A stretch of 64,000 nucleotides of DNA from Gammaproteobacteria bacterium (GTDB lineage: Bacteria > Pseudomonadota > Gammaproteobacteria > SURF-13): the NCBI GenBank assembly GCA_016195665.1, contig JACPZD010000037.1:1-64000 (forward strand), written 5' to 3'. Under the pieces are notes generated by a model. The model was not told where the DNA came from. It saw nothing but the letters and a program-made list of their open reading frames with translations, and did no database searches. The position numbers were made by a program, and so were the translations under genes. This document shows, piece by piece, positions 1 through 64,000 of this stretch; position 1 is the stretch's first letter, and every line of letters begins with the position of its first letter.

Positions 1-111
1 AGAAGCGCCCTCTTCGAGTGGATTGAAGTGTTTTACAATCGAGAACGGCTACATCAAACACTCGGTTACGTGAGTCCGATGCAGTATGAAGAAAACGCTG
101 TTGTCCCCTAA
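1..111 (+). pseudogene. IS3-family transposase (OrfB), C-terminal end only
   Basis: The window opens inside an open frame whose last 36 codons end in [19 protein letters not shown] plus a short tail and a TAA stop. This is the typical C-terminus of the IS3-family OrfB integrase (rve domain, after the DDE core). The catalytic residues lie outside the window, so intactness cannot be judged. The bases just downstream (about 112-141, containing gtccgtgaaatcggg) look like the right end of such an element, but the left end is not visible. The element lies directly beyond the cut end of the RHS gene and may have caused that truncation. Confidence 0.75.
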
Positions 112-142
112 CCCTGTGTCCGTGAAATCGGGTATGCCTCAT

Positions 143-208
143 GTTCATTGTATGACTATCGTATTGATTGCTGCAGGATTGTACAGTTCAGATAGTCATA
201 CAATGAAC
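143..208. repeat. 18-bp perfect inverted repeat between IS end and RHS gene
   Basis: gttcattgtatgactatc at 143-160 is repeated exactly in reverse complement at 191-208, with a 30-base loop. The last codons of the RHS frame (reading VHCMTI, then stop) are encoded by the right arm, so the present RHS stop codon comes from foreign sequence. The arms resemble palindromic units associated with REP-type or MITE elements; that assignment is an inference. Confidence 0.7.
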
Positions 209-3200
209 TTGACCCCTCTGCTCAGTGCCCGTATAGCCGTATTGAGGTATTGCACCGGTTGAGGCGAGCTTGTTACCCCAGGCGTCAAAGCGGGCTGTGC
301 CGTCGCTGCCGCCGGTGGCGTTGGTCAGTGCGATGACGCTGCCCAGGCCGTCCTGATGGTAGTACTGATTGGCTGTAGCAGTGCTGCGGATGAGCGGGTT
401 ATCGGTGCCGGGGCCGTGGGTGTAGCGGGCCAGCGGACTGGTCCAGCCGCTGTATTCGGCCTGGATGTCAGAGCCGTTGTAGAGATAGTTTGTGCTAGTG
501 GCCCCGACGGTCTTTTGGATTCTTCTGCCTTGGTCGTCGCATTGGTAGCTCTGATTGGCCTGGCCGGTCTTACTCACTTGGCTCAGGCGATTGAGGGCGT
601 CGTAGCTGAGGCTGGTGAGGGTGGCCCCTTCGCTCTTGGTGAGTAGGTTGCCGTTTGGGTCGTAGCTCAAGCTGGCAAGGAGTGCGCCGGTGGGACTGCC
701 TTGGCGGATTTCTTTGAGCTGGTTGGCTGTGTCGTAGACATAGGCTGTCGTGTTGACGCCGTCGGTCTTTTGGCTGCGGTTGCCGAGGGTGTCGTAGCTG
801 TAGCCTTCGATGAGGGTGCTGGGGACGACGGCGTTGTTTCTGACTTCGCTGAGGCGATCAAGGGCGTTGTAGAGGTATTGGTATTTGGTGAGGGTGGCGC
901 CGATCTGTTCGGTGTGGGTGAGGCGGTTGCCGGCGGCGTCGTAGCTGTAGTCGTGTTGCGTTACGACGCTGGCGCTGGTGCTGCGATTTTGCACCTGGCT
1001 TAGGGTGTTGTCGGGGTTGTAGGTGTAGCGTGTGCTGACGCCGCTGGGGAGGGTCTTTTGGGTGAGTCTTCCGGCGGCGTCGTAGGTGAAGCCGATGAGT
1101 TGGGTCCCGGCGCCGATGCCGGTGAGGCGGCCGACGCTGTCATAGAGGTAGTCGGTGGCGACTCCTTCACCGTCGGTAAGCCGGGTGAGGAGGCTGCCGG
1201 GGCTGTAGCGGTATTGGAGGGTCTTGTTGCCGCGGGAGTCATTGAGGGTCTTGAGCCGGTGGGCGCTGTCGTAACTGTAGCGGTAGGTGACGTTGGGGCC
1301 TTGGACTTGGGTGGCGAGGCCCAGGGGGTTGCGGGTGTAGCTGACGGTACCGGCGGCGCTGCTCTGGGTGAGGAGTTGGTGGCCGTAGCCCCAGGTGTAG
1401 GTGGTCACTTGGCCTTTGGCGTCGGTGACGCGGGTGACGTTGCTGAAGATGTCATAGGCGTACTGGCGGCTGCGGCTTAAGGGGTCGGTGTCTTTGAGCA
1501 GGCGGCCGAAGTCGTCGTAGCTATAGGTCATTTGGGGGGTGAGGACGTCGCTCGCGGGGTTGGTGCCCGTGGCGTCGGTGCGGCCGGCCTCGACTTTGGT
1601 GCGCTGGCCAAGATTGTTGTAGCTGTAGCGGGTCACGGGACGTATTGTACCCAATAGGGCATCGGTGTATTGAGGCCCGACGATGCGGGTGGGTCGGTTG
1701 AGTTCGTCGTAGGTGGTGAGGGTGACGCGGCCCAGGGGGTCGGTGACGCTGACTACGTTGCCGTTGGTGTCGTAGTCGAACTGGGTGATGCGGCCGAGGG
1801 CGTTGATCTGTTGCTTTAATCGGCCGTCGCGCTCGGGGCCGTAGTAGGTGTAGTTGATGCTGTTGCCGTTGGGGTCGGTGATGCTGCGCGGCTTGCCGTC
1901 GAGGTCCAGGGTGCGGCTCACGGCGTTGCCCTGCTGGTCGTAGGCTTTGGTGATGTGGTTGTTGGGGTCGTATTCAAAGGCCAGGGTGTAGCTGTCGGGG
2001 TTGGTGATCTTGGTGATGTTGCCCGCGGTGTCGTACTGGTAGGCGGTGGTGAAGCCGCCGGCGTTGGCGCCGGTCAGTGTGCGATCGGACAGGTCGTAGC
2101 TGGCGCTGGCTTGATCCACCAGGGTGGGGACGCCCGCCACCGGGACGGTGAGCCCGGTGTTGCTGGGATTGCCGTTGGGGTCGTATTGGTAATCCCGCAA
2201 CTGGCCGGCGGTATCGGTGCCTTTGATCACGCGGTCCACATCGTCGTAGACGAATTGGGTGGGGTACCAGTCCTCATTGAGGCCGGTCTTGACGCGGCCG
2301 AGGGGGTCGTAGCTTAAACTGGCGCTGTCGAATTCGGTGGCATCTATGAGGCCGTCGCCGTTCTTGTCGCCACGGCGGGTGATGCCTACCGGATTGAGTC
2401 CCTGCACCAGATTGACGGTGTCGTTGTAGCTGTATTCCAGGGTCGGGCCGGCCTGGGCGGTGAAGTCACGCACTTGTTTGCCGGTCAGGACGTTGCCAAA
2501 GCTGTCGTAGCTGTTGAGGGTCCAGGCGAGGAGATCGGTCGCCACGGGGGTGTACGTGGTGGGATCCAGCGTCGCGCCGATGCCGGCTTTGAGCCTGACG
2601 GTCTGTAACGGGTTGCCCTTGGCGTCGTATTTCACCAGGGTGTAGTTGCCGCGCGCGTCTTTGATCTTGCCGGGCTGGTTGTAGGTGTTGAAGTAGCTGT
2701 ATTCGACCGTGGCCCCGGAAGGCTGGGTGATGCGGGTGACGTTGCCATTGGTGTCATAGGCGTACTGGGTGAGATAACCGGGCGGGCTGAGCTTGGAAAG
2801 GCGGTTCATGACGTTGACGCTGTCATAGGTGTAGGTGCGCTCGGCGCCGTTTTCCTCCACGATCTTGACGGGGTTGCCGTTGGCGTCAAAGTAAAACGTG
2901 CGGGTATAGCCCCGCTCGTTCACGCCGATCGCTTCACGGCGGAAGTCATTATAGGTGAAGCTGGTGGTCTCCCCCAGGGTGGTGTAGTGCTTGAAGACCC
3001 GGCCGTTTATATAATACTCGAAGGTCATGCCGTTGCCGCGCGGCAGGGTGTAGCTTTTCATCACATGATTGAGCAGGGTGTCGCTGTAGTAGCTGTAGCT
3101 GACCGGCGGCTGGGCGCCCGCAACGGCGAGCGGATTCTTGTAGGTCACCAGATTGCCCGCCGCGTCATAGACATACTGCTGGCGGCGATTGGTCCAGTCT

Positions 3201-6200
3201 TTGACTTCGATGAGGCGATTATTGACATCGTAGGTGAGTGTGAGACTACGACTGAGGGAGTCCGTGACCGTGGTTAAATTGTTTCCGGTATAGGTCAGTG
3301 TCAGGGCATTGCCGTTGCGGTCAACGATCTTTGAAAGCTTGGCCTTTTGTGCAACCGTGCCGGCGATATTTCCAAAGATGTAGGTGAGCCCGTTCTTCTC
3401 CCTGATACTGTATGTCCCATCGGCGTTACGAGCAGTGTTGAAGAAGTATCCCTTGGGCGGGACAAAAACACTGCCCACGGCGACGCCTGCGGTCGAGCCT
3501 GCTACCAGAATAAACTTCTTGCTGCCGGTACCATCGGTCCAGGTCACCGATGATGTGATGCCGTCGGTATCGGCCGAATCCGTAACGCCATTGGTGTTAT
3601 GGTCATTGAAGGTCAGGGAATGATTAAAACTGTGTGTCCAGCCAAAGCCGAGCGGCCCGTCCTTGGCATCGCGGCTATTGTAACTGCGTTCAAAAACCAC
3701 CGGCAGCCCTCCCCGGCCCTTGATAGCGAGATCGCGCTCGGTGTGATACATATTGCCGCTCACCATGTTGACCGGGTCGCCTGCAAAGGTCGAGTATGAG
3801 GTTGTGCCAAAATCAATACCTGAACTGAAATTATTGGTGACAGGGTCGGCAAAGCTATACAACGAGGGCATATTTGTGGGGTCGCTAGTGGTAAACCCGC
3901 CCGCATAACTTCCATTGATGATATAGGCGCCACTCATGGTTTTTGCGACCGTATCATTCTTCTCCGCCACCCAAACCGCGCCACGCCAGTTGTTATACTG
4001 GATTAAACTGCGCGGCGCAGTGACGGTATATCCGGCATTGATATAGCTCTGAACTGACGCCACGTAACTCGCAGGATAGTTCAAGGTGGTATTGGTGTTG
4101 CTGGTAAGCTTGGGGATCTCGGTGGCTTGATTGGCGCTGGTGATGGTCAATATTGCAATGCCCATCTCCTTGGCAAATTGCAGACCCCGCACGGTGCTCA
4201 CCGCATCCATCCGGGCGTTCTCCTGCCAAATGTAGGCCTCAAAGGCAGAGGAGGAATAACCGCTGAGCTGGAACGTCTTCCACACCAGTGCGCCTGTGCT
4301 TAAATCCACAGTGCGTGACTGACCCCCCGGGACATCAATGAGAAAGCCTTGCCGCGTTATCGCGAAAGGCAGATCAAAAAGATATTTCACCTTCATCTGC
4401 GTGGCGGTAAGTCCAAGATGATTACCGCTCTCGCCCGAGCCGCCATCCAGCTCACCAATGCGTTTAGCGCTATCCGTGATGTAACGCATGTATTTGAGTC
4501 CCACCAGATGCAGATACTCGCCTTCGGTTTCTTCCAGGTTGGTATTGGGGCTCGGCGTGTTACGCACACTGGCGAGGAGTTTGGCGGCACGTTCGCGCAA
4601 CAGTCTATCGGAGGCCTGGAAGGCATAGCCCTGCAAGGCGTGATAATTGGCGGCGTTGATATTATTGAACGTGATGGTCTTTATCAGGGGACTGCTCCGC
4701 TCATTCAGGCGCAAGTCCATGGTCAGACGGTTTTGTGTGGTGCAAAAGCCGACCGCCGTAGTGCCGACTGATTGATCTACACCTTCGGCCTTGATCACCG
4801 GCACCACATTGATGGTGCAGGGCAGGGCCGCCAATAGATCGGGATTGGCCTTCCACGTGTCGAGCGCGCTTTGATCGGTGGTGGTCAGCCCCTTAAACGA
4901 AAGAGTGGTACGTTTCAGCACCGTGGTGGGCAAATCCAAAGTCACCGCAGGCGCCAGAGCGGTTCCGGCTGAATTGGCGCTGGTGATTGTAAGCTTGTAG
5001 CGGTGGGCATCGGGCAGTGCGGCGACCTCGGCGGTCAGACCGGTTCCCCAACTGGTAAACTGCACCACGGTATAAGGCAGCGTGGCGGGCAACACATCCA
5101 CTTGTCTGGGGAGCAACGTCCCCAGATAGCCGACATCGGACAGCGTATTATTGCTGTAATTGGGGGGCAGTGCTTTAATGCTGGCGCTAACCTGCTCCTC
5201 GTATTTCTCGTGGGGCAGCGTATTGGTACGGCGCGCCATGTAGGTGGTGTAGTCAAACGCCACGTTCGTGGCGATACCCGCCTGATAGGTTTTATCCTTA
5301 AAGCTGGGATCCAGCGGGATCCAACGGTGGCCTGACTTGTCTATGGCGTTGCCGCGGTAATTGCCATAAGGCACACAGGCCTCCACCCAGACGTGCGCTA
5401 TTTGCATCCCCACCGTTGCGCCGGCGCCGCTGACCACTTTGCCATAAGTAGGATTCAACCCCTGACCCACCATGGCTATTGCCGCATCGTAGGTTTTCGC
5501 GCCGATCCAGCGCGGCCCGCGCAGATCCGTGATTTGGATCGTTCCTCTGACATAACGTGTAGGGATATTTGACGCCCTCAATAAGGCGATCAATAAAGAA
5601 GCTTGATCGGTGGGGCCACCCGCCTTGCTGTAAAGCGTGCCCATGGTTCCTTTGAGCGAACCCCAGTAGGGTTCAAATTTTATCTCATTGGAGACATATT
5701 GATAAATCTGCACCGGTGAATAATTCAATTTTTCCGCCAGCGCCCGAATTTCCGGGGTGAGTGACACGTCGCTGGTTTCGGCCAAATCCGCAGCGGTGTA
5801 GCTACAACTTGCCGCCTCGGTAGGTGTGGGGTCGGGCGCCACAGCCAGCAGGTTGTTACCCAGAAAGGCGTACATGTTGCCGGGCGTATAGGGTGAGGCG
5901 AAGTACTGCGGCGTAGTTGGGCTGGCGGGCAATTCACGTGACGCGGGCGGTTCTTGCTGAGTGAAGGTGGGAACCGGCTGCTGATTGGCGAGATCCGCCT
6001 GTTCCTTCACTTTCCCGTGCAACTCTTTCAGTTCTGCCTTCAGTTTGCCTAAGGCAAGGCCTCTCCCATTTTTTTGTTTGCTGTTGTGCACGCTGTCCAG
6101 GGCATTCGTAATTCGATCAAAGCGCTGCTCAACGGCTTGCAGGGTGGCGTCGAGTACAGCCGCTTTGCCATTTAGGCCTTGTTGTGCAAGTTTGCCCCGC

Positions 6201-6550
6201 GTTTCAGCAAAGTAAGCCTTGATCTCTTTGCGCAATTCAGCAAACTCGTGAAGCTTGCTGCGGATCACCATGCGCTTGGTATTGAGCGCCTCCTCTTCCT
6301 CAGACGGACTTTTGGTCTTTTTATCCTCCGCCTCGACTTGGTTGGCGAGTTCGGACACCTCATCCAGATGCTGACTCAGCTGATCGGTCAACGGATTGCC
6401 GCCAAGCTTGACGCGATCAGTCACTACTCGTTGGATGATGTCTTCGGGAAGTGGAGCGGAATCAGCCGGCGCGGCGAGTGTCGCGCCCGAACCGGCGGCA
6501 AACAGCACGATAACAAAACTCATCCGCAAAATCATGTTGGGTAGCTTCAT
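188..6550 (-). CDS. Giant secreted RHS/YD-repeat protein with transglutaminase-like domain, C-terminally truncated
   Basis: A 2120-residue protein. It begins with a Sec signal peptide (about residues 1-26), then a charged, helix-rich segment (about 30-195), then a transglutaminase-like domain (about 270-430). In that domain AHVWVE and WIPLDPS carry the expected His and Asp, but the position of the catalytic Cys appears to be Pro313 (GGPTDQAS). A DUF6531-type RHS entry region follows near residue 920 (DPVNMVSGNMYHTERDL), then dozens of YD repeats to about 2085. The core begins (YYHQDGLGSVIALTN) but stops at YGYTGTEQ, exactly where RHS proteins continue with GLYYxRARYYDP. The remaining residues come from an inverted repeat. 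The start is supported by ggaggtga at 6563-6570. The core completion and any C-terminal toxin or tip domain are lost. It lies 69 bp behind the toroid gene, probably in one transcription unit. Confidence 0.85.
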   Translation of the reverse strand: MKLPNMILRMSFVIVLFAAGSGATLAAPADSAPLPEDIIQRVVTDRVKLGGNPLTDQLSQHLDEVSELANQVEAEDKKTKSPSEEEEALNTKRMVIRSKLHEFAELRKEIKAYFAETRGKLAQQGLNGKAAVLDATLQAVEQRFDRITNALDSVHNSKQKNGRGLALGKLKAELKELHGKVKEQADLANQQPVPTFTQQEPPASRELPASPTTPQYFASPYTPGNMYAFLGNNLLAVAPDPTPTEAASCSYTAADLAETSDVSLTPEIRALAEKLNYSPVQIYQYVSNEIKFEPYWGSLKGTMGTLYSKAGGPTDQASLLIALLRASNIPTRYVRGTIQITDLRGPRWIGAKTYDAAIAMVGQGLNPTYGKVVSGAGATVGMQIAHVWVEACVPYGNYRGNAIDKSGHRWIPLDPSFKDKTYQAGIATNVAFDYTTYMARRTNTLPHEKYEEQVSASIKALPPNYSNNTLSDVGYLGTLLPRQVDVLPATLPYTVVQFTSWGTGLTAEVAALPDAHRYKLTITSANSAGTALAPAVTLDLPTTVLKRTTLSFKGLTTTDQSALDTWKANPDLLAALPCTINVVPVIKAEGVDQSVGTTAVGFCTTQNRLTMDLRLNERSSPLIKTITFNNINAANYHALQGYAFQASDRLLRERAAKLLASVRNTPSPNTNLEETEGEYLHLVGLKYMRYITDSAKRIGELDGGSGESGNHLGLTATQMKVKYLFDLPFAITRQGFLIDVPGGQSRTVDLSTGALVWKTFQLSGYSSSAFEAYIWQENARMDAVSTVRGLQFAKEMGIAILTITSANQATEIPKLTSNTNTTLNYPASYVASVQSYINAGYTVTAPRSLIQYNNWRGAVWVAEKNDTVAKTMSGAYIINGSYAGGFTTSDPTNMPSLYSFADPVTNNFSSGIDFGTTSYSTFAGDPVNMVSGNMYHTERDLAIKGRGGLPVVFERSYNSRDAKDGPLGFGWTHSFNHSLTFNDHNTNGVTDSADTDGITSSVTWTDGTGSKKFILVAGSTAGVAVGSVFVPPKGYFFNTARNADGTYSIREKNGLTYIFGNIAGTVAQKAKLSKIVDRNGNALTLTYTGNNLTTVTDSLSRSLTLTYDVNNRLIEVKDWTNRRQQYVYDAAGNLVTYKNPLAVAGAQPPVSYSYYSDTLLNHVMKSYTLPRGNGMTFEYYINGRVFKHYTTLGETTSFTYNDFRREAIGVNERGYTRTFYFDANGNPVKIVEENGAERTYTYDSVNVMNRLSKLSPPGYLTQYAYDTNGNVTRITQPSGATVEYSYFNTYNQPGKIKDARGNYTLVKYDAKGNPLQTVRLKAGIGATLDPTTYTPVATDLLAWTLNSYDSFGNVLTGKQVRDFTAQAGPTLEYSYNDTVNLVQGLNPVGITRRGDKNGDGLIDATEFDSASLSYDPLGRVKTGLNEDWYPTQFVYDDVDRVIKGTDTAGQLRDYQYDPNGNPSNTGLTVPVAGVPTLVDQASASYDLSDRTLTGANAGGFTTAYQYDTAGNITKITNPDSYTLAFEYDPNNHITKAYDQQGNAVSRTLDLDGKPRSITDPNGNSINYTYYGPERDGRLKQQINALGRITQFDYDTNGNVVSVTDPLGRVTLTTYDELNRPTRIVGPQYTDALLGTIRPVTRYSYNNLGQRTKVEAGRTDATGTNPASDVLTPQMTYSYDDFGRLLKDTDPLSRSRQYAYDIFSNVTRVTDAKGQVTTYTWGYGHQLLTQSSAAGTVSYTRNPLGLATQVQGPNVTYRYSYDSAHRLKTLNDSRGNKTLQYRYSPGSLLTRLTDGEGVATDYLYDSVGRLTGIGAGTQLIGFTYDAAGRLTQKTLPSGVSTRYTYNPDNTLSQVQNRSTSASVVTQHDYSYDAAGNRLTHTEQIGATLTKYQYLYNALDRLSEVRNNAVVPSTLIEGYSYDTLGNRSQKTDGVNTTAYVYDTANQLKEIRQGSPTGALLASLSYDPNGNLLTKSEGATLTSLSYDALNRLSQVSKTGQANQSYQCDDQGRRIQKTVGATSTNYLYNGSDIQAEYSGWTSPLARYTHGPGTDNPLIRSTATANQYYHQDGLGSVIALTNATGGSDGTARFDAWGNKLASTGAIPQYGYTGTEQRGQVHCMTI

Positions 6551-6619
6551 ACCATTCTCCCTTCACCTCCTGCGCATGGACGCTAAGGAGGTCAGCCGAT
6601 TATTTCGATTGTTAGAAGC

Positions 6620-8161
6620 CTAAAAAATCTCCAGCGCAGCGGCCTTGTTTCTGATCCGCACTACGTCGTCTTGATTGATCACGCCGTTCGGCGCCCCGGC
6701 CGGGGCGACGTCACCATGGCTGAGTTGAGTCGGGGTAGGCGTAACCAGACCGGTGGCAATCTGCTCGGCCAAGGCGGTATCAGCCGGACCTACCCAGCCA
6801 TCACCCGTAAGGTCGCCGTCGGCAATACCTGTGGCGGTATTCGAGACTGAGATCAGCGCAAGAAAAGTTCGGGTAGTAGCGGTCGCATCGGTGACCGAAT
6901 AGCTGAAGTTATAGAGACCTAATGTAGTAGGTGCACCGCTCACCTGCCCCGTCGCGGCGTTCAGGGTCAATCCCGGCGGGAAGCTGCCGGCCACTGTCTT
7001 CCAGGTGTAAGGCGCCGTGCCGCCGCCCGACGGCAATAACAGGCTGTATGATTGATTCAATACCGCCTGCACGGCGGGGACGAGCGGAATCGTCGTACCC
7101 GGGGCGCCTTGCCCGTTGCCATCTACTAACCAACCGCTGTCCGCGACGTTAGGATTGGTGCGCAGAATCAGCTCGATGGCGTCGGGGACACCGTCTTTGT
7201 CGGTGTCCGTCAGCGGCGTCGCCAATGCCGGCAGAGCTTTGAGCGCCAAACCTGTTTGCAGCGGGTCATTATTCCAACTTCCGTCCACACCCTGCCGGCT
7301 GATCAGATAATCCAGTGCCGCTGTGGTAGCAGGGTCGGCGGGTCGCAAGGTAAGCAACGCCTGATACACCAGGGCCGTATAAAATGGGCTGCTTACGCCA
7401 TTCTCGCCAAATCCGCCATCGGCGAGCTTTTTCTGACTGAGCAGCCAATTGAGGCCACGATCAATTGCCGTTTGCAAGGTATAAGAGGTCGTGCCACAGG
7501 TAAGGCTCACCCAGCCTTGGGCCAACCTGATGCCATTGATCTCAAGGATGTTGTACACCGTCGGGACAACGCCGCTCGCCACTACCGAAGCGGGCGCCGT
7601 GGTGTTCAGCGGCAGATATGACCAACTGCCGTCTACGGTTACATCACCGGTCTTTTGCGCCATTAACATGCGGCATAAGGCATTGGCGATGTCATTCGTT
7701 TGATTGGTATAGGTATATTGACTGGCGCGGATGGCGCTCAAGGCGAGAGGCGTGTCGGGAAAGCTGGTATCGTATTGGTCATACGCACCCCAGGCCACGT
7801 TTGCATTTTTCCACTTGAGCAATTGCTGAGCATCGGAGGTAACATCGAGTTGGGCCTGCTTGAGGGCGATGATCCGGCGCGATAAGGAGTCTACGCTGAT
7901 GACTTTGGCGTTGCTGAGCCAGGCCACGCCCTTTACGTAAGAATAATTACTGAGCTTGGCATTGCTGAAGGCCTCTAAGGCAGCGGCCGTCGCAGGAACC
8001 TCCGTACCTGCCTTGCCCTTCCAATAGCCGTCACCGTTCTGATTTAGCAACAGCCAGGCGAGTCCTTTATTCCGCGCGGCGTCAATTTGTGCGGCGGTAG
8101 CCGCGACCACGGTGGGAGCAAACAACCCGATCACAAGGCCTACTATGATGCACCGTATCAT
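6620..8161 (-). CDS. Secreted alpha/alpha-toroid (prenyltransferase/squalene-cyclase-like) protein with putative Ig and dockerin-like domains
   Basis: A 513-residue protein with a signal peptide (MIRCIIVGLVIGLFAPTVVA). Residues about 25-310 contain repeats of the alpha/alpha-toroid type (GLAWLLLNQNGDGYWKG, GLNWLLSQKKLADGGFGENG, LDYLISRQGVDGSWNND), as in squalene-cyclase and prenyltransferase-like proteins. A calcium-type DTDKDGVPDAIE loop follows, then a He_PIG-like putative Ig domain (GTAPYTWKTVAGSFPPGLTL, SGAPTTLGLYNFSYSVTD). The C-terminus has two dockerin-type half-sites (GDLTGDGWVGPADTALAEQI and a later NGVINQDDVVRIRNKAA). No cyclase active-site DxDD motif was seen, so a structural or binding role is more likely than terpene chemistry. 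It lies upstream of and in line with the RHS gene; the pair probably forms an exported system of unknown job. Confidence 0.75.
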   Translation of the reverse strand: MIRCIIVGLVIGLFAPTVVAATAAQIDAARNKGLAWLLLNQNGDGYWKGKAGTEVPATAAALEAFSNAKLSNYSYVKGVAWLSNAKVISVDSLSRRIIALKQAQLDVTSDAQQLLKWKNANVAWGAYDQYDTSFPDTPLALSAIRASQYTYTNQTNDIANALCRMLMAQKTGDVTVDGSWSYLPLNTTAPASVVASGVVPTVYNILEINGIRLAQGWVSLTCGTTSYTLQTAIDRGLNWLLSQKKLADGGFGENGVSSPFYTALVYQALLTLRPADPATTAALDYLISRQGVDGSWNNDPLQTGLALKALPALATPLTDTDKDGVPDAIELILRTNPNVADSGWLVDGNGQGAPGTTIPLVPAVQAVLNQSYSLLLPSGGGTAPYTWKTVAGSFPPGLTLNAATGQVSGAPTTLGLYNFSYSVTDATATTRTFLALISVSNTATGIADGDLTGDGWVGPADTALAEQIATGLVTPTPTQLSHGDVAPAGAPNGVINQDDVVRIRNKAAALEIF

Positions 8162-8476
8162 GAATGCCTCCCTATTCGCTTTTGTTGATGAGACTTTTTG
8201 AAATCAGCTTGCGGTGATTCTTAATGCTGCTGAAAAGTTTGATCCCCAGCGATGACAGTTTGATTATGTTTCGGTGAATTTTTTCGTCCGGTCAGACAAG
8301 GTTAGCTATACTAGATCATCCGGGGGGGGGGGGCTGTGTCAAGGTTTTTTTGGGAATTTTTTTATAGCTGGACGATATTGGCTAATAATTAAGCTGGGGG
8401 TAAAGAGGTGATTCTTGCTGCTGATCAATAAATTAGGCGACAGTGGTGACATTTCTCCTGAAGCCCATCTTCAAGA
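8162..8476. promoter_or_regulatory. Divergent intergenic region with a 12-G tract
   Basis: This AT-rich gap of 315 bp separates the minus-strand toroid/RHS pair from tsaB on the plus strand, so it should carry promoters for both. A homopolymer of 12 G lies at 8322-8333, followed by T-rich stretches. I see no confident -35/-10 pair and no RNA gene here. Confidence 0.45.
8322..8333. repeat. Homopolymeric G12 tract
   Basis: Twelve consecutive G residues lie between divergent genes, 143 bp before tsaB and 161 bp before the toroid gene. Tracts this long slip readily and can make promoters phase-variable. They are also prone to sequencing length error. Confidence 0.9.
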
Positions 8477-9160
8477 ATGAAAATCCTGGCATTGGATACT
8501 TCCACTGAGGCCTGCTCGGCGGCGCTGATTATCGAGACTGAGGTCCGCGAGGATTTCAAGCTTGCTTCGCGGGAACACGCCCGGCTCATCCTGCCGATGG
8601 TGGACGCACTGCTGGCCAAGGCGGGCCTAAGCTTATCGCAGCTTGACGCCATCGCCTTTGGGCGCGGCCCCGGCTCTTTCACGGGATTGCGCATCGCAGC
8701 GAGTGTCGCACAGGGTCTCGCCTTCGGCGCCGATCTGCCCGTGTTGCCCATCTCCACATTGGCCGCTCTCGCGCAGGGGGCTCATACAGACCTTGGCCTG
8801 ACGCACGTGCTCGCCACGCTCGATGCCCGGATGAGCGAGGTCTATTGGGGCGTTTATCAAATCAGTAGCACAGGTGTGATGGAGTTGCACGGCGAGGAAC
8901 AGGTATGTGCGCCAGGTGAAGTTGCCTTCCCCGATAAGGGCGAATGGCAAGGGGTAGGTAGCGGGTGGAAAGAGTATGGCACTGCATTGCGGGAACGTTG
9001 CGGCACACTCGTGCATACGGTGATGCCGGAGCGTCAGCCGCGCGCGCGGGATGTCGCGCTGATGGGGTTGACCGCCATGCAGCGCGGCCTTGCAGTGAGC
9101 GCCGAGCAGGCCGTGCCGGTCTATTTGAGAAACCGGGTGGCCTGGGCCAAGTGCGAATAA
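8477..9160 (+). CDS. tsaB: tRNA threonylcarbamoyladenosine biosynthesis protein TsaB
   Basis: A 227-residue ASKHA-fold protein (E. coli TsaB has 231). The N-terminus MKILALDTSTEACSAAL and the segment FGRGPGSFTGLRIAASVAQG are characteristic of TsaB. In this family TsaB dimerises with TsaD and, with TsaE, transfers the threonylcarbamoyl group from TsaC product to A37 of ANN-decoding tRNAs in the cytoplasm. TsaB itself is a platform rather than the catalytic subunit. The ATG is chosen because it starts the conserved sequence, although no strong Shine-Dalgarno is seen. The 3' end runs into a palindrome. It is followed by a methyltransferase gene on the same strand. Confidence 0.95.
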   Translation: MKILALDTSTEACSAALIIETEVREDFKLASREHARLILPMVDALLAKAGLSLSQLDAIAFGRGPGSFTGLRIAASVAQGLAFGADLPVLPISTLAALAQGAHTDLGLTHVLATLDARMSEVYWGVYQISSTGVMELHGEEQVCAPGEVAFPDKGEWQGVGSGWKEYGTALRERCGTLVHTVMPERQPRARDVALMGLTAMQRGLAVSAEQAVPVYLRNRVAWAKCE

Positions 9161-9196
9161 ATTCGCACCTACATGTAGGGCCGAATTCATTCGGCC
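9151..9196. repeat. Two adjacent palindromes at the tsaB 3' end
   Basis: gtgcgaat-aa-attcgcac at 9151-9168 and ggccgaat-tc-attcggcc at 9179-9196 are two perfect 8-bp-arm palindromes separated by ctacatgtag. The first contains the tsaB stop codon. The gaatnnattc core is of a kind seen in dispersed palindromic repeats. It could stop or attenuate transcription, but there is no T-run. Confidence 0.65.
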
Positions 9197-9215
9197 AACC
9201 TTGAAGGTAGCTAAG

Positions 9216-9884
9216 ATGAGCAATAAAACCATCGCCATGACGGACAGACTGTACGAATATCTCGTTAGCCATTCGCTGCGCGAGCCTGAACTGTTAAAGC
9301 GCCTGCGTGAAGAAACCGCAAAAGATCCCATGGCCGTCATGCAGATCGCGCCCGAACAGGGACAGTTCATGGCGCTGTTGGTACAGTTGCTGGGCGCCAG
9401 AAAGGCGCTGGAGATCGGCGTGTTTACCGGTTACAGCTCGCTCTGTGTAGCGCTCGCGCTCCCTCAAGACGGCAAGCTGATCGCCTGCGATGTGAGTGAG
9501 GAATGGACCAGCGTTGCGCGACGTTACTGGCAGGAAGCCGGGGTGTCGCACAAGATCGAGTTACGGCTCGCTCCTGCACTGGAGACCCTGGACACGCTGC
9601 TCTCTGACGGTCAGGCCGGAACGTTTGATTTCGCCTTTATAGACGCCGACAAGACGGGCTATGATGACTACTACGAACGCACGCTGCAATTACTGCGCCC
9701 CGGCGGCTTGATCGTGCTTGATAACATGCTCCGCGATGGCCGGGTGGCCGATGCGCCGCAATGTGATGAGGCGACACTGGCGATTCACCGGCTTAATCAA
9801 AAACTCCACCACGATCCACGCATTTCCCTGAGCCTGCTGCCAATAGCCGACGGCTTGACGTTGGCGCTTAAACTGCCTACCTAG
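9216..9884 (+). CDS. Class I SAM-dependent O-methyltransferase (family 3, CCoAMT-like)
   Basis: A 222-residue enzyme of the caffeoyl-CoA O-methyltransferase-like family. The SAM-binding motif I is LEIGVFTGYSSL, and the metal-binding and post-motif region is FIDADKTGYDDYYE followed by LRPGGLIVLDNMLRDG. Members methylate catechol-like hydroxyls using SAM and a divalent metal; the natural substrate of bacterial members is mostly unknown, and nothing here defines it. The start at 9216 is preferred because gaagg at 9203-9207 is correctly spaced before it; an in-frame TTG at 9201 would add MKVAK. It sits between tsaB and rpfE on the same strand and may share their transcript. Confidence 0.88.
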   Translation: MSNKTIAMTDRLYEYLVSHSLREPELLKRLREETAKDPMAVMQIAPEQGQFMALLVQLLGARKALEIGVFTGYSSLCVALALPQDGKLIACDVSEEWTSVARRYWQEAGVSHKIELRLAPALETLDTLLSDGQAGTFDFAFIDADKTGYDDYYERTLQLLRPGGLIVLDNMLRDGRVADAPQCDEATLAIHRLNQKLHHDPRISLSLLPIADGLTLALKLPT

Positions 9885-9890
9885 ACCGGA

Positions 9891-10934
9891 ATGGAATCAC
9901 TCAATCGGCGGCTTACCCTCGTCGTTCCAGACCTGGTCGCTCCCGGCGTCCTGCCTCCCGCGACATTAGCAGAACCCTTCGCTATCGCTCTTCCCTGTAC
10001 GTCACTGGACAAGGCCGTCCCGGATACACAATCACGCGCTTTAGAGCTGGAGTTATTGCTGGCGCGCGGAGAGCGAGAGAAGGCAGCGAATAATCCTGAG
10101 GAATTACTCTTTACGTTATTCACATCGGCAGCGGCTGTCCCTCTCCCTACGGCTGCGGTGACCTATCTGGCGGATACGGATCGGCGAACAGACGGCTGGC
10201 TGCTGCGCGCCGATCCGGTTTACTTACAGGCCGACAATGCCCGCGTCATCCTGCTGGGGAATGACTATCTGAACATACAGCAAGAGGAGGCCGCTACGCT
10301 GAGAGAAGTCTTACGTCCCCTCTTCGAAACCGTGGGTATGCAGCTTGAAGTATCTCATCCCAAACGCTGGTATTTACGCCTTAGAGAAAACCCCTGTATT
10401 GTTTTCCGCTCGCTGCGCGAAGTCCTCGGCCATGACATCCACGCCTATTTACCCGATGCAAAACCCTGGCGCAGCCTGTTAAATGAAGTACAGATGGCGC
10501 TGCACGAGAGCGATATCAATAAGGCACGCGAGGCGCGCGGCGAATGGCCGATCAACAGTCTCTGGTTCTGGGGAGGGGGAACATTCCCGGCCGCCGAACC
10601 GTCTCCCTTTACCAAGGTATGGAGCGATGAGCCGCTGGCTGTGGGCCTTGCGAAACTGGCAGGCGCACCCCACGCCGCGCTGCCCTCCAATGCGCAGGAG
10701 TGGTTGCATCTCGCCGACACCCCTGGCGAACATCTGGTAGTGATGCAGCGCTTGGGGCCGAATTTTTTCGAGCGCTTTAATACACAGTGGGCCGCACCGC
10801 TGTGTGCGGCGTTACGCGGACGCATGTTAAAAAGTTTGTCTTTATATGTTGGCCACGGGAACGTTTTTCACGTTAACCGCTCATTGCTTGGCCGCTGGTG
10901 GCGGCGGAGGCGGCCGCTCGCATTCTATCGGTAA
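9891..10934 (+). CDS. rpfE: RpfE-like regulatory protein
   Basis: A 347-residue protein matching the RpfE family encoded next to recJ in Xanthomonads and many Betaproteobacteria. The conserved SLWFWGGGTFP segment, the preceding DINKAREARGEWPINS and an N-terminal LTLVVPDL are seen. The family is related in fold to phosphoglycerate-mutase/phosphatase-like proteins and was named from the Xanthomonas rpf cluster, but its biochemical role is not settled. The part reading VAPGVLPPATLAEPFA is encoded by a dispersed palindromic element inserted in frame right after the first beta strand, and probably adds about 21 residues. The gene ends 8 bp before the likely recJ GTG, so the two are probably cotranscribed. 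Confidence 0.8.
   Translation: MESLNRRLTLVVPDLVAPGVLPPATLAEPFAIALPCTSLDKAVPDTQSRALELELLLARGEREKAANNPEELLFTLFTSAAAVPLPTAAVTYLADTDRRTDGWLLRADPVYLQADNARVILLGNDYLNIQQEEAATLREVLRPLFETVGMQLEVSHPKRWYLRLRENPCIVFRSLREVLGHDIHAYLPDAKPWRSLLNEVQMALHESDINKAREARGEWPINSLWFWGGGTFPAAEPSPFTKVWSDEPLAVGLAKLAGAPHAALPSNAQEWLHLADTPGEHLVVMQRLGPNFFERFNTQWAAPLCAALRGRMLKSLSLYVGHGNVFHVNRSLLGRWWRRRRPLAFYR
9935..9998. repeat. Palindromic dispersed element, copy A (inside rpfE)
   Basis: A 64-bp stretch beginning ggtcgctcccggcgtcctgc. By hand alignment it matches 61085-61148 at 57 of 64 positions, and its first 37 bp match 19030-19066 (35/37) and the reverse complement of 40575-40611 (36/37). It carries a gtcgc...gcgac stem and is read through in frame by rpfE. 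Confidence 0.85.
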
Positions 10935-10942
10935 CCCTACCT

Positions 10943-12658
10943 GTGAAGATTTTAAGACAAACTACTGCACCCCTGCCCTTCCCATTGCCGGAGAATTTGC
11001 ACCCGGTGGTCGCGCGTGTCTATGCGGCACGCAAGATAAAGCGCGTGGAAGAACTCCAATATGGACTGGAACAGCTCCAGCCACCCTCGGCGCTGCGCGG
11101 CATGCAGCAAGCCGTGCAGTTGCTGAGCGATGCCTTGCAGAAACAGCAGCGCATCCTGTTCGTGGCCGATTTCGATGCCGATGGCGCGACCAGTTGCGCA
11201 CTCGGCGTGCGGGCACTGCGGCTCATGGGCGCGCAAGATGTACACTACGTCGTGCCCAACCGTTTTGAGTTCGGTTATGGGCTTACGCCGGAGATCGTAA
11301 ACGTCGCGGCGCAACAGCAGCCCGATCTGATCATCACGGTAGACAATGGCATCTCCAGTGTGGAAGGCGTTGCGCGCGCCAAACAGCTCGGCATACAGGT
11401 ATTGATTACGGACCATCATTTACCCGGCGCGCTGTTACCCGCCGCCGACGCCATCGTCAATCCCAATCAGCCGGGTGACGAATTCCCCAGTAAACACCTT
11501 GCCGGCGTCGGGGTGATTTTCTACGTGATGCTGGCGCTGCGCACTCAGTTGCGCGCCAACGGTTGGTTTTCGCAAAAAAATATCCCAGAACCGAATCTTG
11601 CGCAGTTGCTGGATCTGGTCGCGCTCGGTACGGTCGCCGACGTCGTCGTGCTCGATCACAACAATCGCGTGCTGGTCGCGCAAGGTTTGGCCCGCATCCG
11701 GGAGGGCCGTTGCCAAGCCGGCCTCCGCGCACTCATCGAAGTCTCCCAGCGTCAGCAGGGTCGCCTCACCGCAGGCGACCTCGCCTTCGCCTTGGCGCCG
11801 AGGCTGAATGCCGCCGGCCGATTGGAGGATATGTCGCTCGGCATCGAATGTTTGCTTTGCGATGATTACAGTCAGGCGCTCACTATGGCGCAACGGCTTG
11901 ATGAGCTGAATCGTGAGCGGCGCAGCATTGAGAGCGAGATGCAGATACAGGCCTTGGACGCGCTAAAGGCGATGCGCCTCGATACAGAGTTGCCCTACGG
12001 GCTCTGCCTGTTCGATCCCGATTGGCATCAGGGTGTCATCGGCATCCTCGCGGGACGCATCAAGGAGCGCACCCACCGGCCGGTGATCGCCTTCGCGCTA
12101 AGTAACGAGCACGAGATCAAAGGCTCGGCGCGTTCGGTGCCGGGACTGCACATCCGCGATGCGCTGGACAGCGTGGCCGCACAACATCCTGGTCTGCTCA
12201 GCAAGTTTGGCGGCCACGCGATGGCGGCGGGACTCACCTTGCGACGCGCGGATTATGACGCCTTCAGCGCCGCCTTTGACCGCGAGGTGCGCAAGCATCT
12301 CACTGAAACTGAACTGCAAAGGGTAATGTTGAGCGACGGCGGCTTGTCAGCCGACGAGTTGCAACTGGAACTGGCCGAAGCCCTGCGCAGCGCGGGGCCG
12401 TGGGGTCAGGGATTTCCCGAGCCGCTGTTTGATGGGATCTTCGAGGTCGTGAGCCAGCGTATCGTGGGCGACAAGCACCTTAAACTGGTCTTACGCTACC
12501 CGGACGATTCAAAAATATTTGATGCAATCGCGTTCAACTTCACACACGAAGGCTCGCGGCCCTTGCGGCGCGCGCGCATTGCCTACCGTCTCGATGTCAA
12601 CGAGTACCGTGGCCAGCGCAGTTTACAATTGTTGATCGAGCATCTCGAGACTGTATAA
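10943..12658 (+). CDS. recJ: Single-stranded-DNA-specific exonuclease RecJ
   Basis: A 571-residue DHH-family 5'-3' ssDNA exonuclease (E. coli 577) acting in RecF-pathway recombination, mismatch repair and base excision. The metal-binding DHH motifs are present: FVADFDADGATSC (motif I), TVDNGIS (II), and ITDHHLPG (III). They are followed by the APRLNAAGR segment, the DHHA1 motif SKFGGHAMAAGLTL and the C-terminal OB fold. The GTG at 10943 gives the expected N-terminus (MKILRQ). An upstream in-frame GTG at 10898 would overlap rpfE and add 15 residues. The rpfE-recJ order is the one known from related genomes. Nothing looks damaged. Confidence 0.95.
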   Translation: MKILRQTTAPLPFPLPENLHPVVARVYAARKIKRVEELQYGLEQLQPPSALRGMQQAVQLLSDALQKQQRILFVADFDADGATSCALGVRALRLMGAQDVHYVVPNRFEFGYGLTPEIVNVAAQQQPDLIITVDNGISSVEGVARAKQLGIQVLITDHHLPGALLPAADAIVNPNQPGDEFPSKHLAGVGVIFYVMLALRTQLRANGWFSQKNIPEPNLAQLLDLVALGTVADVVVLDHNNRVLVAQGLARIREGRCQAGLRALIEVSQRQQGRLTAGDLAFALAPRLNAAGRLEDMSLGIECLLCDDYSQALTMAQRLDELNRERRSIESEMQIQALDALKAMRLDTELPYGLCLFDPDWHQGVIGILAGRIKERTHRPVIAFALSNEHEIKGSARSVPGLHIRDALDSVAAQHPGLLSKFGGHAMAAGLTLRRADYDAFSAAFDREVRKHLTETELQRVMLSDGGLSADELQLELAEALRSAGPWGQGFPEPLFDGIFEVVSQRIVGDKHLKLVLRYPDDSKIFDAIAFNFTHEGSRPLRRARIAYRLDVNEYRGQRSLQLLIEHLETV

Positions 12659-12698
12659 AGCCCGGTCAAACATGATCGAGAGTAAGGCGGGAAAAGAC

Positions 12699-13580
12699 TC
12701 AGTTACGGAAGGTTAAATCTTTATTGGCGGCCAGTTTATTGCTCGCCAAGCTGGTCATTATCCATTTCCTTATACGCCTGGAATCCGCGGCGATACTGGA
12801 CTTCCCCGCGGCATCGAGCAGCACCACGATGAGTGGCCGCACCAGTTGAGTCTGCATCACCAGGCAATGGCCGGCGGGTTTGATGTAGCCGGTCTTGCTG
12901 AGGCCGATCCGCCAGGTTTTATCCTTAAAGAGCGGGTTGGTGTTTTTGTATTGGACGACGCGGCCTTGCTCCAGATCGTATCTAGCGGTAGTGGTGATTT
13001 GACGTATTAGAGGATATTGATAACCAGCCTGCACCAGTTTGACCAGATCTTGCGCGGTAGAGACATTGCCATCGCTCAGGCCGGTGGCGTCTTCAAAATG
13101 GGTATCCAGCATGCCCAGGGACTTGGCCTTGGCATTCATCGCCGCGATGAATGCGTCGTAACCGCGCGGATATTTGCGCGCCAAGGCCGAAGCGGCGCGG
13201 TTCTCCGACGACATCAGGGCCAACTGCAAAAGCTGGCCTCGGGTGAGGATGCGGCCGACCGCAAGCCGCGAGCGTGAGTGACGCAGCATGTCCACGTCCT
13301 CATCTGTAACCTGGAGCTTTTGGCGGAGTGACAGTTTTGCGTCCAAGGTGACCATCGCAGTCATCAGCTTGGTGATCGAGGCGATGGGCTTCTGAGCGTC
13401 CGCATCCTTGGCGTAAAGGGTCTCTCCGGTGATTTGATCTACGATTATCGCCTGGCTCGCCGCCAGACTCAACGGCGGGTCATCTGAACTCTGATCCCTC
13501 GTTACCTCTTTCGCAAAGGCAATACTAAACAGGCCGGTAAGGATGAATACCGCAATGGATCGGCTTATTATCTTGTTCAT
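12699..13580 (-). CDS. pbpG: D-alanyl-D-alanine endopeptidase (PBP7-like, S11 family)
   Basis: A 293-residue periplasmic low-molecular-weight penicillin-binding protein (E. coli PBP7 has 310). A signal peptide covers about residues 1-23. The three active-site motifs are intact: SITK with Ser68/Lys71, SEN at 125-127, and KTG at 229-231. The sequence PIASITKLMTAMV is diagnostic of this family. PBP7-type enzymes cut D-Ala-mDAP cross-links in peptidoglycan. The gene is convergent with recJ (40 bp apart) and has its own AT-rich upstream region with a possible Fur-like site. Confidence 0.9.
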   Translation of the reverse strand: MNKIISRSIAVFILTGLFSIAFAKEVTRDQSSDDPPLSLAASQAIIVDQITGETLYAKDADAQKPIASITKLMTAMVTLDAKLSLRQKLQVTDEDVDMLRHSRSRLAVGRILTRGQLLQLALMSSENRAASALARKYPRGYDAFIAAMNAKAKSLGMLDTHFEDATGLSDGNVSTAQDLVKLVQAGYQYPLIRQITTTARYDLEQGRVVQYKNTNPLFKDKTWRIGLSKTGYIKPAGHCLVMQTQLVRPLIVVLLDAAGKSSIAADSRRIRKWIMTSLASNKLAANKDLTFRN

Positions 13581-13707
13581 TTTTTGGTTATCTTTATGGT
13601 TATCATTTAGTAGTTGAACCTTGGCATCGCCCCTAAAATCTTACCGCAAGACTGCCGTATTACTTAGTAAAATTTGACTCTACATTAACACTACATGCTA
13701 TTTACCT

Positions 13708-13726
13708 GATAATGATTGCAATAGTC
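13708..13726. promoter_or_regulatory. Possible Fur-box-like sequence upstream of pbpG
   Basis: gataatgattgcaatagtc matches the 19-bp Fur consensus at about 13 positions, with the left nine bases perfect and the right half poor. It lies in the 208-bp AT-rich gap between the CDGSH gene and pbpG, both on the minus strand. One good half-site in AT-rich DNA is weak evidence. Confidence 0.25.
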
Positions 13727-13788
13727 AAGCCAAGAGTTATGTTTAGGCTCAGTATAAATTTTAATCTGGGTTTCACTGACTCAAGAAG

Positions 13789-14019
13789 CTAGTTTTTCTC
13801 GTCCTTGAAATTTATATGCCAGTGCGTTCCATCACAAAACGGCTTGTTGTTGGAACCTCCGCAACGGCACAGGGCTACCCCGCGCACGGTCGAGCGCGGC
13901 TCCCTCTTTGAGTTTTGAATACCTTCAATAACATGCGGGGTAAAATCGGTGAAGTAGTAATAAGGACCATTGGGGAGACAGAAAATTTTAGGTTTCTGAG
14001 ATTGTGCATTGGGTTTCAT
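13789..14019 (-). CDS. CDGSH-type iron-sulfur domain protein
   Basis: A 76-residue protein with the complete CDGSH cluster motif CRCGGSNNKPFCDGTH, which binds a redox-active 2Fe-2S cluster through three Cys and one His. The upstream segment PYYYFTDFTPHVIEG is typical of short bacterial members. Function in bacteria is generally unclear: electron transfer, Fe-S handling or redox sensing have been proposed for the family. It sits alone between ppnP and pbpG on the minus strand. The window also carries a suf operon, but there is no direct linkage. Confidence 0.88.
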   Translation of the reverse strand: MKPNAQSQKPKIFCLPNGPYYYFTDFTPHVIEGIQNSKREPRSTVRGVALCRCGGSNNKPFCDGTHWHINFKDEKN

Positions 14020-14111
14020 ATCAACACCTCCGTGCGCGGTAACTGTCTACTACCCCCAATATTACCCCTTAATTTTCCCTAAGTCTCGACCCCGGACCAG
14101 CGGTTAATCCA

Positions 14112-14420
14112 TCACCCAAAGTGGCACACGTAATCCACCAGATCCGTCACTTCGATATCGAACCGTGTCTTGGCCGGTATTGAAAAATTTTGACCTGCAC
14201 TATGATCGCTCCACTTTCCGGCATCGCCGATTTTAATTCGGCATTTTCCTTGTGTCAGTTCGATCACCTCTGGCTCATCGGTATTAAAGCTATAGGCGCC
14301 AGGCAGCATCACGCCCAGCGTCAGACGCTTCCCGTCTGTAGTGATGACGGTGCGGCTGGTCACATTGCCACCATGATAGACATTGGCCTTTTTCCTGACT
14401 TCGACGTTCTTGAAACTCAT
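14112..14420 (-). CDS. ppnP: Pyrimidine/purine nucleoside phosphorylase PpnP (DUF1255)
   Basis: A 102-residue cupin-like enzyme of the PpnP (formerly YaiE, DUF1255) family, which phosphorolyses several nucleosides to base and ribose-1-phosphate. The sequence [20 protein letters not shown] and the ending [11 protein letters not shown] are typical. The ATG at 14418-14420 is chosen because it overlaps the argG stop (ATGA) and gives the usual length; the frame is open further upstream inside argG but that has no family support. The overlap implies translational coupling to argG. Confidence 0.9.
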
Positions 14421-15643
14421 TTTTTCTTCCTCAGCTTTTCCGCAATGCGCATGCGCAAGGCGTTTAATTTGATGAACCCGCCGGCATCGGCCTGATTGTA
14501 GGCCCCGGCGTCGTCCTCGAAGGTTGCGATGCTCGCGTCGAACAGGCTGTCGGTTTCTGATTTGCGCCCTATTACCGTGACATTGCCCTTGTAGAGCTTC
14601 ACGCGCACCACACCGTTGACGGTGGCCTGTGAGGCATCCATCATCTGCTGTATAAGCTTGCGCTCCGGGATCCACCAGTAACCGTTGTAAATCAGGCTCG
14701 CGTAGCGCGGCATCATTTCGTCCTTGAGATGCGCGACCTCCCGGTCCAGCGTGATGGACTCGATGGCGCGGTGCGCCTTGAGCATGATGGCGCCGCCCGG
14801 CGTCTCGTAACAGCCGCGCGACTTCATGCCGACGTAGCGGTTCTCGACGATATCCAGCCGGCCGATGCCGTTCGCGCCGCCTATATGATTCAAGGTCTCC
14901 AGCACCCTGGCCGGGGCCATCTTCTCGCCGTTGATGGCGCTGATGTCGCCCTTGGTATAAGTAAGTTCGAGATAGCTTGCCTTATCCGGCGCCTTCTCCG
15001 GCGCCACCGTCCAGCGCCACATGCTTTCCTCCGGCTCCGCCCACGGATCTTCCAGCACGCCGCCTTCGTAAGAGATGTGCAACAGATTCACGTCCATGGA
15101 ATAGGGAGACTTCTTGCCGCGCTTCATTTCCACGGGTATGCCGTGCTTCTCCGCATAGGCCAGCAGTTTTTCACGCGAGGTCAGATCCCACTCGCGCCAC
15201 GGCGCAATCACGTGCACGTCGGGTTTCAGTGCGTAATAGCCCAGCTCAAAGCGCACCTGATCGTTGCCCTTGCCCGTCGCGCCGTGCGACACCGCATCCG
15301 CGCCGGTCTGGTTGGCGATCTCGATCTGGCGCTTGGCGATCAAGGGCCGCGCGATGGAAGTGCCGAGCAGGTATTCGCCTTCGTAAATCGCGTTGGCGCG
15401 GAACATGGGAAACACGAAGTCGCGCGCAAACTCCTCGCGCAGGTCGTCAATATAGATTTCCTTCACCCCCGCCGCCTTGGCCTTGGCGCGCGCAGGTTCG
15501 ACCTCCTCGCCCTGGCCGATGTCGGCGGTGAAGGTCACCACCTCACAATGGTAATTCTCCTGCAACCATTTGAGGATGACGGAGGTATCGAGACCCCCGG
15601 AGTAGGCGAGTACGACTTTTTTGGGGTTTTTCATAGAGATCAT
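14417..15643 (-). CDS. argG: Argininosuccinate synthase
   Basis: A 408-residue enzyme (E. coli-type and short-type members are 400-450) that condenses citrulline and aspartate with ATP cleavage in arginine synthesis. The N-terminal pyrophosphatase-type loop [19 protein letters not shown] is present, as are [15 protein letters not shown] and the [15 protein letters not shown] C-terminus. The start at 15643 overlaps the vapC stop codon (ATGA); a second ATG at 15634 ([14 protein letters not shown]) would be the more usual N-terminus. No clear Shine-Dalgarno is seen for either, so translation may depend on coupling to vapC. The gene overlaps ppnP by 4 bp at its 3' end. Confidence 0.95.
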
Positions 15644-16050
15644 TTTGTTGCAGGATCGAGTAATTGCAGGCCCTTGAAATAAGGGCGGTAAAAACCACGG
15701 TCACGGGTAAGTATACGGTCAGCCTGATGCAGCGCGTGCGCGCCAATCAAGAAGTCGGCCAGTACGCGGCTGCGCTTACCGCCTCGCGCCCTATAGCGCC
15801 GCCACGCGGCGGCGGCCCGCTCAGCGCTTTGCTGATTCAGCGTAGTATAGGCTACGCCCAGGGTTTCCATGGCCATGTGGAAAGCGGCCTGATCGCTGAA
15901 CGCAGCAGACGTTTCCGCCCACACCACCTCACACGCCACTAATGTCCCCTCGCCCAGACAACGGCGCAGTAGTGCGGCGGATTGGGTGCAAAAACGAGGA
16001 TCGTTACGGAATACATCCAGCAGGACATTCGTGTCCACCGCGGTAATCAC
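15640..16050 (-). CDS. vapC: VapC-type PIN-domain ribonuclease toxin
   Basis: A 136-residue PIN domain protein. The four acidic residues that bind the catalytic metal are visible: Asp6 (VDTNVLLD), Glu46 (VWAET), Asp99 (ADFLIGAHA) and Asp117 (LTRDRGF). VapC toxins cut tRNA or rRNA when released from VapB. It starts with GTG overlapping the vapB stop (GTGA), and its own TGA overlaps the argG start. It therefore sits as a toxin gene translationally linked to an essential-type biosynthetic gene, which is odd. Known of the family: endonuclease; the target here is not predictable. Confidence 0.88.
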
Positions 16051-16268
16051 GCCTTCCCCCGCACCTCTTCCAGAAAGGCGTCGGTGGTCTTATCCATTCT
16101 GAGACAGCCGATTACCTGGCTCACCACGTCTGTATCTTTGGCCTTCACCGCCACCAGCTTGCCTGCTTCCACGGTGAAATCCAGTTGCGCGCCTGGGCGC
16201 AAGCCCAGCCTGTCGCGCAGGAGTTTAGGGATGGTTACTTGGCCGCGTTCTGCGATTTTGGCTTTCAT
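16047..16268 (-). CDS. vapB: VapB-type AbrB/SpoVT-domain antitoxin
   Basis: A 73-residue protein beginning MKAKIAERGQVTIPKLLRDR, the swapped-hairpin AbrB/SpoVT DNA-binding domain, followed by an extended C-terminal arm ([11 protein letters not shown]) of the sort that blocks the VapC active site. It is expected to repress its own promoter together with VapC. It overlaps vapC by 4 bp and begins 33 bp after the end of the E2-E3 gene. A good promoter and an inverted repeat lie in that gap. Confidence 0.88.
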   Translation of the reverse strand: MKAKIAERGQVTIPKLLRDRLGLRPGAQLDFTVEAGKLVAVKAKDTDVVSQVIGCLRMDKTTDAFLEEVRGKA

Positions 16269-16276
16269 GTTATGAA

Positions 16277-16310
16277 ATACTAAATCATATTACATACCTT
16301 TTCAATATGA
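16277..16310 (-). promoter_or_regulatory. vapBC promoter with candidate operator
   Basis: On the minus strand, TTGAAA (16300-16305) and TAGTAT (16277-16282) are separated by exactly 17 bp, ending 8 bp before the vapB ATG. Overlapping them is the inverted repeat tcatatt (16285-16291) and aatatga (16304-16310), a plausible VapBC operator. The -35 box overlaps the last codons of the E2-E3 gene. Confidence 0.55.
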
Positions 16311-19300
16311 TTTTCCGGCGGAAACCTTCTGCGTGCGGCGCAGGCGTGATAACAGTCTTCTCACCATGTCTCCAAACAGCTCGGTTTGGGTGGGGTGCGG
16401 GTGTATCGCGTGCGCCACCTGTTCCAGCGTCATGTCGCCGGCGACCATCATCACCGCTTCGCCGATTAAAGTGTCGGCGTGGTCGGCGAGGAAGTGCACG
16501 CCGATGATGCGACGCGTTTTCTTGTCGGCGACCAGTTTAATCAGGCCCAGCGTCTCGTTGGTGATCATGGCCTTGGCATCGATGCTCATGGGCACTTTGA
16601 CTTCGACGGCGTCTATGTTCCTGGTCTTGGCCTGCTCTACCGACAGGCCTACGAATGCGGCCTGCGGGCGGGTGAAGATGACGCCGCAGTCCTTGTCCTG
16701 GTTGTACCGGGCGTCTGCGCCGATGATGTTCGCTGCGACGACGCGCCCCTGCGTGGCGGCGGTGTGCGCGAGCATGTAGCCGCCGATCACGTCGCCCGCC
16801 GCGAAGATGTGCGGCACACTGGTGCGGCAGCGCGCATCGGCTTTAATCACACCCTTCTCGACCGCGACAGCGGCCTTATCCAGTTTAAGCGGCTCCAGTA
16901 CCGGGCGCTTGCCGGTCGCCATGAGCACATAGTCGCAGCTCAGCGTGTGCGTTTTATTTTCCGCATCGGCGAAACTGAGCTTCATCGCGCCGGGCTTTCC
17001 TTTGATGTCCTGCACCTTGGCGGAGACGTGCACGGTAAGGTGCGGGTCTTTATTCAAAATGTCGGCGAGATTTTTGGCGATCTCCTGCTCGACTTCGGCG
17101 AGCAGGCGCGGCTGGCCTTCGAGCAGCGTGACCTCGCTGCCGAAGTCCTGGAAAATCTGCGCCATCTCGACGCCGATGGCGCCGCCGCCGACGATGGCGA
17201 GTTTTTTCGGCGCTTGTTTGAGCGTCCACACCGTGTCGGAGGTCAGCACACCGCCGTTTTTCAGGCCTTCCTGTGCACCGGGAATCGGCGGCACAAACGG
17301 CGGCGCACCGGCGGCAATCACCGCACAGCCGAAGGTGATGTGCTCGCCCTTGGAGCCGTCGCCTTGCGGCGCACGCGGGTGCGGATCGCTACCGTTGGCG
17401 GAGGTGTCCACAAATAAACGATGGTCGGTTTCGAAACTGGCGAAACCCTGGATGAGTTTGATCTTGACGCCGGTGTCGGTCTTTTTCGCCATCTCGCCGC
17501 GCGTCTCCAGCACCTTGCGCCGCGTCTTTTCCAGCAGTGCGAAATTCAGCTTGCCCCCGGTGGTGCCTTCGACACCGAGATGCGCGTCGTGCGTGCGGTC
17601 GCGCAGGCGGTCCGCCGCCGCGCGCCACGCCTTCGACGGAATGCAGCCGCGCCACAGGCATTCGCCGCCCGGCAGCGGCGCGTCGTTCACCATCGCTACC
17701 TTGATGCCGTGTTCGGCAAGTTCGCGTGCGCAGTCTTCGCCGCCCGGCCCACCGCCGATGACGACGACGTCGTAATCCCATTTGCCTTCGGGTATTGCAG
17801 GACCGAGCGTTCCCATCCAGCTCTCCGGTTGTTCGATATAACCTTTCAAGGTATTGAGAAACAGCGCCACCTCCGCACCGTTCACCACGCGATGATCGGC
17901 GGTCACGGTGAGCGGCATGCCCTGTTCCTGTGTCGTGGCGATGGCGAGGATGGCCGCCGTGCCGGGGGTGGGGATGGCGTCGAAATAACTCACGCCGAGC
18001 ATGCCCATGTTGGAAATCATGAAGGTCGGATTGGCGTACTCTTCCGGCTTCAGGCGGCGCACGCGTGCGCGCTCGACCAGGTCTTTCCAGGAGGTATTTA
18101 ATTCATCGAGACCACGCGACTCGCAGTGCCTGAGCACCGGCACCACGAGGCCGCCGCTGTCCGCCGAGACCGCGATGCCGATATCCACATCGTCGCGCTC
18201 GACCAGTTTGTCCACCGGCTGATAGGCCCAGTTGACGGTCGGATGTTTTTTGATCGCCTCGGCGCAGGCCTTGGCGATGAGCACGGTGAGCGACACGCCT
18301 TTGCGCTTCGCCGCCTTGATGAGATTTTCCGGCTTGGCATGCAGCGTGACATGGAACGTCGGCATGGTGAGCGCCGCCGTCATGGAGTGAGTCACCGCAC
18401 GTTCCATCGCGGTCATGGCGCGGCCATGCCCCGGTACCTGAACTTCCGGCATCACGTGCGCGGGGATTTGCGGCGCGACCTCGCTCGGACGCTCCAGCGG
18501 CTGCGCGCGGCGCACGTCCTGCGCGGTGATCACGCCGTCCGGGCCGCTGCCCTTGAGCGTGTTCAGATTTACGTGCAACTCCGCGGCGAGCTTGCGCGCC
18601 TGCGGGGTCGCCTGTTTGTTGTCGGGGCGCGCGACGGGTTCGCTCGGCTCGGCGCCCATGAGCGGCGCCTTGTGTCCCGGCGCGGGATGCGCGGCGGCGA
18701 GGCGATGCCGCTCCTCCTGTTCCGACGGGCTGGTGACATTGTCCACCGCGCCCTTGCCCATCACGGCGAGAGCGGTGTGCACCACGTCTTCTGATTTATC
18801 CACGAGATAGGCAAGCGCGCCGCCCACCGCCACCACGCTGTCCACCGGCGCGATGGGGCCGGACAGGAAGCCGGCGCGGAATACTTCCACGTCCATGATG
18901 GCCTTGTCGGTCTCGACCTGCGCGACGACATCGCCACGCTCGATTTTGTCACCTACCTTTTTAGTCCAGCCGACCACGACACCTTCAGTCATGGTGTCGG
19001 AGAGTTGCGGCATCTTGATAACATGGGTCGGTCGCTCCCGGCTTCCTGCCTCCCGCGACACTAGCACATCCATGTGCGTCGCCGCTTGCGGCGCTGGGGT
19101 TGCAGCAGGCTGAGCAACAGCCTGCGCTGGCGCCGCTGTTTCGGTGAGCTTGGACGTTTGCTTTACCTCTACTCGCGTTGCGGCGGCTGGAGCCGGAGCA
19201 GCCCCCTCCGCCTGCACCTCGGCGGCGCTCGCCACGAGATAGCCTATCGGCGCACCCACTGGCACAACGCTGTTCAGCGCCGCGCGCGGACCGGACAGAA

Positions 19301-19469
19301 AACCATCGCGGAACACTTCGACATCCATGATGGCCTTGTCGGTTTCCACCGTCGCCACCACGTCGCCGCGCGAAACTTGATCACCGATATTTTTTTCCCA
19401 GCTCACCACGACACCTTCGGTCATGGTGTCGGAGAGTTGCGGCATTTTTATGGGGTGGGGTTCGGACAT
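16302..19469 (-). CDS. Dihydrolipoamide acyltransferase-dihydrolipoamide dehydrogenase fusion (E2-E3)
   Basis: A 1055-residue fusion of two subunits of a 2-oxoacid dehydrogenase complex, most likely pyruvate. Order: lipoyl domain 1 (lipoyl Lys45 in ETDKAIMD), Ala/Pro linker, lipoyl domain 2 (Lys189), linker, peripheral-subunit-binding domain (about 287-322), acyltransferase catalytic domain (about 345-552, His526), then a whole flavoprotein E3 from about 565. E3 carries VVVIGGGPGG, the redox pair Cys604/Cys609 (GGECLWRGC), the NAD motif VGGGAIGVEMA and the HPHPT active-site His near the C-terminus. The E2 motif reads DHRVVNG where DHRVxDG is usual. The linker between the lipoyl domains contains VSREAGSRERP, encoded by the dispersed palindromic element. 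The partner E1 gene is immediately upstream, separated by a MITE-like element. Confidence 0.92.
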   Translation of the reverse strand: MSEPHPIKMPQLSDTMTEGVVVSWEKNIGDQVSRGDVVATVETDKAIMDVEVFRDGFLSGPRAALNSVVPVGAPIGYLVASAAEVQAEGAAPAPAAATRVEVKQTSKLTETAAPAQAVAQPAATPAPQAATHMDVLVSREAGSRERPTHVIKMPQLSDTMTEGVVVGWTKKVGDKIERGDVVAQVETDKAIMDVEVFRAGFLSGPIAPVDSVVAVGGALAYLVDKSEDVVHTALAVMGKGAVDNVTSPSEQEERHRLAAAHPAPGHKAPLMGAEPSEPVARPDNKQATPQARKLAAELHVNLNTLKGSGPDGVITAQDVRRAQPLERPSEVAPQIPAHVMPEVQVPGHGRAMTAMERAVTHSMTAALTMPTFHVTLHAKPENLIKAAKRKGVSLTVLIAKACAEAIKKHPTVNWAYQPVDKLVERDDVDIGIAVSADSGGLVVPVLRHCESRGLDELNTSWKDLVERARVRRLKPEEYANPTFMISNMGMLGVSYFDAIPTPGTAAILAIATTQEQGMPLTVTADHRVVNGAEVALFLNTLKGYIEQPESWMGTLGPAIPEGKWDYDVVVIGGGPGGEDCARELAEHGIKVAMVNDAPLPGGECLWRGCIPSKAWRAAADRLRDRTHDAHLGVEGTTGGKLNFALLEKTRRKVLETRGEMAKKTDTGVKIKLIQGFASFETDHRLFVDTSANGSDPHPRAPQGDGSKGEHITFGCAVIAAGAPPFVPPIPGAQEGLKNGGVLTSDTVWTLKQAPKKLAIVGGGAIGVEMAQIFQDFGSEVTLLEGQPRLLAEVEQEIAKNLADILNKDPHLTVHVSAKVQDIKGKPGAMKLSFADAENKTHTLSCDYVLMATGKRPVLEPLKLDKAAVAVEKGVIKADARCRTSVPHIFAAGDVIGGYMLAHTAATQGRVVAANIIGADARYNQDKDCGVIFTRPQAAFVGLSVEQAKTRNIDAVEVKVPMSIDAKAMITNETLGLIKLVADKKTRRIIGVHFLADHADTLIGEAVMMVAGDMTLEQVAHAIHPHPTQTELFGDMVRRLLSRLRRTQKVSAGKSY
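19030..19076. repeat. Palindromic dispersed element, copy C (inside E2-E3 gene)
   Basis: Begins ggtcgctcccggcttcctgc and matches copy A at 35 of 37 positions, then continues into the palindrome gcacat-cc-atgtgc. Read from the minus strand it encodes VLVSREAGSRERPT in the linker between the two lipoyl domains, without breaking the frame. Confidence 0.85.
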
Positions 19470-19561
19470 AGGCGCCAGTTGAGGGTTTTTAGTTTAATTA
19501 TTCAATCAAGTGTCCCAAAACAAAATCCCCCTCGCTGGTGACGGGAGGGGGATTTCAATTT

Positions 19562-19711
19562 TTACGGGCACCTCTAAAAATGCGTCTTTTGCTCCATATA
19601 CTGCGTTGCAGCTTGTCTCCGCTGCTCACATACTGACGTGTATGCTGCGCTGCTCGACGGCGCTGCGCCTTGTCTTGTAGCAAAATCCATCATTTTTAGA
19701 GGTGCCCTTAC
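19562..19711. mobile_element. MITE-like element 1 with TTAC target duplication
   Basis: A 142-bp body (19566-19707) is bounded by a perfect 16-bp terminal inverted repeat, gggcacctctaaaaat and its complement. It is flanked on both sides by ttac (19562-19565 and 19708-19711), a 4-bp target-site duplication. It has no coding potential. It lies between the E1 and E2-E3 genes, 1 bp from the E1 stop codon, so any shared transcript must cross it; its long fold could act as a partial terminator or processing site. Confidence 0.85.
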
Positions 19712-19712
19712 C

Positions 19713-21743
19713 TTACACCTTGCCGAACAATTTAAGCACGGCGTTCACCACATCCTGCGCGTTGGGAATCGCAGCCTTTTCCAGTGTGTGGTTGTAGGGT
19801 ATCGGCACACTGACGGCGGACACACGCACCGGCGCGGCGTCCAGCTCGAAGAAGCACTCCTCGTTGATGATGGCCATGACCTCAGCACCCACGCCCACCG
19901 CCGGTTCCGCCTCTTCCACGATCACCGCCTTGTGCGTTTTGGAAACGGATGCCTTGATACCCGCGCGATCGAGCGGTGAGAGCGCGTAGAGGTCAATGAT
20001 CTCTGCATCGATGCCGTGCTGTCTGGATAAAATCTCGGCGGCCTTTAAGCACCAGTGCACGGAGATGTTATAGCACAACAGCGTGACATCGCGTCCGGCG
20101 CGCGCAACCTCGGAGCCTTCCAGCGGATGGAAGTATTCGCCCTCCGGCACCTCGCCCTTCATGTTGTACATGAGTTCGTGTTCGTTGATGAACACCGGGT
20201 CGTTGCAGCGCAGCGCGGATTTGAGCAGGCCGTAGGCCTGTCTTGGGTTCGATGGCGTCACCACGCGTAGGCCCGCAATACCCATAAACACCTTTTCCAT
20301 GCGCGCCGAGTGCTGCGCGCCCAACTGATGCGCGGTGCCGCCCGGCGAGCGGATGACCACCGGCGCGGTGAGTTGCCCGCCCGACATGTAACGCACCTTG
20401 GCGGCGGAGTTGGCAATCTGGTCGAGCGCGAGCCAGGCGAAATTCACCGACATGATCTCGATGATGGGGCGCACACCGGCAAACGACGCGCCGATGCCCA
20501 GACCCGTATAACCGTTTTCCGAAATCGGCGTGTCCATCACGCGCTCGGCGCCGAATTTGTCGTACAGCCCGTTCGTAGCTTTATAGGTGCCGCCCACCAC
20601 GCCGATGTCCTCGCCCATCGCGATCACGAGCGGGTCGCGCGTCATCTCTTCATCATGCGCGCGGCGAATCGCCTCCCAGTACATGATTTCCTTCGTGCCG
20701 CCCTTGGGCGCAGGTTTGCCCTTCACCCACGGATCGTTTTCCGCGAGCACATATTTTTCCAGTTCGGCAGCCTTCGGCTCCGGCGACTCTTCGGCGAATT
20801 TGATGATGTCGTCTTCGATGTGCTTGATGATCTCGTCATCTAGCGCCTGATAGTCTTTTTCGCTGTACTGTTTGGCCGAGATCAACCGGTCGCGTAGCAT
20901 GATGATCGGATCGCGCTTGCTCCATTCGCGCTCTTCATCTTTCATGCGATAGGCATTGGAATCGGACATGGAGTGTCCGCGATAGCGGTAGGTCATCAGC
21001 TCCAGAAAATACGGGCCATTGCCGCCGCGCACATGGTCCACGGCGATTTTTGCCGCGGCATACACGGTTTCAATGTCCTGCCCGTCGGCCTGCGCCGCGG
21101 GAATGTCATACGCCGCCACGCGCCTGTATTGATCGAGCACCGACGTGGAGCGCTCGATGCGCGTGCCGATGCCGTACAGATTATTTTCGCACACGAACAG
21201 CACCGGCAGATTCCACAGCTTCGCCATGTTGAGCGTCTCATGGAAGGTGCCTTGATTGTTCGCGGCGTCGCCCAAAAAGCAAATCGCGATCTCGTCGCCG
21301 CCCTTGAGCTTGATCGCCTTCGCCATGCCCGCCGCGAGCGGGAACGGGCCGCCCACCAGGGCGTAGCCGCCCATGAAGCGGTGCGCCACATCGAAGATGT
21401 GCATCGAGCCGCCGCGCCCTTTGCACACGCCGGTCTCCTTGCCGTACAGCTCCGCCATTACCGCCTTGGGGTCGCTGCCGCACTTGATCGCGTGCACGTG
21501 ATCGCGGTAACCGGTAATGACATAGTCATGCCCGGGGCGCGCCGCCTCCAGCACACCATGGGCGCAGGCCTCTTGCCCCGGATAGAGATGCAAAAACCCG
21601 CTGATCCTGCGCTCGACATACGCCTCGTAGCAGCGCTCTTCGAAACGGCGCGCAAACAGCATCTCGCGCAGCAGACGCTTCTTGTCAGCCACACTTAAAA
21701 CGTGCACTGCGTGAGCCTCATCCAGCGGTTTTGTGATATACAT
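19713..21743 (-). CDS. 2-oxoacid (pyruvate) dehydrogenase E1 alpha-beta fusion
   Basis: A 676-residue protein joining both halves of a heterotetramer-type E1. Residues about 1-330 are E1 alpha (FLHLYPGQEACAHGV, GRGGSMHIFD, thiamine-diphosphate motif GDAANNQG followed by VCENN, phosphorylation-loop-like TYRYRGHSMSD). A linker of about 25 residues (to roughly 355) leads to E1 beta (VIAMGEDIGVVGG, MDTPISENGYTGLGIGASFAG, VVIRSPGGTAHQLGAQHSA). It decarboxylates a 2-oxoacid, probably pyruvate, and acylates the E2 lipoyl groups. The ThDP motif has Ala160 where Gly of GDG is usual. ATG at 21743 is preferred over an upstream in-frame TTG at 21761 because a GAGGA precedes it. With the downstream E2-E3 fusion, the entire complex takes two genes. 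Confidence 0.92.
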   Translation of the reverse strand: MYITKPLDEAHAVHVLSVADKKRLLREMLFARRFEERCYEAYVERRISGFLHLYPGQEACAHGVLEAARPGHDYVITGYRDHVHAIKCGSDPKAVMAELYGKETGVCKGRGGSMHIFDVAHRFMGGYALVGGPFPLAAGMAKAIKLKGGDEIAICFLGDAANNQGTFHETLNMAKLWNLPVLFVCENNLYGIGTRIERSTSVLDQYRRVAAYDIPAAQADGQDIETVYAAAKIAVDHVRGGNGPYFLELMTYRYRGHSMSDSNAYRMKDEEREWSKRDPIIMLRDRLISAKQYSEKDYQALDDEIIKHIEDDIIKFAEESPEPKAAELEKYVLAENDPWVKGKPAPKGGTKEIMYWEAIRRAHDEEMTRDPLVIAMGEDIGVVGGTYKATNGLYDKFGAERVMDTPISENGYTGLGIGASFAGVRPIIEIMSVNFAWLALDQIANSAAKVRYMSGGQLTAPVVIRSPGGTAHQLGAQHSARMEKVFMGIAGLRVVTPSNPRQAYGLLKSALRCNDPVFINEHELMYNMKGEVPEGEYFHPLEGSEVARAGRDVTLLCYNISVHWCLKAAEILSRQHGIDAEIIDLYALSPLDRAGIKASVSKTHKAVIVEEAEPAVGVGAEVMAIINEECFFELDAAPVRVSAVSVPIPYNHTLEKAAIPNAQDVVNAVLKLFGKV

Positions 21744-21843
21744 AGGTAGGATCGTCCTCAAAGCTTAACCGCGATATGATCAGGGTTTTGGCCACCAAGG
21801 TCAAGGAAAACCGCCCTCACGCAACCGTAAGAGCAAGCCGTTC

Positions 21844-23355
21844 ATGCAAAATAAAATCAAGCTAAAACAACACACTAAGCCCTTAACCTCCCGTGAGGCC
21901 GACGGCCTCTCTCAGCTTATTATCGTCATTCCCAAGGCACAGGTTAAGGGCGGATGGCCGGAATTTCCGTACGCCGGCACACTCAAAAAACGCCTCTCCA
22001 AAGCCGACACGGAGGGTCTCGCCAGCACACCCTATGTGACCGACCTGCCCAATCCGGTGGGCACTCATGTGGCGCTGGGGGCGGTGAACGAGGAAATGAC
22101 CAGCTTCGAATTGCTCACCCTCGCCCGAAAATTAGCAGGCAGCGCACTGGCTCGCCATCCTGGCCGTGTCACGCTTTGCCTCGCCGGGCTTAACGACACT
22201 CTCGGCGCCCGAGTAAGCGAGGCCCTGGTAACCGCCCTGCTGGCGGGCGCGTATTCGCTCCCGCACTTCAAGACCAAGAAGGACAAGCGCACGGAGCTTG
22301 CTACGATTGAGCTGTACGGACTAGCCGCGATGCCGGATTTCCGCCGCAGCTACGCCGAAGCCGAAGGGAACAATCTTGCGCGTCACTTGACCTCCCTCCC
22401 ACCCAACGAACTCACGCCGGCTACGTATCGCCGGCGCGTAACGGAGCTGGCGCGCCACCACGGCTGGCGCATGCGTTTCCTCGATATTGCCGCCCTTAAA
22501 CGCCTGAAAGCGGGCACCTTTCTCGCCGTCGCACAAGGCAGCCCCAAGCCCGATGCGGGCATCGTGCATTTGCGTTACGAACCCGCTCGCGGCAGCCGCA
22601 ACCCTGCTGTGGCGCTGGTCGGCAAAGGCGTCTGCTTCGACACCGGCGGCACCAACCTCAAACCCGCCAAGCATATGTACGGCATGCACGAAGACATGGA
22701 AGGCAGCGCGGTAGCGCTTGGCACGTTACTCGCGCTCACCGAGCTTAAGGTGAACTTTCCCGTGGACTGCTGGCTCGCGCTCGTGCAAAACCACATCGGC
22801 CCCAACGCCTACAAACAAAACGACGTAGTGCGCGCCAGCAACGGCACGACCATAGAAGTAATCCACACCGATGCCGAAGGCAGAATGATATTAGCCGACA
22901 CCCTGGCCTTGGCCAGCAAGAAAAAACCCGGTTTCATGATTGATTACGCCACCCTCACCGGCGCCTGCGTGTACGCATTGGGAACGGCGTACAGCGGCGC
23001 GTTCACCAATCGCCCCAACCTGATCCCCACACTGATCGAAACCGGCCGCACCAGCGGCGAGCGCGTCTGGCCGTTCCCTATGGACGAAGACTACGACACG
23101 CAACTCGAAAGCAAAGTCGCCGACATCAAACAGTGCAGCACGGAAGGCGAAGCCGATCACATTTTAGCTGCACGGTTTTTGAACCGCTTCGTAGACAAAA
23201 CCATCCCCTGGCTGCACGTAGACTTGGCAAGCGGCAATCACAAAGGCGGCCTGGCCCACATCCCCACCGACATCACCGGCTTCGGCGTGCGCTACACGCT
23301 CAATTTATTACTGGATCAAAACGTGTTGACTCACGCGCGCGGCAAGTCAAAATGA
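21844..23355 (+). CDS. Leucyl aminopeptidase family protein (M17)
   Basis: A 503-residue M17 cytosolic aminopeptidase. Metal and catalytic residues are present in VGKGVCFDTGG, MHEDMEGSA and HTDAEGRMILAD, and the C-terminal half aligns well with PepA/PepB enzymes (IDYATLTGA). The N-terminal domain is divergent, so it belongs to the wider leucyl aminopeptidase family rather than to classical PepA. These hexameric enzymes release N-terminal residues from peptides with two metal ions. The gene is divergent from the E1 gene. A degenerate copy of its last 116 bp occurs at 24145-24259, beyond a toxin-antitoxin module. Confidence 0.9.
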   Translation: MQNKIKLKQHTKPLTSREADGLSQLIIVIPKAQVKGGWPEFPYAGTLKKRLSKADTEGLASTPYVTDLPNPVGTHVALGAVNEEMTSFELLTLARKLAGSALARHPGRVTLCLAGLNDTLGARVSEALVTALLAGAYSLPHFKTKKDKRTELATIELYGLAAMPDFRRSYAEAEGNNLARHLTSLPPNELTPATYRRRVTELARHHGWRMRFLDIAALKRLKAGTFLAVAQGSPKPDAGIVHLRYEPARGSRNPAVALVGKGVCFDTGGTNLKPAKHMYGMHEDMEGSAVALGTLLALTELKVNFPVDCWLALVQNHIGPNAYKQNDVVRASNGTTIEVIHTDAEGRMILADTLALASKKKPGFMIDYATLTGACVYALGTAYSGAFTNRPNLIPTLIETGRTSGERVWPFPMDEDYDTQLESKVADIKQCSTEGEADHILAARFLNRFVDKTIPWLHVDLASGNHKGGLAHIPTDITGFGVRYTLNLLLDQNVLTHARGKSK

Positions 23356-23424
23356 TCGAAAAGCGCAAGGGTTAGTTTATGCAGGCCGGCTCAAGCCGAA
23401 GGCGGAGCCGACAAACTCAACTGA

Positions 23425-23480
23425 GCCTCTTCTCCCGCTTGCGGGAGAAGGTGGCCCAAAGGCCGGAAGAGGGAGAACGC
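23425..23480. repeat. Hairpin repeat downstream of the M17 gene
   Basis: ttctcccg-cttg-cgggagaa (23430-23449) is a perfect 8-bp-stem hairpin, followed by the small palindrome ggcccaaaggcc. The segment has the look of the widespread ctctcccgcttgcgggag spacer repeats and lies between convergent genes, where it may terminate both. Confidence 0.5.
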
Positions 23481-23485
23481 AACCC

Positions 23486-23782
23486 TTACGCCGCCCGATG
23501 CAGCGCACGGATCGCCGCTTCGGGATCAGCCGCCACAATCTTAAGCAGCGCCCGCGCCGCCCCCGTGGGGCGTGACCGTTTCTGTTCCCAGTTTTGCAGC
23601 GTGCGCAGACTCACGCCGATGAGACGCGCAAATTGCGCCTGAGAAAGCTGCGTGGCTTCCCGCAAGGCTTTCACCTCCGGCTCAATGGCCTCGGTTATCC
23701 GGCCCTTGCGCGTCTCGCCGCGGCGATGCTTGCCCATCCAGCGCACGCTCTCTAATAATGCCTCAAATGCCTTATCCTCCAT
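23486..23782 (-). CDS. higA: HigA/NadS-type antitoxin, XRE helix-turn-helix
   Basis: A 98-residue protein with an XRE HTH in the C-terminal half (LSQAQFARLIGVSLRTLQNWEQKR, where the HTH is unmistakable) and a charged N-terminal region. This layout is that of HigA/NadS-type antitoxins encoded after the toxin. It should bind and neutralise the upstream HigB-like protein and repress the shared promoter. It overlaps higB by 11 bp, which implies coupling. Family known; target operator not proven. Confidence 0.85.
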   Translation of the reverse strand: MEDKAFEALLESVRWMGKHRRGETRKGRITEAIEPEVKALREATQLSQAQFARLIGVSLRTLQNWEQKRSRPTGAARALLKIVAADPEAAIRALHRAA

Positions 23783-24098
23783 CTCGCACCTCCTGCTTCA
23801 TCACGGCCGCTAACCGCTTGACTTGGTCCGGCGTCAAATCACTCTGCACATTCTTGAGATACGCAAACAACAAGTAAATCCGCTCCTGATCCACCCAGTA
23901 ATAATAAATCACCCGCGCGCCGCCACGCTTGCCGCGCCCGCCCAACCCCCAACGAAGTTTTCGCAAACCCTGCGCGCCGGGGATTACGTTCCCAGCCTGT
24001 GGGCGCTCCACTAACAACGCCTGCAAGGCCGCCAGCGCCTCGTCAGAGACATGCTCGTCTACAAACCGGCTAAAAGCGGGAGACTCAACAAAGAGCAT
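23772..24098 (-). CDS. higB: RelE/HigB-type toxin
   Basis: A 108-residue protein of the RelE/ParE superfamily, HigB-like branch: LRKLRWGLGGRGKRGGARVIYYYW is the typical central strand region (basic and aromatic residues), followed by IYLLFAYLKNVQSDLTPDQVKRL. Such toxins cleave mRNA on the ribosome. The ATG at 24098 is chosen because it begins the family N-terminus (MLFVESPAFSRFV); the frame extends upstream but that stretch overlaps the promoter. A strong -10 box ends 6 bp before the ATG, so the mRNA is probably leaderless. Confidence 0.85.
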   Translation of the reverse strand: MLFVESPAFSRFVDEHVSDEALAALQALLVERPQAGNVIPGAQGLRKLRWGLGGRGKRGGARVIYYYWVDQERIYLLFAYLKNVQSDLTPDQVKRLAAVMKQEVRDGG

Positions 24099-24104
24099 GC
24101 CTTC

Positions 24105-24132
24105 ATTATACGCAATTCGCGTACCTGCGCAA
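24105..24132 (-). promoter_or_regulatory. higBA promoter, apparently leaderless
   Basis: On the minus strand TTGCGC (24127-24132) and a perfect TATAAT (24105-24110) are 16 bp apart. A transcription start about 7 bp downstream would coincide with the higB ATG at 24098. acgcgaattgcgt across the spacer and -10 is an imperfect palindrome that could be the HigA operator. Confidence 0.65.
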
Positions 24133-24144
24133 GCGCGGGCCACT

Positions 24145-24259
24145 CATAAAGACGACCTCGCCCACATCCCCGCCGACCTCACCGGTGTCTGGATACGCTA
24201 CACGCCCAATTTGTACTGGAAACAAACGTATTGACTCACCCACGCGGCAAGTCATAATG
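24145..24259 (+). pseudogene. Degenerate second copy of the M17 aminopeptidase 3' end
   Basis: This stretch aligns with 23239-23354, the last part of the M17 gene, at about four positions in five. It encodes HKDDLAHIPADLTGVWIRYT against HKGGLAHIPTDITGFGVRYT in the intact gene. A one-base deletion then breaks the frame. The match runs to the intact gene's stop region (gcggcaagtca). It is a remnant, not a gene. Confidence 0.85.
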
Positions 24260-24266
24260 GTTACAT

Positions 24267-24425
24267 ATGAAGAAGGCTAAACACGACGAGCTTCGCTCCG
24301 AGTGCAGCCGAGAGGACCTTGGAAAAGGTGTTCGAGGCAAGTATCTAAAGGCCTATCGCGCAGGCGCAGACCTCGTATTGCTCAAGCCGGAGGATGAAGG
24401 TACTGGGACTCGCTTGGTGATTTAG
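24267..24425 (+). CDS. Small 52-residue protein resembling short antitoxin-like proteins
   Basis: An ATG frame of 52 codons: begins MKKAKHDELRSECSREDLGK and continues GVRGKYLKAYRAGADLVLLK to a short tail ending TRLVI. The DELR...DLGKGVRGKYxKAY...NLVLL-like pattern recalls short proteins that accompany toxins or occur as orphans in many bacteria; this is recognition from memory, not a search. Compared with those, the C-terminal part after PEDE appears shortened. No convincing Shine-Dalgarno. It lies just after the pepA remnant, within the same disturbed interval as higBA. Confidence 0.45.
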   Translation: MKKAKHDELRSECSREDLGKGVRGKYLKAYRAGADLVLLKPEDEGTGTRLVI

Positions 24426-24539
24426 CGGCCTGGTCAGTAAGAGTGCGCTGATCCAGCGGGCATATTGCCCTCAACTTGAGCATAAAGCAGCCGATATAAT
24501 GGTAATCTCCAAACCTCACCTACTTTGCGCAGCCTATTC

Positions 24540-25031
24540 ATGAAAAAATTCAGGTTACAAATTATCACGCTGGCGCTGCTCTGGATTGGGCTAATCGGAA
24601 CCGCGCTCCCGGCGAGCTTTCACGATGGTGTAGCGGCGTATGAACGGGGTGATCTTGCCAAGGCTTTACAAGCCTGGCGGTCGGCTGCCGACCAAGGGGA
24701 TGCCTTGGCGCAATATAATCTCGGTGGGCTCTATGCCAATGGCAGAGGGGTCCCCAAGGATTTGACCGAGGCCGCCAAGTGGTATCGCAAAGCGGCTGAG
24801 CAGGGGAACCCGCTCGCTCAATATTATTTGGCCACGCTTTACGAAAAGGGTGAGGGCGTGAATCTGGATCGAGCCGAGGCGGCGAAGTGGTACCGCAAGG
24901 CCGCGGCCCACGACGTACCGCAGGCTCAAGAGGCCCTGGATCGTTTGGCGAGAGGTAAACACCCGCCGCTATATCTTCAACCACGCCCGCCACTCTCCGA
25001 ACAGTTGCTCGTCAAGGGCAGCAACCACTGA
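24540..25031 (+). CDS. Sel1-repeat (TPR-like) secreted protein
   Basis: A 163-residue protein with a signal peptide (about 1-25) and three Sel1-like repeats: DGVAAYERGDLAKALQAWR, AQYNLGGLYANGRGVPKD and AQYYLATLYEKGEGVNLD, each ending in the WYRKAA-type helix. Such alpha-solenoid repeats mediate protein contacts; no enzymatic motif is seen. The ATG at 24540 is used; an in-frame TTG at 24525 would add five residues. The Pro-rich C-terminal tail (about the last 20 residues) is encoded by sequence that is also the 3' end of the convergent phosphatase gene, a 63-bp overlap. Confidence 0.8.
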   Translation: MKKFRLQIITLALLWIGLIGTALPASFHDGVAAYERGDLAKALQAWRSAADQGDALAQYNLGGLYANGRGVPKDLTEAAKWYRKAAEQGNPLAQYYLATLYEKGEGVNLDRAEAAKWYRKAAAHDVPQAQEALDRLARGKHPPLYLQPRPPLSEQLLVKGSNH

Positions 25032-25757
25032 ACGGGGCTGTCCCGAGGCACAGGCAACCGCTTCACCTTGCAACGTCCGCGCATGACCTCCAGCCTCGGC
25101 GAGTATCAGACTTCCCGCCGCATAGTCCCACTGCTTCTGGCCACCGTGCAGATAGACATCAAACCGGCCCGCCGCCAGCCAGCACCATTCCAGGACAACG
25201 CAGCCAAAATTACGTTGCGAAAGATACGGCGGTTGCTGCGCCAATCTGGCGGAGAGCGGGGCGGTTAGGCGCTTGAAATCCACCACCGCTACGCTGCGGT
25301 TGAGCGGGGTATGTCGGGACTTGATCGTGAGGGGTGCTTCATTGAGCCACGCTCCCTGCCCCCTTCTCGCCGTGAAACATTCATCGCGTAGCGGATCGTA
25401 GACCACTCCCAGCACCGGTACGCCGTCTTCCAGCAGCGCCAGGGAGACGGCAAAGAAGGGAATCCCCGAGGCAAAATTGGTGGTGCCGTCCAGAGGGTCG
25501 AGACACCACAAGCCCGCCGCATTCTGACCGCGCAAGCGTTCCTGCTCTTCTATCGGCATTTCCTCTCCGAGCAGGGGATATTGCGGCCAGCGCTCGGCCA
25601 AGCCGCGCTGTAGGCATTGCTGTAAACCGATGTCGGCTTCTGTCACGACACTGCCGTCGTGCTTGATGTCGCGCGCGATGTTGCGAAAGCGCGGCAACAG
25701 CTCTTGCCTCGCACCTTCGATGACAATCCCACAGACTTCCTTCAAATCGGGCAGCAT
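24969..25757 (-). CDS. Inositol monophosphatase family protein
   Basis: A 262-residue Mg-dependent sugar-phosphate phosphatase of the IMPase/CysQ superfamily. Metal-binding motifs are intact: GEEMP (Glu of motif A), DPLDGTTNF (motif B) and WDYAAG (C-terminal Asp). Substrates of the family include inositol monophosphate, fructose-1,6-bisphosphate and 3'-phosphoadenosine 5'-phosphate; which one applies cannot be read from these motifs. It is 2 bp downstream of the DUF3301 gene, so the two are cotranscribed, and it overlaps the convergent Sel1 gene. Confidence 0.88.
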
Positions 25758-25759
25758 GG

Positions 25760-26095
25760 TCAGTGCAGATGCCCGCTCGCGCCCAACTCGCGTCCCGGCC
25801 AGTTCAGGTGCAGGATTTGCAGATGATCGCCCAGCATCACAATATAACCCGTGTGGCGCTGCACGCCGTTATCGCTGAACTCGAACTGATAGGTTCTGTT
25901 GACCCTGAGTTGGCCGCGGCCATCCCGGCGCAGACCAATGTGCGACGCACTCACGGTGTCGTCGAGGAACTGCAGCCCTTCACGCTGACAAGCCTGCCGA
26001 CTGAGTTTAATCGCGTTTTCACGCACCCGCAAACTGGCTATAAAAAACCATCCGCCGAGAACCAGCAGCACCAAGAATCCTATCAGTTCCAACAT
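25760..26095 (-). CDS. DUF3301 family membrane-anchored protein
   Basis: A 111-residue protein with one N-terminal transmembrane segment ([18 protein letters not shown]), then a conserved soluble part: [20 protein letters not shown] and [20 protein letters not shown]. This is the DUF3301 pattern found across Gammaproteobacteria. Function is unknown. It is divergent from pyrC, with only 48 bp between the starts, and leads into the phosphatase gene. Confidence 0.8.
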
Positions 26096-26143
26096 CGCGC
26101 CCTAATAATGCACTACAATATAACCAAAATATCCGGACTCACA

Positions 26144-27181
26144 ATGAAGCAGCTCACCCTGATTCGGCCCGACGACTGGCATCTGCACCTGCGCGACGGC
26201 GCGATCATGCAGGTCGTCTTGCCGCATACCGCGCGCCAGTTCGCACGCGCCATCGTGATGCCCAATCTCAAACCCCCAGTGACCACCACCGCACAGGCTT
26301 TCGCCTATCGTGAGCGCATCCTGGCGGCCTTGCCCAAGGGCAGCCGCTTTGAGCCGCTCATGACGCTCTATCTTACAGACAATACCCCACCCGGAGAAAT
26401 CGCCACCGCCAAGGCGAGTGGCCGGGTGTTTGCGGTGAAATATTATCCCGCGGGAGCGACTACGAACTCGGATTCCGGCGTCACCGATCTGCGCAAGGCC
26501 CATGCGACCCTGGTAGCGATGGAACAGCATGACCTGCCACTGCTGGTGCACGGCGAGGTAACAGACCCAAGCGTAGACATTTTCGATCGTGAGCGGGTTT
26601 TTATCGAACACGAACTTATCCCCCTGGTCAAAAAATTCCCCAGGCTGCGCGTGGTATTCGAGCACGTAACCACCGCCGAGGCCGTGGATTTTGTTACTTC
26701 CGCGCCCGCTAACATTGCCGCGACCATCACCGCCCACCATCTATTACTCAATCGTAACGCAATGTTCAGCGGCGGCATCCGTCCCCATCACTATTGCCTA
26801 CCGGTGCTCAAACGCGAACGGCATCGGCTCGCACTGATACAGGCTGCCACCGGTGGCAATCCGAAGTTTTTTCTCGGTACCGACAGCGCCCCGCACCCGA
26901 AAAGCGCCAAGGAATTGGCCTGCGGTTGCGCCGGGATATACACCGCCCATGCGGCACTGGAGCTGTATGCCGAGTCGTTCGAACAGGCCGGAGCGCTTGA
27001 TAAATTGGAAGGTTTCGCAAGTTTCTTCGGCGCGGACTTTTACCGCCTGCCGCGCAATGCCGAACACATCACACTTACCAAGGAAACGTGGCGAGTTCCC
27101 TCCGAGTACCCCTTGGGCACGGAGTCGCTGGTCCCGTTACGCGCCAGTGAAGAAGTGAAATGGAAGTTGCTGGGTAATTAG
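26144..27181 (+). CDS. pyrC: Dihydroorotase
   Basis: A 345-residue class II dihydroorotase (E. coli PyrC 348), which closes carbamoyl-aspartate to dihydroorotate in pyrimidine synthesis. Zinc ligands are visible: HLHLRDG near the N-terminus, the carbamylated Lys in [27 protein letters not shown] and the catalytic Asp of GTDSAPH. The start is the ATG before [18 protein letters not shown]; the open frame continues upstream antisense to the DUF3301 gene but has no family support. A bidirectional terminator follows. Confidence 0.95.
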
Positions 27182-27237
27182 AAATGATCTTGAGGAAACC
27201 GGCGCAGATGAACTGCGCGCGGCGTGCTGCTGAAAAG

Positions 27238-27262
27238 ACAGGGGGCGATACGCCCCCCCTGT
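27238..27262. terminator. Bidirectional terminator between pyrC and grxD
   Basis: acaggggg and its complement form a GC-rich stem around cgatac (27238-27262), preceded by gaaaa and followed by ttt, so it can work in both directions. It lies between the convergent ends of pyrC and grxD and touches the grxD stop codon. Confidence 0.75.
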
Positions 27263-27589
27263 TTAATTCTTGGTGGCGGCCTTGGTCTCGGCCAGCATCT
27301 TTTGCAGCTCGCCGCTCTGATAAAGCTCCAAGGTAATATCGCAGCCGCCGATCAATTCACCGTTGATGTAAATCTGCGGGAAGGTCGGCCAGTTTGCGTA
27401 GCGCGGCAGGTTCTGAAAAATCTCCGGGTCTTCCAACACATTCACGTAGGCGAACTCCGCACCCGCCGCCTTGAGAGCCTGGGAGGCGCGCGATGAAAAC
27501 CCGCATTGCGGCATCTGCGGCGTACCCTTCATGAAGATAATCACCGGGTTGCTTTCAACTTGCTGTTTAATTCGCTCTAGAACATCCAT
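27263..27589 (-). CDS. grxD: Monothiol glutaredoxin (Grx4 type)
   Basis: A 108-residue CGFS-type glutaredoxin: active site Cys29-Gly-Phe-Ser in MPQCGFSSRA, with the glutathione-binding WPTFPQIYINGELIGGCD. Family members bind a 2Fe-2S cluster as glutathione-ligated dimers and transfer clusters to client proteins, which fits the presence of a suf operon in this window. The ATG at 27589 is chosen because aaggtg is well placed upstream and it gives the standard N-terminus (MDVLERIKQQV). Confidence 0.95.
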   Translation of the reverse strand: MDVLERIKQQVESNPVIIFMKGTPQMPQCGFSSRASQALKAAGAEFAYVNVLEDPEIFQNLPRYANWPTFPQIYINGELIGGCDITLELYQSGELQKMLAETKAATKN

Positions 27590-27659
27590 ATAGGCACCTT
27601 TAAAGAAGTAACACAACTCCGGCTATTGTAACAAAGTCGCATAAGCCCTACAAACCCCT

Positions 27660-28205
27660 TCATATTTTGAAAAATCGCTCGCGGTAATATTGCATCTCAC
27701 GAATCGAGTCGCGCACGTCATCCAGGGCGAGATGGGTGGGGTTCTTGACAAAACCGTCGGCCAAGGCGGGCGCCCAGCGGCGAGCGAGTTCCTTGACGGT
27801 GCTCACATCCAGATTACGATAATGAAAATATTTTTCCAGTTCCGGCATGCAGCGGGCCAAAAAGCGCCGATCCTGGCAGATGCTGTTGCCGCACATCGGT
27901 GATTTGTTGCGCGGCACGTATTTCTGAATAAACTCCAGGGTGCGCTGCTGGGCCTCTACCTCATCCGCCAAACTGACGCGCACGCGCGCGACCAAACCCG
28001 ATTTGCCATGCTGTTGAGTATTCCAGTTATCCATCTTGTCCAGGATTTCATCCTTCTGATAGATGGCGATAACCGGCCCTTCCTCCAGGATATTGAGCTG
28101 GCTGTCCGTGATAATGGTGGCGATTTCAATGATTTGATCGGCATTGGTATCGAGCCCGGTCATCTCCAGGTCTATCCAGATTAAATTGTTGGGGTCTTGT
28201 GCCAT
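27660..28205 (-). CDS. orn: Oligoribonuclease
   Basis: A 181-residue DEDDh 3'-5' exonuclease (E. coli Orn 181) that finishes RNA decay by cutting di- to pentanucleotides, and also degrades pGpG from c-di-GMP turnover. [14 protein letters not shown] supplies the first Asp12/Glu14 pair; [10 protein letters not shown] and the [11 protein letters not shown] and [10 protein letters not shown] segments carry the remaining catalytic residues. It is divergent from the M48 protease gene. The pGpG role connects functionally to the GGDEF-EAL gene elsewhere in the window. Confidence 0.95.
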
Positions 28206-28294
28206 ACTTAGGTCTCGTGCCGTCGTTTGTGGTCTCGTTCGGCATTGTAACAGAGGCCAAGCTTTTATATATTGTGTAAGGAAGGACCAGCACC

Positions 28295-29548
28295 ATGAAT
28301 CTCTTCAGCGTATTATTCTTGATTGTGTTATCGGCCGGGATGGCGGTGCAACTCTGGCTGGCCCGACGGCAGATCGCTTACGTTTCCCGTCATCGCGATC
28401 GGGTGCCCGCGAGCTTCGCCGCCCAGATTCTCCTCACCGACCATCAAAAGGCCGCGGATTACACCCTGGCCAAGACCCGCTTCGGACAGATGGAGATCGT
28501 CGTCGGAGCCCTCTGGCTGCTGGTCTGGACCCTGGGTGGTGGACTTGACCTGTTAGACCAGATGTGGCGCAGCCTGGAGATCAATCCCTTGCTCACCGGC
28601 GTAGGCTTCATGATCAGCACCTTCGCACTGATGGCCTTGTTGGACCTCCCCTTCTCCCTCTATCGCACCTTCGTGATTGAGCAGCGATTTGGTTTTAACC
28701 GCACCACCCCAAAGCTATTCACCGCCGACCTCGTCAAACAGACCCTGCTCATGCTGCTGCTGGGCGTGCCCTTCGCCGCCGTCGTGCTTTGGCTGATGGA
28801 AGCGTCCGGAAACTTGTGGTGGCTGTATGTCTGGCTGGTATGGATGGGCTTTGCGCTGTTCATGATGTGGGCCTATCCGGCCTTCATCGCGCCCCTGTTC
28901 AACAACTTCAAAGAGCTTCAAGACGGCGGCCTGGTGGAACGCATCCAGTCATTGCTTAAACGCTGCGGCTTTACCAGTAAGGGCGTGTTTGTCATGGACG
29001 GCTCGCGCCGTTCCGGCCACGGCAACGCCTATTTCACCGGTCTTGGCACGCATAAACGCATCGTCTTTTTCGACACGCTGATGGACACCCTTGAGCCCAC
29101 TGAGATCGAGGCGGTGCTGGCCCACGAGCTTGGCCACTTCAAGCGTAAACACGTGCAAAAGCGCATGGCCATCATGTTTGCGATGAGTCTCGCCGGACTC
29201 GCCCTGCTCGGCTGGCTCATCGAGCAGCCTTGGTTTTATGAAGGGCTCGGCATCACGCAACCCTCACGGCATACGGCGTTGATACTTTTCCTCCTCGCCA
29301 TGCCCGTGTTTACCTTCTTTTTGTATCCGATCCTGGCCTATTTTTCGCGCAAAGATGAATTCGAGGCCGACGACTTCGCCGCCCAGCAGGCCGATCCGCG
29401 CGCGCTGATCGAGGCCCTGGTGAAACTGTACAAGGAAAACGCCAACACGCTGACGCCCGATCCGCTCTACTCGGCCTTTCACGATTCGCATCCGCCCGCC
29501 ACGGCGCGGGTGGCTCACTTATTAACCAAGGTTCCGCATCCCGCCTGA
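28295..29548 (+). CDS. M48 family (Ste24/CAAX-type) membrane metallopeptidase
   Basis: A 417-residue integral membrane zinc protease. The zinc motif HELGH is at residues 277-281 ([11 protein letters not shown]) and the third ligand is in FEADDFAA. Several transmembrane segments surround it (for example [18 protein letters not shown] and [18 protein letters not shown]). The overall architecture is that of Ste24-type CAAX proteases; bacteria lack CAAX processing, and the bacterial members probably handle misfolded membrane proteins. aaggaagg lies before the ATG. It is followed 10 bp later by a cytochrome gene. Confidence 0.9.
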
Positions 29549-29558
29549 GGAGGTTGTT

Positions 29559-29864
29559 ATGAAAAGATATGGATTTAAGGCACTTTCTATCGCGGTTTTA
29601 TTAGCACTCGCCCCGCTCGCCTATGCCGCCGACGCCAAAAACGGCCAGGCACTCTACGAGGCCAACTGCACCTCCTGCCACGTCAAACTCATGGGCGGCG
29701 ACAAATACGCCATCCACACCCGCCCAAACAGCATCATCCATTCGCTGGACAGCCTTAAAAAGCGCGTCAAATTTTGCGAGAGCAGCAATGGGATGAACTG
29801 GAATGATACACAGATAGACAATGTGGTCACCTATCTCAATGAAGCGTTCTACAAATTCAAGTGA
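29559..29864 (+). CDS. Small periplasmic cytochrome c
   Basis: A 101-residue exported monohaem cytochrome: signal peptide (1-23, cleavage after AYA) and a haem-binding CTSCH at Cys37/Cys40/His41. A Met ligand is possible in SSNGMNW. Such small class I cytochromes carry electrons in the periplasm, but the partner is not identifiable. A strong aggagg at 29548-29553 precedes the ATG. It is in a tight row with the M48 protease and phhB. Confidence 0.88.
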   Translation: MKRYGFKALSIAVLLALAPLAYAADAKNGQALYEANCTSCHVKLMGGDKYAIHTRPNSIIHSLDSLKKRVKFCESSNGMNWNDTQIDNVVTYLNEAFYKFK

Positions 29865-29873
29865 GGCAATGCC

Positions 29874-30212
29874 ATGAGCGATTTAACGACTAAACACTGT
29901 AAGGTCTGTGAAGGCGGCACACCGCCGCTGACTCCGGCTCAGGCGCGCGACTTGCTAAGCCGGGTCACCGGCTGGTCGCTGAATGAAACCGGCGCCGAGA
30001 TCAGCCGCACCTATCAATTCAAAAACTATTATCAGACCGTGGCCTTCGTCAATGCGCTGGCGTGGGTCGCGCACCAGGAAGACCATCACCCCGATCTGGA
30101 GGTGAGCTACAACAAGTGCAAGGTGCGCTACAGTACTCATGCCGTAAAAGGGTTGACGGAAAATGACTTCATTTGCGCTGCGAAGATTGATGCGCTACTG
30201 GCGAGAGCATAA
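29874..30212 (+). CDS. phhB: Pterin-4-alpha-carbinolamine dehydratase
   Basis: A 112-residue PCD/DCoH protein with the active-site motif EDHHPDLEVSYNKCKVRYSTH. It dehydrates 4a-carbinolamine to quinonoid dihydropterin, usually for phenylalanine hydroxylase recycling or for rescue of pterin cofactors. No aromatic amino acid hydroxylase is found nearby, so a general pterin role is more likely here. Start ATG 10 bp after the cytochrome stop. Confidence 0.93.
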   Translation: MSDLTTKHCKVCEGGTPPLTPAQARDLLSRVTGWSLNETGAEISRTYQFKNYYQTVAFVNALAWVAHQEDHHPDLEVSYNKCKVRYSTHAVKGLTENDFICAAKIDALLARA

Positions 30213-30253
30213 ATCTATTTAATTTTAGAATTTATTTGGAGGATTTAGCACCT

Positions 30254-30445
30254 ATGGATAAGCATCTTACGATGGTGTACTGGAAAGGCGATCAATTCTG
30301 GCTGGGCAAGCTCGCCGAACACCCTGAAATCATGACCCAGGGGGAAACGATTGAGGAGTTGGAAGAAAACTTGAAGGATGCTTATTTATCTTTGGTCATG
30401 GAAGATGTGCCGGAGCATTATCAGACCAAAGATATCGCCCTGTGA
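30254..30445 (+). CDS. hicB: HicB-type antitoxin
   Basis: A 63-residue HicB family protein: TMVYWKGDQFWLGKLAEHPE and TQGETIEELEENLKDAYLSL form the partial RNase H-like fold. There is no obvious C-terminal DNA-binding domain, so this is a short HicB. The ATG at 30254 is chosen because ggagga is well spaced before it. Unusually antitoxin-first, it overlaps hicA by GTGA. Confidence 0.85.
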   Translation: MDKHLTMVYWKGDQFWLGKLAEHPEIMTQGETIEELEENLKDAYLSLVMEDVPEHYQTKDIAL

Positions 30446-30624
30446 AACGCAGCGAGCTGATTCGTCAGCTTTCACAAGCAGGGTGCGTGTTACTGCGCCA
30501 TGGCGGGCGCCATGATATTTATTTCAATCCTGCCACAGGTCAGAAGCAACCAATACCACGTCATAATGAAATTGATGCGGTTTTAGCAAAGCATATCAAA
30601 AAATATTTGGGTTTGAAGCTCTAA
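30442..30624 (+). CDS. hicA: HicA-type mRNA interferase toxin
   Basis: A 60-residue protein with the dsRBD-like HicA fold: SELIRQLSQAGCVLLRHGGRH followed by DIYFNP, with His24 in the usual catalytic position, and the ending HIKKYLGL. HicA toxins cut mRNA without a ribosome. It starts with GTG overlapping the hicB stop. A hairpin follows its stop codon directly. Confidence 0.85.
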   Translation: MKRSELIRQLSQAGCVLLRHGGRHDIYFNPATGQKQPIPRHNEIDAVLAKHIKKYLGLKL

Positions 30625-30657
30625 CAGGCTGTTGAAAAAGAGATTTTCAACAGCCTG
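30625..30657. terminator. Perfect 14-bp hairpin after hicA
   Basis: caggctgttgaaaa at 30625-30638 pairs fully with ttttcaacagcctg at 30644-30657 around a 5-base loop. It lies between the convergent hicA and icd genes and can serve both as a terminator, although the U-runs are inside the stem. The same caggctgttgaaaa palindrome occurs as a dispersed repeat in many proteobacteria. Confidence 0.65.
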
Positions 30658-30680
30658 CTAACCTGTTGTTCCAAGCAATT

Positions 30681-31937
<1,257 letters not shown>

Positions 31938-32007
31938 TGTGGTTCCATAGGCCCAATAAAGAGGGGGGATTGTACCATTCACCCATGCCGCATTGGCTGA
32001 CCCAAAA

Positions 32008-32040
32008 ATACTTGACTGAAACGCTCAGTTTAACTACAGT
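32008..32040 (+). promoter_or_regulatory. suf operon promoter with IscR-like sequence
   Basis: TTGACT (32012-32017) and TACAGT (32035-32040) are separated by 17 bp. The surrounding atacttgactgaaacgctca, continuing gtttaac, resembles an IscR type 1 site, in which two halves like ATAnTTGACT and ACTCGGGTAT flank a short spacer. The window holds no iscR or other Rrf2 regulator gene. This is pattern matching by eye. Confidence 0.45.
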
Positions 32041-32096
32041 AATAACCTAGTAATTTACTCAGGAATAGCCCTACAAACCGCAAGGTAATTAGTAAG

Positions 32097-33529
32097 ATGA
32101 GCGACACACTGCAAACCCTGGTCAGTCAACCCTACCGATACGGTTTCAAAACCGACATCGAGGCCGAGACTTTGCCCAAGGGCCTGAACGAAGATGTTAT
32201 CCGGCTGATTTCAAAGAAGAAAAATGAGCCGGAGTGGATGCTAGAGTTTCGCCTTAATGCCTACCGCCATTGGCTCACCATGTCGGAGCCGGCCTGGGCC
32301 AATGTCCACTATCCCAAGATAGACTTCCAGGACATCAGCTACTACTCCGCGCCCAAGCCCAAGAAGAAGCTCGCGAGCCTCGACGAGGTGGACCCGGAGC
32401 TGTTGCGCACCTTTGAAAAGCTGGGCGTGCCGCTCCACGAGCAAAAAGCCCTGGCCGGTGTCGCCGTGGACGTCGTATTCGACAGTGTGTCGGTGGTGAC
32501 CACCTATAAAGCCAAGCTCGCCGAGGCGGGGGTCATCTTCTGCTCCTTCTCCGAAGCCGTGCAGAATCACCCGGAACTGGTCAAGAAATACCTGGGCAGC
32601 GTCGTGCCGAGCGGCGACAATTACTATGCGGCGCTCAATTCGGCCGTGTTCACCGACGGCTCGTTCTGTTACATCCCCAAGAACACCCGATGCCCGATGG
32701 AGTTGAGCACTTACTTCCGCATCAACACGGAGCAGTCTGGCCAGTTTGAGCGCACCCTCATCATCGCCGAGGAAGGCAGCTACGTGAGTTACCTGGAAGG
32801 CTGCACGGCGCCCCAGTTCGACACCAATCAGTTGCATGCCGCAGTCGTTGAATTGATCGCATTCGACAACGCCGAGATCAAATACTCCACCGTGCAGAAC
32901 TGGTACGCCGGCGACGAGAACGGCGTGGGAGGCATCTATAACTTCGTCACCAAGCGCGGTATGTGCAAGGGGGTAAACTCCAAGATCTCCTGGACCCAGG
33001 TCGAGACCGGCTCGGCCATCACCTGGAAGTATCCGAGCTGCATCCTGCAGGGCGACAACTCGATCGGCGAGTTTTATTCCGTCGCGCTCACCAATCACAA
33101 GCAACAGGCCGACACCGGCACCAAGATGGTTCATATCGGCAAGAACACGCGCAGCCGGATTGTGAGCAAGGGCATCTCGGCGGGCGAATCGTCCAACAGC
33201 TACCGCGGCCTGGTCAGGATCACGCCGAAGGCCGCCGGCGCGCGCAATTACTCGCAATGCGATTCGCTGCTGATCGGTTCGCGCTGCGGCGCCAACACCT
33301 TCCCCTACATTCAGGTGCAGAATTCCACGGCCCAGGTCGAACACGAGGCGAGCACCTCCAAGATCGGCGAGGATCAGTTGTTTTACTTCGCACAACGCGG
33401 CGTCGGCAGCGAAGAGGCGGTCTCGATGATCATCAATGGCTTCTGCCGTGATGTCTTCAACCAGTTGCCGATGGAGTTCGCCGTCGAGGCCACCAAATTG
33501 CTTGGACTGAAACTGGAAGGAAGTGTGGG

Positions 33530-33533
<4 letters not shown>
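32097..33533 (+). CDS. sufB: Fe-S cluster assembly protein SufB
   Basis: A 478-residue scaffold subunit of the SufBCD complex, which assembles new Fe-S clusters in the cytoplasm from sulfide delivered by SufS/SufU. Conserved blocks such as [34 protein letters not shown] and the Cys397 region ([13 protein letters not shown], equivalent to the E. coli cluster/sulfur Cys405) are present. It heads an overlapping operon of five or six genes and is preceded by a promoter with an IscR-like site. Its stop overlaps the sufC start by ATGA. Confidence 0.97.
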
Positions 33534-34317
<784 letters not shown>

Positions 34318-34321
<4 letters not shown>

Positions 34322-35643
34322 ATGCAAACACGGTGCTGGCCCGGGGGTCTGATCTCGGCAGCCTGCTGAGAGCCACGCCCGATAGTACTCCACAAGGACC
34401 GGGCTGGCTGAACCGGCTGCGGAGCGAGGCGGCCGCGCGCGCGGCCCAACTCGGACTTCCGACCAAGCGCGACGAAGAGTGGCGTTACACCGACCTTGCA
34501 CCGATGCTGAACCATTCATTCGAATCGGCCACATCGTCGCCCCTCTTGGCACTGGCCGATATCGAACATTTTATCATTCCCGAAGCGGCCACAAGCCGTC
34601 TGGTGTTCGTGGATGGCGTGTTCGCACCTGCATTCTCTTCGTTGGACTATCTGCCCGCGGGTTTGCGTGTGACTCGTCTTGCTGAGGCATGGTCCAGCCA
34701 CGAGATGATCGTCCATGCCCACCTCGCGCGTCATGTAAATTTTCAGCACGACGTATTTGCCGCGCTCAACACCCGCTCTTTCAGCGACGGCGCCTTGATT
34801 CTCATCGGCAAAGACCAGCGCTGCCCCGTGCCGGTTCACTTGCTGTTTGTGACCACTGCCCATGATTCTCCTGTGGTCATCTCTCCGCGTTGTTTGGTAA
34901 TTGCAGAACCGGGCAGCGAATGTACCCTGATTGAGGACTCTGTGAGCCTCGGCGATAGTGTCTACTTCAACAATATGGTCACCGAAATCGTCGTCGCGGA
35001 GAATGCCCAAGTCACCCATATCAAACTGCAACGCGAAGCGAGCAGTGCGTTTCACATCGCCCATAGCGGTGTGACCCTGGCGCGTGACGGGCGTTACCAT
35101 TCCAACACGGTGATGCTGGGCGCGCGTCTGTCGCGTTTCAATCTTAGCGTCACCCAGACCGGCGAAGGCGCGGAGTGCACGCTGGAGGGTCTGACCCTGA
35201 TCACCGGTCAGCAGCTTGCCGACACCCATAGCACCCTCGTACATACCCAGCCTCACGGGACGAGCCGGCAACTGCACAAGTGCATCGTGGACGGCGCGGC
35301 CCATGCAGTGTTTAACGGCAAGATCGTTGTACAGCAGAACGCGCAGTTGACCGACGCCGCGCAGTCGAGCCGCAACCTGCTGTTGTCCGCCAGGGCCAGG
35401 GTGGATACCAAGCCGCAACTCGAAATCTTCGCCGATGACGTCAAGTGCGCGCATGGGGCGACCGTGGGGCAACTCGATACCGAAGAAGTGTTTTACTTGA
35501 AGAGCCGGGGTCTGGATGAACTCGCTGCGCGCAATCTCTTGACCTATGCCTTCGCCGCAGAGGTCATCGCCAAGATCGCCGTGCCTTCCGTAGTGGAACG
35601 GTTACAGCGTAGCGTACTCGAACAGACTCAGGATACGTCATGA
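34318..35643 (+). CDS. sufD: Fe-S assembly protein SufD
   Basis: A 441-residue paralogue of SufB that completes the SufBCD scaffold and is thought to be needed for iron acquisition. The N-terminus ([14 protein letters not shown]) and the beta-helix core ending in [19 protein letters not shown] are typical. It is less conserved than SufB, as usual. ATGA overlaps with sufC and sufS place it firmly inside the operon. Confidence 0.95.
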
Positions 35644-36893
35644 GCACTCAACCTCTTCACGTCGCACAACGCACCGATCTGGATGTGGACCGGATCCGTG
35701 AGGACTTTCCCATCCTGCAGCGCCGCTTCCACGACAAGCCGCTGGTCTATTTGGATAATGCGGCGAGCAGTCAGATGCCGAAGCCTGTGATTGATCGGCT
35801 GGTGCGCTATCAGACCCAGGAGCACGCCAATGTGCATCGCGCCGTGCACCACTTGAGCGAGATCGCGACGGCGGGCTATGAGGGCGCGCGCCGCAAGGTC
35901 AGGCAATTTCTCAATGCGGGAGACGAGCGCGAAATTATCTTTACTCGCGGCACCACCGAATCCATCAATCTCGTCATGCACGGCTATGGACGCCCCTTCA
36001 TCGGCGCCGGTGACGAGATCATCCTATCCGCTATGGAGCATCACTCCAACATCGTGCCGTGGCAGATGCTATGTCAGGAAAAAGGCGCGAAGCTGCGCGT
36101 CATTCCCATGAATGACAACGGTGAGCTGTTGCTCGATGACTACAAAAAATTGTTCAACGAGCGCACCAAGTTCGTTGCCCTCGCCCACGTCTCGAACGCC
36201 CTGGGGACCATCAATCCGGTGCGCGAGATGATTTCAATCGCGCACCATCACGGCGTGCCCGTGCTGCTGGACGGGGCTCAGGCCGCGCCGCATTTGACCG
36301 TTGACGTCCAGGCGCTCGACTGCGATTTTTACGCCTTTTCAGGGCACAAGATGTACGGCCCGACGGGCATCGGTATCCTCTATGGCAAGGCGGCCTTGCT
36401 GGAAAAGATGCAGCCTTATCAAGGCGGCGGTGACATGATTCTGAGCGTCACCTTCGAGCGCACGACGTACAACACCATCCCCTATAAATTCGAGGCCGGT
36501 ACACCGCCTATTGCGGCGGCCATCGGCCTGGGTGCGGCCATTGATTATGTCGCTGCGATCGGCCTCGACCGCATCGCTGCGTATGAGGAGGAATTATTAA
36601 ACTATGCGACAGCGCAACTCAGCGCCCTATCAGGCGTGCGCCTCATCGGCACTGCGCACCACAAGGCGGCCGTGCTGTCGTTTGAAATTGACGGTATCCA
36701 CCCCCATGATATCGGGACGATACTCAACGAAGACGGCATCGCCATCCGCGCCGGTCATCACTGTGCGCAACCCGTCATGCAGCGCTTCGGTGTACCGGCC
36801 ACGGCGCGCGCCTCGTTTGCGTTTTACAACTCCTTCGAGGAGGTGGATGCGCTGGTCGCTGGCATCAAGAACGTGCAACGGATGTTTAGCTGA
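35640..36893 (+). CDS. sufS: Cysteine desulfurase SufS
   Basis: A 417-residue group II PLP-dependent cysteine desulfurase that releases sulfur from cysteine as a persulfide. The PLP Lys lies in FSGHKMYGPTGIG (about residue 237) and the active-site Cys in RAGHHCAQP (about residue 375). LVYLDNAASSQMP and TESINLVMHG belong to the fold-type I aminotransferase core. Its stop overlaps the sufU ATG by one base. The pairing with SufU rather than SufE defines the sulfur-transfer route. Confidence 0.96.
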   Translation: MSTQPLHVAQRTDLDVDRIREDFPILQRRFHDKPLVYLDNAASSQMPKPVIDRLVRYQTQEHANVHRAVHHLSEIATAGYEGARRKVRQFLNAGDEREIIFTRGTTESINLVMHGYGRPFIGAGDEIILSAMEHHSNIVPWQMLCQEKGAKLRVIPMNDNGELLLDDYKKLFNERTKFVALAHVSNALGTINPVREMISIAHHHGVPVLLDGAQAAPHLTVDVQALDCDFYAFSGHKMYGPTGIGILYGKAALLEKMQPYQGGGDMILSVTFERTTYNTIPYKFEAGTPPIAAAIGLGAAIDYVAAIGLDRIAAYEEELLNYATAQLSALSGVRLIGTAHHKAAVLSFEIDGIHPHDIGTILNEDGIAIRAGHHCAQPVMQRFGVPATARASFAFYNSFEEVDALVAGIKNVQRMFS

Positions 36894-37378
36894 TGGACAC
36901 CAAACAGCTCTACCAGGAAGTGATCCTGGATCACAACAAAAAGCCGCGTAACTATGGTGCGCTGGAGAATGCCAATCGCCGCGCGGAAGGACACAATCCG
37001 CTGTGTGGCGATCACATTATCCTGTCGGTGCGTGTCGAGGATGAGCGCATCGAAAATCTCGCCTTTCAGGGCGAGGGTTGCGCGATCTGCAAGGCCTCGG
37101 CCTCGATGATGACCGCCTACGTAAAAGGCAAGACGCTGCAGGAGGCGGACCAGATGGTGCAGGAGTTTCGCGAGATGGCCACCGGTAAACTCAATGTCGC
37201 CCATCAGCCTCATCACCTGGGCAGGCTCACCGTGTTCGCGGGCGTGCGCGACCTGCCGGCGCGTGTGAAGTGCGCGATTCTGCCCTGGCACACACTGCAT
37301 GCCGCATTCAGTAATGAACATGTGGCCTCGACCGAAGGGGCGGATGAACCTATGAAGGCTATCGTCGGAAACGTATAG
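36893..37378 (+). CDS. sufU: SufU-type sulfur transfer protein
   Basis: A 161-residue IscU-fold protein of the SufU type, with the three zinc-binding Cys and one Asp: Cys38 and Asp40 in NPLCGD, Cys63 in EGCAI, Cys127 in RVKCAILPW. SufU accepts sulfur from SufS by zinc-ligand exchange. The insertion between the second and third Cys (HLGRLTVFAGVRDLPARVKC) is typical of SufU and not of IscU. SufU-dependent systems are more typical of Gram-positives but also occur in proteobacterial suf operons. Confidence 0.93.
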   Translation: MDTKQLYQEVILDHNKKPRNYGALENANRRAEGHNPLCGDHIILSVRVEDERIENLAFQGEGCAICKASASMMTAYVKGKTLQEADQMVQEFREMATGKLNVAHQPHHLGRLTVFAGVRDLPARVKCAILPWHTLHAAFSNEHVASTEGADEPMKAIVGNV

Positions 37379-37380
37379 TC

Positions 37381-37923
37381 ATGCCGAAAATTGCAGAGAT
37401 TGAAAGTACCCCGAATCCCAACGCGATCAAGTTCGTGTTGAAGGAACCGCTCACCTTTGGCGTGAAGCGTTCCTATGACAGCGCCGCCGCCGCGGCAAAC
37501 GATCCTTTGGCGGCGACCCTGTTCGGCTTCCCGCACGTCACCAACGTGTTTTACGTGGACCACTGGGTTACGGTCACCCAGGACGGCGCGGCCTCGTGGC
37601 CGGAATTGTTGAAGCAACTCGCCGTGCCCATCCGTGCGGCGCAGCCGGCCAGCGCTCAGACGGCCGAGTTTCAGAGCGCTCCACCGTCCATCATCGAAGA
37701 TCCTCGTCTCGCCGCAATCAGCGCGCTGATTGATGAGCACATCCGGCCCTATCTGATGAGCGACGGCGGCGATCTGCAACTCCTGGAGCTGGACGGCAAT
37801 CTGCTCAAGGTGCGCTATCACGGCGCCTGCGGAACCTGCCCCAGCTCACTGGCCGGCACCCTGTCCGCGATTGAAAATTTGGTGCACTCGATTGAGCCGG
37901 ATATCGAGGTAGTCGCTGAATAA
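37381..37923 (+). CDS. Nfu-type Fe-S cluster carrier
   Basis: A 180-residue two-domain protein. The N-terminal part (ESTPNPNAIKFVLKEPL, then GFPHVTNVFYVDHWVTVT) is the Nfu_N domain, and the C-terminal part is the NifU-like cluster-binding domain with Cys150 and Cys153 in HGACGTCPSS, preceded by YLMSDGGDLQLLELDGN. Such proteins carry 4Fe-4S clusters from the scaffold to target enzymes. It begins 2 bp after sufU and ends the suf operon. An iscU-like scaffold is not present. Confidence 0.93.
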   Translation: MPKIAEIESTPNPNAIKFVLKEPLTFGVKRSYDSAAAAANDPLAATLFGFPHVTNVFYVDHWVTVTQDGAASWPELLKQLAVPIRAAQPASAQTAEFQSAPPSIIEDPRLAAISALIDEHIRPYLMSDGGDLQLLELDGNLLKVRYHGACGTCPSSLAGTLSAIENLVHSIEPDIEVVAE

Positions 37924-38012
37924 GCAAGGTTGAGCCGAAAAACAACAAAAGCTGGCACTAATCTTGTAGTCGTTATTGACACCCCTGATCTTTCAGGCAT
38001 GAGGACACAGAT

Positions 38013-38660
38013 ATGAAATTTTTTATAGACACGGCGCATATCGAGGACATCCGCAAGGCCGCCGAACTCGGCATGGCCGACGGCGTCACCACCAATCCCT
38101 CACTGATGGCCAAGGAAAGCGGCATCAGCTTTCACGAACAGATCAAACTCATCTGCGACCTCGTCAAAGGCCCGGTGAGCGCCGAAGTCACGGCCCTTGA
38201 CTACGCGGGGATGCTCAAGCAAGGCCAGGAATTGGCCAAGATCGCGCCGAATATCACGGTCAAGGTGCCGCTCACACCCGAGGGCCTGCGCGCCTGCCGC
38301 GCCCTGTCCGATGCCGGCACGATGGTCAATGTCACGCTTTGTTTCTCCGCCGCCCAGGCGATCCTCGCCGCCAAGGCGGGCGCGACTTTTGTCTCGCCGT
38401 TTGTCGGCCGCATTGATGACGTCGGCGAACACGGGATGGAATTGATCGCCGAGATCGTGGACATTTATAACAACTACGACTGGAAGACGCAGGTATTGGT
38501 CGCTTCCATCCGCCACCCCACGCACGTGATCGAAGCGGCGCGCATCGGGGCGCATGTCGCCACGATGCCATTCAAGGTGCTGGAGCAGATGTACAAGCAC
38601 CCGCTTACCGCCAATGGCCTCGATCAGTTCCTCGCAGACTGGAAAAAGAGCGGGCTCTAA
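38013..38660 (+). CDS. Transaldolase / fructose-6-phosphate aldolase-like protein
   Basis: A 215-residue short transaldolase (TalC/Fsa class) beginning [20 protein letters not shown]. The Schiff-base Lys is Lys84 in ITVKVPLT, and [10 protein letters not shown] and [11 protein letters not shown] are the expected substrate-site blocks. It acts in the pentose-phosphate branch or as fructose-6-phosphate aldolase; the two activities cannot be separated from sequence by eye. It is 89 bp after the suf operon, with a sequence tggcac-n5-ttgta upstream that only half fits a sigma-54 promoter. Convergent with the oxidoreductase gene. Confidence 0.9.
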
Positions 38661-38665
38661 AACTT

Positions 38666-39607
38666 TTAATCCGCTACGCGCAGCACAATTTTCCCGCGCG
38701 CGTGGCGACTCTGGCTCAGGATGTGCGCCCGGCGGACTTCGCTCAAGGGCAGCACGATCTCAACCACCGGCTTGACGTGACCTGTGTCTATCAACTCGGC
38801 AATCTGCCCAAGCTGCGCGGCGTTGGGTTGCACGAATACGTAAGCCGAGCGTAACCCTCGGGCGGCTGCATCATCCGGCACGGTAAGCGCGAGGATGGAG
38901 ACCAGAATGCCGCCTTTCTTCAGCACCTGCCAGGAGCGCTGCTGCACCTCTTCGCCGACGGTGTCGAATACTACGTCGAGATCCTGCACCTCATCTTCAA
39001 AGCGTGTCTGGGTGTAATCAATCACCTGATCCGCGCCGAGGCTACGCACCAAATCGGCATTTCGGGCGCTGGCGGTGGCGATCACCCGCGCGCCCTTCCA
39101 GTGCGCGAATTGCACCGCGTAACTCCCTACCCCGCCCGCACCGGCATGTATCAAGATGCTTTGTCCGGCGGCCAATTTCGCCGCATCGAACAAGGCCTGC
39201 CAGGCAGTGAGGCCGGCGAGCGGCACGGCGGCGGCGTGGATGAAGTCGAGTGATTTGGGTTTCAGCGCCACCTCGCTGGCGCGCACCGCGATGTATTCCG
39301 CATAGCCGCCGTCGCGCGCAATGTCCGGGCGTGCATACAGCGCATCACCTATTTTGAATAGCGTAACGCCGGGGCCAAGCACCTCGATGACACCCGCTAC
39401 ATCCCAACCGAGAACCAGCGGCAGACGGTGTTCAACACGTCCTCGCAACCGGCCCTCGCGTATCTTCCAGTCCACGGGGTTGATTCCCGCCGCGTGCACG
39501 CGGATCAGCACCTCACCGGCAGCCGGCACAGGGACAGGCGCGTCTTCCAGGCGCAGCACTTCCGGACCGCCATACTCATGGATGCGCACCGCCTTCATGG
39601 TCGCCAT
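38666..39607 (-). CDS. Zinc-independent quinone oxidoreductase-like MDR protein
   Basis: A 313-residue medium-chain dehydrogenase/reductase of the NADPH-dependent quinone oxidoreductase branch. RVHAAGINPVDWKIREG and the nucleotide-binding HAGAGGVGSYAVQFAHWKGA are visible; the zinc-site Cys residues of alcohol dehydrogenases are missing. Substrate is unknown, probably a quinone or an activated alkene. It is 9 bp downstream of the pirin gene on the same strand, so probably cotranscribed with it. Confidence 0.88.
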   Translation of the reverse strand: MATMKAVRIHEYGGPEVLRLEDAPVPVPAAGEVLIRVHAAGINPVDWKIREGRLRGRVEHRLPLVLGWDVAGVIEVLGPGVTLFKIGDALYARPDIARDGGYAEYIAVRASEVALKPKSLDFIHAAAVPLAGLTAWQALFDAAKLAAGQSILIHAGAGGVGSYAVQFAHWKGARVIATASARNADLVRSLGADQVIDYTQTRFEDEVQDLDVVFDTVGEEVQQRSWQVLKKGGILVSILALTVPDDAAARGLRSAYVFVQPNAAQLGQIAELIDTGHVKPVVEIVLPLSEVRRAHILSQSRHARGKIVLRVAD

Positions 39608-39616
39608 ATCATTTCC

Positions 39617-40315
39617 TTATGTTAGATCGAACAACAACACTTCCGCTTGCCTGGCATCACTCAAACGTACCTCGTGTTCATCCTCAAGCATCACACCATC
39701 ACCCGCATTTACTTTTTTACCATTGACGCTGAGCGCTCCGCGGGCAACCTGTACATAAGCACTGCGGCCGGGGGCAAGCATGTGGGTCAACTCATCGCCC
39801 CCATCGAGCAGACTGGCGTAGACAAAACCGTCATGCTCTATTCGCACCGAGCCGTCGCGCCCGTCGGGTGAAGCGATGAGACGCAATCGATGCTGCTTCT
39901 CGCCCGGCGCAAAGTATTTTTGTTCATAGCTCGGGGCCACGCCGGTTTTGTCGGGAATGATCCAAATCTGCAGCAGATGCACAAATTCGCTTTCGGAGGC
40001 ATTGGACTCGCTGTGCGTGACGCCCATGCCCGCGCTCATGCGCTGCACGTCGCCCGGGCGGATTACCGAGCCGTTGCCCATGCTGTCCTTGTGCTGCAGC
40101 GCGCCTTCCAGGACATAAGTGATGATTTCCATGTCGCGGTGGCCGTGCGTGGGGAAGCCTCCACCGGGCGCGACACGGTCTTCGTTGATGACGCGCAGAC
40201 TCGCAAAACCCATGTGGCCGGGGTCATAGTAATCGGCGAAGGAAAAGCTGTGATAGGTGTCGAGCCAGCCATGATGGGCGTGACCGCGCTCGGCGGCCTT
40301 GCGTAACGAGATCAT
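39617..40315 (-). CDS. Pirin family protein
   Basis: A 232-residue bicupin of the pirin (YhaK/YhhW) type. The metal-binding residues are in PTHGHRDMEIITYVLEG and GVTHSESNAS, i.e. the HxH and HxE pairs of the N-terminal cupin. Some bacterial pirins are quercetin dioxygenases, others bind regulatory partners. The function here is unassigned. It forms a pair with the downstream oxidoreductase and follows a MITE-like element. Confidence 0.9.
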   Translation of the reverse strand: MISLRKAAERGHAHHGWLDTYHSFSFADYYDPGHMGFASLRVINEDRVAPGGGFPTHGHRDMEIITYVLEGALQHKDSMGNGSVIRPGDVQRMSAGMGVTHSESNASESEFVHLLQIWIIPDKTGVAPSYEQKYFAPGEKQHRLRLIASPDGRDGSVRIEHDGFVYASLLDGGDELTHMLAPGRSAYVQVARGALSVNGKKVNAGDGVMLEDEHEVRLSDARQAEVLLFDLT

Positions 40316-40467
40316 AGATCGCTTCCTCTCAAAATCTGTGTATGGTTCATGTTACGCCCCCTGTCAATGGGGTTGGCTGCGAACCGTTTTCCCCGGCAAA
40401 GCGGGTTAAGGGTGCCTCTAAAAATTCGATCAAGACGCGAGGGCAAGGCGGAAATGCGCGAAAAAGC

Positions 40468-40516
40468 GGTCGCTCCTGCGCATCCCTGCGCCCGCGACAT
40501 TGGTGCATCCCTGCAC
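40468..40516. repeat. Palindromic dispersed element, copy D1 (within MITE 2)
   Basis: This copy shows the most complete fold: gtcgc (40469-40473) pairs with gcgac (40494-40498), enclosing gcgca-tccc-tgcgc (40478-40491). A second hairpin gtgca-tccc-tgcac (40503-40516) follows. Both loops read TCCC. It is diverged from copies A-C, which keep the outer gtcgc/gcgac pair. Confidence 0.7.
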
Positions 40517-40574
40517 GGCACAGTGTACACGTCGTACATGAGCATTTTGAGCGCATTTCCAACGCACAGGGACG

Positions 40575-40611
40575 TGCTAGTGTCGCGGGAGGCAGGACGC
40601 CGGGAGCGACC
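40575..40611. repeat. Palindromic dispersed element, copy D2 (within MITE 2)
   Basis: The reverse complement matches the first 37 bp of copy A at 36 positions. It faces copy D1 within the same MITE-like element. Confidence 0.85.
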
Positions 40612-40652
40612 AACGCGGCCATCGTGGCTTTAGCGGATTTTTAGAGGTGCCC

Positions 40653-40997
40653 TTAAAACGTCCCCCCATCCCAGCCCCACATCGAGCCGCTCGCACTGGC
40701 GAACTCGATATAGACACGATCCTTAGGAATACCCAGCTCCTTTTCCAGAAGGTCGCTAAGCGTCTTGGAGAGTTCCTTGGTCTTGGCCTGCGGTAAGCCG
40801 ACGCTTTTAAGCTCCAGATAGGCAAGTGGTGCATCCGTCCCGGCGAAGAACATCGGCGTGGACGGCGCCATGGCCACCATCACGTAAGATTCGGGCTTAC
40901 CCAGGTGTAAGGCGACGGTATAGGAGGCCTTTTTAAGCAGGTCCTGGACGGCCCTGGGCTGCATGGGGATATTGGTCTGCACTTTTAAATAAGGCAT
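40653..40997 (-). CDS. MIF/tautomerase family protein
   Basis: A 114-residue tautomerase superfamily protein resembling macrophage migration inhibitory factor: Pro1 follows the initiator Met (MPYLKVQTNI), and the central APLAYLELKSVGLP and the C-terminal DRVYIEFASASGSMWGWDG match MIF homologues. MIF-like trimers catalyse keto-enol tautomerisation; the bacterial substrate is unknown. GAGGAA precedes the ATG on the minus strand. The stop codon comes from the target duplication of a MITE-like element. Confidence 0.88.
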   Translation of the reverse strand: MPYLKVQTNIPMQPRAVQDLLKKASYTVALHLGKPESYVMVAMAPSTPMFFAGTDAPLAYLELKSVGLPQAKTKELSKTLSDLLEKELGIPKDRVYIEFASASGSMWGWDGGTF

Positions 40998-41013
40998 GAG
41001 GGTTCCTCGAATA

Positions 41014-41088
41014 ATGTTTGCTCAATATGAAGCCATAATTACGCATTTTCTACTGTTATTACTTGACCTTATCGGTTATTCTAAGTAG
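41014..41088 (+). CDS. Possible Leu/Ile-rich leader peptide of the ilv operon
   Basis: An ATG frame of 24 codons, too short to list as a normal gene: MFAQYEAIITHFLLLLLDLI then GYSK and TAG. Residues 13-17 are five Leu in a row (CTA CTG TTA TTA CTT), residue 19 is Leu and three Ile occur. GAGGG lies 11 bp before the ATG. It ends 58 bp before the ilvB GTG. A run of Leu and Ile codons is what an attenuation leader of a branched-chain operon would have. However, I find no GC-rich terminator after it, and a possible promoter (TTGACC at 41063) lies inside it. Confidence 0.4.
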   Translation: MFAQYEAIITHFLLLLLDLIGYSK

Positions 41089-41146
41089 TTTTCCGTAATA
41101 CTAAAGCAATTTAGTCAAGAATGTTTATTTTCGAGGAGTTTACAAC

Positions 41147-42859
41147 GTGGAATTGACGGGTGCTGAGATCCTCGTCCGCTGCCTGAAAGACGAAGGGGTC
41201 AAGTACGTCTTCGGCTATCCGGGGGGTGCGGTGCTGCATATTTACGATGCCCTGTACAAGCAGGACGACGTACAGCACATCCTGGTACGCCATGAGCAGG
41301 GCGCTGCCCATGCGGCGGACGGCTATGCGCGCTCGACGGGCAAGCCGGGCGTGGTGCTGGTCACCTCAGGCCCCGGCGCGACCAACGCGGTGACCGGCAT
41401 CGCCACGGCGTACATGGACTCTATCCCGCTGGTCATCATCACTGGCCAGGTGCCTACGCCCGCCATTGGCAGCGACGCCTTCCAGGAGGTGGATTCGGTG
41501 GGTATCACGCGCCCGTGTGTGAAGCACAATTTTCTGGTCAAGGATGTGAAAGACCTCGCAACCACTATCAAGAAGGCTTTTTATATCGCCACCACGGGCC
41601 GGCCCGGACCGGTGGTGGTGGATGTTCCCAAGGATGTGACCGCACACAAGACCGACTATGTCTATCCCAAGAGCGTAGCGCTGCGTTCATACAAGCCGGT
41701 GGTCGAGGGCCATCCTGGACAAATCAAGAAGGCGGTCGAGATCATCCTCGCGGCGAAACGTCCGATGATCTACTCGGGCGGCGGAGTAATCCTGGGCGAG
41801 GCCTCTGAATCGCTCACCGAGTTCACTCGGATGTTGGGCTATCCCATCACTAACACCTTGATGGGGCTGGGCGCCTATCCGGCCACCGACAAGCAATTCA
41901 TCGGCATGCTCGGCATGCATGGTACTTACGAGGCCAACATGGCGATGCACGACTGCGATGCGCTGATCGCCATCGGCGCGCGTTTCGATGACCGCGTGGT
42001 GGGTAAAGTGGAGCTGTTCTCGCCGGGTTCCAAGAAGATTCACATAGACATAGACCCTGCCTCGATCTCCAAGAGCGTGCGCGTGGACGTGCCCATTGTG
42101 GGCTCCGTGGACAATGTCCTGAAGGAGATGATTAAACTCATCAAGGCCGCAAAAAAACGGCCCGACCCGGCCGCGCTGAAGTCCTGGTGGAAACAGATTG
42201 ATGAGTGGCGCGCCAAGGATTGCCTGCGCTATGACCACAAGAGCAAACTGATCAAGCCGCAGTACGTGCTGGAGACGCTCTATAAGCTCACCAAGGGCGA
42301 TGCCTTCGTCACTTCGGATGTCGGCCAGCACCAGATGTGGGCGGCGCAGTTTTATAAATTCGACAAGCCGCGCCGCTGGATCAACTCCGGTGGCCTGGGC
42401 ACAATGGGCTTTGGCCTGCCGTCCGCAATGGGCGTGCAGCTTGCCCATCCCAAGTCCACTGTGTGTTGCGTCACGGGCGAGGCAAGCATCATCATGTGCA
42501 TCCAGGAACTGTCCACCTGCAAGCAATACGGCCTGCCCATCAAGATCATCAACCTCAACAACCGCTACATGGGCATGGTGCGTCAGTGGCAGGAGTTTTT
42601 CTACAAGGGCCGTTATTCGCACTCCTACATGGACGCGCTGCCCGATTTCGTGAAGCTGGCGGAGAGCTTCGGACACGTCGGCATGAAGATCGAAAAGCCC
42701 GCCGACGTGGAGCCGGCGCTCAAAGAGGCCCTGAAGCTTAAGGATCGGCTGGTGTTCATGGACTTCATCACCGACCAGACCGAAAACGTTTATCCCATGA
42801 TCGAGGCCGGCAAGGCGCACAACCAGATGCATCTGTCTCCTGATCGGGAGCTGGCCTGA
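41147..42859 (+). CDS. ilvB: Acetolactate synthase large subunit
   Basis: A 570-residue thiamine-diphosphate enzyme making acetolactate or acetohydroxybutyrate, the first common step of Val, Leu and Ile synthesis. GYPGGAVLHIYDAL, the active-site Glu in VRHEQGAAHAADGYAR, and the cofactor motif TGEASIIM...NLNNRYMGMVRQWQ are present. In many proteobacteria the cofactor motif reads GEGSIQM; here Gly446 is Ala and Gln is Ile. The GTG at 41147 is used with GAGGAG 8 bp ahead. The stop is 1 bp before ilvH. Pairs with ilvH as an IlvI/IlvH-type enzyme. Confidence 0.95.
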   Translation: MELTGAEILVRCLKDEGVKYVFGYPGGAVLHIYDALYKQDDVQHILVRHEQGAAHAADGYARSTGKPGVVLVTSGPGATNAVTGIATAYMDSIPLVIITGQVPTPAIGSDAFQEVDSVGITRPCVKHNFLVKDVKDLATTIKKAFYIATTGRPGPVVVDVPKDVTAHKTDYVYPKSVALRSYKPVVEGHPGQIKKAVEIILAAKRPMIYSGGGVILGEASESLTEFTRMLGYPITNTLMGLGAYPATDKQFIGMLGMHGTYEANMAMHDCDALIAIGARFDDRVVGKVELFSPGSKKIHIDIDPASISKSVRVDVPIVGSVDNVLKEMIKLIKAAKKRPDPAALKSWWKQIDEWRAKDCLRYDHKSKLIKPQYVLETLYKLTKGDAFVTSDVGQHQMWAAQFYKFDKPRRWINSGGLGTMGFGLPSAMGVQLAHPKSTVCCVTGEASIIMCIQELSTCKQYGLPIKIINLNNRYMGMVRQWQEFFYKGRYSHSYMDALPDFVKLAESFGHVGMKIEKPADVEPALKEALKLKDRLVFMDFITDQTENVYPMIEAGKAHNQMHLSPDRELA

Positions 42860-42860
42860 C

Positions 42861-43355
42861 ATGCGTCATATCATTTCCATATTGATGGAAAATGAGGCCG
42901 GCGCCTTGTCGCGCGTCGCAGGATTATTTTCCGCGCGCGGTTATAATATCGAATCGCTCACGGTCGCCCCAACCGAGGACCCTTCGCTGTCGCGCATGAC
43001 GCTGGTCACGCGCGGCACCGAGGCGGTCATCGAACAGATCACCAAGCAGCTCAACAAGCTGATTGATGTGGTGAAACTGCTCGATCTTACGGAAGGGCCG
43101 CACATTGAACGCGAGATGATGCTGATAAAGGTCAAGGCGCTGGGCAACGAGCAGCGCGAAGAGATCAAGCGCTTGGCGGATATTTTCCGCGGCCACATTA
43201 TTGATGTGACGGATTCGAGCTACGTAATCGAGCTCACCGGCGCCGGCGAAAAGGTAGACGGATTCATACAGGCGCTCGACAGCAAGACGATACTCGAAGT
43301 GGTCCGCTCCGGCGTCTCCGGCATCGCACGCGGCGAAAAGAGTTTGAAGGTGTAA
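42861..43355 (+). CDS. ilvH: Acetolactate synthase small (regulatory) subunit
   Basis: A 164-residue regulatory subunit with the N-terminal ACT domain (HIISILMENEAGALSRVAGL, SARGYNIESLTVAPTEDPSL) followed by the conserved C-terminal domain (FRGHIIDVTDSSYVIELTG). It confers valine feedback inhibition and raises activity of the large subunit. Starts 1 bp after ilvB, so translation is probably coupled. Confidence 0.96.
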   Translation: MRHIISILMENEAGALSRVAGLFSARGYNIESLTVAPTEDPSLSRMTLVTRGTEAVIEQITKQLNKLIDVVKLLDLTEGPHIEREMMLIKVKALGNEQREEIKRLADIFRGHIIDVTDSSYVIELTGAGEKVDGFIQALDSKTILEVVRSGVSGIARGEKSLKV

Positions 43356-43366
43356 AAACCCGGGCT

Positions 43367-43430
43367 CACGCAAAGCCGCAAAGAACGCAAATTTATCACA
43401 ACCTACTTGGCGTCTTGGCGCCTTTGCGTG
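43367..43430. repeat. Inverted repeat between ilvH and ilvC
   Basis: cacgcaaagccgcaaag at the left and cgcctttgcgtg at the right form a long imperfect hairpin across 64 bp. The cacgcaaag/ctttgcgtg sequence is a common dispersed spacer repeat of bacterial genomes. It may attenuate transcription between ilvBH and ilvC. Confidence 0.6.
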
Positions 43431-43436
43431 CAATGA

Positions 43437-44471
<1,035 letters not shown>

Positions 44472-44503
44472 ACCGCTGCTCGCCCGGCCTACGGACAACG
44501 CCT

Positions 44504-45328
44504 ATGCAAGAGCACGCTCACCGTCAGACCGATCCGGAACCTGCTCCACTGGAGCCGCCGCCCAAACGGCGGCGTGGCATTTATCTCCTTCCCAATCTGT
44601 TCACCACGGCGGGGCTGTTTGCAGGCTTCTACGCTATAGTCGCCGCCATGAACGGGCACTTCGAACCCGCGGCGGTGGCCATATTCGTCGCAATGGTGAT
44701 GGACAGCATTGACGGCCGTGTGGCGCGCCTCACTCACACACAAAGCGATTTCGGCGCAGAGTACGACAGCCTGTCCGACATGGTCTCGTTCGGCATCGCG
44801 CCCGCCTTGGTGATCTATGCGTGGGCATTGTCGAGCTTCGGCAAATTGGGCTGGCTCGCGGCCTTTATCTACACAGCGGGCGCCGCGCTGCGTCTCGCGC
44901 GTTTTAATACCCAGGCGGAGATTGCCGACAAGCGTTATTTTCAGGGACTCGCCAGCCCCGCGGCGGCGGGCATCCTTGCCGGACTCGTCTGGGTGGGTCA
45001 CGGCTATGGATGGGAAGGCAAACCGGTCTTTATCCTCGCGTTTGTCCTGACCATCCTCATCAGCGCGCTGATGGTCAGCAACATCCGCTATCACAGCTTC
45101 AAACAACTCGACCTCAAGGGCAAAATTCCCTTCGTAAGCCTGCTCATCATCGTCCTGGCGTTTGTCCTCATCTCCAGTGAACCGGCTTCTGTCCTGTTCG
45201 CCATTTTTCTGCTCTACGCCGTATCGGGCCCGGCCATGACGCTCTTGCACCTGCGGAAAAAACGTTCGCAGCGCCAACACCCCGAAACCCCCTCTCCGCC
45301 GCCTGATTCCAACGGGCTTGAAAACTAA
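44504..45328 (+). CDS. pssA: CDP-diacylglycerol-serine O-phosphatidyltransferase
   Basis: A 274-residue polytopic membrane enzyme that makes phosphatidylserine, precursor of phosphatidylethanolamine. The CDP-alcohol phosphatidyltransferase motif is seen as MDSIDGRVARLTHTQSDFG and YDSLSDMVSFG. Several transmembrane segments follow; the N-terminus is Pro-rich and cytosolic. Its place between ilvC and leuA is a known arrangement in Beta- and Gammaproteobacteria. Confidence 0.93.
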   Translation: MQEHAHRQTDPEPAPLEPPPKRRRGIYLLPNLFTTAGLFAGFYAIVAAMNGHFEPAAVAIFVAMVMDSIDGRVARLTHTQSDFGAEYDSLSDMVSFGIAPALVIYAWALSSFGKLGWLAAFIYTAGAALRLARFNTQAEIADKRYFQGLASPAAAGILAGLVWVGHGYGWEGKPVFILAFVLTILISALMVSNIRYHSFKQLDLKGKIPFVSLLIIVLAFVLISSEPASVLFAIFLLYAVSGPAMTLLHLRKKRSQRQHPETPSPPPDSNGLEN

Positions 45329-45724
45329 CCCGGATTCACCTATAGTGAATAGTCATGATTAGCGCAACCTACATATTCACTCCCTATGCCCCTCCCTGCG
45401 GGCAGGCAGGTTTGCGCACGCCTCACACGTTCTCGCTCCGACTGCTGCCCTAGGGCAGACACGTCACACCCGCACCCCTGGCGAGGGGATCACAAATACG
45501 CGACTCATCCAAACAAACCCACACGGCGCAGGCCGGTTGCCATTTCTGGCGCGTCGTGTAGCATGAAGTGAACTTGATCTCGCGCCGCGAGGGTAACCAA
45601 TGGGAGCCAGTTGCACTTTTCTCCTGCCCTCACTCCAACTCTCTCCCAGAGGGAGGGAGGGAGGGAGGGAGGGTATTGGCGCCCGCGATAAAACCGCAGG
45701 GATAAATTTGAATCTGGAGCGCAC
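45329..45724. other. Long gap before leuA with palindromes and a GGGA tract
   Basis: 396 bp without a supported gene. It holds attcac-ctata-gtgaat (45334-45350), the palindrome ctgccctagggcag (45445-45458), a ctctccc/gggag hairpin and a GGGA microsatellite (45651-45673). No leader peptide rich in Leu codons was found. The region must include the leuA ribosome-binding site (ggag at 45716-45719) and any promoter. Confidence 0.6.
45651..45673 (+). repeat. (GGGA)5GGG tetranucleotide tract before leuA
   Basis: Six runs of GGG separated by single A bases, 23 nt long, ending 51 nt before the leuA ATG on the coding strand. Four runs are enough for a G-quadruplex in DNA or mRNA. Tandem tetranucleotides also vary in number by slippage, so leuA expression could be modulated. 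Confidence 0.85.
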
Positions 45725-47275
45725 ATGAACGATAAATTAATTATTTTTGACACGACGTTACGCGACGGGGAACAAAGTCCCGGCGCCTCGATGACTCGCG
45801 ATGAAAAAATCCGCATCGCGAAAGGCCTGGAGCGCATGCGGGTGGATGTGATCGAGGCGGGCTTCCCGTTTGCGAGTCCCGGCGACTTTGAATCCGTTCA
45901 AGCCGTGGCGAAGGCCATCAAGGACAGCACCGTCTGCGCCCTCGCCCGCGCCCTGGACAAGGACATAGACCGCGCGGCCGAGGCCCTGAAGGGCGCCAGG
46001 TCGGCACGCATCCACACCTTCATCGCCACCTCACCCATCCACATGAAGATGAAGCTCAAGATGGAGCCTGAGCAGGTGCTGGAACAGGCGGTGAAGGCGG
46101 TACAACGCGCACGGCAATATACCGATGACGTGGAGTTTTCACCGGAAGACGCCGGCCGGTCCGAGATTGACTTTCTCTGCCGCGTATTAGAGGCGGTGAT
46201 CGCCGCCGGCGCGCGCACCGTGAACATTCCGGATACCGTGGGTTACAACCTCCCCCACCAGTTTGGCGCGTTGATTAAAACGCTACGTGAGCGCGTGCCC
46301 AACTCGGACAAGGCGGTATTCTCGGTCCATTGTCACAACGACCTCGGACTCGCGGTGGCCAATTCGCTCTCCGCAGTGTTGAACGGCGCGCGGCAGGTCG
46401 AGTGCACCATCAACGGTCTCGGCGAGCGTGCCGGCAATGCCGCGTTGGAGGAGATCGTTATGGCCGTGCGCACACGGCGTGATCTATTCACCTGCGATAC
46501 GAGTCTCGACACAACCCAAATCGTGCCGTGCTCGCGCCTGGTATCCGGCATCACCGGTTTCGCCGTACAGCCCAACAAAGCCATCGTCGGCGCGAACGCC
46601 TTCGCCCATGAATCCGGCATTCATCAGGACGGCGTCCTCAAGCACCGCACGACCTACGAAATCATGCGTGCCGAGGACGTGGGCTGGATGACCAATCGCA
46701 TGGTGCTCGGCAAGCACTCCGGACGCAACGCCTTCCGCACCCGTATGCAGGAGTTGGGAGTGGTCTTTGAAGCAGAGGAAGATCTCAATGAGGCCTTCGG
46801 GCGCTTCAAGGATCTGGCCGATAAAAAGCACGAAATCTACGACGAGGATTTGCAGGCGTTGGTGACCGACGCCCATCTCGAGGCGGAGAATGAGCGCATC
46901 AAGCTGGTGCTTCTTAAGGTGTGCTCGGAGACCGGCGAAACTCCGCAAGCCGAACTCACCTTATGGGTAGACGGCGTAGAGCAACAGGCCACGGCTACGG
47001 GAGGAGGTCCGGTGGACGCCGCCTTCAAGGCGATTGAAAAGATCGTGAACAGCGGCGGAACCCTGCAACTCTACTCGGTGAACAACATCACCAGCGGCAC
47101 GGACGCGCAGGGCGAGGTGACGGTGCGCGTGGAAAAGGGCGGCCGGATCGTGAATGGCCAGGGTTCGGATACCGACATCGTAATCGCCTCGGCCAAGGCT
47201 TATATCAATGCGATGAATAAGATCATCCAGCCCAGCGAGCGGGCCCACCCTCAGACGGCGGATCAACCGATATAG
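45725..47275 (+). CDS. leuA: 2-isopropylmalate synthase
   Basis: A 516-residue enzyme for the first committed step of leucine synthesis, condensing acetyl-CoA with 2-oxoisovalerate. The N-terminal [16 protein letters not shown] and metal-binding SVHCHNDLG mark the TIM-barrel domain; [12 protein letters not shown] and the C-terminal leucine-binding regulatory domain ([34 protein letters not shown]) are complete. Ends before a long inverted repeat. Together with ilvBHC it covers the branched-chain pathway up to isopropylmalate. Confidence 0.97.
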
Positions 47276-47293
47276 GCTCACTCACGCCAAGTT

Positions 47294-47374
47294 GGTAGGG
47301 TGGGCACGCTGCTTGTGCCCACATGCCAACTGCATTTGATTCCGCGTGGGCACAAACAACGTGCCCACCCTACC
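47294..47374. repeat. 81-bp inverted repeat between leuA and wrbA
   Basis: ggtagggtgggcacg (47294-47308) and its exact complement (47360-47374) enclose an inner near-palindrome (gcttgtgcccac and gtgggcacaaac). It separates the convergent ends of leuA and wrbA and may act as a terminator for both. Sequences of this gtagggtgggc type are dispersed repeats in many genomes. Confidence 0.75.
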
Positions 47375-47378
47375 CCCA

Positions 47379-47993
<615 letters not shown>

Positions 47994-48059
47994 TCAGGCT
48001 GAATATACCATGATCTGATCGTTTTCTTCCATGCGGATTGCGCCGCAAGGTATAGCATC

Positions 48060-48362
48060 ATGAATCGCCGTCATTGTTTCAAGCTGGTTATCCTGCTAAT
48101 AACCACAGTACTGGGCTGCGCGAGTATTCCTACTCAGGAGATGAGCGATGCGCGCCAGGCCGTGCAGGCGGCGCGCGACAGCGGCGCGGAAGTCTACGCC
48201 ACCGAGGAACTCAATCAGGCGGTGGAGCTTTTGAACAAGGCCAAGAATGCGCTTGAAGAAGATGCCTATGAACGGGCACGCAGCGACGCCGTGGCGGCTA
48301 AGCAAGCGGCCGTAAAGGCGCGCTCTAAGTCCTTGGAGAAAAAGGCTCCTCAAAGTCCGTAA
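48060..48362 (+). CDS. DUF4398-type lipoprotein
   Basis: A 100-residue lipoprotein: hydrophobic N-terminus with lipobox VLGC (Cys20), then a helical Ala/Glu-rich domain (MSDARQAVQAARDSGAEVYA, QAVELLNKAKNALEEDAYE). This matches DUF4398, in which such helices resemble coiled-coil outer-membrane lipoproteins. Function is unknown. Divergent from wrbA and convergent with the GGDEF-EAL gene. Confidence 0.75.
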   Translation: MNRRHCFKLVILLITTVLGCASIPTQEMSDARQAVQAARDSGAEVYATEELNQAVELLNKAKNALEEDAYERARSDAVAAKQAAVKARSKSLEKKAPQSP

Positions 48363-48380
48363 ACGTCGCGCGCAGCGTGA

Positions 48381-50432
48381 TCAGCCTTGCGCCGGATATA
48401 GTTGCCGCTCGGCGTGTTCTTTGAAGAATTCGGTGCAACGCTCCGTCTGTAGCGGGCGGCAGATATAATAGCCCTGCGCTTCATCGCACAGCAGCGATAT
48501 CAGGCAATCCAACTCGTCCTGTGTCTCTACACCTTCCGCAATCACTTCCAGTTTGAGACTGTGCGCCATCGCGATGATGGCGGAAGCAATGGCCGACTCA
48601 TCCCGTCTGTCGGGACTGATGCTGGTGACCAGGGAGCGATCAATTTTAATACGGTCAATGGGAAAACGTTTCAGGTAAACAAGGGTCGAGTATCCCGTGC
48701 CGAAATCGTCAATGGCTATACGCACGCCCAAATTGTGTAACTCCTGCAGGGTGTTTAAGGTATGCGAGGTATCGTCCATAAGCACGCCTTCGGTGATTTC
48801 CAGTTCCAGGTATTTCGGCTCCAAGCCAACGTCCTGCAAGACCCGTATCACCAACTCCACAAAGTTGCCCTGCTTGACCTGATTCGCGGAGACATTCACG
48901 GCGACGCGCAATTTCGGCTGTCCCGATTTGTGCCATTCCTTTAGCTGTGCACAGGCTTTCTTGAGCACCCACTCGCCCAACGGGACTATCAGGCCGGACT
49001 CCACGGCAATGGAAATGAATCTGTCCGGCATCAACAGGCCCAGATCGGGATGTTGCCAGCGCACCAGCGCTTCCACCGCGACTATATTGCCGCTCAGCAA
49101 ATGCACTTCGGGCTGGTAGTGCAGCAGCAACTCGCTGCGCTCTATGGCCCTGCGCAATCTGCTTTCAAGAGACAGCAGCTCTTGCGCGCGCTCGTTCATC
49201 GCGGGCATGAAGCGTTGATAGCGCGCGCGCCCCGCCTCCTTGGCGGCATACATAGCGATATCGGCGTGCTTCAACAGGGTATCTACGTCCTCCCCATCTT
49301 CCGGATAGATGCTGATCCCTATGCTGGGCGTGGCGTAGAGAACCTGCTTGTCGAGCTTGAACGGGCTGGACAGGGATTCGAGGATATGATCGGCCACCTG
49401 AACTGCGCCGCCGGGATCGTTGATTTCAGGTAGCACCAGAACAAACTCGTCACCGCCGCGCCTGGCCACGGTGTCGCCCGAGCGAACCGTGGTCAGCAAA
49501 CGTTCTGCGACGGCTTGCAGCAGACGATCGCCCATGCCGTGGCCCAGCGAGTCGTTGACCGTTTTGAAGCGGTCCAGATCAATAAACAGTATTCCGATCT
49601 TGCCTTGCCTGCGTTGGGCATAGTTAAGCGCGCGGCTGAGCCTGTCCTGCAGCAGCATGCGGTTGGGCAGTCCGGTGAGAGTGTCGTGGTACGCCAGGTG
49701 CCATATCCGCTCTTCCGCGCGCTGCCGCTCGCTGATCTCGGTTTTAAGCTCCCGGTTAGCGGCTTCGACCTGATGTTTAAGCGACAGTTCTTGCGCGAGA
49801 TTGGTGTTTTCGTACTTTGTCTTTATGTTATCCACGATGCCCCGGTTAACGAGGAAAGATGAACTGGTGATGGCGCCCATGTACACCAACATTAATATAC
49901 CGAGCGAGAGATGCTCCGCGTCACCCTCCAGAAAAAAACTCACGGTAAGTGGCAGCAGGCAGGGCAATAGAAATCCCAGATAGATGCTCCTGAATGCGGA
50001 CAGCGGCACTACGGCCGCCGAAGCTACGCCCACCACAATCAGGATGGCGATAACCTCATATACAGGCTTGTGATCGTGGAGCAAGGCGAGTCCCAGCAGA
50101 CCCCATGCGAGACCCGCCAAGGTACTGCCTGCCGCGAAGAGCCTGGCCCAGTAAACGGCGCGAGAGGGAGGCGGGGCGGCACGATAATAATTTTTAGTCA
50201 GTAAGACCCTACCTGCGGCAATCAGTGCGATCACTAACAGTAGGTACAATACGGTGGTATCGAGCGGCCTCCACAATACCGCGGAGAGGCTTAACACCAC
50301 ACCTATCGTCAACAGGGCAGTGGGAATGGACAGCCGATAGAGTACCTGTACTCGTTCCGCAAAAATCTGCTGAGCATCCACAGAAGGACGCTCCGTTAGC
50401 CCTGCCGTATCGTTTTTAGGAAACCTTATCAA
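48381..50432 (-). CDS. Membrane GGDEF-EAL protein (c-di-GMP turnover)
   Basis: A 683-residue protein. N-terminal about 200 residues form several transmembrane segments without a recognised sensor domain, then a coiled-coil linker (AANRELKTEISERQRAEER). The GGDEF domain (WHLAYHDTLTGLPNRMLLQD, RRGGDEFVLVLP near residue 323) and the EAL domain (VEALVRWQHPDLGLL near 455, LEITEGVLMDD, IDDFGTGYSTLVYLKRFPID) both keep their signature motifs, so both synthesis and cleavage of c-di-GMP are possible. It starts with TTG overlapping the hda stop (TTGA), implying it is translated by coupling to hda. That linkage is unusual. Confidence 0.9.
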   Translation of the reverse strand: MIRFPKNDTAGLTERPSVDAQQIFAERVQVLYRLSIPTALLTIGVVLSLSAVLWRPLDTTVLYLLLVIALIAAGRVLLTKNYYRAAPPPSRAVYWARLFAAGSTLAGLAWGLLGLALLHDHKPVYEVIAILIVVGVASAAVVPLSAFRSIYLGFLLPCLLPLTVSFFLEGDAEHLSLGILMLVYMGAITSSSFLVNRGIVDNIKTKYENTNLAQELSLKHQVEAANRELKTEISERQRAEERIWHLAYHDTLTGLPNRMLLQDRLSRALNYAQRRQGKIGILFIDLDRFKTVNDSLGHGMGDRLLQAVAERLLTTVRSGDTVARRGGDEFVLVLPEINDPGGAVQVADHILESLSSPFKLDKQVLYATPSIGISIYPEDGEDVDTLLKHADIAMYAAKEAGRARYQRFMPAMNERAQELLSLESRLRRAIERSELLLHYQPEVHLLSGNIVAVEALVRWQHPDLGLLMPDRFISIAVESGLIVPLGEWVLKKACAQLKEWHKSGQPKLRVAVNVSANQVKQGNFVELVIRVLQDVGLEPKYLELEITEGVLMDDTSHTLNTLQELHNLGVRIAIDDFGTGYSTLVYLKRFPIDRIKIDRSLVTSISPDRRDESAIASAIIAMAHSLKLEVIAEGVETQDELDCLISLLCDEAQGYYICRPLQTERCTEFFKEHAERQLYPAQG

Positions 50433-51142
50433 GACATTACCTGCTTAATGAGCTCGCGCACGAAGGGTATTGTCAGTTTGCGCTGCTGGGCCAGTGAACC
50501 GATATCCAGGTGCTGCAACAACTCAAACAGCTTCGGCATGGCGCGCGGCCAGTGGTGGAGTAAATAGCGGCCCACCTCTTCGGGTAAATCCATGCCGCGG
50601 CTGCGGGCGCGCAACTGGAGGGCGCGCAATTTATTTTCATCATTGAGGGGGTGAAGTTGAAATATCAAACCCCAGCTCAGGCGCGAACTGAGATCGCGCA
50701 ATGCAAGTCCGAGTTCCGCGGGCGCAGCGTTCCCCGTCACCCGCAGATGCGCCCCGCTGTCACGGATACGATTGTAGAGATGCAACAGTCCGGTCTCCCA
50801 CTCCGGCCGCCCCGCTATCGCCTGGATATCATCTATACATACCACGTCGAGATGCTCCAAACTTTCGAGCACGGCGGGGGAAATCGTGTCCGCCTCCGCC
50901 AATGGCAGGTAGGCCGCGGTGGTATGCTGGTCAGCGGCGTGCTGACAAGACGCATGAAGCAAGTGCGTCTTCCCCATCCCGGCGGCGCCCCATAGATAAA
51001 CGAAACGCTCATTGCTGTGTATCAGCCCCTGCAAGGTCTGCACGGCTTCCAGGTTGCGGCCCGCGACGAAATTGGCGAAGCAGGCCCCATCGGGCAGCGC
51101 AACGGGCAAGGGTAGCTGCACCGGAGACATCGTCCTGCTCAC
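50429..51142 (-). CDS. hda: DnaA regulatory inactivator Hda (DnaA-like AAA+)
   Basis: A 237-residue AAA+ protein similar to DnaA domain III. Walker A is GAAGMGKT (residues 52-59), Walker B VVCIDDIQ, and the N-terminus carries the beta-clamp-binding motif QLPLP (9-13). With the clamp it stimulates ATP hydrolysis by DnaA after initiation (RIDA). The GTG at 51142 overlaps the perM stop; an ATG at 51130 is possible and would keep the clamp motif. Followed by a coupled GGDEF-EAL gene. Confidence 0.92.
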   Translation of the reverse strand: MSRTMSPVQLPLPVALPDGACFANFVAGRNLEAVQTLQGLIHSNERFVYLWGAAGMGKTHLLHASCQHAADQHTTAAYLPLAEADTISPAVLESLEHLDVVCIDDIQAIAGRPEWETGLLHLYNRIRDSGAHLRVTGNAAPAELGLALRDLSSRLSWGLIFQLHPLNDENKLRALQLRARSRGMDLPEEVGRYLLHHWPRAMPKLFELLQHLDIGSLAQQRKLTIPFVRELIKQVMS

Positions 51143-52203
51143 TCCGGTGGCGTGGCGCCGTATAAGCGGCTGCTCAGATAGCGCTCATGCGCGTGACGTA
51201 ATAGCACCATGATGACGGCGGCGGCGGGCAGCGCCAGCAATACGCCGAAAAATCCGAACAACTGGCCGCCCGCCAGCACGGCGAAGATCACCGCCACGGG
51301 ATGCAGGCCGATGCGCCCGCCGATCAGCCAGGGCGACAACACCAGACCCTCGGCGAGCTGCCCGATGATAAATACTATGACGATAGGAAGCAGATGCACC
51401 ACATCGTGATATTGCACAATGGCCGCAACGCCCGCCGCGAGCAGTCCTATGATGAATCCCAGATAAGGGACAAAGCTCAGCAGACCCGCGATCATGCCTA
51501 TGAGCAGAGCGAGATCGAGACCGGCGAGCCACAAACCCACCGAATAGATCACGCCTAATCCGAACATCACCAGGAGCTGGCCGCGCAGAAAAGCCCCCAA
51601 CACTTCATCACTCTGCCTTGCCAGACGCACCGCCACTGGCTCGATGTTGAGCGGCAACAGTTCCCTGATGCGCGCCATCAGAATATCCCAGTCTCGCAGG
51701 AGGTAAAATGTCACCACCGGGATGAGCAGCAGGTTGACAAGCCCCGCCAGAAACGCCAGGCCGGAGTGCGACAGCGAGGTCAATACACCGGCCGCCAGGC
51801 CACCCGCCTTCTGCCAGTTCTTGGCGAGTGTCTGTTGCAGCACACTGAGATCAAGATTCGTCTGCTCCAAGCCAAAACGCGCCAGCAGCCATGGCAGCGC
51901 GGTGTTTTGCAGCCAATCCAGATAACCCGGGAGTTTGCCGATGAACAGGGTGATCTGCCGCTCCAGCATGGGAACAAAGATCAGCAGCAGGAGCACGATC
52001 ATTACGAGTAATGCGGTGAAGACGATGGCCGTGGCGAGCCCTCGGGATAGTTTGTACGTTTCCAGCCTGTCCACCCAGGGGTCCACCAGATAGGCGAGCA
52101 GCGCCGCGACAAAAAACGGCGTCAACACCGGCGCGAGCAGATACAGCAAACCCGCGGCGATAACGATGGGCAGCAGCAACAGCCATTTGTTGGAATCGGT
52201 CAC
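51139..52203 (-). CDS. perM: AI-2E family transporter (PerM type)
   Basis: A 354-residue polytopic membrane protein of the AI-2E/PerM family, with about eight transmembrane segments (LLPIVIAAGLLYLLAPVL, FTALLVMIVLLLLIFVPML and others) and the family motif LLSFVPYLGFIIGLL. Some members export autoinducer-2, others transport Na+; nothing here decides. GTG at 52203 is chosen because it overlaps the pgsA stop (GTGA); a longer frame exists upstream but has no support. Confidence 0.88.
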   Translation of the reverse strand: MTDSNKWLLLLPIVIAAGLLYLLAPVLTPFFVAALLAYLVDPWVDRLETYKLSRGLATAIVFTALLVMIVLLLLIFVPMLERQITLFIGKLPGYLDWLQNTALPWLLARFGLEQTNLDLSVLQQTLAKNWQKAGGLAAGVLTSLSHSGLAFLAGLVNLLLIPVVTFYLLRDWDILMARIRELLPLNIEPVAVRLARQSDEVLGAFLRGQLLVMFGLGVIYSVGLWLAGLDLALLIGMIAGLLSFVPYLGFIIGLLAAGVAAIVQYHDVVHLLPIVIVFIIGQLAEGLVLSPWLIGGRIGLHPVAVIFAVLAGGQLFGFFGVLLALPAAAVIMVLLRHAHERYLSSRLYGATPPE

Positions 52204-52757
52204 TGGGGGCGCCTCTTCGCCCGCAGGGCACGCACACCCCATGTCCACACGTAGCTTAGCCCGCTCAACAGCGTGGTGACCAGCACCAGATAGACGAGCG
52301 CGGCGACCAACCAGGCGGGAAGGATTAACACGCTATGAGTCACTAACATGGCGAGTATCAACACGATCTGCGCGAGGGTATTGAGCTTGCTCAGCAGGCT
52401 GGGTTCGAGCTCATAACTGCCGATGAGATAATGATACGCCACACCGCCGGCCACGATCACCAAGTCCCTGCCCACCACCGCCATCACCAGCCACAGCGGG
52501 ATCTCGCCCAGCCAGCCCAGGACGAGATAGGCGCTGACCAGTAACAGCTTATCGGCAAGCGGGTCCAGGATGGAGCCTAGGCGGCTGCCCCACCCGTAGC
52601 GCTTTGCGAGATAACCGTCCAAGGCGTCGCTGACCCCGGCCACGGCGAACAACACGAGCGCCGCGCCATAGTACTCGTTCAGCAGCAGCACCACCATCGG
52701 CGGCACGAGCAGTATGCGACCAAGACTGATGGCATTGGGAATATTGCTAGCTTGCAT
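52200..52757 (-). CDS. pgsA: CDP-diacylglycerol-glycerol-3-phosphate 3-phosphatidyltransferase
   Basis: A 185-residue membrane enzyme for phosphatidylglycerol synthesis. The CDP-alcohol phosphatidyltransferase motif is complete as SDALDGYLAKRYGWGSRLG followed by SILDPLADK, and NIPNAISLGRILLVP is the usual N-terminal helix. It starts the pgsA-perM-hda-GGDEF/EAL unit of four overlapping genes. Divergent from purM. Confidence 0.94.
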   Translation of the reverse strand: MQASNIPNAISLGRILLVPPMVVLLLNEYYGAALVLFAVAGVSDALDGYLAKRYGWGSRLGSILDPLADKLLLVSAYLVLGWLGEIPLWLVMAVVGRDLVIVAGGVAYHYLIGSYELEPSLLSKLNTLAQIVLILAMLVTHSVLILPAWLVAALVYLVLVTTLLSGLSYVWTWGVRALRAKRRPQ

Positions 52758-52908
52758 AGATACTCAGCGACTACGCTGTCTACCCCCTTAATTCCAAGAC
52801 TGCACGCTATGCGAGGACGGCTTGCAAGTCAACAGGAAGGGTTCCGTTGCTCAGTTTGCAGTCGTCGCAACACCCCTATACCATAACACTCTTTGATCCG
52901 GAGCCCTT

Positions 52909-53979
52909 GTGAAGAAACGCCCCCCCCTTCGCCCCCCACAGGACACTCCTGCGCTCAGTTACCGCGACGCGGGGGTGGACATTGACGCCGGCCATCGCCT
53001 GGTCGAACGGATCAAGCCGATTGCGGCCCGCACCCGCCGTCCGGGTATCTTAGCCGGAATCGGGGGCTTTGGGGCCTTGTTCGAGCTGCCGCCGGGCTAC
53101 CGCGAGCCGGTGCTGGTGTCGGGCGCCGACGGTGTGGGGACTAAATTGAAGCTGGCCCTGGAGATGGGCCAGCACGACACCATCGGCATAGATCTCGTCG
53201 CCATGTGTGTCAACGACGTGGTCGTGCAGGGCGCCGAACCGCTGTTTTTTCTTGATTACTATGCAACCGGACGGCTTGATGTGGAAGTGGCCACGGCGGT
53301 CATCGAAGGCATCGGTCAGGGCTGCGAACTGGCCGGCGCAGCGCTGGTCGGCGGCGAAACCGCCGAGATGCCCGGCCTGTATCATGGCGGTGATTACGAT
53401 CTGGCCGGCTTTTGCGTCGGCATCGTCGAAAAATCACGCATCATCACCGGAGACTGGGTAGCCCCCGGCGATGCGCTGATCGGCATCGCCTCCTCCGGGC
53501 CGCACTCGAACGGTTATTCGCTGATACGCAAAATTATCGAAGCCTCAGGCGCGAATCTTGCGCAAGACTTCCACGGCCGGAGCCTCGGCGAAACGTTGCT
53601 GGCACCGACCCGTATCTACGTAAAACCCCTGCTCAAATTATTCGAGAAGGTGAAGGTGCATGCCCTGGCGCACATCACCGGCGGCGGCGTTTCCGAAAAT
53701 CTGCCGCGCGTGATGCCGGAAAACACCTGCGCCCTGGTGGATACCTCAAGCTGGCCGCGTCCGCCAATCTTCACCTGGCTGGAACAACAGGGCCGGGTGA
53801 CGGCCGAGGAGATGTACCGCACCTTTAACTGCGGCATCGGGATGGTGGTGTGCGTGGCGGAAGAGGATGCGGAACAGGCCTTGGAATTGCTGGAGGCTGA
53901 AGGCGAAACCGCCTGGCGCATCGGCCAGATCGCGGCAGCGAAACGGAGCGGCCCCGCCCACGTCCTGTTCCGAGCGTGA
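52909..53979 (+). CDS. purM: Phosphoribosylformylglycinamidine cyclo-ligase
   Basis: A 356-residue AIR synthase that closes the imidazole ring in purine synthesis. The segments [55 protein letters not shown] and [15 protein letters not shown] are typical. The GTG at 52909 follows ggag by 5 bp. Its stop overlaps the purN start (GTGA), forming a purMN pair for successive steps in the pathway. Confidence 0.96.
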
Positions 53980-54650
53980 AAATGACCGCGATGCCCTGTG
54001 TGATTCTCATCTCCGGGCGTGGGAGCAACCTCCAGGCCATCGTGCACGAAGTGGTTGCAGGCAGGCTACCGCTCGAGATCCGCGCGGTCATCAGCAATCG
54101 TCCCGAGGTTTCGGGCCTGGATCTGGCTCACCGCGCCGGCCTGGTCACTCAGGTGCTCGATCATGCCCAGTTTACCGATCGTGAAACCTACGATGCGGCC
54201 TTGCTGACCCTGATAGACAGTTACCAGCCTCAATTGGTCATACTGGCCGGATTCATGCGCATCTTGACGGCGCGCTTTGTCCGGCATTACCGGGGGCGCC
54301 TGCTCAATATCCATCCCTCACTGCTGCCCGATTTTCCGGGGCTGGACACCCATCGCCGCGCCCTGGCCGCCGGTGCGGTCGAGCATGGCGCGAGCGTGCA
54401 CTTCATCACCGAGGCGGTGGACGGCGGTCCGGTCATCCTGCAGGCCCGCGTCAAGGTGCTGCCGCATGACAACGCCAAGACGCTCGCCGCGCGGGTGCTT
54501 GCCGAGGAGCACCGCATCTACCCGCAGGCGTTACGCTGGTTCGCCGAGAAACGCCTGTGCCTGGAACAACGCGGCGGTCGCGACTGCGCGGTGTTGGACG
54601 GTGAGCCCCTGGAGATTTCCGAACACTTGCCACTCAGCGATGTCGAATAA
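53976..54650 (+). CDS. purN: Phosphoribosylglycinamide formyltransferase
   Basis: A 224-residue enzyme transferring formyl from 10-formyl-THF to GAR. The N-terminal loop is [12 protein letters not shown], and the catalytic Asn-His-Asp triad lies in [14 protein letters not shown] and VDGGPVILQ. The GTG at 53976 overlaps purM; ATG at 53982 or 53991 are alternatives. The C-terminal extension ([19 protein letters not shown]) is present in proteobacterial members. Confidence 0.95.
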
Positions 54651-54652
54651 GA

Positions 54653-55363
54653 ATGGGTAAACATTCTCTCGGTGCGGTGGTGTTGTATCTTATCGGCACT
54701 TGTAGCGCGGCGGCCGCGCCGCAAGCCTTTACCGCGCAGTACACCGTCAACAAGGGCGGGATTCCCATCGGGGAGATGACACGCACACTGAACCAGCAGG
54801 CCGGCGGCCGGTACAACTACGAATCAGTCACCACGGCAAGCAGATTATTGAGCCTGCTGGTGAAGGATAAAATCATCGAGCAGAGTCTGTGGGATTACCA
54901 CGACGGCGCGATCCGCGCACTCGAATACCGCTACGAAAAAAGCGGCGGCAAGACACCAAAAAAAGTTCAGCTCATTTTCGACTGGGATCAACGGCTGGTC
55001 AAAAACGCCCTGGACGGCGAAACACGGGCCATGCCCGTGGCTAAGGGGCTGACCGACATCCTGCTCTATCAACTGGTCCTGATGATGGATTTGAAGGATG
55101 GAAAAAAACCGCTCGAATACCCCATCGCGGACAAACACAAATTCAAGACCTACCGCTTCGACATCACCGGTGAAGAAACGCTGGACACGCCGCTAGGCAA
55201 GCTCAAGACCGTCAAGGTGCAGCGTGTGCCCGGGCCGGACAAGAAGACCACCCTGATCTGGTGTGCGCCGAGTCTCGACTATCTGCCGGTGCGGATTGAA
55301 CAGGACGAGCAGGACGACGGCGAATTCAGCATGGTAATCAAATCCGTCGAGGGGCTGCGTTAA
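54653..55363 (+). CDS. DUF3108 domain periplasmic protein
   Basis: A 236-residue protein with a signal peptide (about 1-22) and a DUF3108 domain: FTAQYTVNKGGIPIGEMTRT near the start and LKTVKVQRVPGPDKKTTLIW near the end. Members are predicted periplasmic or outer membrane-associated beta-rich proteins without a known role, often encoded beside purN. It begins 2 bp after purN. Confidence 0.85.
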   Translation: MGKHSLGAVVLYLIGTCSAAAAPQAFTAQYTVNKGGIPIGEMTRTLNQQAGGRYNYESVTTASRLLSLLVKDKIIEQSLWDYHDGAIRALEYRYEKSGGKTPKKVQLIFDWDQRLVKNALDGETRAMPVAKGLTDILLYQLVLMMDLKDGKKPLEYPIADKHKFKTYRFDITGEETLDTPLGKLKTVKVQRVPGPDKKTTLIWCAPSLDYLPVRIEQDEQDDGEFSMVIKSVEGLR

Positions 55364-55693
55364 ACCTAAAAGCATCTATCTAACCGCCCAGAGCCGACAG
55401 AAAAATACCCAGATAAATATAATTTACCGCAGAGGACGCAGAGGAACACAAGAAAAATACTATTTACGATCAAGGATGCAAAGGAATAACATTAAAAAGG
55501 TTTTGTTTCTCCGCGTCCTCTGCGGTGAACAGAAAAATACCCAGATAAATATAATTTACCGCAGAGGACGCAGAGGACGCAGAGGAACACAAGAAAAATA
55601 CTATTTACGATCAAGGATGCAAAGGAATAACATTAAAAAGGTTTTGTTTCTCCGCGTCCTCTGCGGTGAATCGTTGTTTTGAATAAGAATTAC
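55364..55693. repeat. Intergenic region with a tandem 132/141-bp duplication
   Basis: Unit 1 (55398-55529) and unit 2 (55530-55670) are near-identical; unit 2 differs by one extra 9-bp gcagaggac. Each unit holds accgcagaggacgcagagg and ends in ctccgcgtcctctgcggtgaa, so each folds into a long hairpin, and its inner repeat is itself tandem. These accgcagaggacgcagag/ctctgcggt sequences are common dispersed spacer repeats. No gene is supported here. Confidence 0.85.
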
Positions 55694-58179
<2,486 letters not shown>

Positions 58180-58224
58180 GGGATTTTTTATCGTTGCGCA
58201 GGTTCAATCCTTAACTGCCTACAA

Positions 58225-58413
58225 TTAATTCTTGAGTACATACAGCAACGCCACACCGAGCGCCATACTGATGAGTCCACCGACGCGCAGGGTGAGATTG
58301 TCCATCTGGCCGATCAGCGCGACGGCTCTGCGAAAATCCGCCGGACTCAGAAAGGGCAACACGCCTTCCACGACCAGGACGAGCGCGACGGCGGTGAGTA
58401 GCTCATCCCACAT
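58225..58413 (-). CDS. DUF2065 small membrane protein
   Basis: A 62-residue protein with two hydrophobic segments (LLTAVALVLVVEGVLPFLS and VGGLISMALGVALLYVL), i.e. DUF2065, typically encoded between hflC and hisZ. Function is unknown; context suggests a role with HflKC. It lies 14 bp after hflC. Confidence 0.85.
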   Translation of the reverse strand: MWDELLTAVALVLVVEGVLPFLSPADFRRAVALIGQMDNLTLRVGGLISMALGVALLYVLKN

Positions 58414-58427
58414 TGACGGCGGCCGGC

Positions 58428-59306
58428 TTACTGCTTGGCGGGCGCTTCGAGGCCTTTGAAATAACCGAAGAACTCCGACTCGGGCTCCAACACCAGCACA
58501 TCGCCCTTGTTGTTGAAAGTGGACTTGTAGGCATTCAAACTGCGGTACAGCGCATAAAAATCCGGATCGGCGCTATACGCTCCGGCATAAATCTCCGAGG
58601 CCTTGGCGTCGCCTTCACCTCGCAGGCGCTCCGCCTCGCGGAAGGCCTCCGCCTGAACCACTACGCGCTGCCGGTCGGCATCGGCGCGGATCTTTTCCGC
58701 CGCCTCCGCGCCGCGCGCCCGGAAGTCCTTGGCGACTCGCGCGCGCTCCGCCTCCATGCGCTGATACACCGAGGCGCTCACCTCTTTCGGGAGGTCCACG
58801 CGACGCAAACGCACGTCCACCACCTCGATGCCCAACTCCTTGGCCTCGTTGTTGGCGTTCACCGTCATGGTGTCCATGATCTTGGCGCGATCTCCGGAGA
58901 TCACCTCTTGGATGGTGCGCTTGCCGAACTCACCGCGCAGTCCGCTTTTCACGGTCTGAAACAGGCGCAAGCCGGCGCGCGTCGGGTCGCCGCCGGTCGC
59001 GCGATAGTATCGGGCGACATCGGTGATCCGCCACTTGATGAAGGAGTCCACAATGACGTTTTTCTTTTCAATAGTCAGGTAACGTTCAGGCTCCGCATCC
59101 AGGGTCTGAATGCGGGCGTCAAACTTGCGGACATTGTTCAATATAGGGACCTTGAAATGCAGGCCGGGCTCGAAGTCGGTCCGCACGATCTCGCCCAGAC
59201 GAAACAGGATGACCCGCTCCCGCTGATCCACGGTAAAGACCGAAAATGATGCGATGAACACCACCACCGCGAGTCCGGCAATCCATCCCGTGCGTAACTG
59301 GACCAT
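58428..59306 (-). CDS. hflC: FtsH modulator HflC
   Basis: A 292-residue SPFH-domain protein with an N-terminal membrane anchor (GWIAGLAVVVFIASFSVFTV). FTVDQRERVILFRLGEIV and DLPKEVSASVYQRMEAER are typical HflC sequences. With HflK it forms a large cage around FtsH that limits access to membrane substrates. The ATG shares one base with the hflK stop codon. Confidence 0.96.
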   Translation of the reverse strand: MVQLRTGWIAGLAVVVFIASFSVFTVDQRERVILFRLGEIVRTDFEPGLHFKVPILNNVRKFDARIQTLDAEPERYLTIEKKNVIVDSFIKWRITDVARYYRATGGDPTRAGLRLFQTVKSGLRGEFGKRTIQEVISGDRAKIMDTMTVNANNEAKELGIEVVDVRLRRVDLPKEVSASVYQRMEAERARVAKDFRARGAEAAEKIRADADRQRVVVQAEAFREAERLRGEGDAKASEIYAGAYSADPDFYALYRSLNAYKSTFNNKGDVLVLEPESEFFGYFKGLEAPAKQ

Positions 59307-60514
59307 CAGCGCACCTCCTGCTCGCGGGTCCGCGCCCGCATATCGCCGCTGGACGGCGAGAGGGGCGGCGCCACAGTGGTGGATTTATCAGTGCCCTCCG
59401 GGGCCGCCGGCCTCTCGGGCAGCATGAACGATTCGCCGCGTTGTTGCATCATCTTGTCGAGCGGCAGATACAAGAGATTGTTGCCCCCCTTGATATCCAC
59501 CATCACCTTGCTGCTGTTGGACAACACCGACTCCATCGCTTCCAGGTAAAGACGCTTGCGGGTGATCTCGGGAGCCAGCTTGTACTGCCCCAACACCTGC
59601 GTAAAGCGGCTCGCCTCGCCCTCCGCCTGGGCGATCACCTTGGACTTGTAGGCCTCGGCCTCTTGAAGCTGACGGGCCGCGCCGCCGCGGGCGGTCGGGA
59701 TCACGCCGTTGGCATAGGTCTGCGCCTCGTTAATCAGGCGTTGTTCGTCCTCGCGCGAACGGATCACATCCAGGAAGGCGTTCTGCACCTCTTCCGGGGC
59801 CTGCGCGCCCTGCACGTTGGCGCGCGTGAGTTCAAGGCCGGTGCGATAACGATCGAGCACCTCCTGAATCAATGCCTCGCTGCGCTCCTCGATATCGCGG
59901 CGCCCTTCACCCAGCACATAGTCCATCTTGCTCTTGCCGACGATCTCGCGCACCACGCTCTCGGTCACCTGCCCCAGGGTGACATCGGGGTCACGCACGC
60001 TGAACACATAGTCGCGCGCCTCCTTGACGCGGTATTGAACCGCGAGCTTGATGTCTATGATGTTTTCATCCTGGGTCAGCATCAGCGACTCGCGCAGCAC
60101 ATCGGTAGGCTGTTGACCGGCGCCGGCGGTGCGAAATCCGATCTCGACATTGCGGATCTGATCAATGTTGACGACCTCCACCGTTTCGATCGGATAAGGG
60201 ATGTGCCAGTGCGGCCCCGGTAATGTAGTTGCTTGGTATTGACCAAAGCGCAACACAATACCGCGCTCCGGCGGATCAATGATGTATATCCCCGAGCCTA
60301 ACCAGATGACGACGGCGAGCAGCGCCAGCCAGCCGAGCCCCGATGCGCCGGGCTTACCGCCGGTGTCCCCGCGTTTCCCGCCAAACAGGGCGCCGAACCG
60401 CTCACGTAATTTGCGGGCGACCTCGTCCAGATCGGGAGGACCTTCGCCACTGGGCTTGCGGGCGCTCCACGGATCTTTGCCGCCACCGGCGCCTCCCGGT
60501 TCATTCCAAGCCAT
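59306..60514 (-). CDS. hflK: FtsH modulator HflK
   Basis: A 402-residue SPFH-domain protein: Gly-rich cytosolic N-terminus (MAWNEPGGAGGGKDPW), membrane helix (GWLALLAVVIWLGSGIYII), SPFH domain (PPERGIVLRFGQY) and coiled coil, with the C-terminal Pro/Ser tail. The Gln/Ala-rich AEAYKSKVIAQAEGEASRF segment is typical. Forms the HflKC complex with FtsH. ggag precedes the start. Confidence 0.96.
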   Translation of the reverse strand: MAWNEPGGAGGGKDPWSARKPSGEGPPDLDEVARKLRERFGALFGGKRGDTGGKPGASGLGWLALLAVVIWLGSGIYIIDPPERGIVLRFGQYQATTLPGPHWHIPYPIETVEVVNIDQIRNVEIGFRTAGAGQQPTDVLRESLMLTQDENIIDIKLAVQYRVKEARDYVFSVRDPDVTLGQVTESVVREIVGKSKMDYVLGEGRRDIEERSEALIQEVLDRYRTGLELTRANVQGAQAPEEVQNAFLDVIRSREDEQRLINEAQTYANGVIPTARGGAARQLQEAEAYKSKVIAQAEGEASRFTQVLGQYKLAPEITRKRLYLEAMESVLSNSSKVMVDIKGGNNLLYLPLDKMMQQRGESFMLPERPAAPEGTDKSTTVAPPLSPSSGDMRARTREQEVR

Positions 60515-60596
60515 CGGTTACTCCAAGCAGGGTGAAGGGGTACATTCTATGGGTCTCTGGGCACGGCCGCAACAAAATATCCACAGACAGTTAAAA

Positions 60597-60740
60597 CTTA
60601 GAGCCTATCCATACTGTAGTTCCACTGAGTCCGTTGCGGTGAAAAGGCTTCACCGCAGAGCGCGCGGAGGACAAACAAACCCTTGCTTGAGGGCATTCCT
60701 CTGTGTCCTCTGCGGTAAATTATTTATGGATAGTTCTTAG
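60597..60740. repeat. Nested inverted repeats between hflX and hflK
   Basis: Outer arms ttagagcctatccata and tatggatagttctta and inner arms accgcagagcgcgcggagg and cctctgtgtcctctgcggt form nested hairpins downstream of the hflX stop. The inner pair belongs to the accgcagag spacer-repeat type seen again at 55398-55670. It separates hflX from hflK and may end or weaken transcription between them. Confidence 0.7.
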
Positions 60741-60744
60741 TAGA

Positions 60745-62151
60745 TCAAATGAGCGCTACCGGGGAGAAATCGTCGAGTCCCGCTTCACTACGCAGGCTTT
60801 CCAGACTCGCGGAGGGGATCTCGACGTCCATGACCCAATCTCCGTCCTGCTCCAGATGCTCAGCGCGCACTGCGCCCATCTTGAACAATCGGGCTCTCAG
60901 CCGTCCCGCGCTGGGAGGCAGACGCAGACGCTGCCGCAGCGGGCCTTGAGGCGGCGTCTCGCTATCCTGGCGCTTCGCGGCAGCCTCCGCCAGGGCCTGC
61001 TGCAAGAGTTCCAGACCTGCGCCCGTGACCGCGGAGAGCCACACCCGCTTGATGCGGCCCTGCTCATCGCGCTCCAGCCGTGGCAGCCGCTCCCGGCATC
61101 CTGCCTCCCGCGACACTGGCAGAACCCTTCGCTGGCGCTCTTCCCTGTGCGGCGCGGTGTCGGGCAACAGATCAATCTTGTTATAAATCTCCAACTGCGG
61201 CACGTCTTCCGCGCCGATTTCTTTGAGTACGCTGTTCACCTGCTCGGCGCAGATCTGGTGGTCGTCGGCGTGGGCGTCTATCACGTGCAGCAGCAGATCG
61301 GCGTCGCGCGTCTCTTGCAAGGTGGAGTGAAACGCGGCGACCAGATCATGCGGCAGGTTGCGGATGAAGCCGACGGTGTCGGTGACGATAAGCGGTTGGC
61401 CGTTGTCCAGCCCCAGACGGCGCACGGTGGGATCGAGCGTAGCGAACAACAGGTTGGCCGCATAGACGCCGGCGCCGGTGAGGCGATTAAACAATGTGGA
61501 CTTGCCGGTGTTGGTGTACCCGACCAGCGATGCGGTAAACAGGCCGGCCTTGCGCCGCGCGCGCCTGCCTGTTTCGCGCTGGCTGCGCACCTTCACGAGG
61601 CGCTTGTTGAGCTGTTTGATGCGCGCGCCGATCAGACGGCGGTCGGTTTCGAGCTGGGTCTCACCGGGCCCGCGCAGACCTATACCGCCCTTTTGCCGCT
61701 CCAAGTGGGTCCAGCCCCGTACCAGGCGGGTGGCGAGATGCCGCAACTGCGCCAGCTCGACCTGCAGTTTACCCTCGTAGCTACTGGCGCGCTGCGCGAA
61801 GATGTCCAGAATCAGGCCGGTGCGATCCACGACCCGGCATTGCAACAACTTCTCGAGATTACGTTCCTGGGCGGGCGACAAGGTGTGATTGAACAGCACG
61901 ACCTCGGCCTGTTCGCGTTCTACGCAAGCACGGATTTCTTCGGCCTTGCCGCTGCCTGCAAAATATTTGGGATCGGGGCTGCTGCGTGTACCGGTGATGG
62001 TGGCGACCGGGCGGCCGGCGGCGGCCAGAGCGAGTTCGCGCAATTCCGCCAGTTCTTCACTACCGTTGCAAACGGGATGCCGGGAGCGACTGCCGTTCAG
62101 GTTCAGGTGAACCAGGACTACACGTTCCCCGCGCTTGGGGCGCTCAAACAA
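60745..62151 (-). CDS. hflX: GTPase HflX, carrying two short in-frame insertions
   Basis: A 468-residue ribosome-associated GTPase that splits stalled ribosomes. The N-terminal HflX domain (TGTRSSPDPKYFAGSGKAEEI, KGGIGLRGPGETQLETDRR) and the GTPase domain are intact, with G1 GYTNTGKST, VTDTVGFIRNLP, and NKIDLLPD. Two stretches do not fit the family and come from the dispersed palindromic element: SRSRHPV near residue 22-32 (DNA around 62075-62090), and HREERQRRVLPVSREAGCRERL just after NKIDLLPDTAP in the GTPase domain (61085-61148). Both keep the frame. The second adds about 21-22 residues next to the G4 region. Confidence 0.92.
   Translation of the reverse strand: MFERPKRGERVVLVHLNLNGSRSRHPVCNGSEELAELRELALAAAGRPVATITGTRSSPDPKYFAGSGKAEEIRACVEREQAEVVLFNHTLSPAQERNLEKLLQCRVVDRTGLILDIFAQRASSYEGKLQVELAQLRHLATRLVRGWTHLERQKGGIGLRGPGETQLETDRRLIGARIKQLNKRLVKVRSQRETGRRARRKAGLFTASLVGYTNTGKSTLFNRLTGAGVYAANLLFATLDPTVRRLGLDNGQPLIVTDTVGFIRNLPHDLVAAFHSTLQETRDADLLLHVIDAHADDHQICAEQVNSVLKEIGAEDVPQLEIYNKIDLLPDTAPHREERQRRVLPVSREAGCRERLPRLERDEQGRIKRVWLSAVTGAGLELLQQALAEAAAKRQDSETPPQGPLRQRLRLPPSAGRLRARLFKMGAVRAEHLEQDGDWVMDVEIPSASLESLRSEAGLDDFSPVALI
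61085..61148. repeat. Palindromic dispersed element, copy B (inside hflX)
   Basis: Matches copy A (9935-9998) at 57 of 64 positions over the full length, ending in the shared cttccctgt. It is in frame in the hflX GTPase domain, after NKIDLLPDTAP. Confidence 0.85.
62075..62090. repeat. Palindromic dispersed element, fragment E (inside hflX)
   Basis: The complement of ggatgccgggagcgac repeats the first 16 bp of the element (gtcgctcccggcatcc). It codes for SRSRHP near the HflX N-terminus. A short fragment, so homology is likely but not certain. Confidence 0.55.
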
Positions 62152-62211
62152 TCATCTACCCCCGCGCCGGATTACAGGAAGGCAGCTAAGCGAGTGAATT
62201 GGCATCCCCGG

Positions 62212-62466
62212 TTAAGCGTTCCCCGGCGCAGACTCAACGTCTTCTTCCATGCCCGGCAGCTTGATGTTGCGGGCGGGGACCACGGTGGAAATGGCGTGCT
62301 TATAGACCATTTGACTGACCGTGTTTTTCAGCAATACCACGAATTGGTCAAAGGATTCGATCTGGCCCTGGAGCTTGATGCCGTTTACCAAATAGATGGA
62401 GACGGGGATACCCTCCCGGCGCAGTGTATTAAGAAATGGATCCTGGAGCGATTTCCCTTTGGTCAT
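62212..62466 (-). CDS. hfq: RNA chaperone Hfq
   Basis: An 84-residue Sm-like protein forming a hexamer that pairs sRNAs with mRNAs. [20 protein letters not shown] and [14 protein letters not shown] are the Sm1 and Sm2 motifs. The ATG at 62466 is chosen because aaggag stands before it and the N-terminus (MTKGKSLQ) is standard. The frame is open 29 residues further upstream, overlapping miaA by a few bases, which is noted but not used. C-terminal tail is short. Confidence 0.96.
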
Positions 62467-62545
62467 ATCAGTTCTCCTTTTTTTCTCGTTATTAGGGGTG
62501 CTCGTGTCCACGGACACGGCCTCGCCAACAGTCTTCGCGGTTGTT

Positions 62546-63478
62546 TTACTCATTTCCTATGGCCTCCGCACAGTAATTACTCAGCTTTTCGAATACCCTT
62601 TCATCCAAGCTGTCAAACCACACCGCGTCGGGTTCAGCACGCAGCCACGTCAACTGGCGTTTGGCGAGTTGGCGTGTCGTTATAATAGCTCTTTTGGTCA
62701 TTTCCTCGCAATTCATTTTACCCCCCAGATAATCCCACACCTGGAGGTATCCTACTGCCCTCAAGGCGGGTGCCTCGGGCGTCAAATCGCCCCGCTGGCG
62801 CAGGGCCTCAACCTCTTCAATCAGCCCCCGTTGCAGCATGTCATGAAACCGTCGGGAGATAGATTCATGTAGCATCCGGCGATCGCCAGGCGCCACCGCC
62901 AGCTTGATGACTCGATGTGTCAAAGGTTCGGCAGTGGTTCGGGCGTAAAGTTCCGTGCGGGTGCTGCCGGTCAACTCATAGACCTCCAGAGCTCGCTGGA
63001 TGCGCTGGGGGTCGTGAGGGTGAATCCGCGCAGCCGCCTCAGGGTCAATCTCGGCCAGCCTCGCGTGGAGCACACCCCAGCCTTTAGCCTCGGCCTCGGC
63101 CGCCAGCCTTTGCCGCACCTCGGCATCGGCGGAGGGTAACTTAGACAGGCCACGTTGCAGGGCCCGAAAATACAGCATCGTCCCGCCGACCAGCAGCGGG
63201 ATGCGCCCCTTAAGGGTAATCGCCTCCATCTCGGCGAGCGCGTCCTCACGAAACAGCGCCGCGGAGTAGGGATCGGCAGGGTCGCGGATGTCTATAAGAC
63301 GGTGCGGCGCCCTGCTCAGCAACTCAGCGCCGGGCTTGGCGGTGCCGATGTCCATGCCGCGATACACCATCGTTGAGTCCACGCTGATGATGTCGCAGGG
63401 CAGGTGCTCGGCAAGCGCGATCGCAAGATCGGTCTTGCCGCTCGCAGTGGGGCCCATCAAGAAAATGGCGGGAGGCAT
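62546..63478 (-). CDS. miaA: tRNA dimethylallyltransferase MiaA
   Basis: A 310-residue enzyme that adds a dimethylallyl group to A37 of UNN-decoding tRNAs. The P-loop is GPTASGKT (residues 9-16); [22 protein letters not shown] and [14 protein letters not shown] and [12 protein letters not shown] are conserved. It sits between mutL and hfq in the classic order. A short gap with direct repeats (63479-63540) separates it from mutL. Confidence 0.96.
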
Positions 63479-63540
63479 AGGGGTGAGGGGTGAGGGTGAG
63501 TGAGGGGTGAGGGTTTTTACGCCTCACGCCTCACAGTTTT
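63479..63540. repeat. Short tandem-like GGGTGAG repeat between mutL and miaA
   Basis: ggggtgaggggtgagggtga followed by gtgaggggtgaggg and cgcctcacgcctcac: short direct repeats of (g)gggtgag and an inverted copy, the usual spacer-type repeat of bacterial genomes. The miaA start ends inside the first part. No gene. Confidence 0.7.
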
Positions 63541-64000
63541 CTACCGTCCTCTCATAAACAATTTATCCAGCTCATCCAAACTCAGTTGTATCCATGTCGG
63601 ACGGCCGTGATTGCACTGCCCGCTGCGCGGCGTCGTCTCCATATCGCGCAACAAGGCGTTCATTTCACCAAGCCCAAGGCGGCGGTGGGCGCGGACCGAG
63701 GTATGACAGGCTAGCGTGCCGAGCAGGCCGTTGATATGCTCGCGGATACGGGTACTCGTGCCGTGGGTGATGAGGTCGGAGAGCACATCGCGCAGTAGGC
63801 TAGCCACATCCGCATCTTGCAACAACGTGGGCGCCCGGCGCACAACCAGGGTCTCCGGGCCGGCCCGGCCGATCTCGAAGCCCAGTTCCTCGAACAAATC
63901 CGCATTTTCCTCGGCGATATCTGCCTCGCGCGTGCTGACATTCACAGCGACAGGCAGTAATAGCGGTTGAGAAATAATCCCCTCCCCCTCCAGCGCCGCC
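63541..64000 (-). CDS. mutL: DNA mismatch repair protein MutL, C-terminal part (runs off the window)
   Basis: Only the C-terminal 152 codons are in the window; the gene continues past 64000. The segment [20 protein letters not shown] followed by [19 protein letters not shown] and the ending [10 protein letters not shown] identify the MutL dimerisation domain of non-endonuclease type. It coordinates MutS and MutH-like or other steps. Gene order mutL-miaA-hfq is classical. Confidence 0.93.

Follow-up and report, generated by a model that had tools for sequence, protein, structure and literature searches.

The window (the whole 64-kb stretch of DNA analysed here) contains, between an O-methyltransferase gene and recJ, an rpfE-like open reading frame (ORF) of 347 residues at positions 9891-10934 of the plus strand. 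This ORF has no match in Pfam or NCBIfam, and homologues were found in 13 of 24 relatives searched. Within it, at 9936-10004 on the plus strand and in the sense orientation, lies a copy of a short palindromic element in its 69-bp form, which is matched by our covariance model and encodes VAPGVLPPATLAEPFAIALPCTS; homologues in five genomes of the family lack an insert of about 22-24 residues. An earlier note on this DNA had described the copy as a 64-bp unit at 9935-9998, and its length and ends are corrected here.

The element is also found antisense to two genes on the minus strand. The fused dihydrolipoamide acetyltransferase and dihydrolipoyl dehydrogenase gene (E2-E3, 1055 residues, 16302-19469) has a 51-bp copy at 19031-19081 (plus strand), which encodes THMDVLVSREAGSRERP within the linker that separates two lipoyl repeats. 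The gene of the GTPase HflX (468 residues, 60745-62151; NCBIfam score above the curated cut-off) has a 69-bp copy at 61086-61154 (plus strand), which encodes PHREERQRRVLPVSREAGCRERL and follows the NKID motif. When the window HflX is aligned with the solved E. coli HflX, there is a gap at the insert and the alignment resumes at the next residue. A second fragment in hflX, near 62079, which had been thought likely, was rejected; the covariance model misses it and it is at the level of chance, about four matches to a 13-mer with up to two mismatches being expected per window.

The remaining two copies are non-coding and lie in a MITE-like unit at 40410-40652 with imperfect terminal inverted repeats (GGGTGCCTCTAAAAATTCG / GGGCACCTCTAAAAATCCG). 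One is a 51-bp copy on the minus strand (40560-40610) and the other a 52-bp variant on the plus strand (40469-40520), whose length is not a multiple of three; both are matched by the covariance model. The unit (also loci L019 and L020) is itself non-coding and has the ends GGG(T/C)(G/A)CCTCTAAAAAT, and units resembling it, with the element, were seen on contigs C6 and C7. All five copies that the earlier note listed, in rpfE, the E2-E3 gene and hflX and twice in the MITE, were thus recovered by the covariance model, the total for the genome being about 121.

Other repeats were observed in the window. Direct repeats of 102 bp, 100% identical and spaced at 141 bp, occupy 55397-55671 and contain the motif CCGCAGAGGACGCAGAGGA, which is seen again, inverted, near 60696. 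An ORF of 2120 residues at 188-6550 (minus strand) has many short imperfect DNA repeats and is RHS/YD-repeat-like by eye.

The repeat unit and its fold

The 13-mer GGTCGCTCCCGGC has 74 exact matches in the 2.38-Mb genome, against one for the reversed control, and a 30-mer core has 104 matches with up to three mismatches, against none. A covariance model built on 35 diverse copies gave 127 matches in the genome, 121 of which are clean full copies (about 51 per Mb). Of the genome sequence itself, the parts surrounding the copies were read. Their lengths are 51 bp (n=99), 69 bp (n=13), 52 bp (n=8) and 50 bp (n=1). The consensus of 200 copies from this and other genomes has 51 conserved positions, GTCGC-TCCC-GGC-nTCCT-GCC-TCCC-GCGAC-AYTRG…TCCCT…C-GTC[A/G], with sharp edges; apart from a short target preference, the information is at background outside positions 0-50. 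In the same consensus, positions 47-50 are usually CGTC, a terminal GTAG is absent and the ends are not inverted repeats. A search of the 64-kb window against Rfam at the gathering threshold gave no match. Plasmid, phage and IMG/VR collections gave none either, and hence there is no evidence from them of a phage or plasmid carrier.

The element strand is predicted, both as RNA and as DNA, to form two hairpins, without a tail, in which the TCC loops are conserved and the stems have 5+3 and 4 bp. In RNA folding of three element sequences, two were much better than shuffles and the third was not. In hairpin 1, GGC/GCC is nested within GTCGC/GCGAC, with TCCC unpaired on either side; in hairpin 2 the stem letters vary and the TCC loop is constant. 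Among 158 distinct copies, mutual information peaks at the paired columns 35-46, 31-51 and 36-45 (1-based), and 96.5% of the paired cells are complementary, compared with 87.8% after shuffling and no more than 58% after sliding the partner. Because the search pattern included stem 1, the constancy of this stem is in part a product of the search, and we claim covariation chiefly for stem 2 and the pair 31-51, which lay outside the pattern. Stem 1 forms of the type GCCGC…GCGGC are present in other genomes. On the reverse strand, the hairpins present unpaired GGA motifs that resemble CsrA/RsmA sites (GUACAGGGAUGUAC in a TA-rich form); these are putative.

Insertion sites and the means of movement

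At the DNA level, comparison with empty sites in prlC and trpE gives a gain of exactly 51 bp with no target duplication, and copies nested within other copies, read by eye, are likewise clean insertions. When the proteins are aligned with those of as many as five members of the family, the latter lack 17 or 23 residues where the element lies in valS (two sites), trpE, lysA, gpmI, uvrA and prlC (two sites); eno has a similar gap, at a site that varies in length. At the sites aligned, the earlier claim that the inserted residues are foreign to their protein families holds: the relatives are shorter there by exactly 17 or 23 residues. The check proposed with that claim, a search for the same residues in relatives without the element, was run; the residues are absent from them, and the idea of mobility survived it.

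The bases at the insertion point are non-random, with G at -1 in about 79% of copies, C at -2 and -5, and G at +4, and the preferred target is approximately CGnCG^CAGG. G at -1 accounts for 68-83% in every well-sampled frame class, non-genic copies included; since the preference is equal across frame classes and outside genes, codons do not account for it. The left part of the target (~CGnCG) resembles the 3' end of the element, CGTC[G/A]. We also observed head-to-tail arrays of two to three copies with an exact period of 51 bp (L067, L092, L096 and L162, loci that include Rhodanobacter and Lysobacteraceae MAGs).

The element thus enters DNA as an exact unit of 51 or 69 bp, without target duplication, at about this target and in genic and non-genic sequence alike. 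The covariation of two hairpins whose TCC loops stay constant, insertion without a target duplication and a 3' end that resembles the left target point to single-strand movement of the HUH/Y1 kind. The element would then be transferred as a single DNA strand, with an HUH/Y1-type transposase acting in trans, and such a transposase is our best guess for the mobilising enzyme. The genome has nine Y1_Tnp genes, and no match to the element core was found within the flanks read at these nine loci. No RAYT-like gene came up in a motif search over 0.84 Mb of loci that bear the element in other genomes. No half-element was seen beside a transposase, and the core copies that were checked are full-length matches to the model too. 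One carrier genome (G005) has 16 copies and no detected Y1_Tnp. The orientation of the element shows no regional strand bias (concordance 0.52-0.53, on short contigs with the origin unlocated), and hence there is no sign of the lagging-strand preference that IS200/IS605-type movement would lead one to expect.

Hairpins, the absence of target duplication and a short target are features of IS200/IS605-derived MITEs and of the double-hairpin elements of fungal mitochondria. The former have subterminal hairpins, no duplication and a fixed short 5' target; our element likewise has hairpins and no duplication, but its target is a preference with no fixed word. Moreover, the ends of such MITEs are those of an autonomous TnpA element, whereas here the Y1_Tnp loci are without the element and no parent element was found. 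The host of the fungal elements is unrelated to those of ours. A classical MITE has terminal inverted repeats and a target-site duplication, and the element has neither.

The element might instead be a REP-type sequence that happens to lie within genes often and that belongs to one of the superfamilies described by Di Nocera et al., GTAG/RAYT or CGTC. Like the GTAG- and CGTC-tagged REPs, it is a short palindromic repeat with CGTC at one end, no target duplication and some intragenic copies, including one in uvrA. Also in keeping with such an origin, Y1_Tnp was detected in 11 of 12 element carriers and in 24 of 44 other genomes (56 genomes, p 0.02), a comparison that is uncorrected for genome size and confounded by it. 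However, the terminal GTAG is missing and the tag is differently placed, and two hairpins in 51 bp stand against the single REP hairpin of 20-40 bp. Neither the 8-9-bp stem starting in A-T pairs nor the CCA tail is present, the element does not flank RAYT genes, and its large intragenic share contrasts with published REPs, which are mainly between genes (PMC3733652). On balance we regard a REP-type identity as unlikely.

Copies inside genes

So that the element could not bias its own test, it was deleted and genes were called on the rejoined flanks. The strict element-blind set obtained in this way has 52 intragenic copies, all of which are open, with no stop and no frameshift; looser gene-call settings gave 61-73 open copies, 0-3 with a stop and 1-3 whose length is not divisible by three. 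The probability of finding none of 52 closed is 7e-10 if frames are used uniformly (a third closed expected) and 2e-6 if frame use follows the target preference (22% closed expected). None of the nine 50- and 52-bp copies is in the strict set (Fisher p ~0.01). Together with the exact empty sites, these counts support the earlier proposal of a mobile palindromic element lying in frame inside coding genes. Depending on the threshold, 48-69 of the 121 copies are outside the gene sets, and an ORF heuristic gave an open frame for 89 of 103 core copies; the share inside genes can thus be stated only roughly, as about 43-86%.

The element is stop-free in four of its six readings, and about a third of readings contain a stop. 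The earlier statement that it leaves the frame open is accordingly correct for the copies in genes, through their 51- or 69-bp length and the absence of stop-containing readings from genes, and incorrect as a general property of the sequence. The three stop-free readings listed at that time are all real, but the commonest one inside genes, DVQGRTNVAGGRMPGAT, with the element antisense, had been missed. This reading, frame (-,2), makes up 61% of in-gene copies across genomes against 38% expected from the target preference (an expectation that comes from 38 non-genic copies), and the excess suggests selection on the peptide.

Many hosts belong to named NCBIfam families, often with scores above the curated cut-off and a match that spans the insert: ManC-type GMP_PMI, ValS (which carries two copies), RecG, DapB, PcnB, Lnt, TrpE, LysA, GpmI, SucC, UvrA, Dgt, PriA, enolase, PrlC, MnmE and HflX. 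DnaG and RluB also exceed the cut-off, but the matched stretch excludes the insert, and the matches of AddA, AddB, FtsQ and PBP1b are below it. In the enolase alignment the conserved blocks are retained. The AlphaFold2 model of this enolase has a mean pLDDT of 86, with values below 50 for the insert region, between the N-terminal part and the barrel; this is consistent with a floppy surface loop in the model, low pLDDT alone being no proof of disorder. Single ORFs may hold several copies. At L202 (G000:C36:103271-110238), one ORF of at least 1744 residues, CheA-like by eye and adjoined by a CheB-like gene, has five copies in both orientations, all open, and an ORF at L023 (G000:C11:973-3985) has four, including a tandem pair at 51 bp.

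A different account of these copies is that the element was selected as a regulatory or RNA-binding module, with the unpaired GGA of the reverse strand acting in the manner of a CsrA/RsmA site, in which case its spread would be functional and not selfish. The constant TCC loops (GGA on the opposite strand) within covarying stems and the predominance of the antisense orientation in genes would suit such a role. Nevertheless, about 29% of open in-gene copies are in the sense orientation, the hosts have no function in common, and conserved loops are also expected if a transposase reads them, which makes this account quite improbable in our judgement. We give slightly less credence still to the view that the insert is excised from the RNA as a mini-intron, or bypassed by the ribosome like mitochondrial bypassing elements, with proteins of normal length as the result: strong, potentially recognisable hairpins and insertions in conserved essential proteins might favour it, but length modulo three and stops would then be irrelevant, whereas the copies in genes have lengths of 51 or 69 bp and lack stop-containing readings, and the peptide reading matters, as frame (-,2) indicates.

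The reading we favour is an insertion that is kept in the protein. The sequence is very probably a non-autonomous mobile palindromic element of 51 bp, with a 69-bp subtype, whose length is a multiple of the codon, which is free of stops in four of six frames and which is tolerated in genes. In-gene copies survive solely where the reading frame and freedom from stops are kept. Judging from sequence, the host genes would be translated through the insert, adding a flexible segment of 17 or 23 residues at tolerant points of the protein. Such tolerated inserts would let the element spread through coding DNA, the bulk of a bacterial genome, at little cost.

Distribution, age and significance

The core was found in 30 of 369 sampled Gammaproteobacteria genomes (27 of 272 genera), with a patchy distribution and 1 to 9 copies per carrier genome outside the family of the window. 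Within that family, all six sampled genomes carry the element, with 6 to 104 copies at up to three mismatches. Exact cores are present in named species as distant from one another as Nitrosomonas eutropha, Methylomonas koyamae, Halomonas, Pseudomonas, Gilvimarinus, Sedimenticola and Thiohalophilus, although some MAG records may be mislabelled. The patchy spread suggests horizontal transfer or frequent loss.

Six of the nine aligned sites (the second site of valS, lysA, gpmI, uvrA, eno and the first site of prlC) are empty in every aligned family relative. The insertions at the first site of valS, in trpE and at the second site of prlC are common to different genera, so not all copies are recent; the valS and trpE copies have unusual substitutions in common between genera, and a single base separates the prlC copies. 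These copies are missing from other members of the genera concerned, which indicates that gain, loss and possibly precise excision have occurred. One orthologous valS insertion in two genera (L055 and L254) has the rare substitution GTCGTG in both but differs in length (69 and 51 bp), and hence one form was converted to the other in place. The shared sites are what one would cite for ancient, vertically inherited insertions without recent mobility, a view that is scarcely tenable given the six sites empty in all aligned relatives, the copies nested in copies and the range of 6 to 104 copies within one family.

Rickettsia palindromic elements are mobile and lie in frame within many unrelated protein genes (PMC10969869, PMC3733652). 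Our element matches them in behaviour, that is, in-frame insertion into unrelated ORFs and absence from homologues. They are about 150 bp long and belong to Rickettsia (Alphaproteobacteria), whereas the element has 51 or 69 bp, two TCC-loop hairpins and hosts in the Gammaproteobacteria (in the broad GTDB sense). The likeness drawn in the earlier note accordingly stands for in-frame behaviour and fails for size and taxon, and we consider it functional, not one of membership. The note's further suggestion that such insertion was not known in free-living Gammaproteobacteria was too strong. Intragenic REPs are known from several free-living bacteria, including a copy in uvrA (Di Nocera et al. 2013, PMC3733652), and ERIC and other enterobacterial RU elements are found intragenically (Delihas 2007, PMC2759123). 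The latter have in common with our element their small size, mobility, gammaproteobacterial hosts and open frames that are fused into genes, but they are MITE-like units of 103-168 bp with handfuls of intragenic cases, compared with at least 52 in one genome here. In the open-access literature we found no description of this 51-bp family; exact words of its sequence occurred, among the 20 of 29 papers listed, solely in unrelated work on human and animal cells.

In summary, the 51-bp element family is real, mobile over evolutionary time and largely compatible with coding DNA, and it is unusual in its density, its exact codon-multiple size, its target preference and its taxonomic reach. A more far-reaching reading is offered tentatively, as possible and somewhat short of probable: a single-strand cassette of 17 codons, moved by a transposase and precisely excising, may have evolved its length and frames for life inside genes, crossed families and repeatedly supplied core proteins of free-living Gammaproteobacteria with disordered loops.

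A 2024 review regarded Rickettsia as an unusual case and similar behaviour in other prokaryotes as merely conceivable (PMC10969869). Rickettsia palindromic elements have so far been treated as a peculiarity, and here is a second, much denser case, in free-living bacteria. For annotation, recurrent 17-residue 'insertions' in unrelated proteins are seen to be one mobile element, and its exact 51-bp unit and target preference are a handle for tracing the mobilising enzyme. With its clean empty sites in essential enzymes, this case makes it testable whether mobile elements seed new protein segments and how they pass purifying selection.
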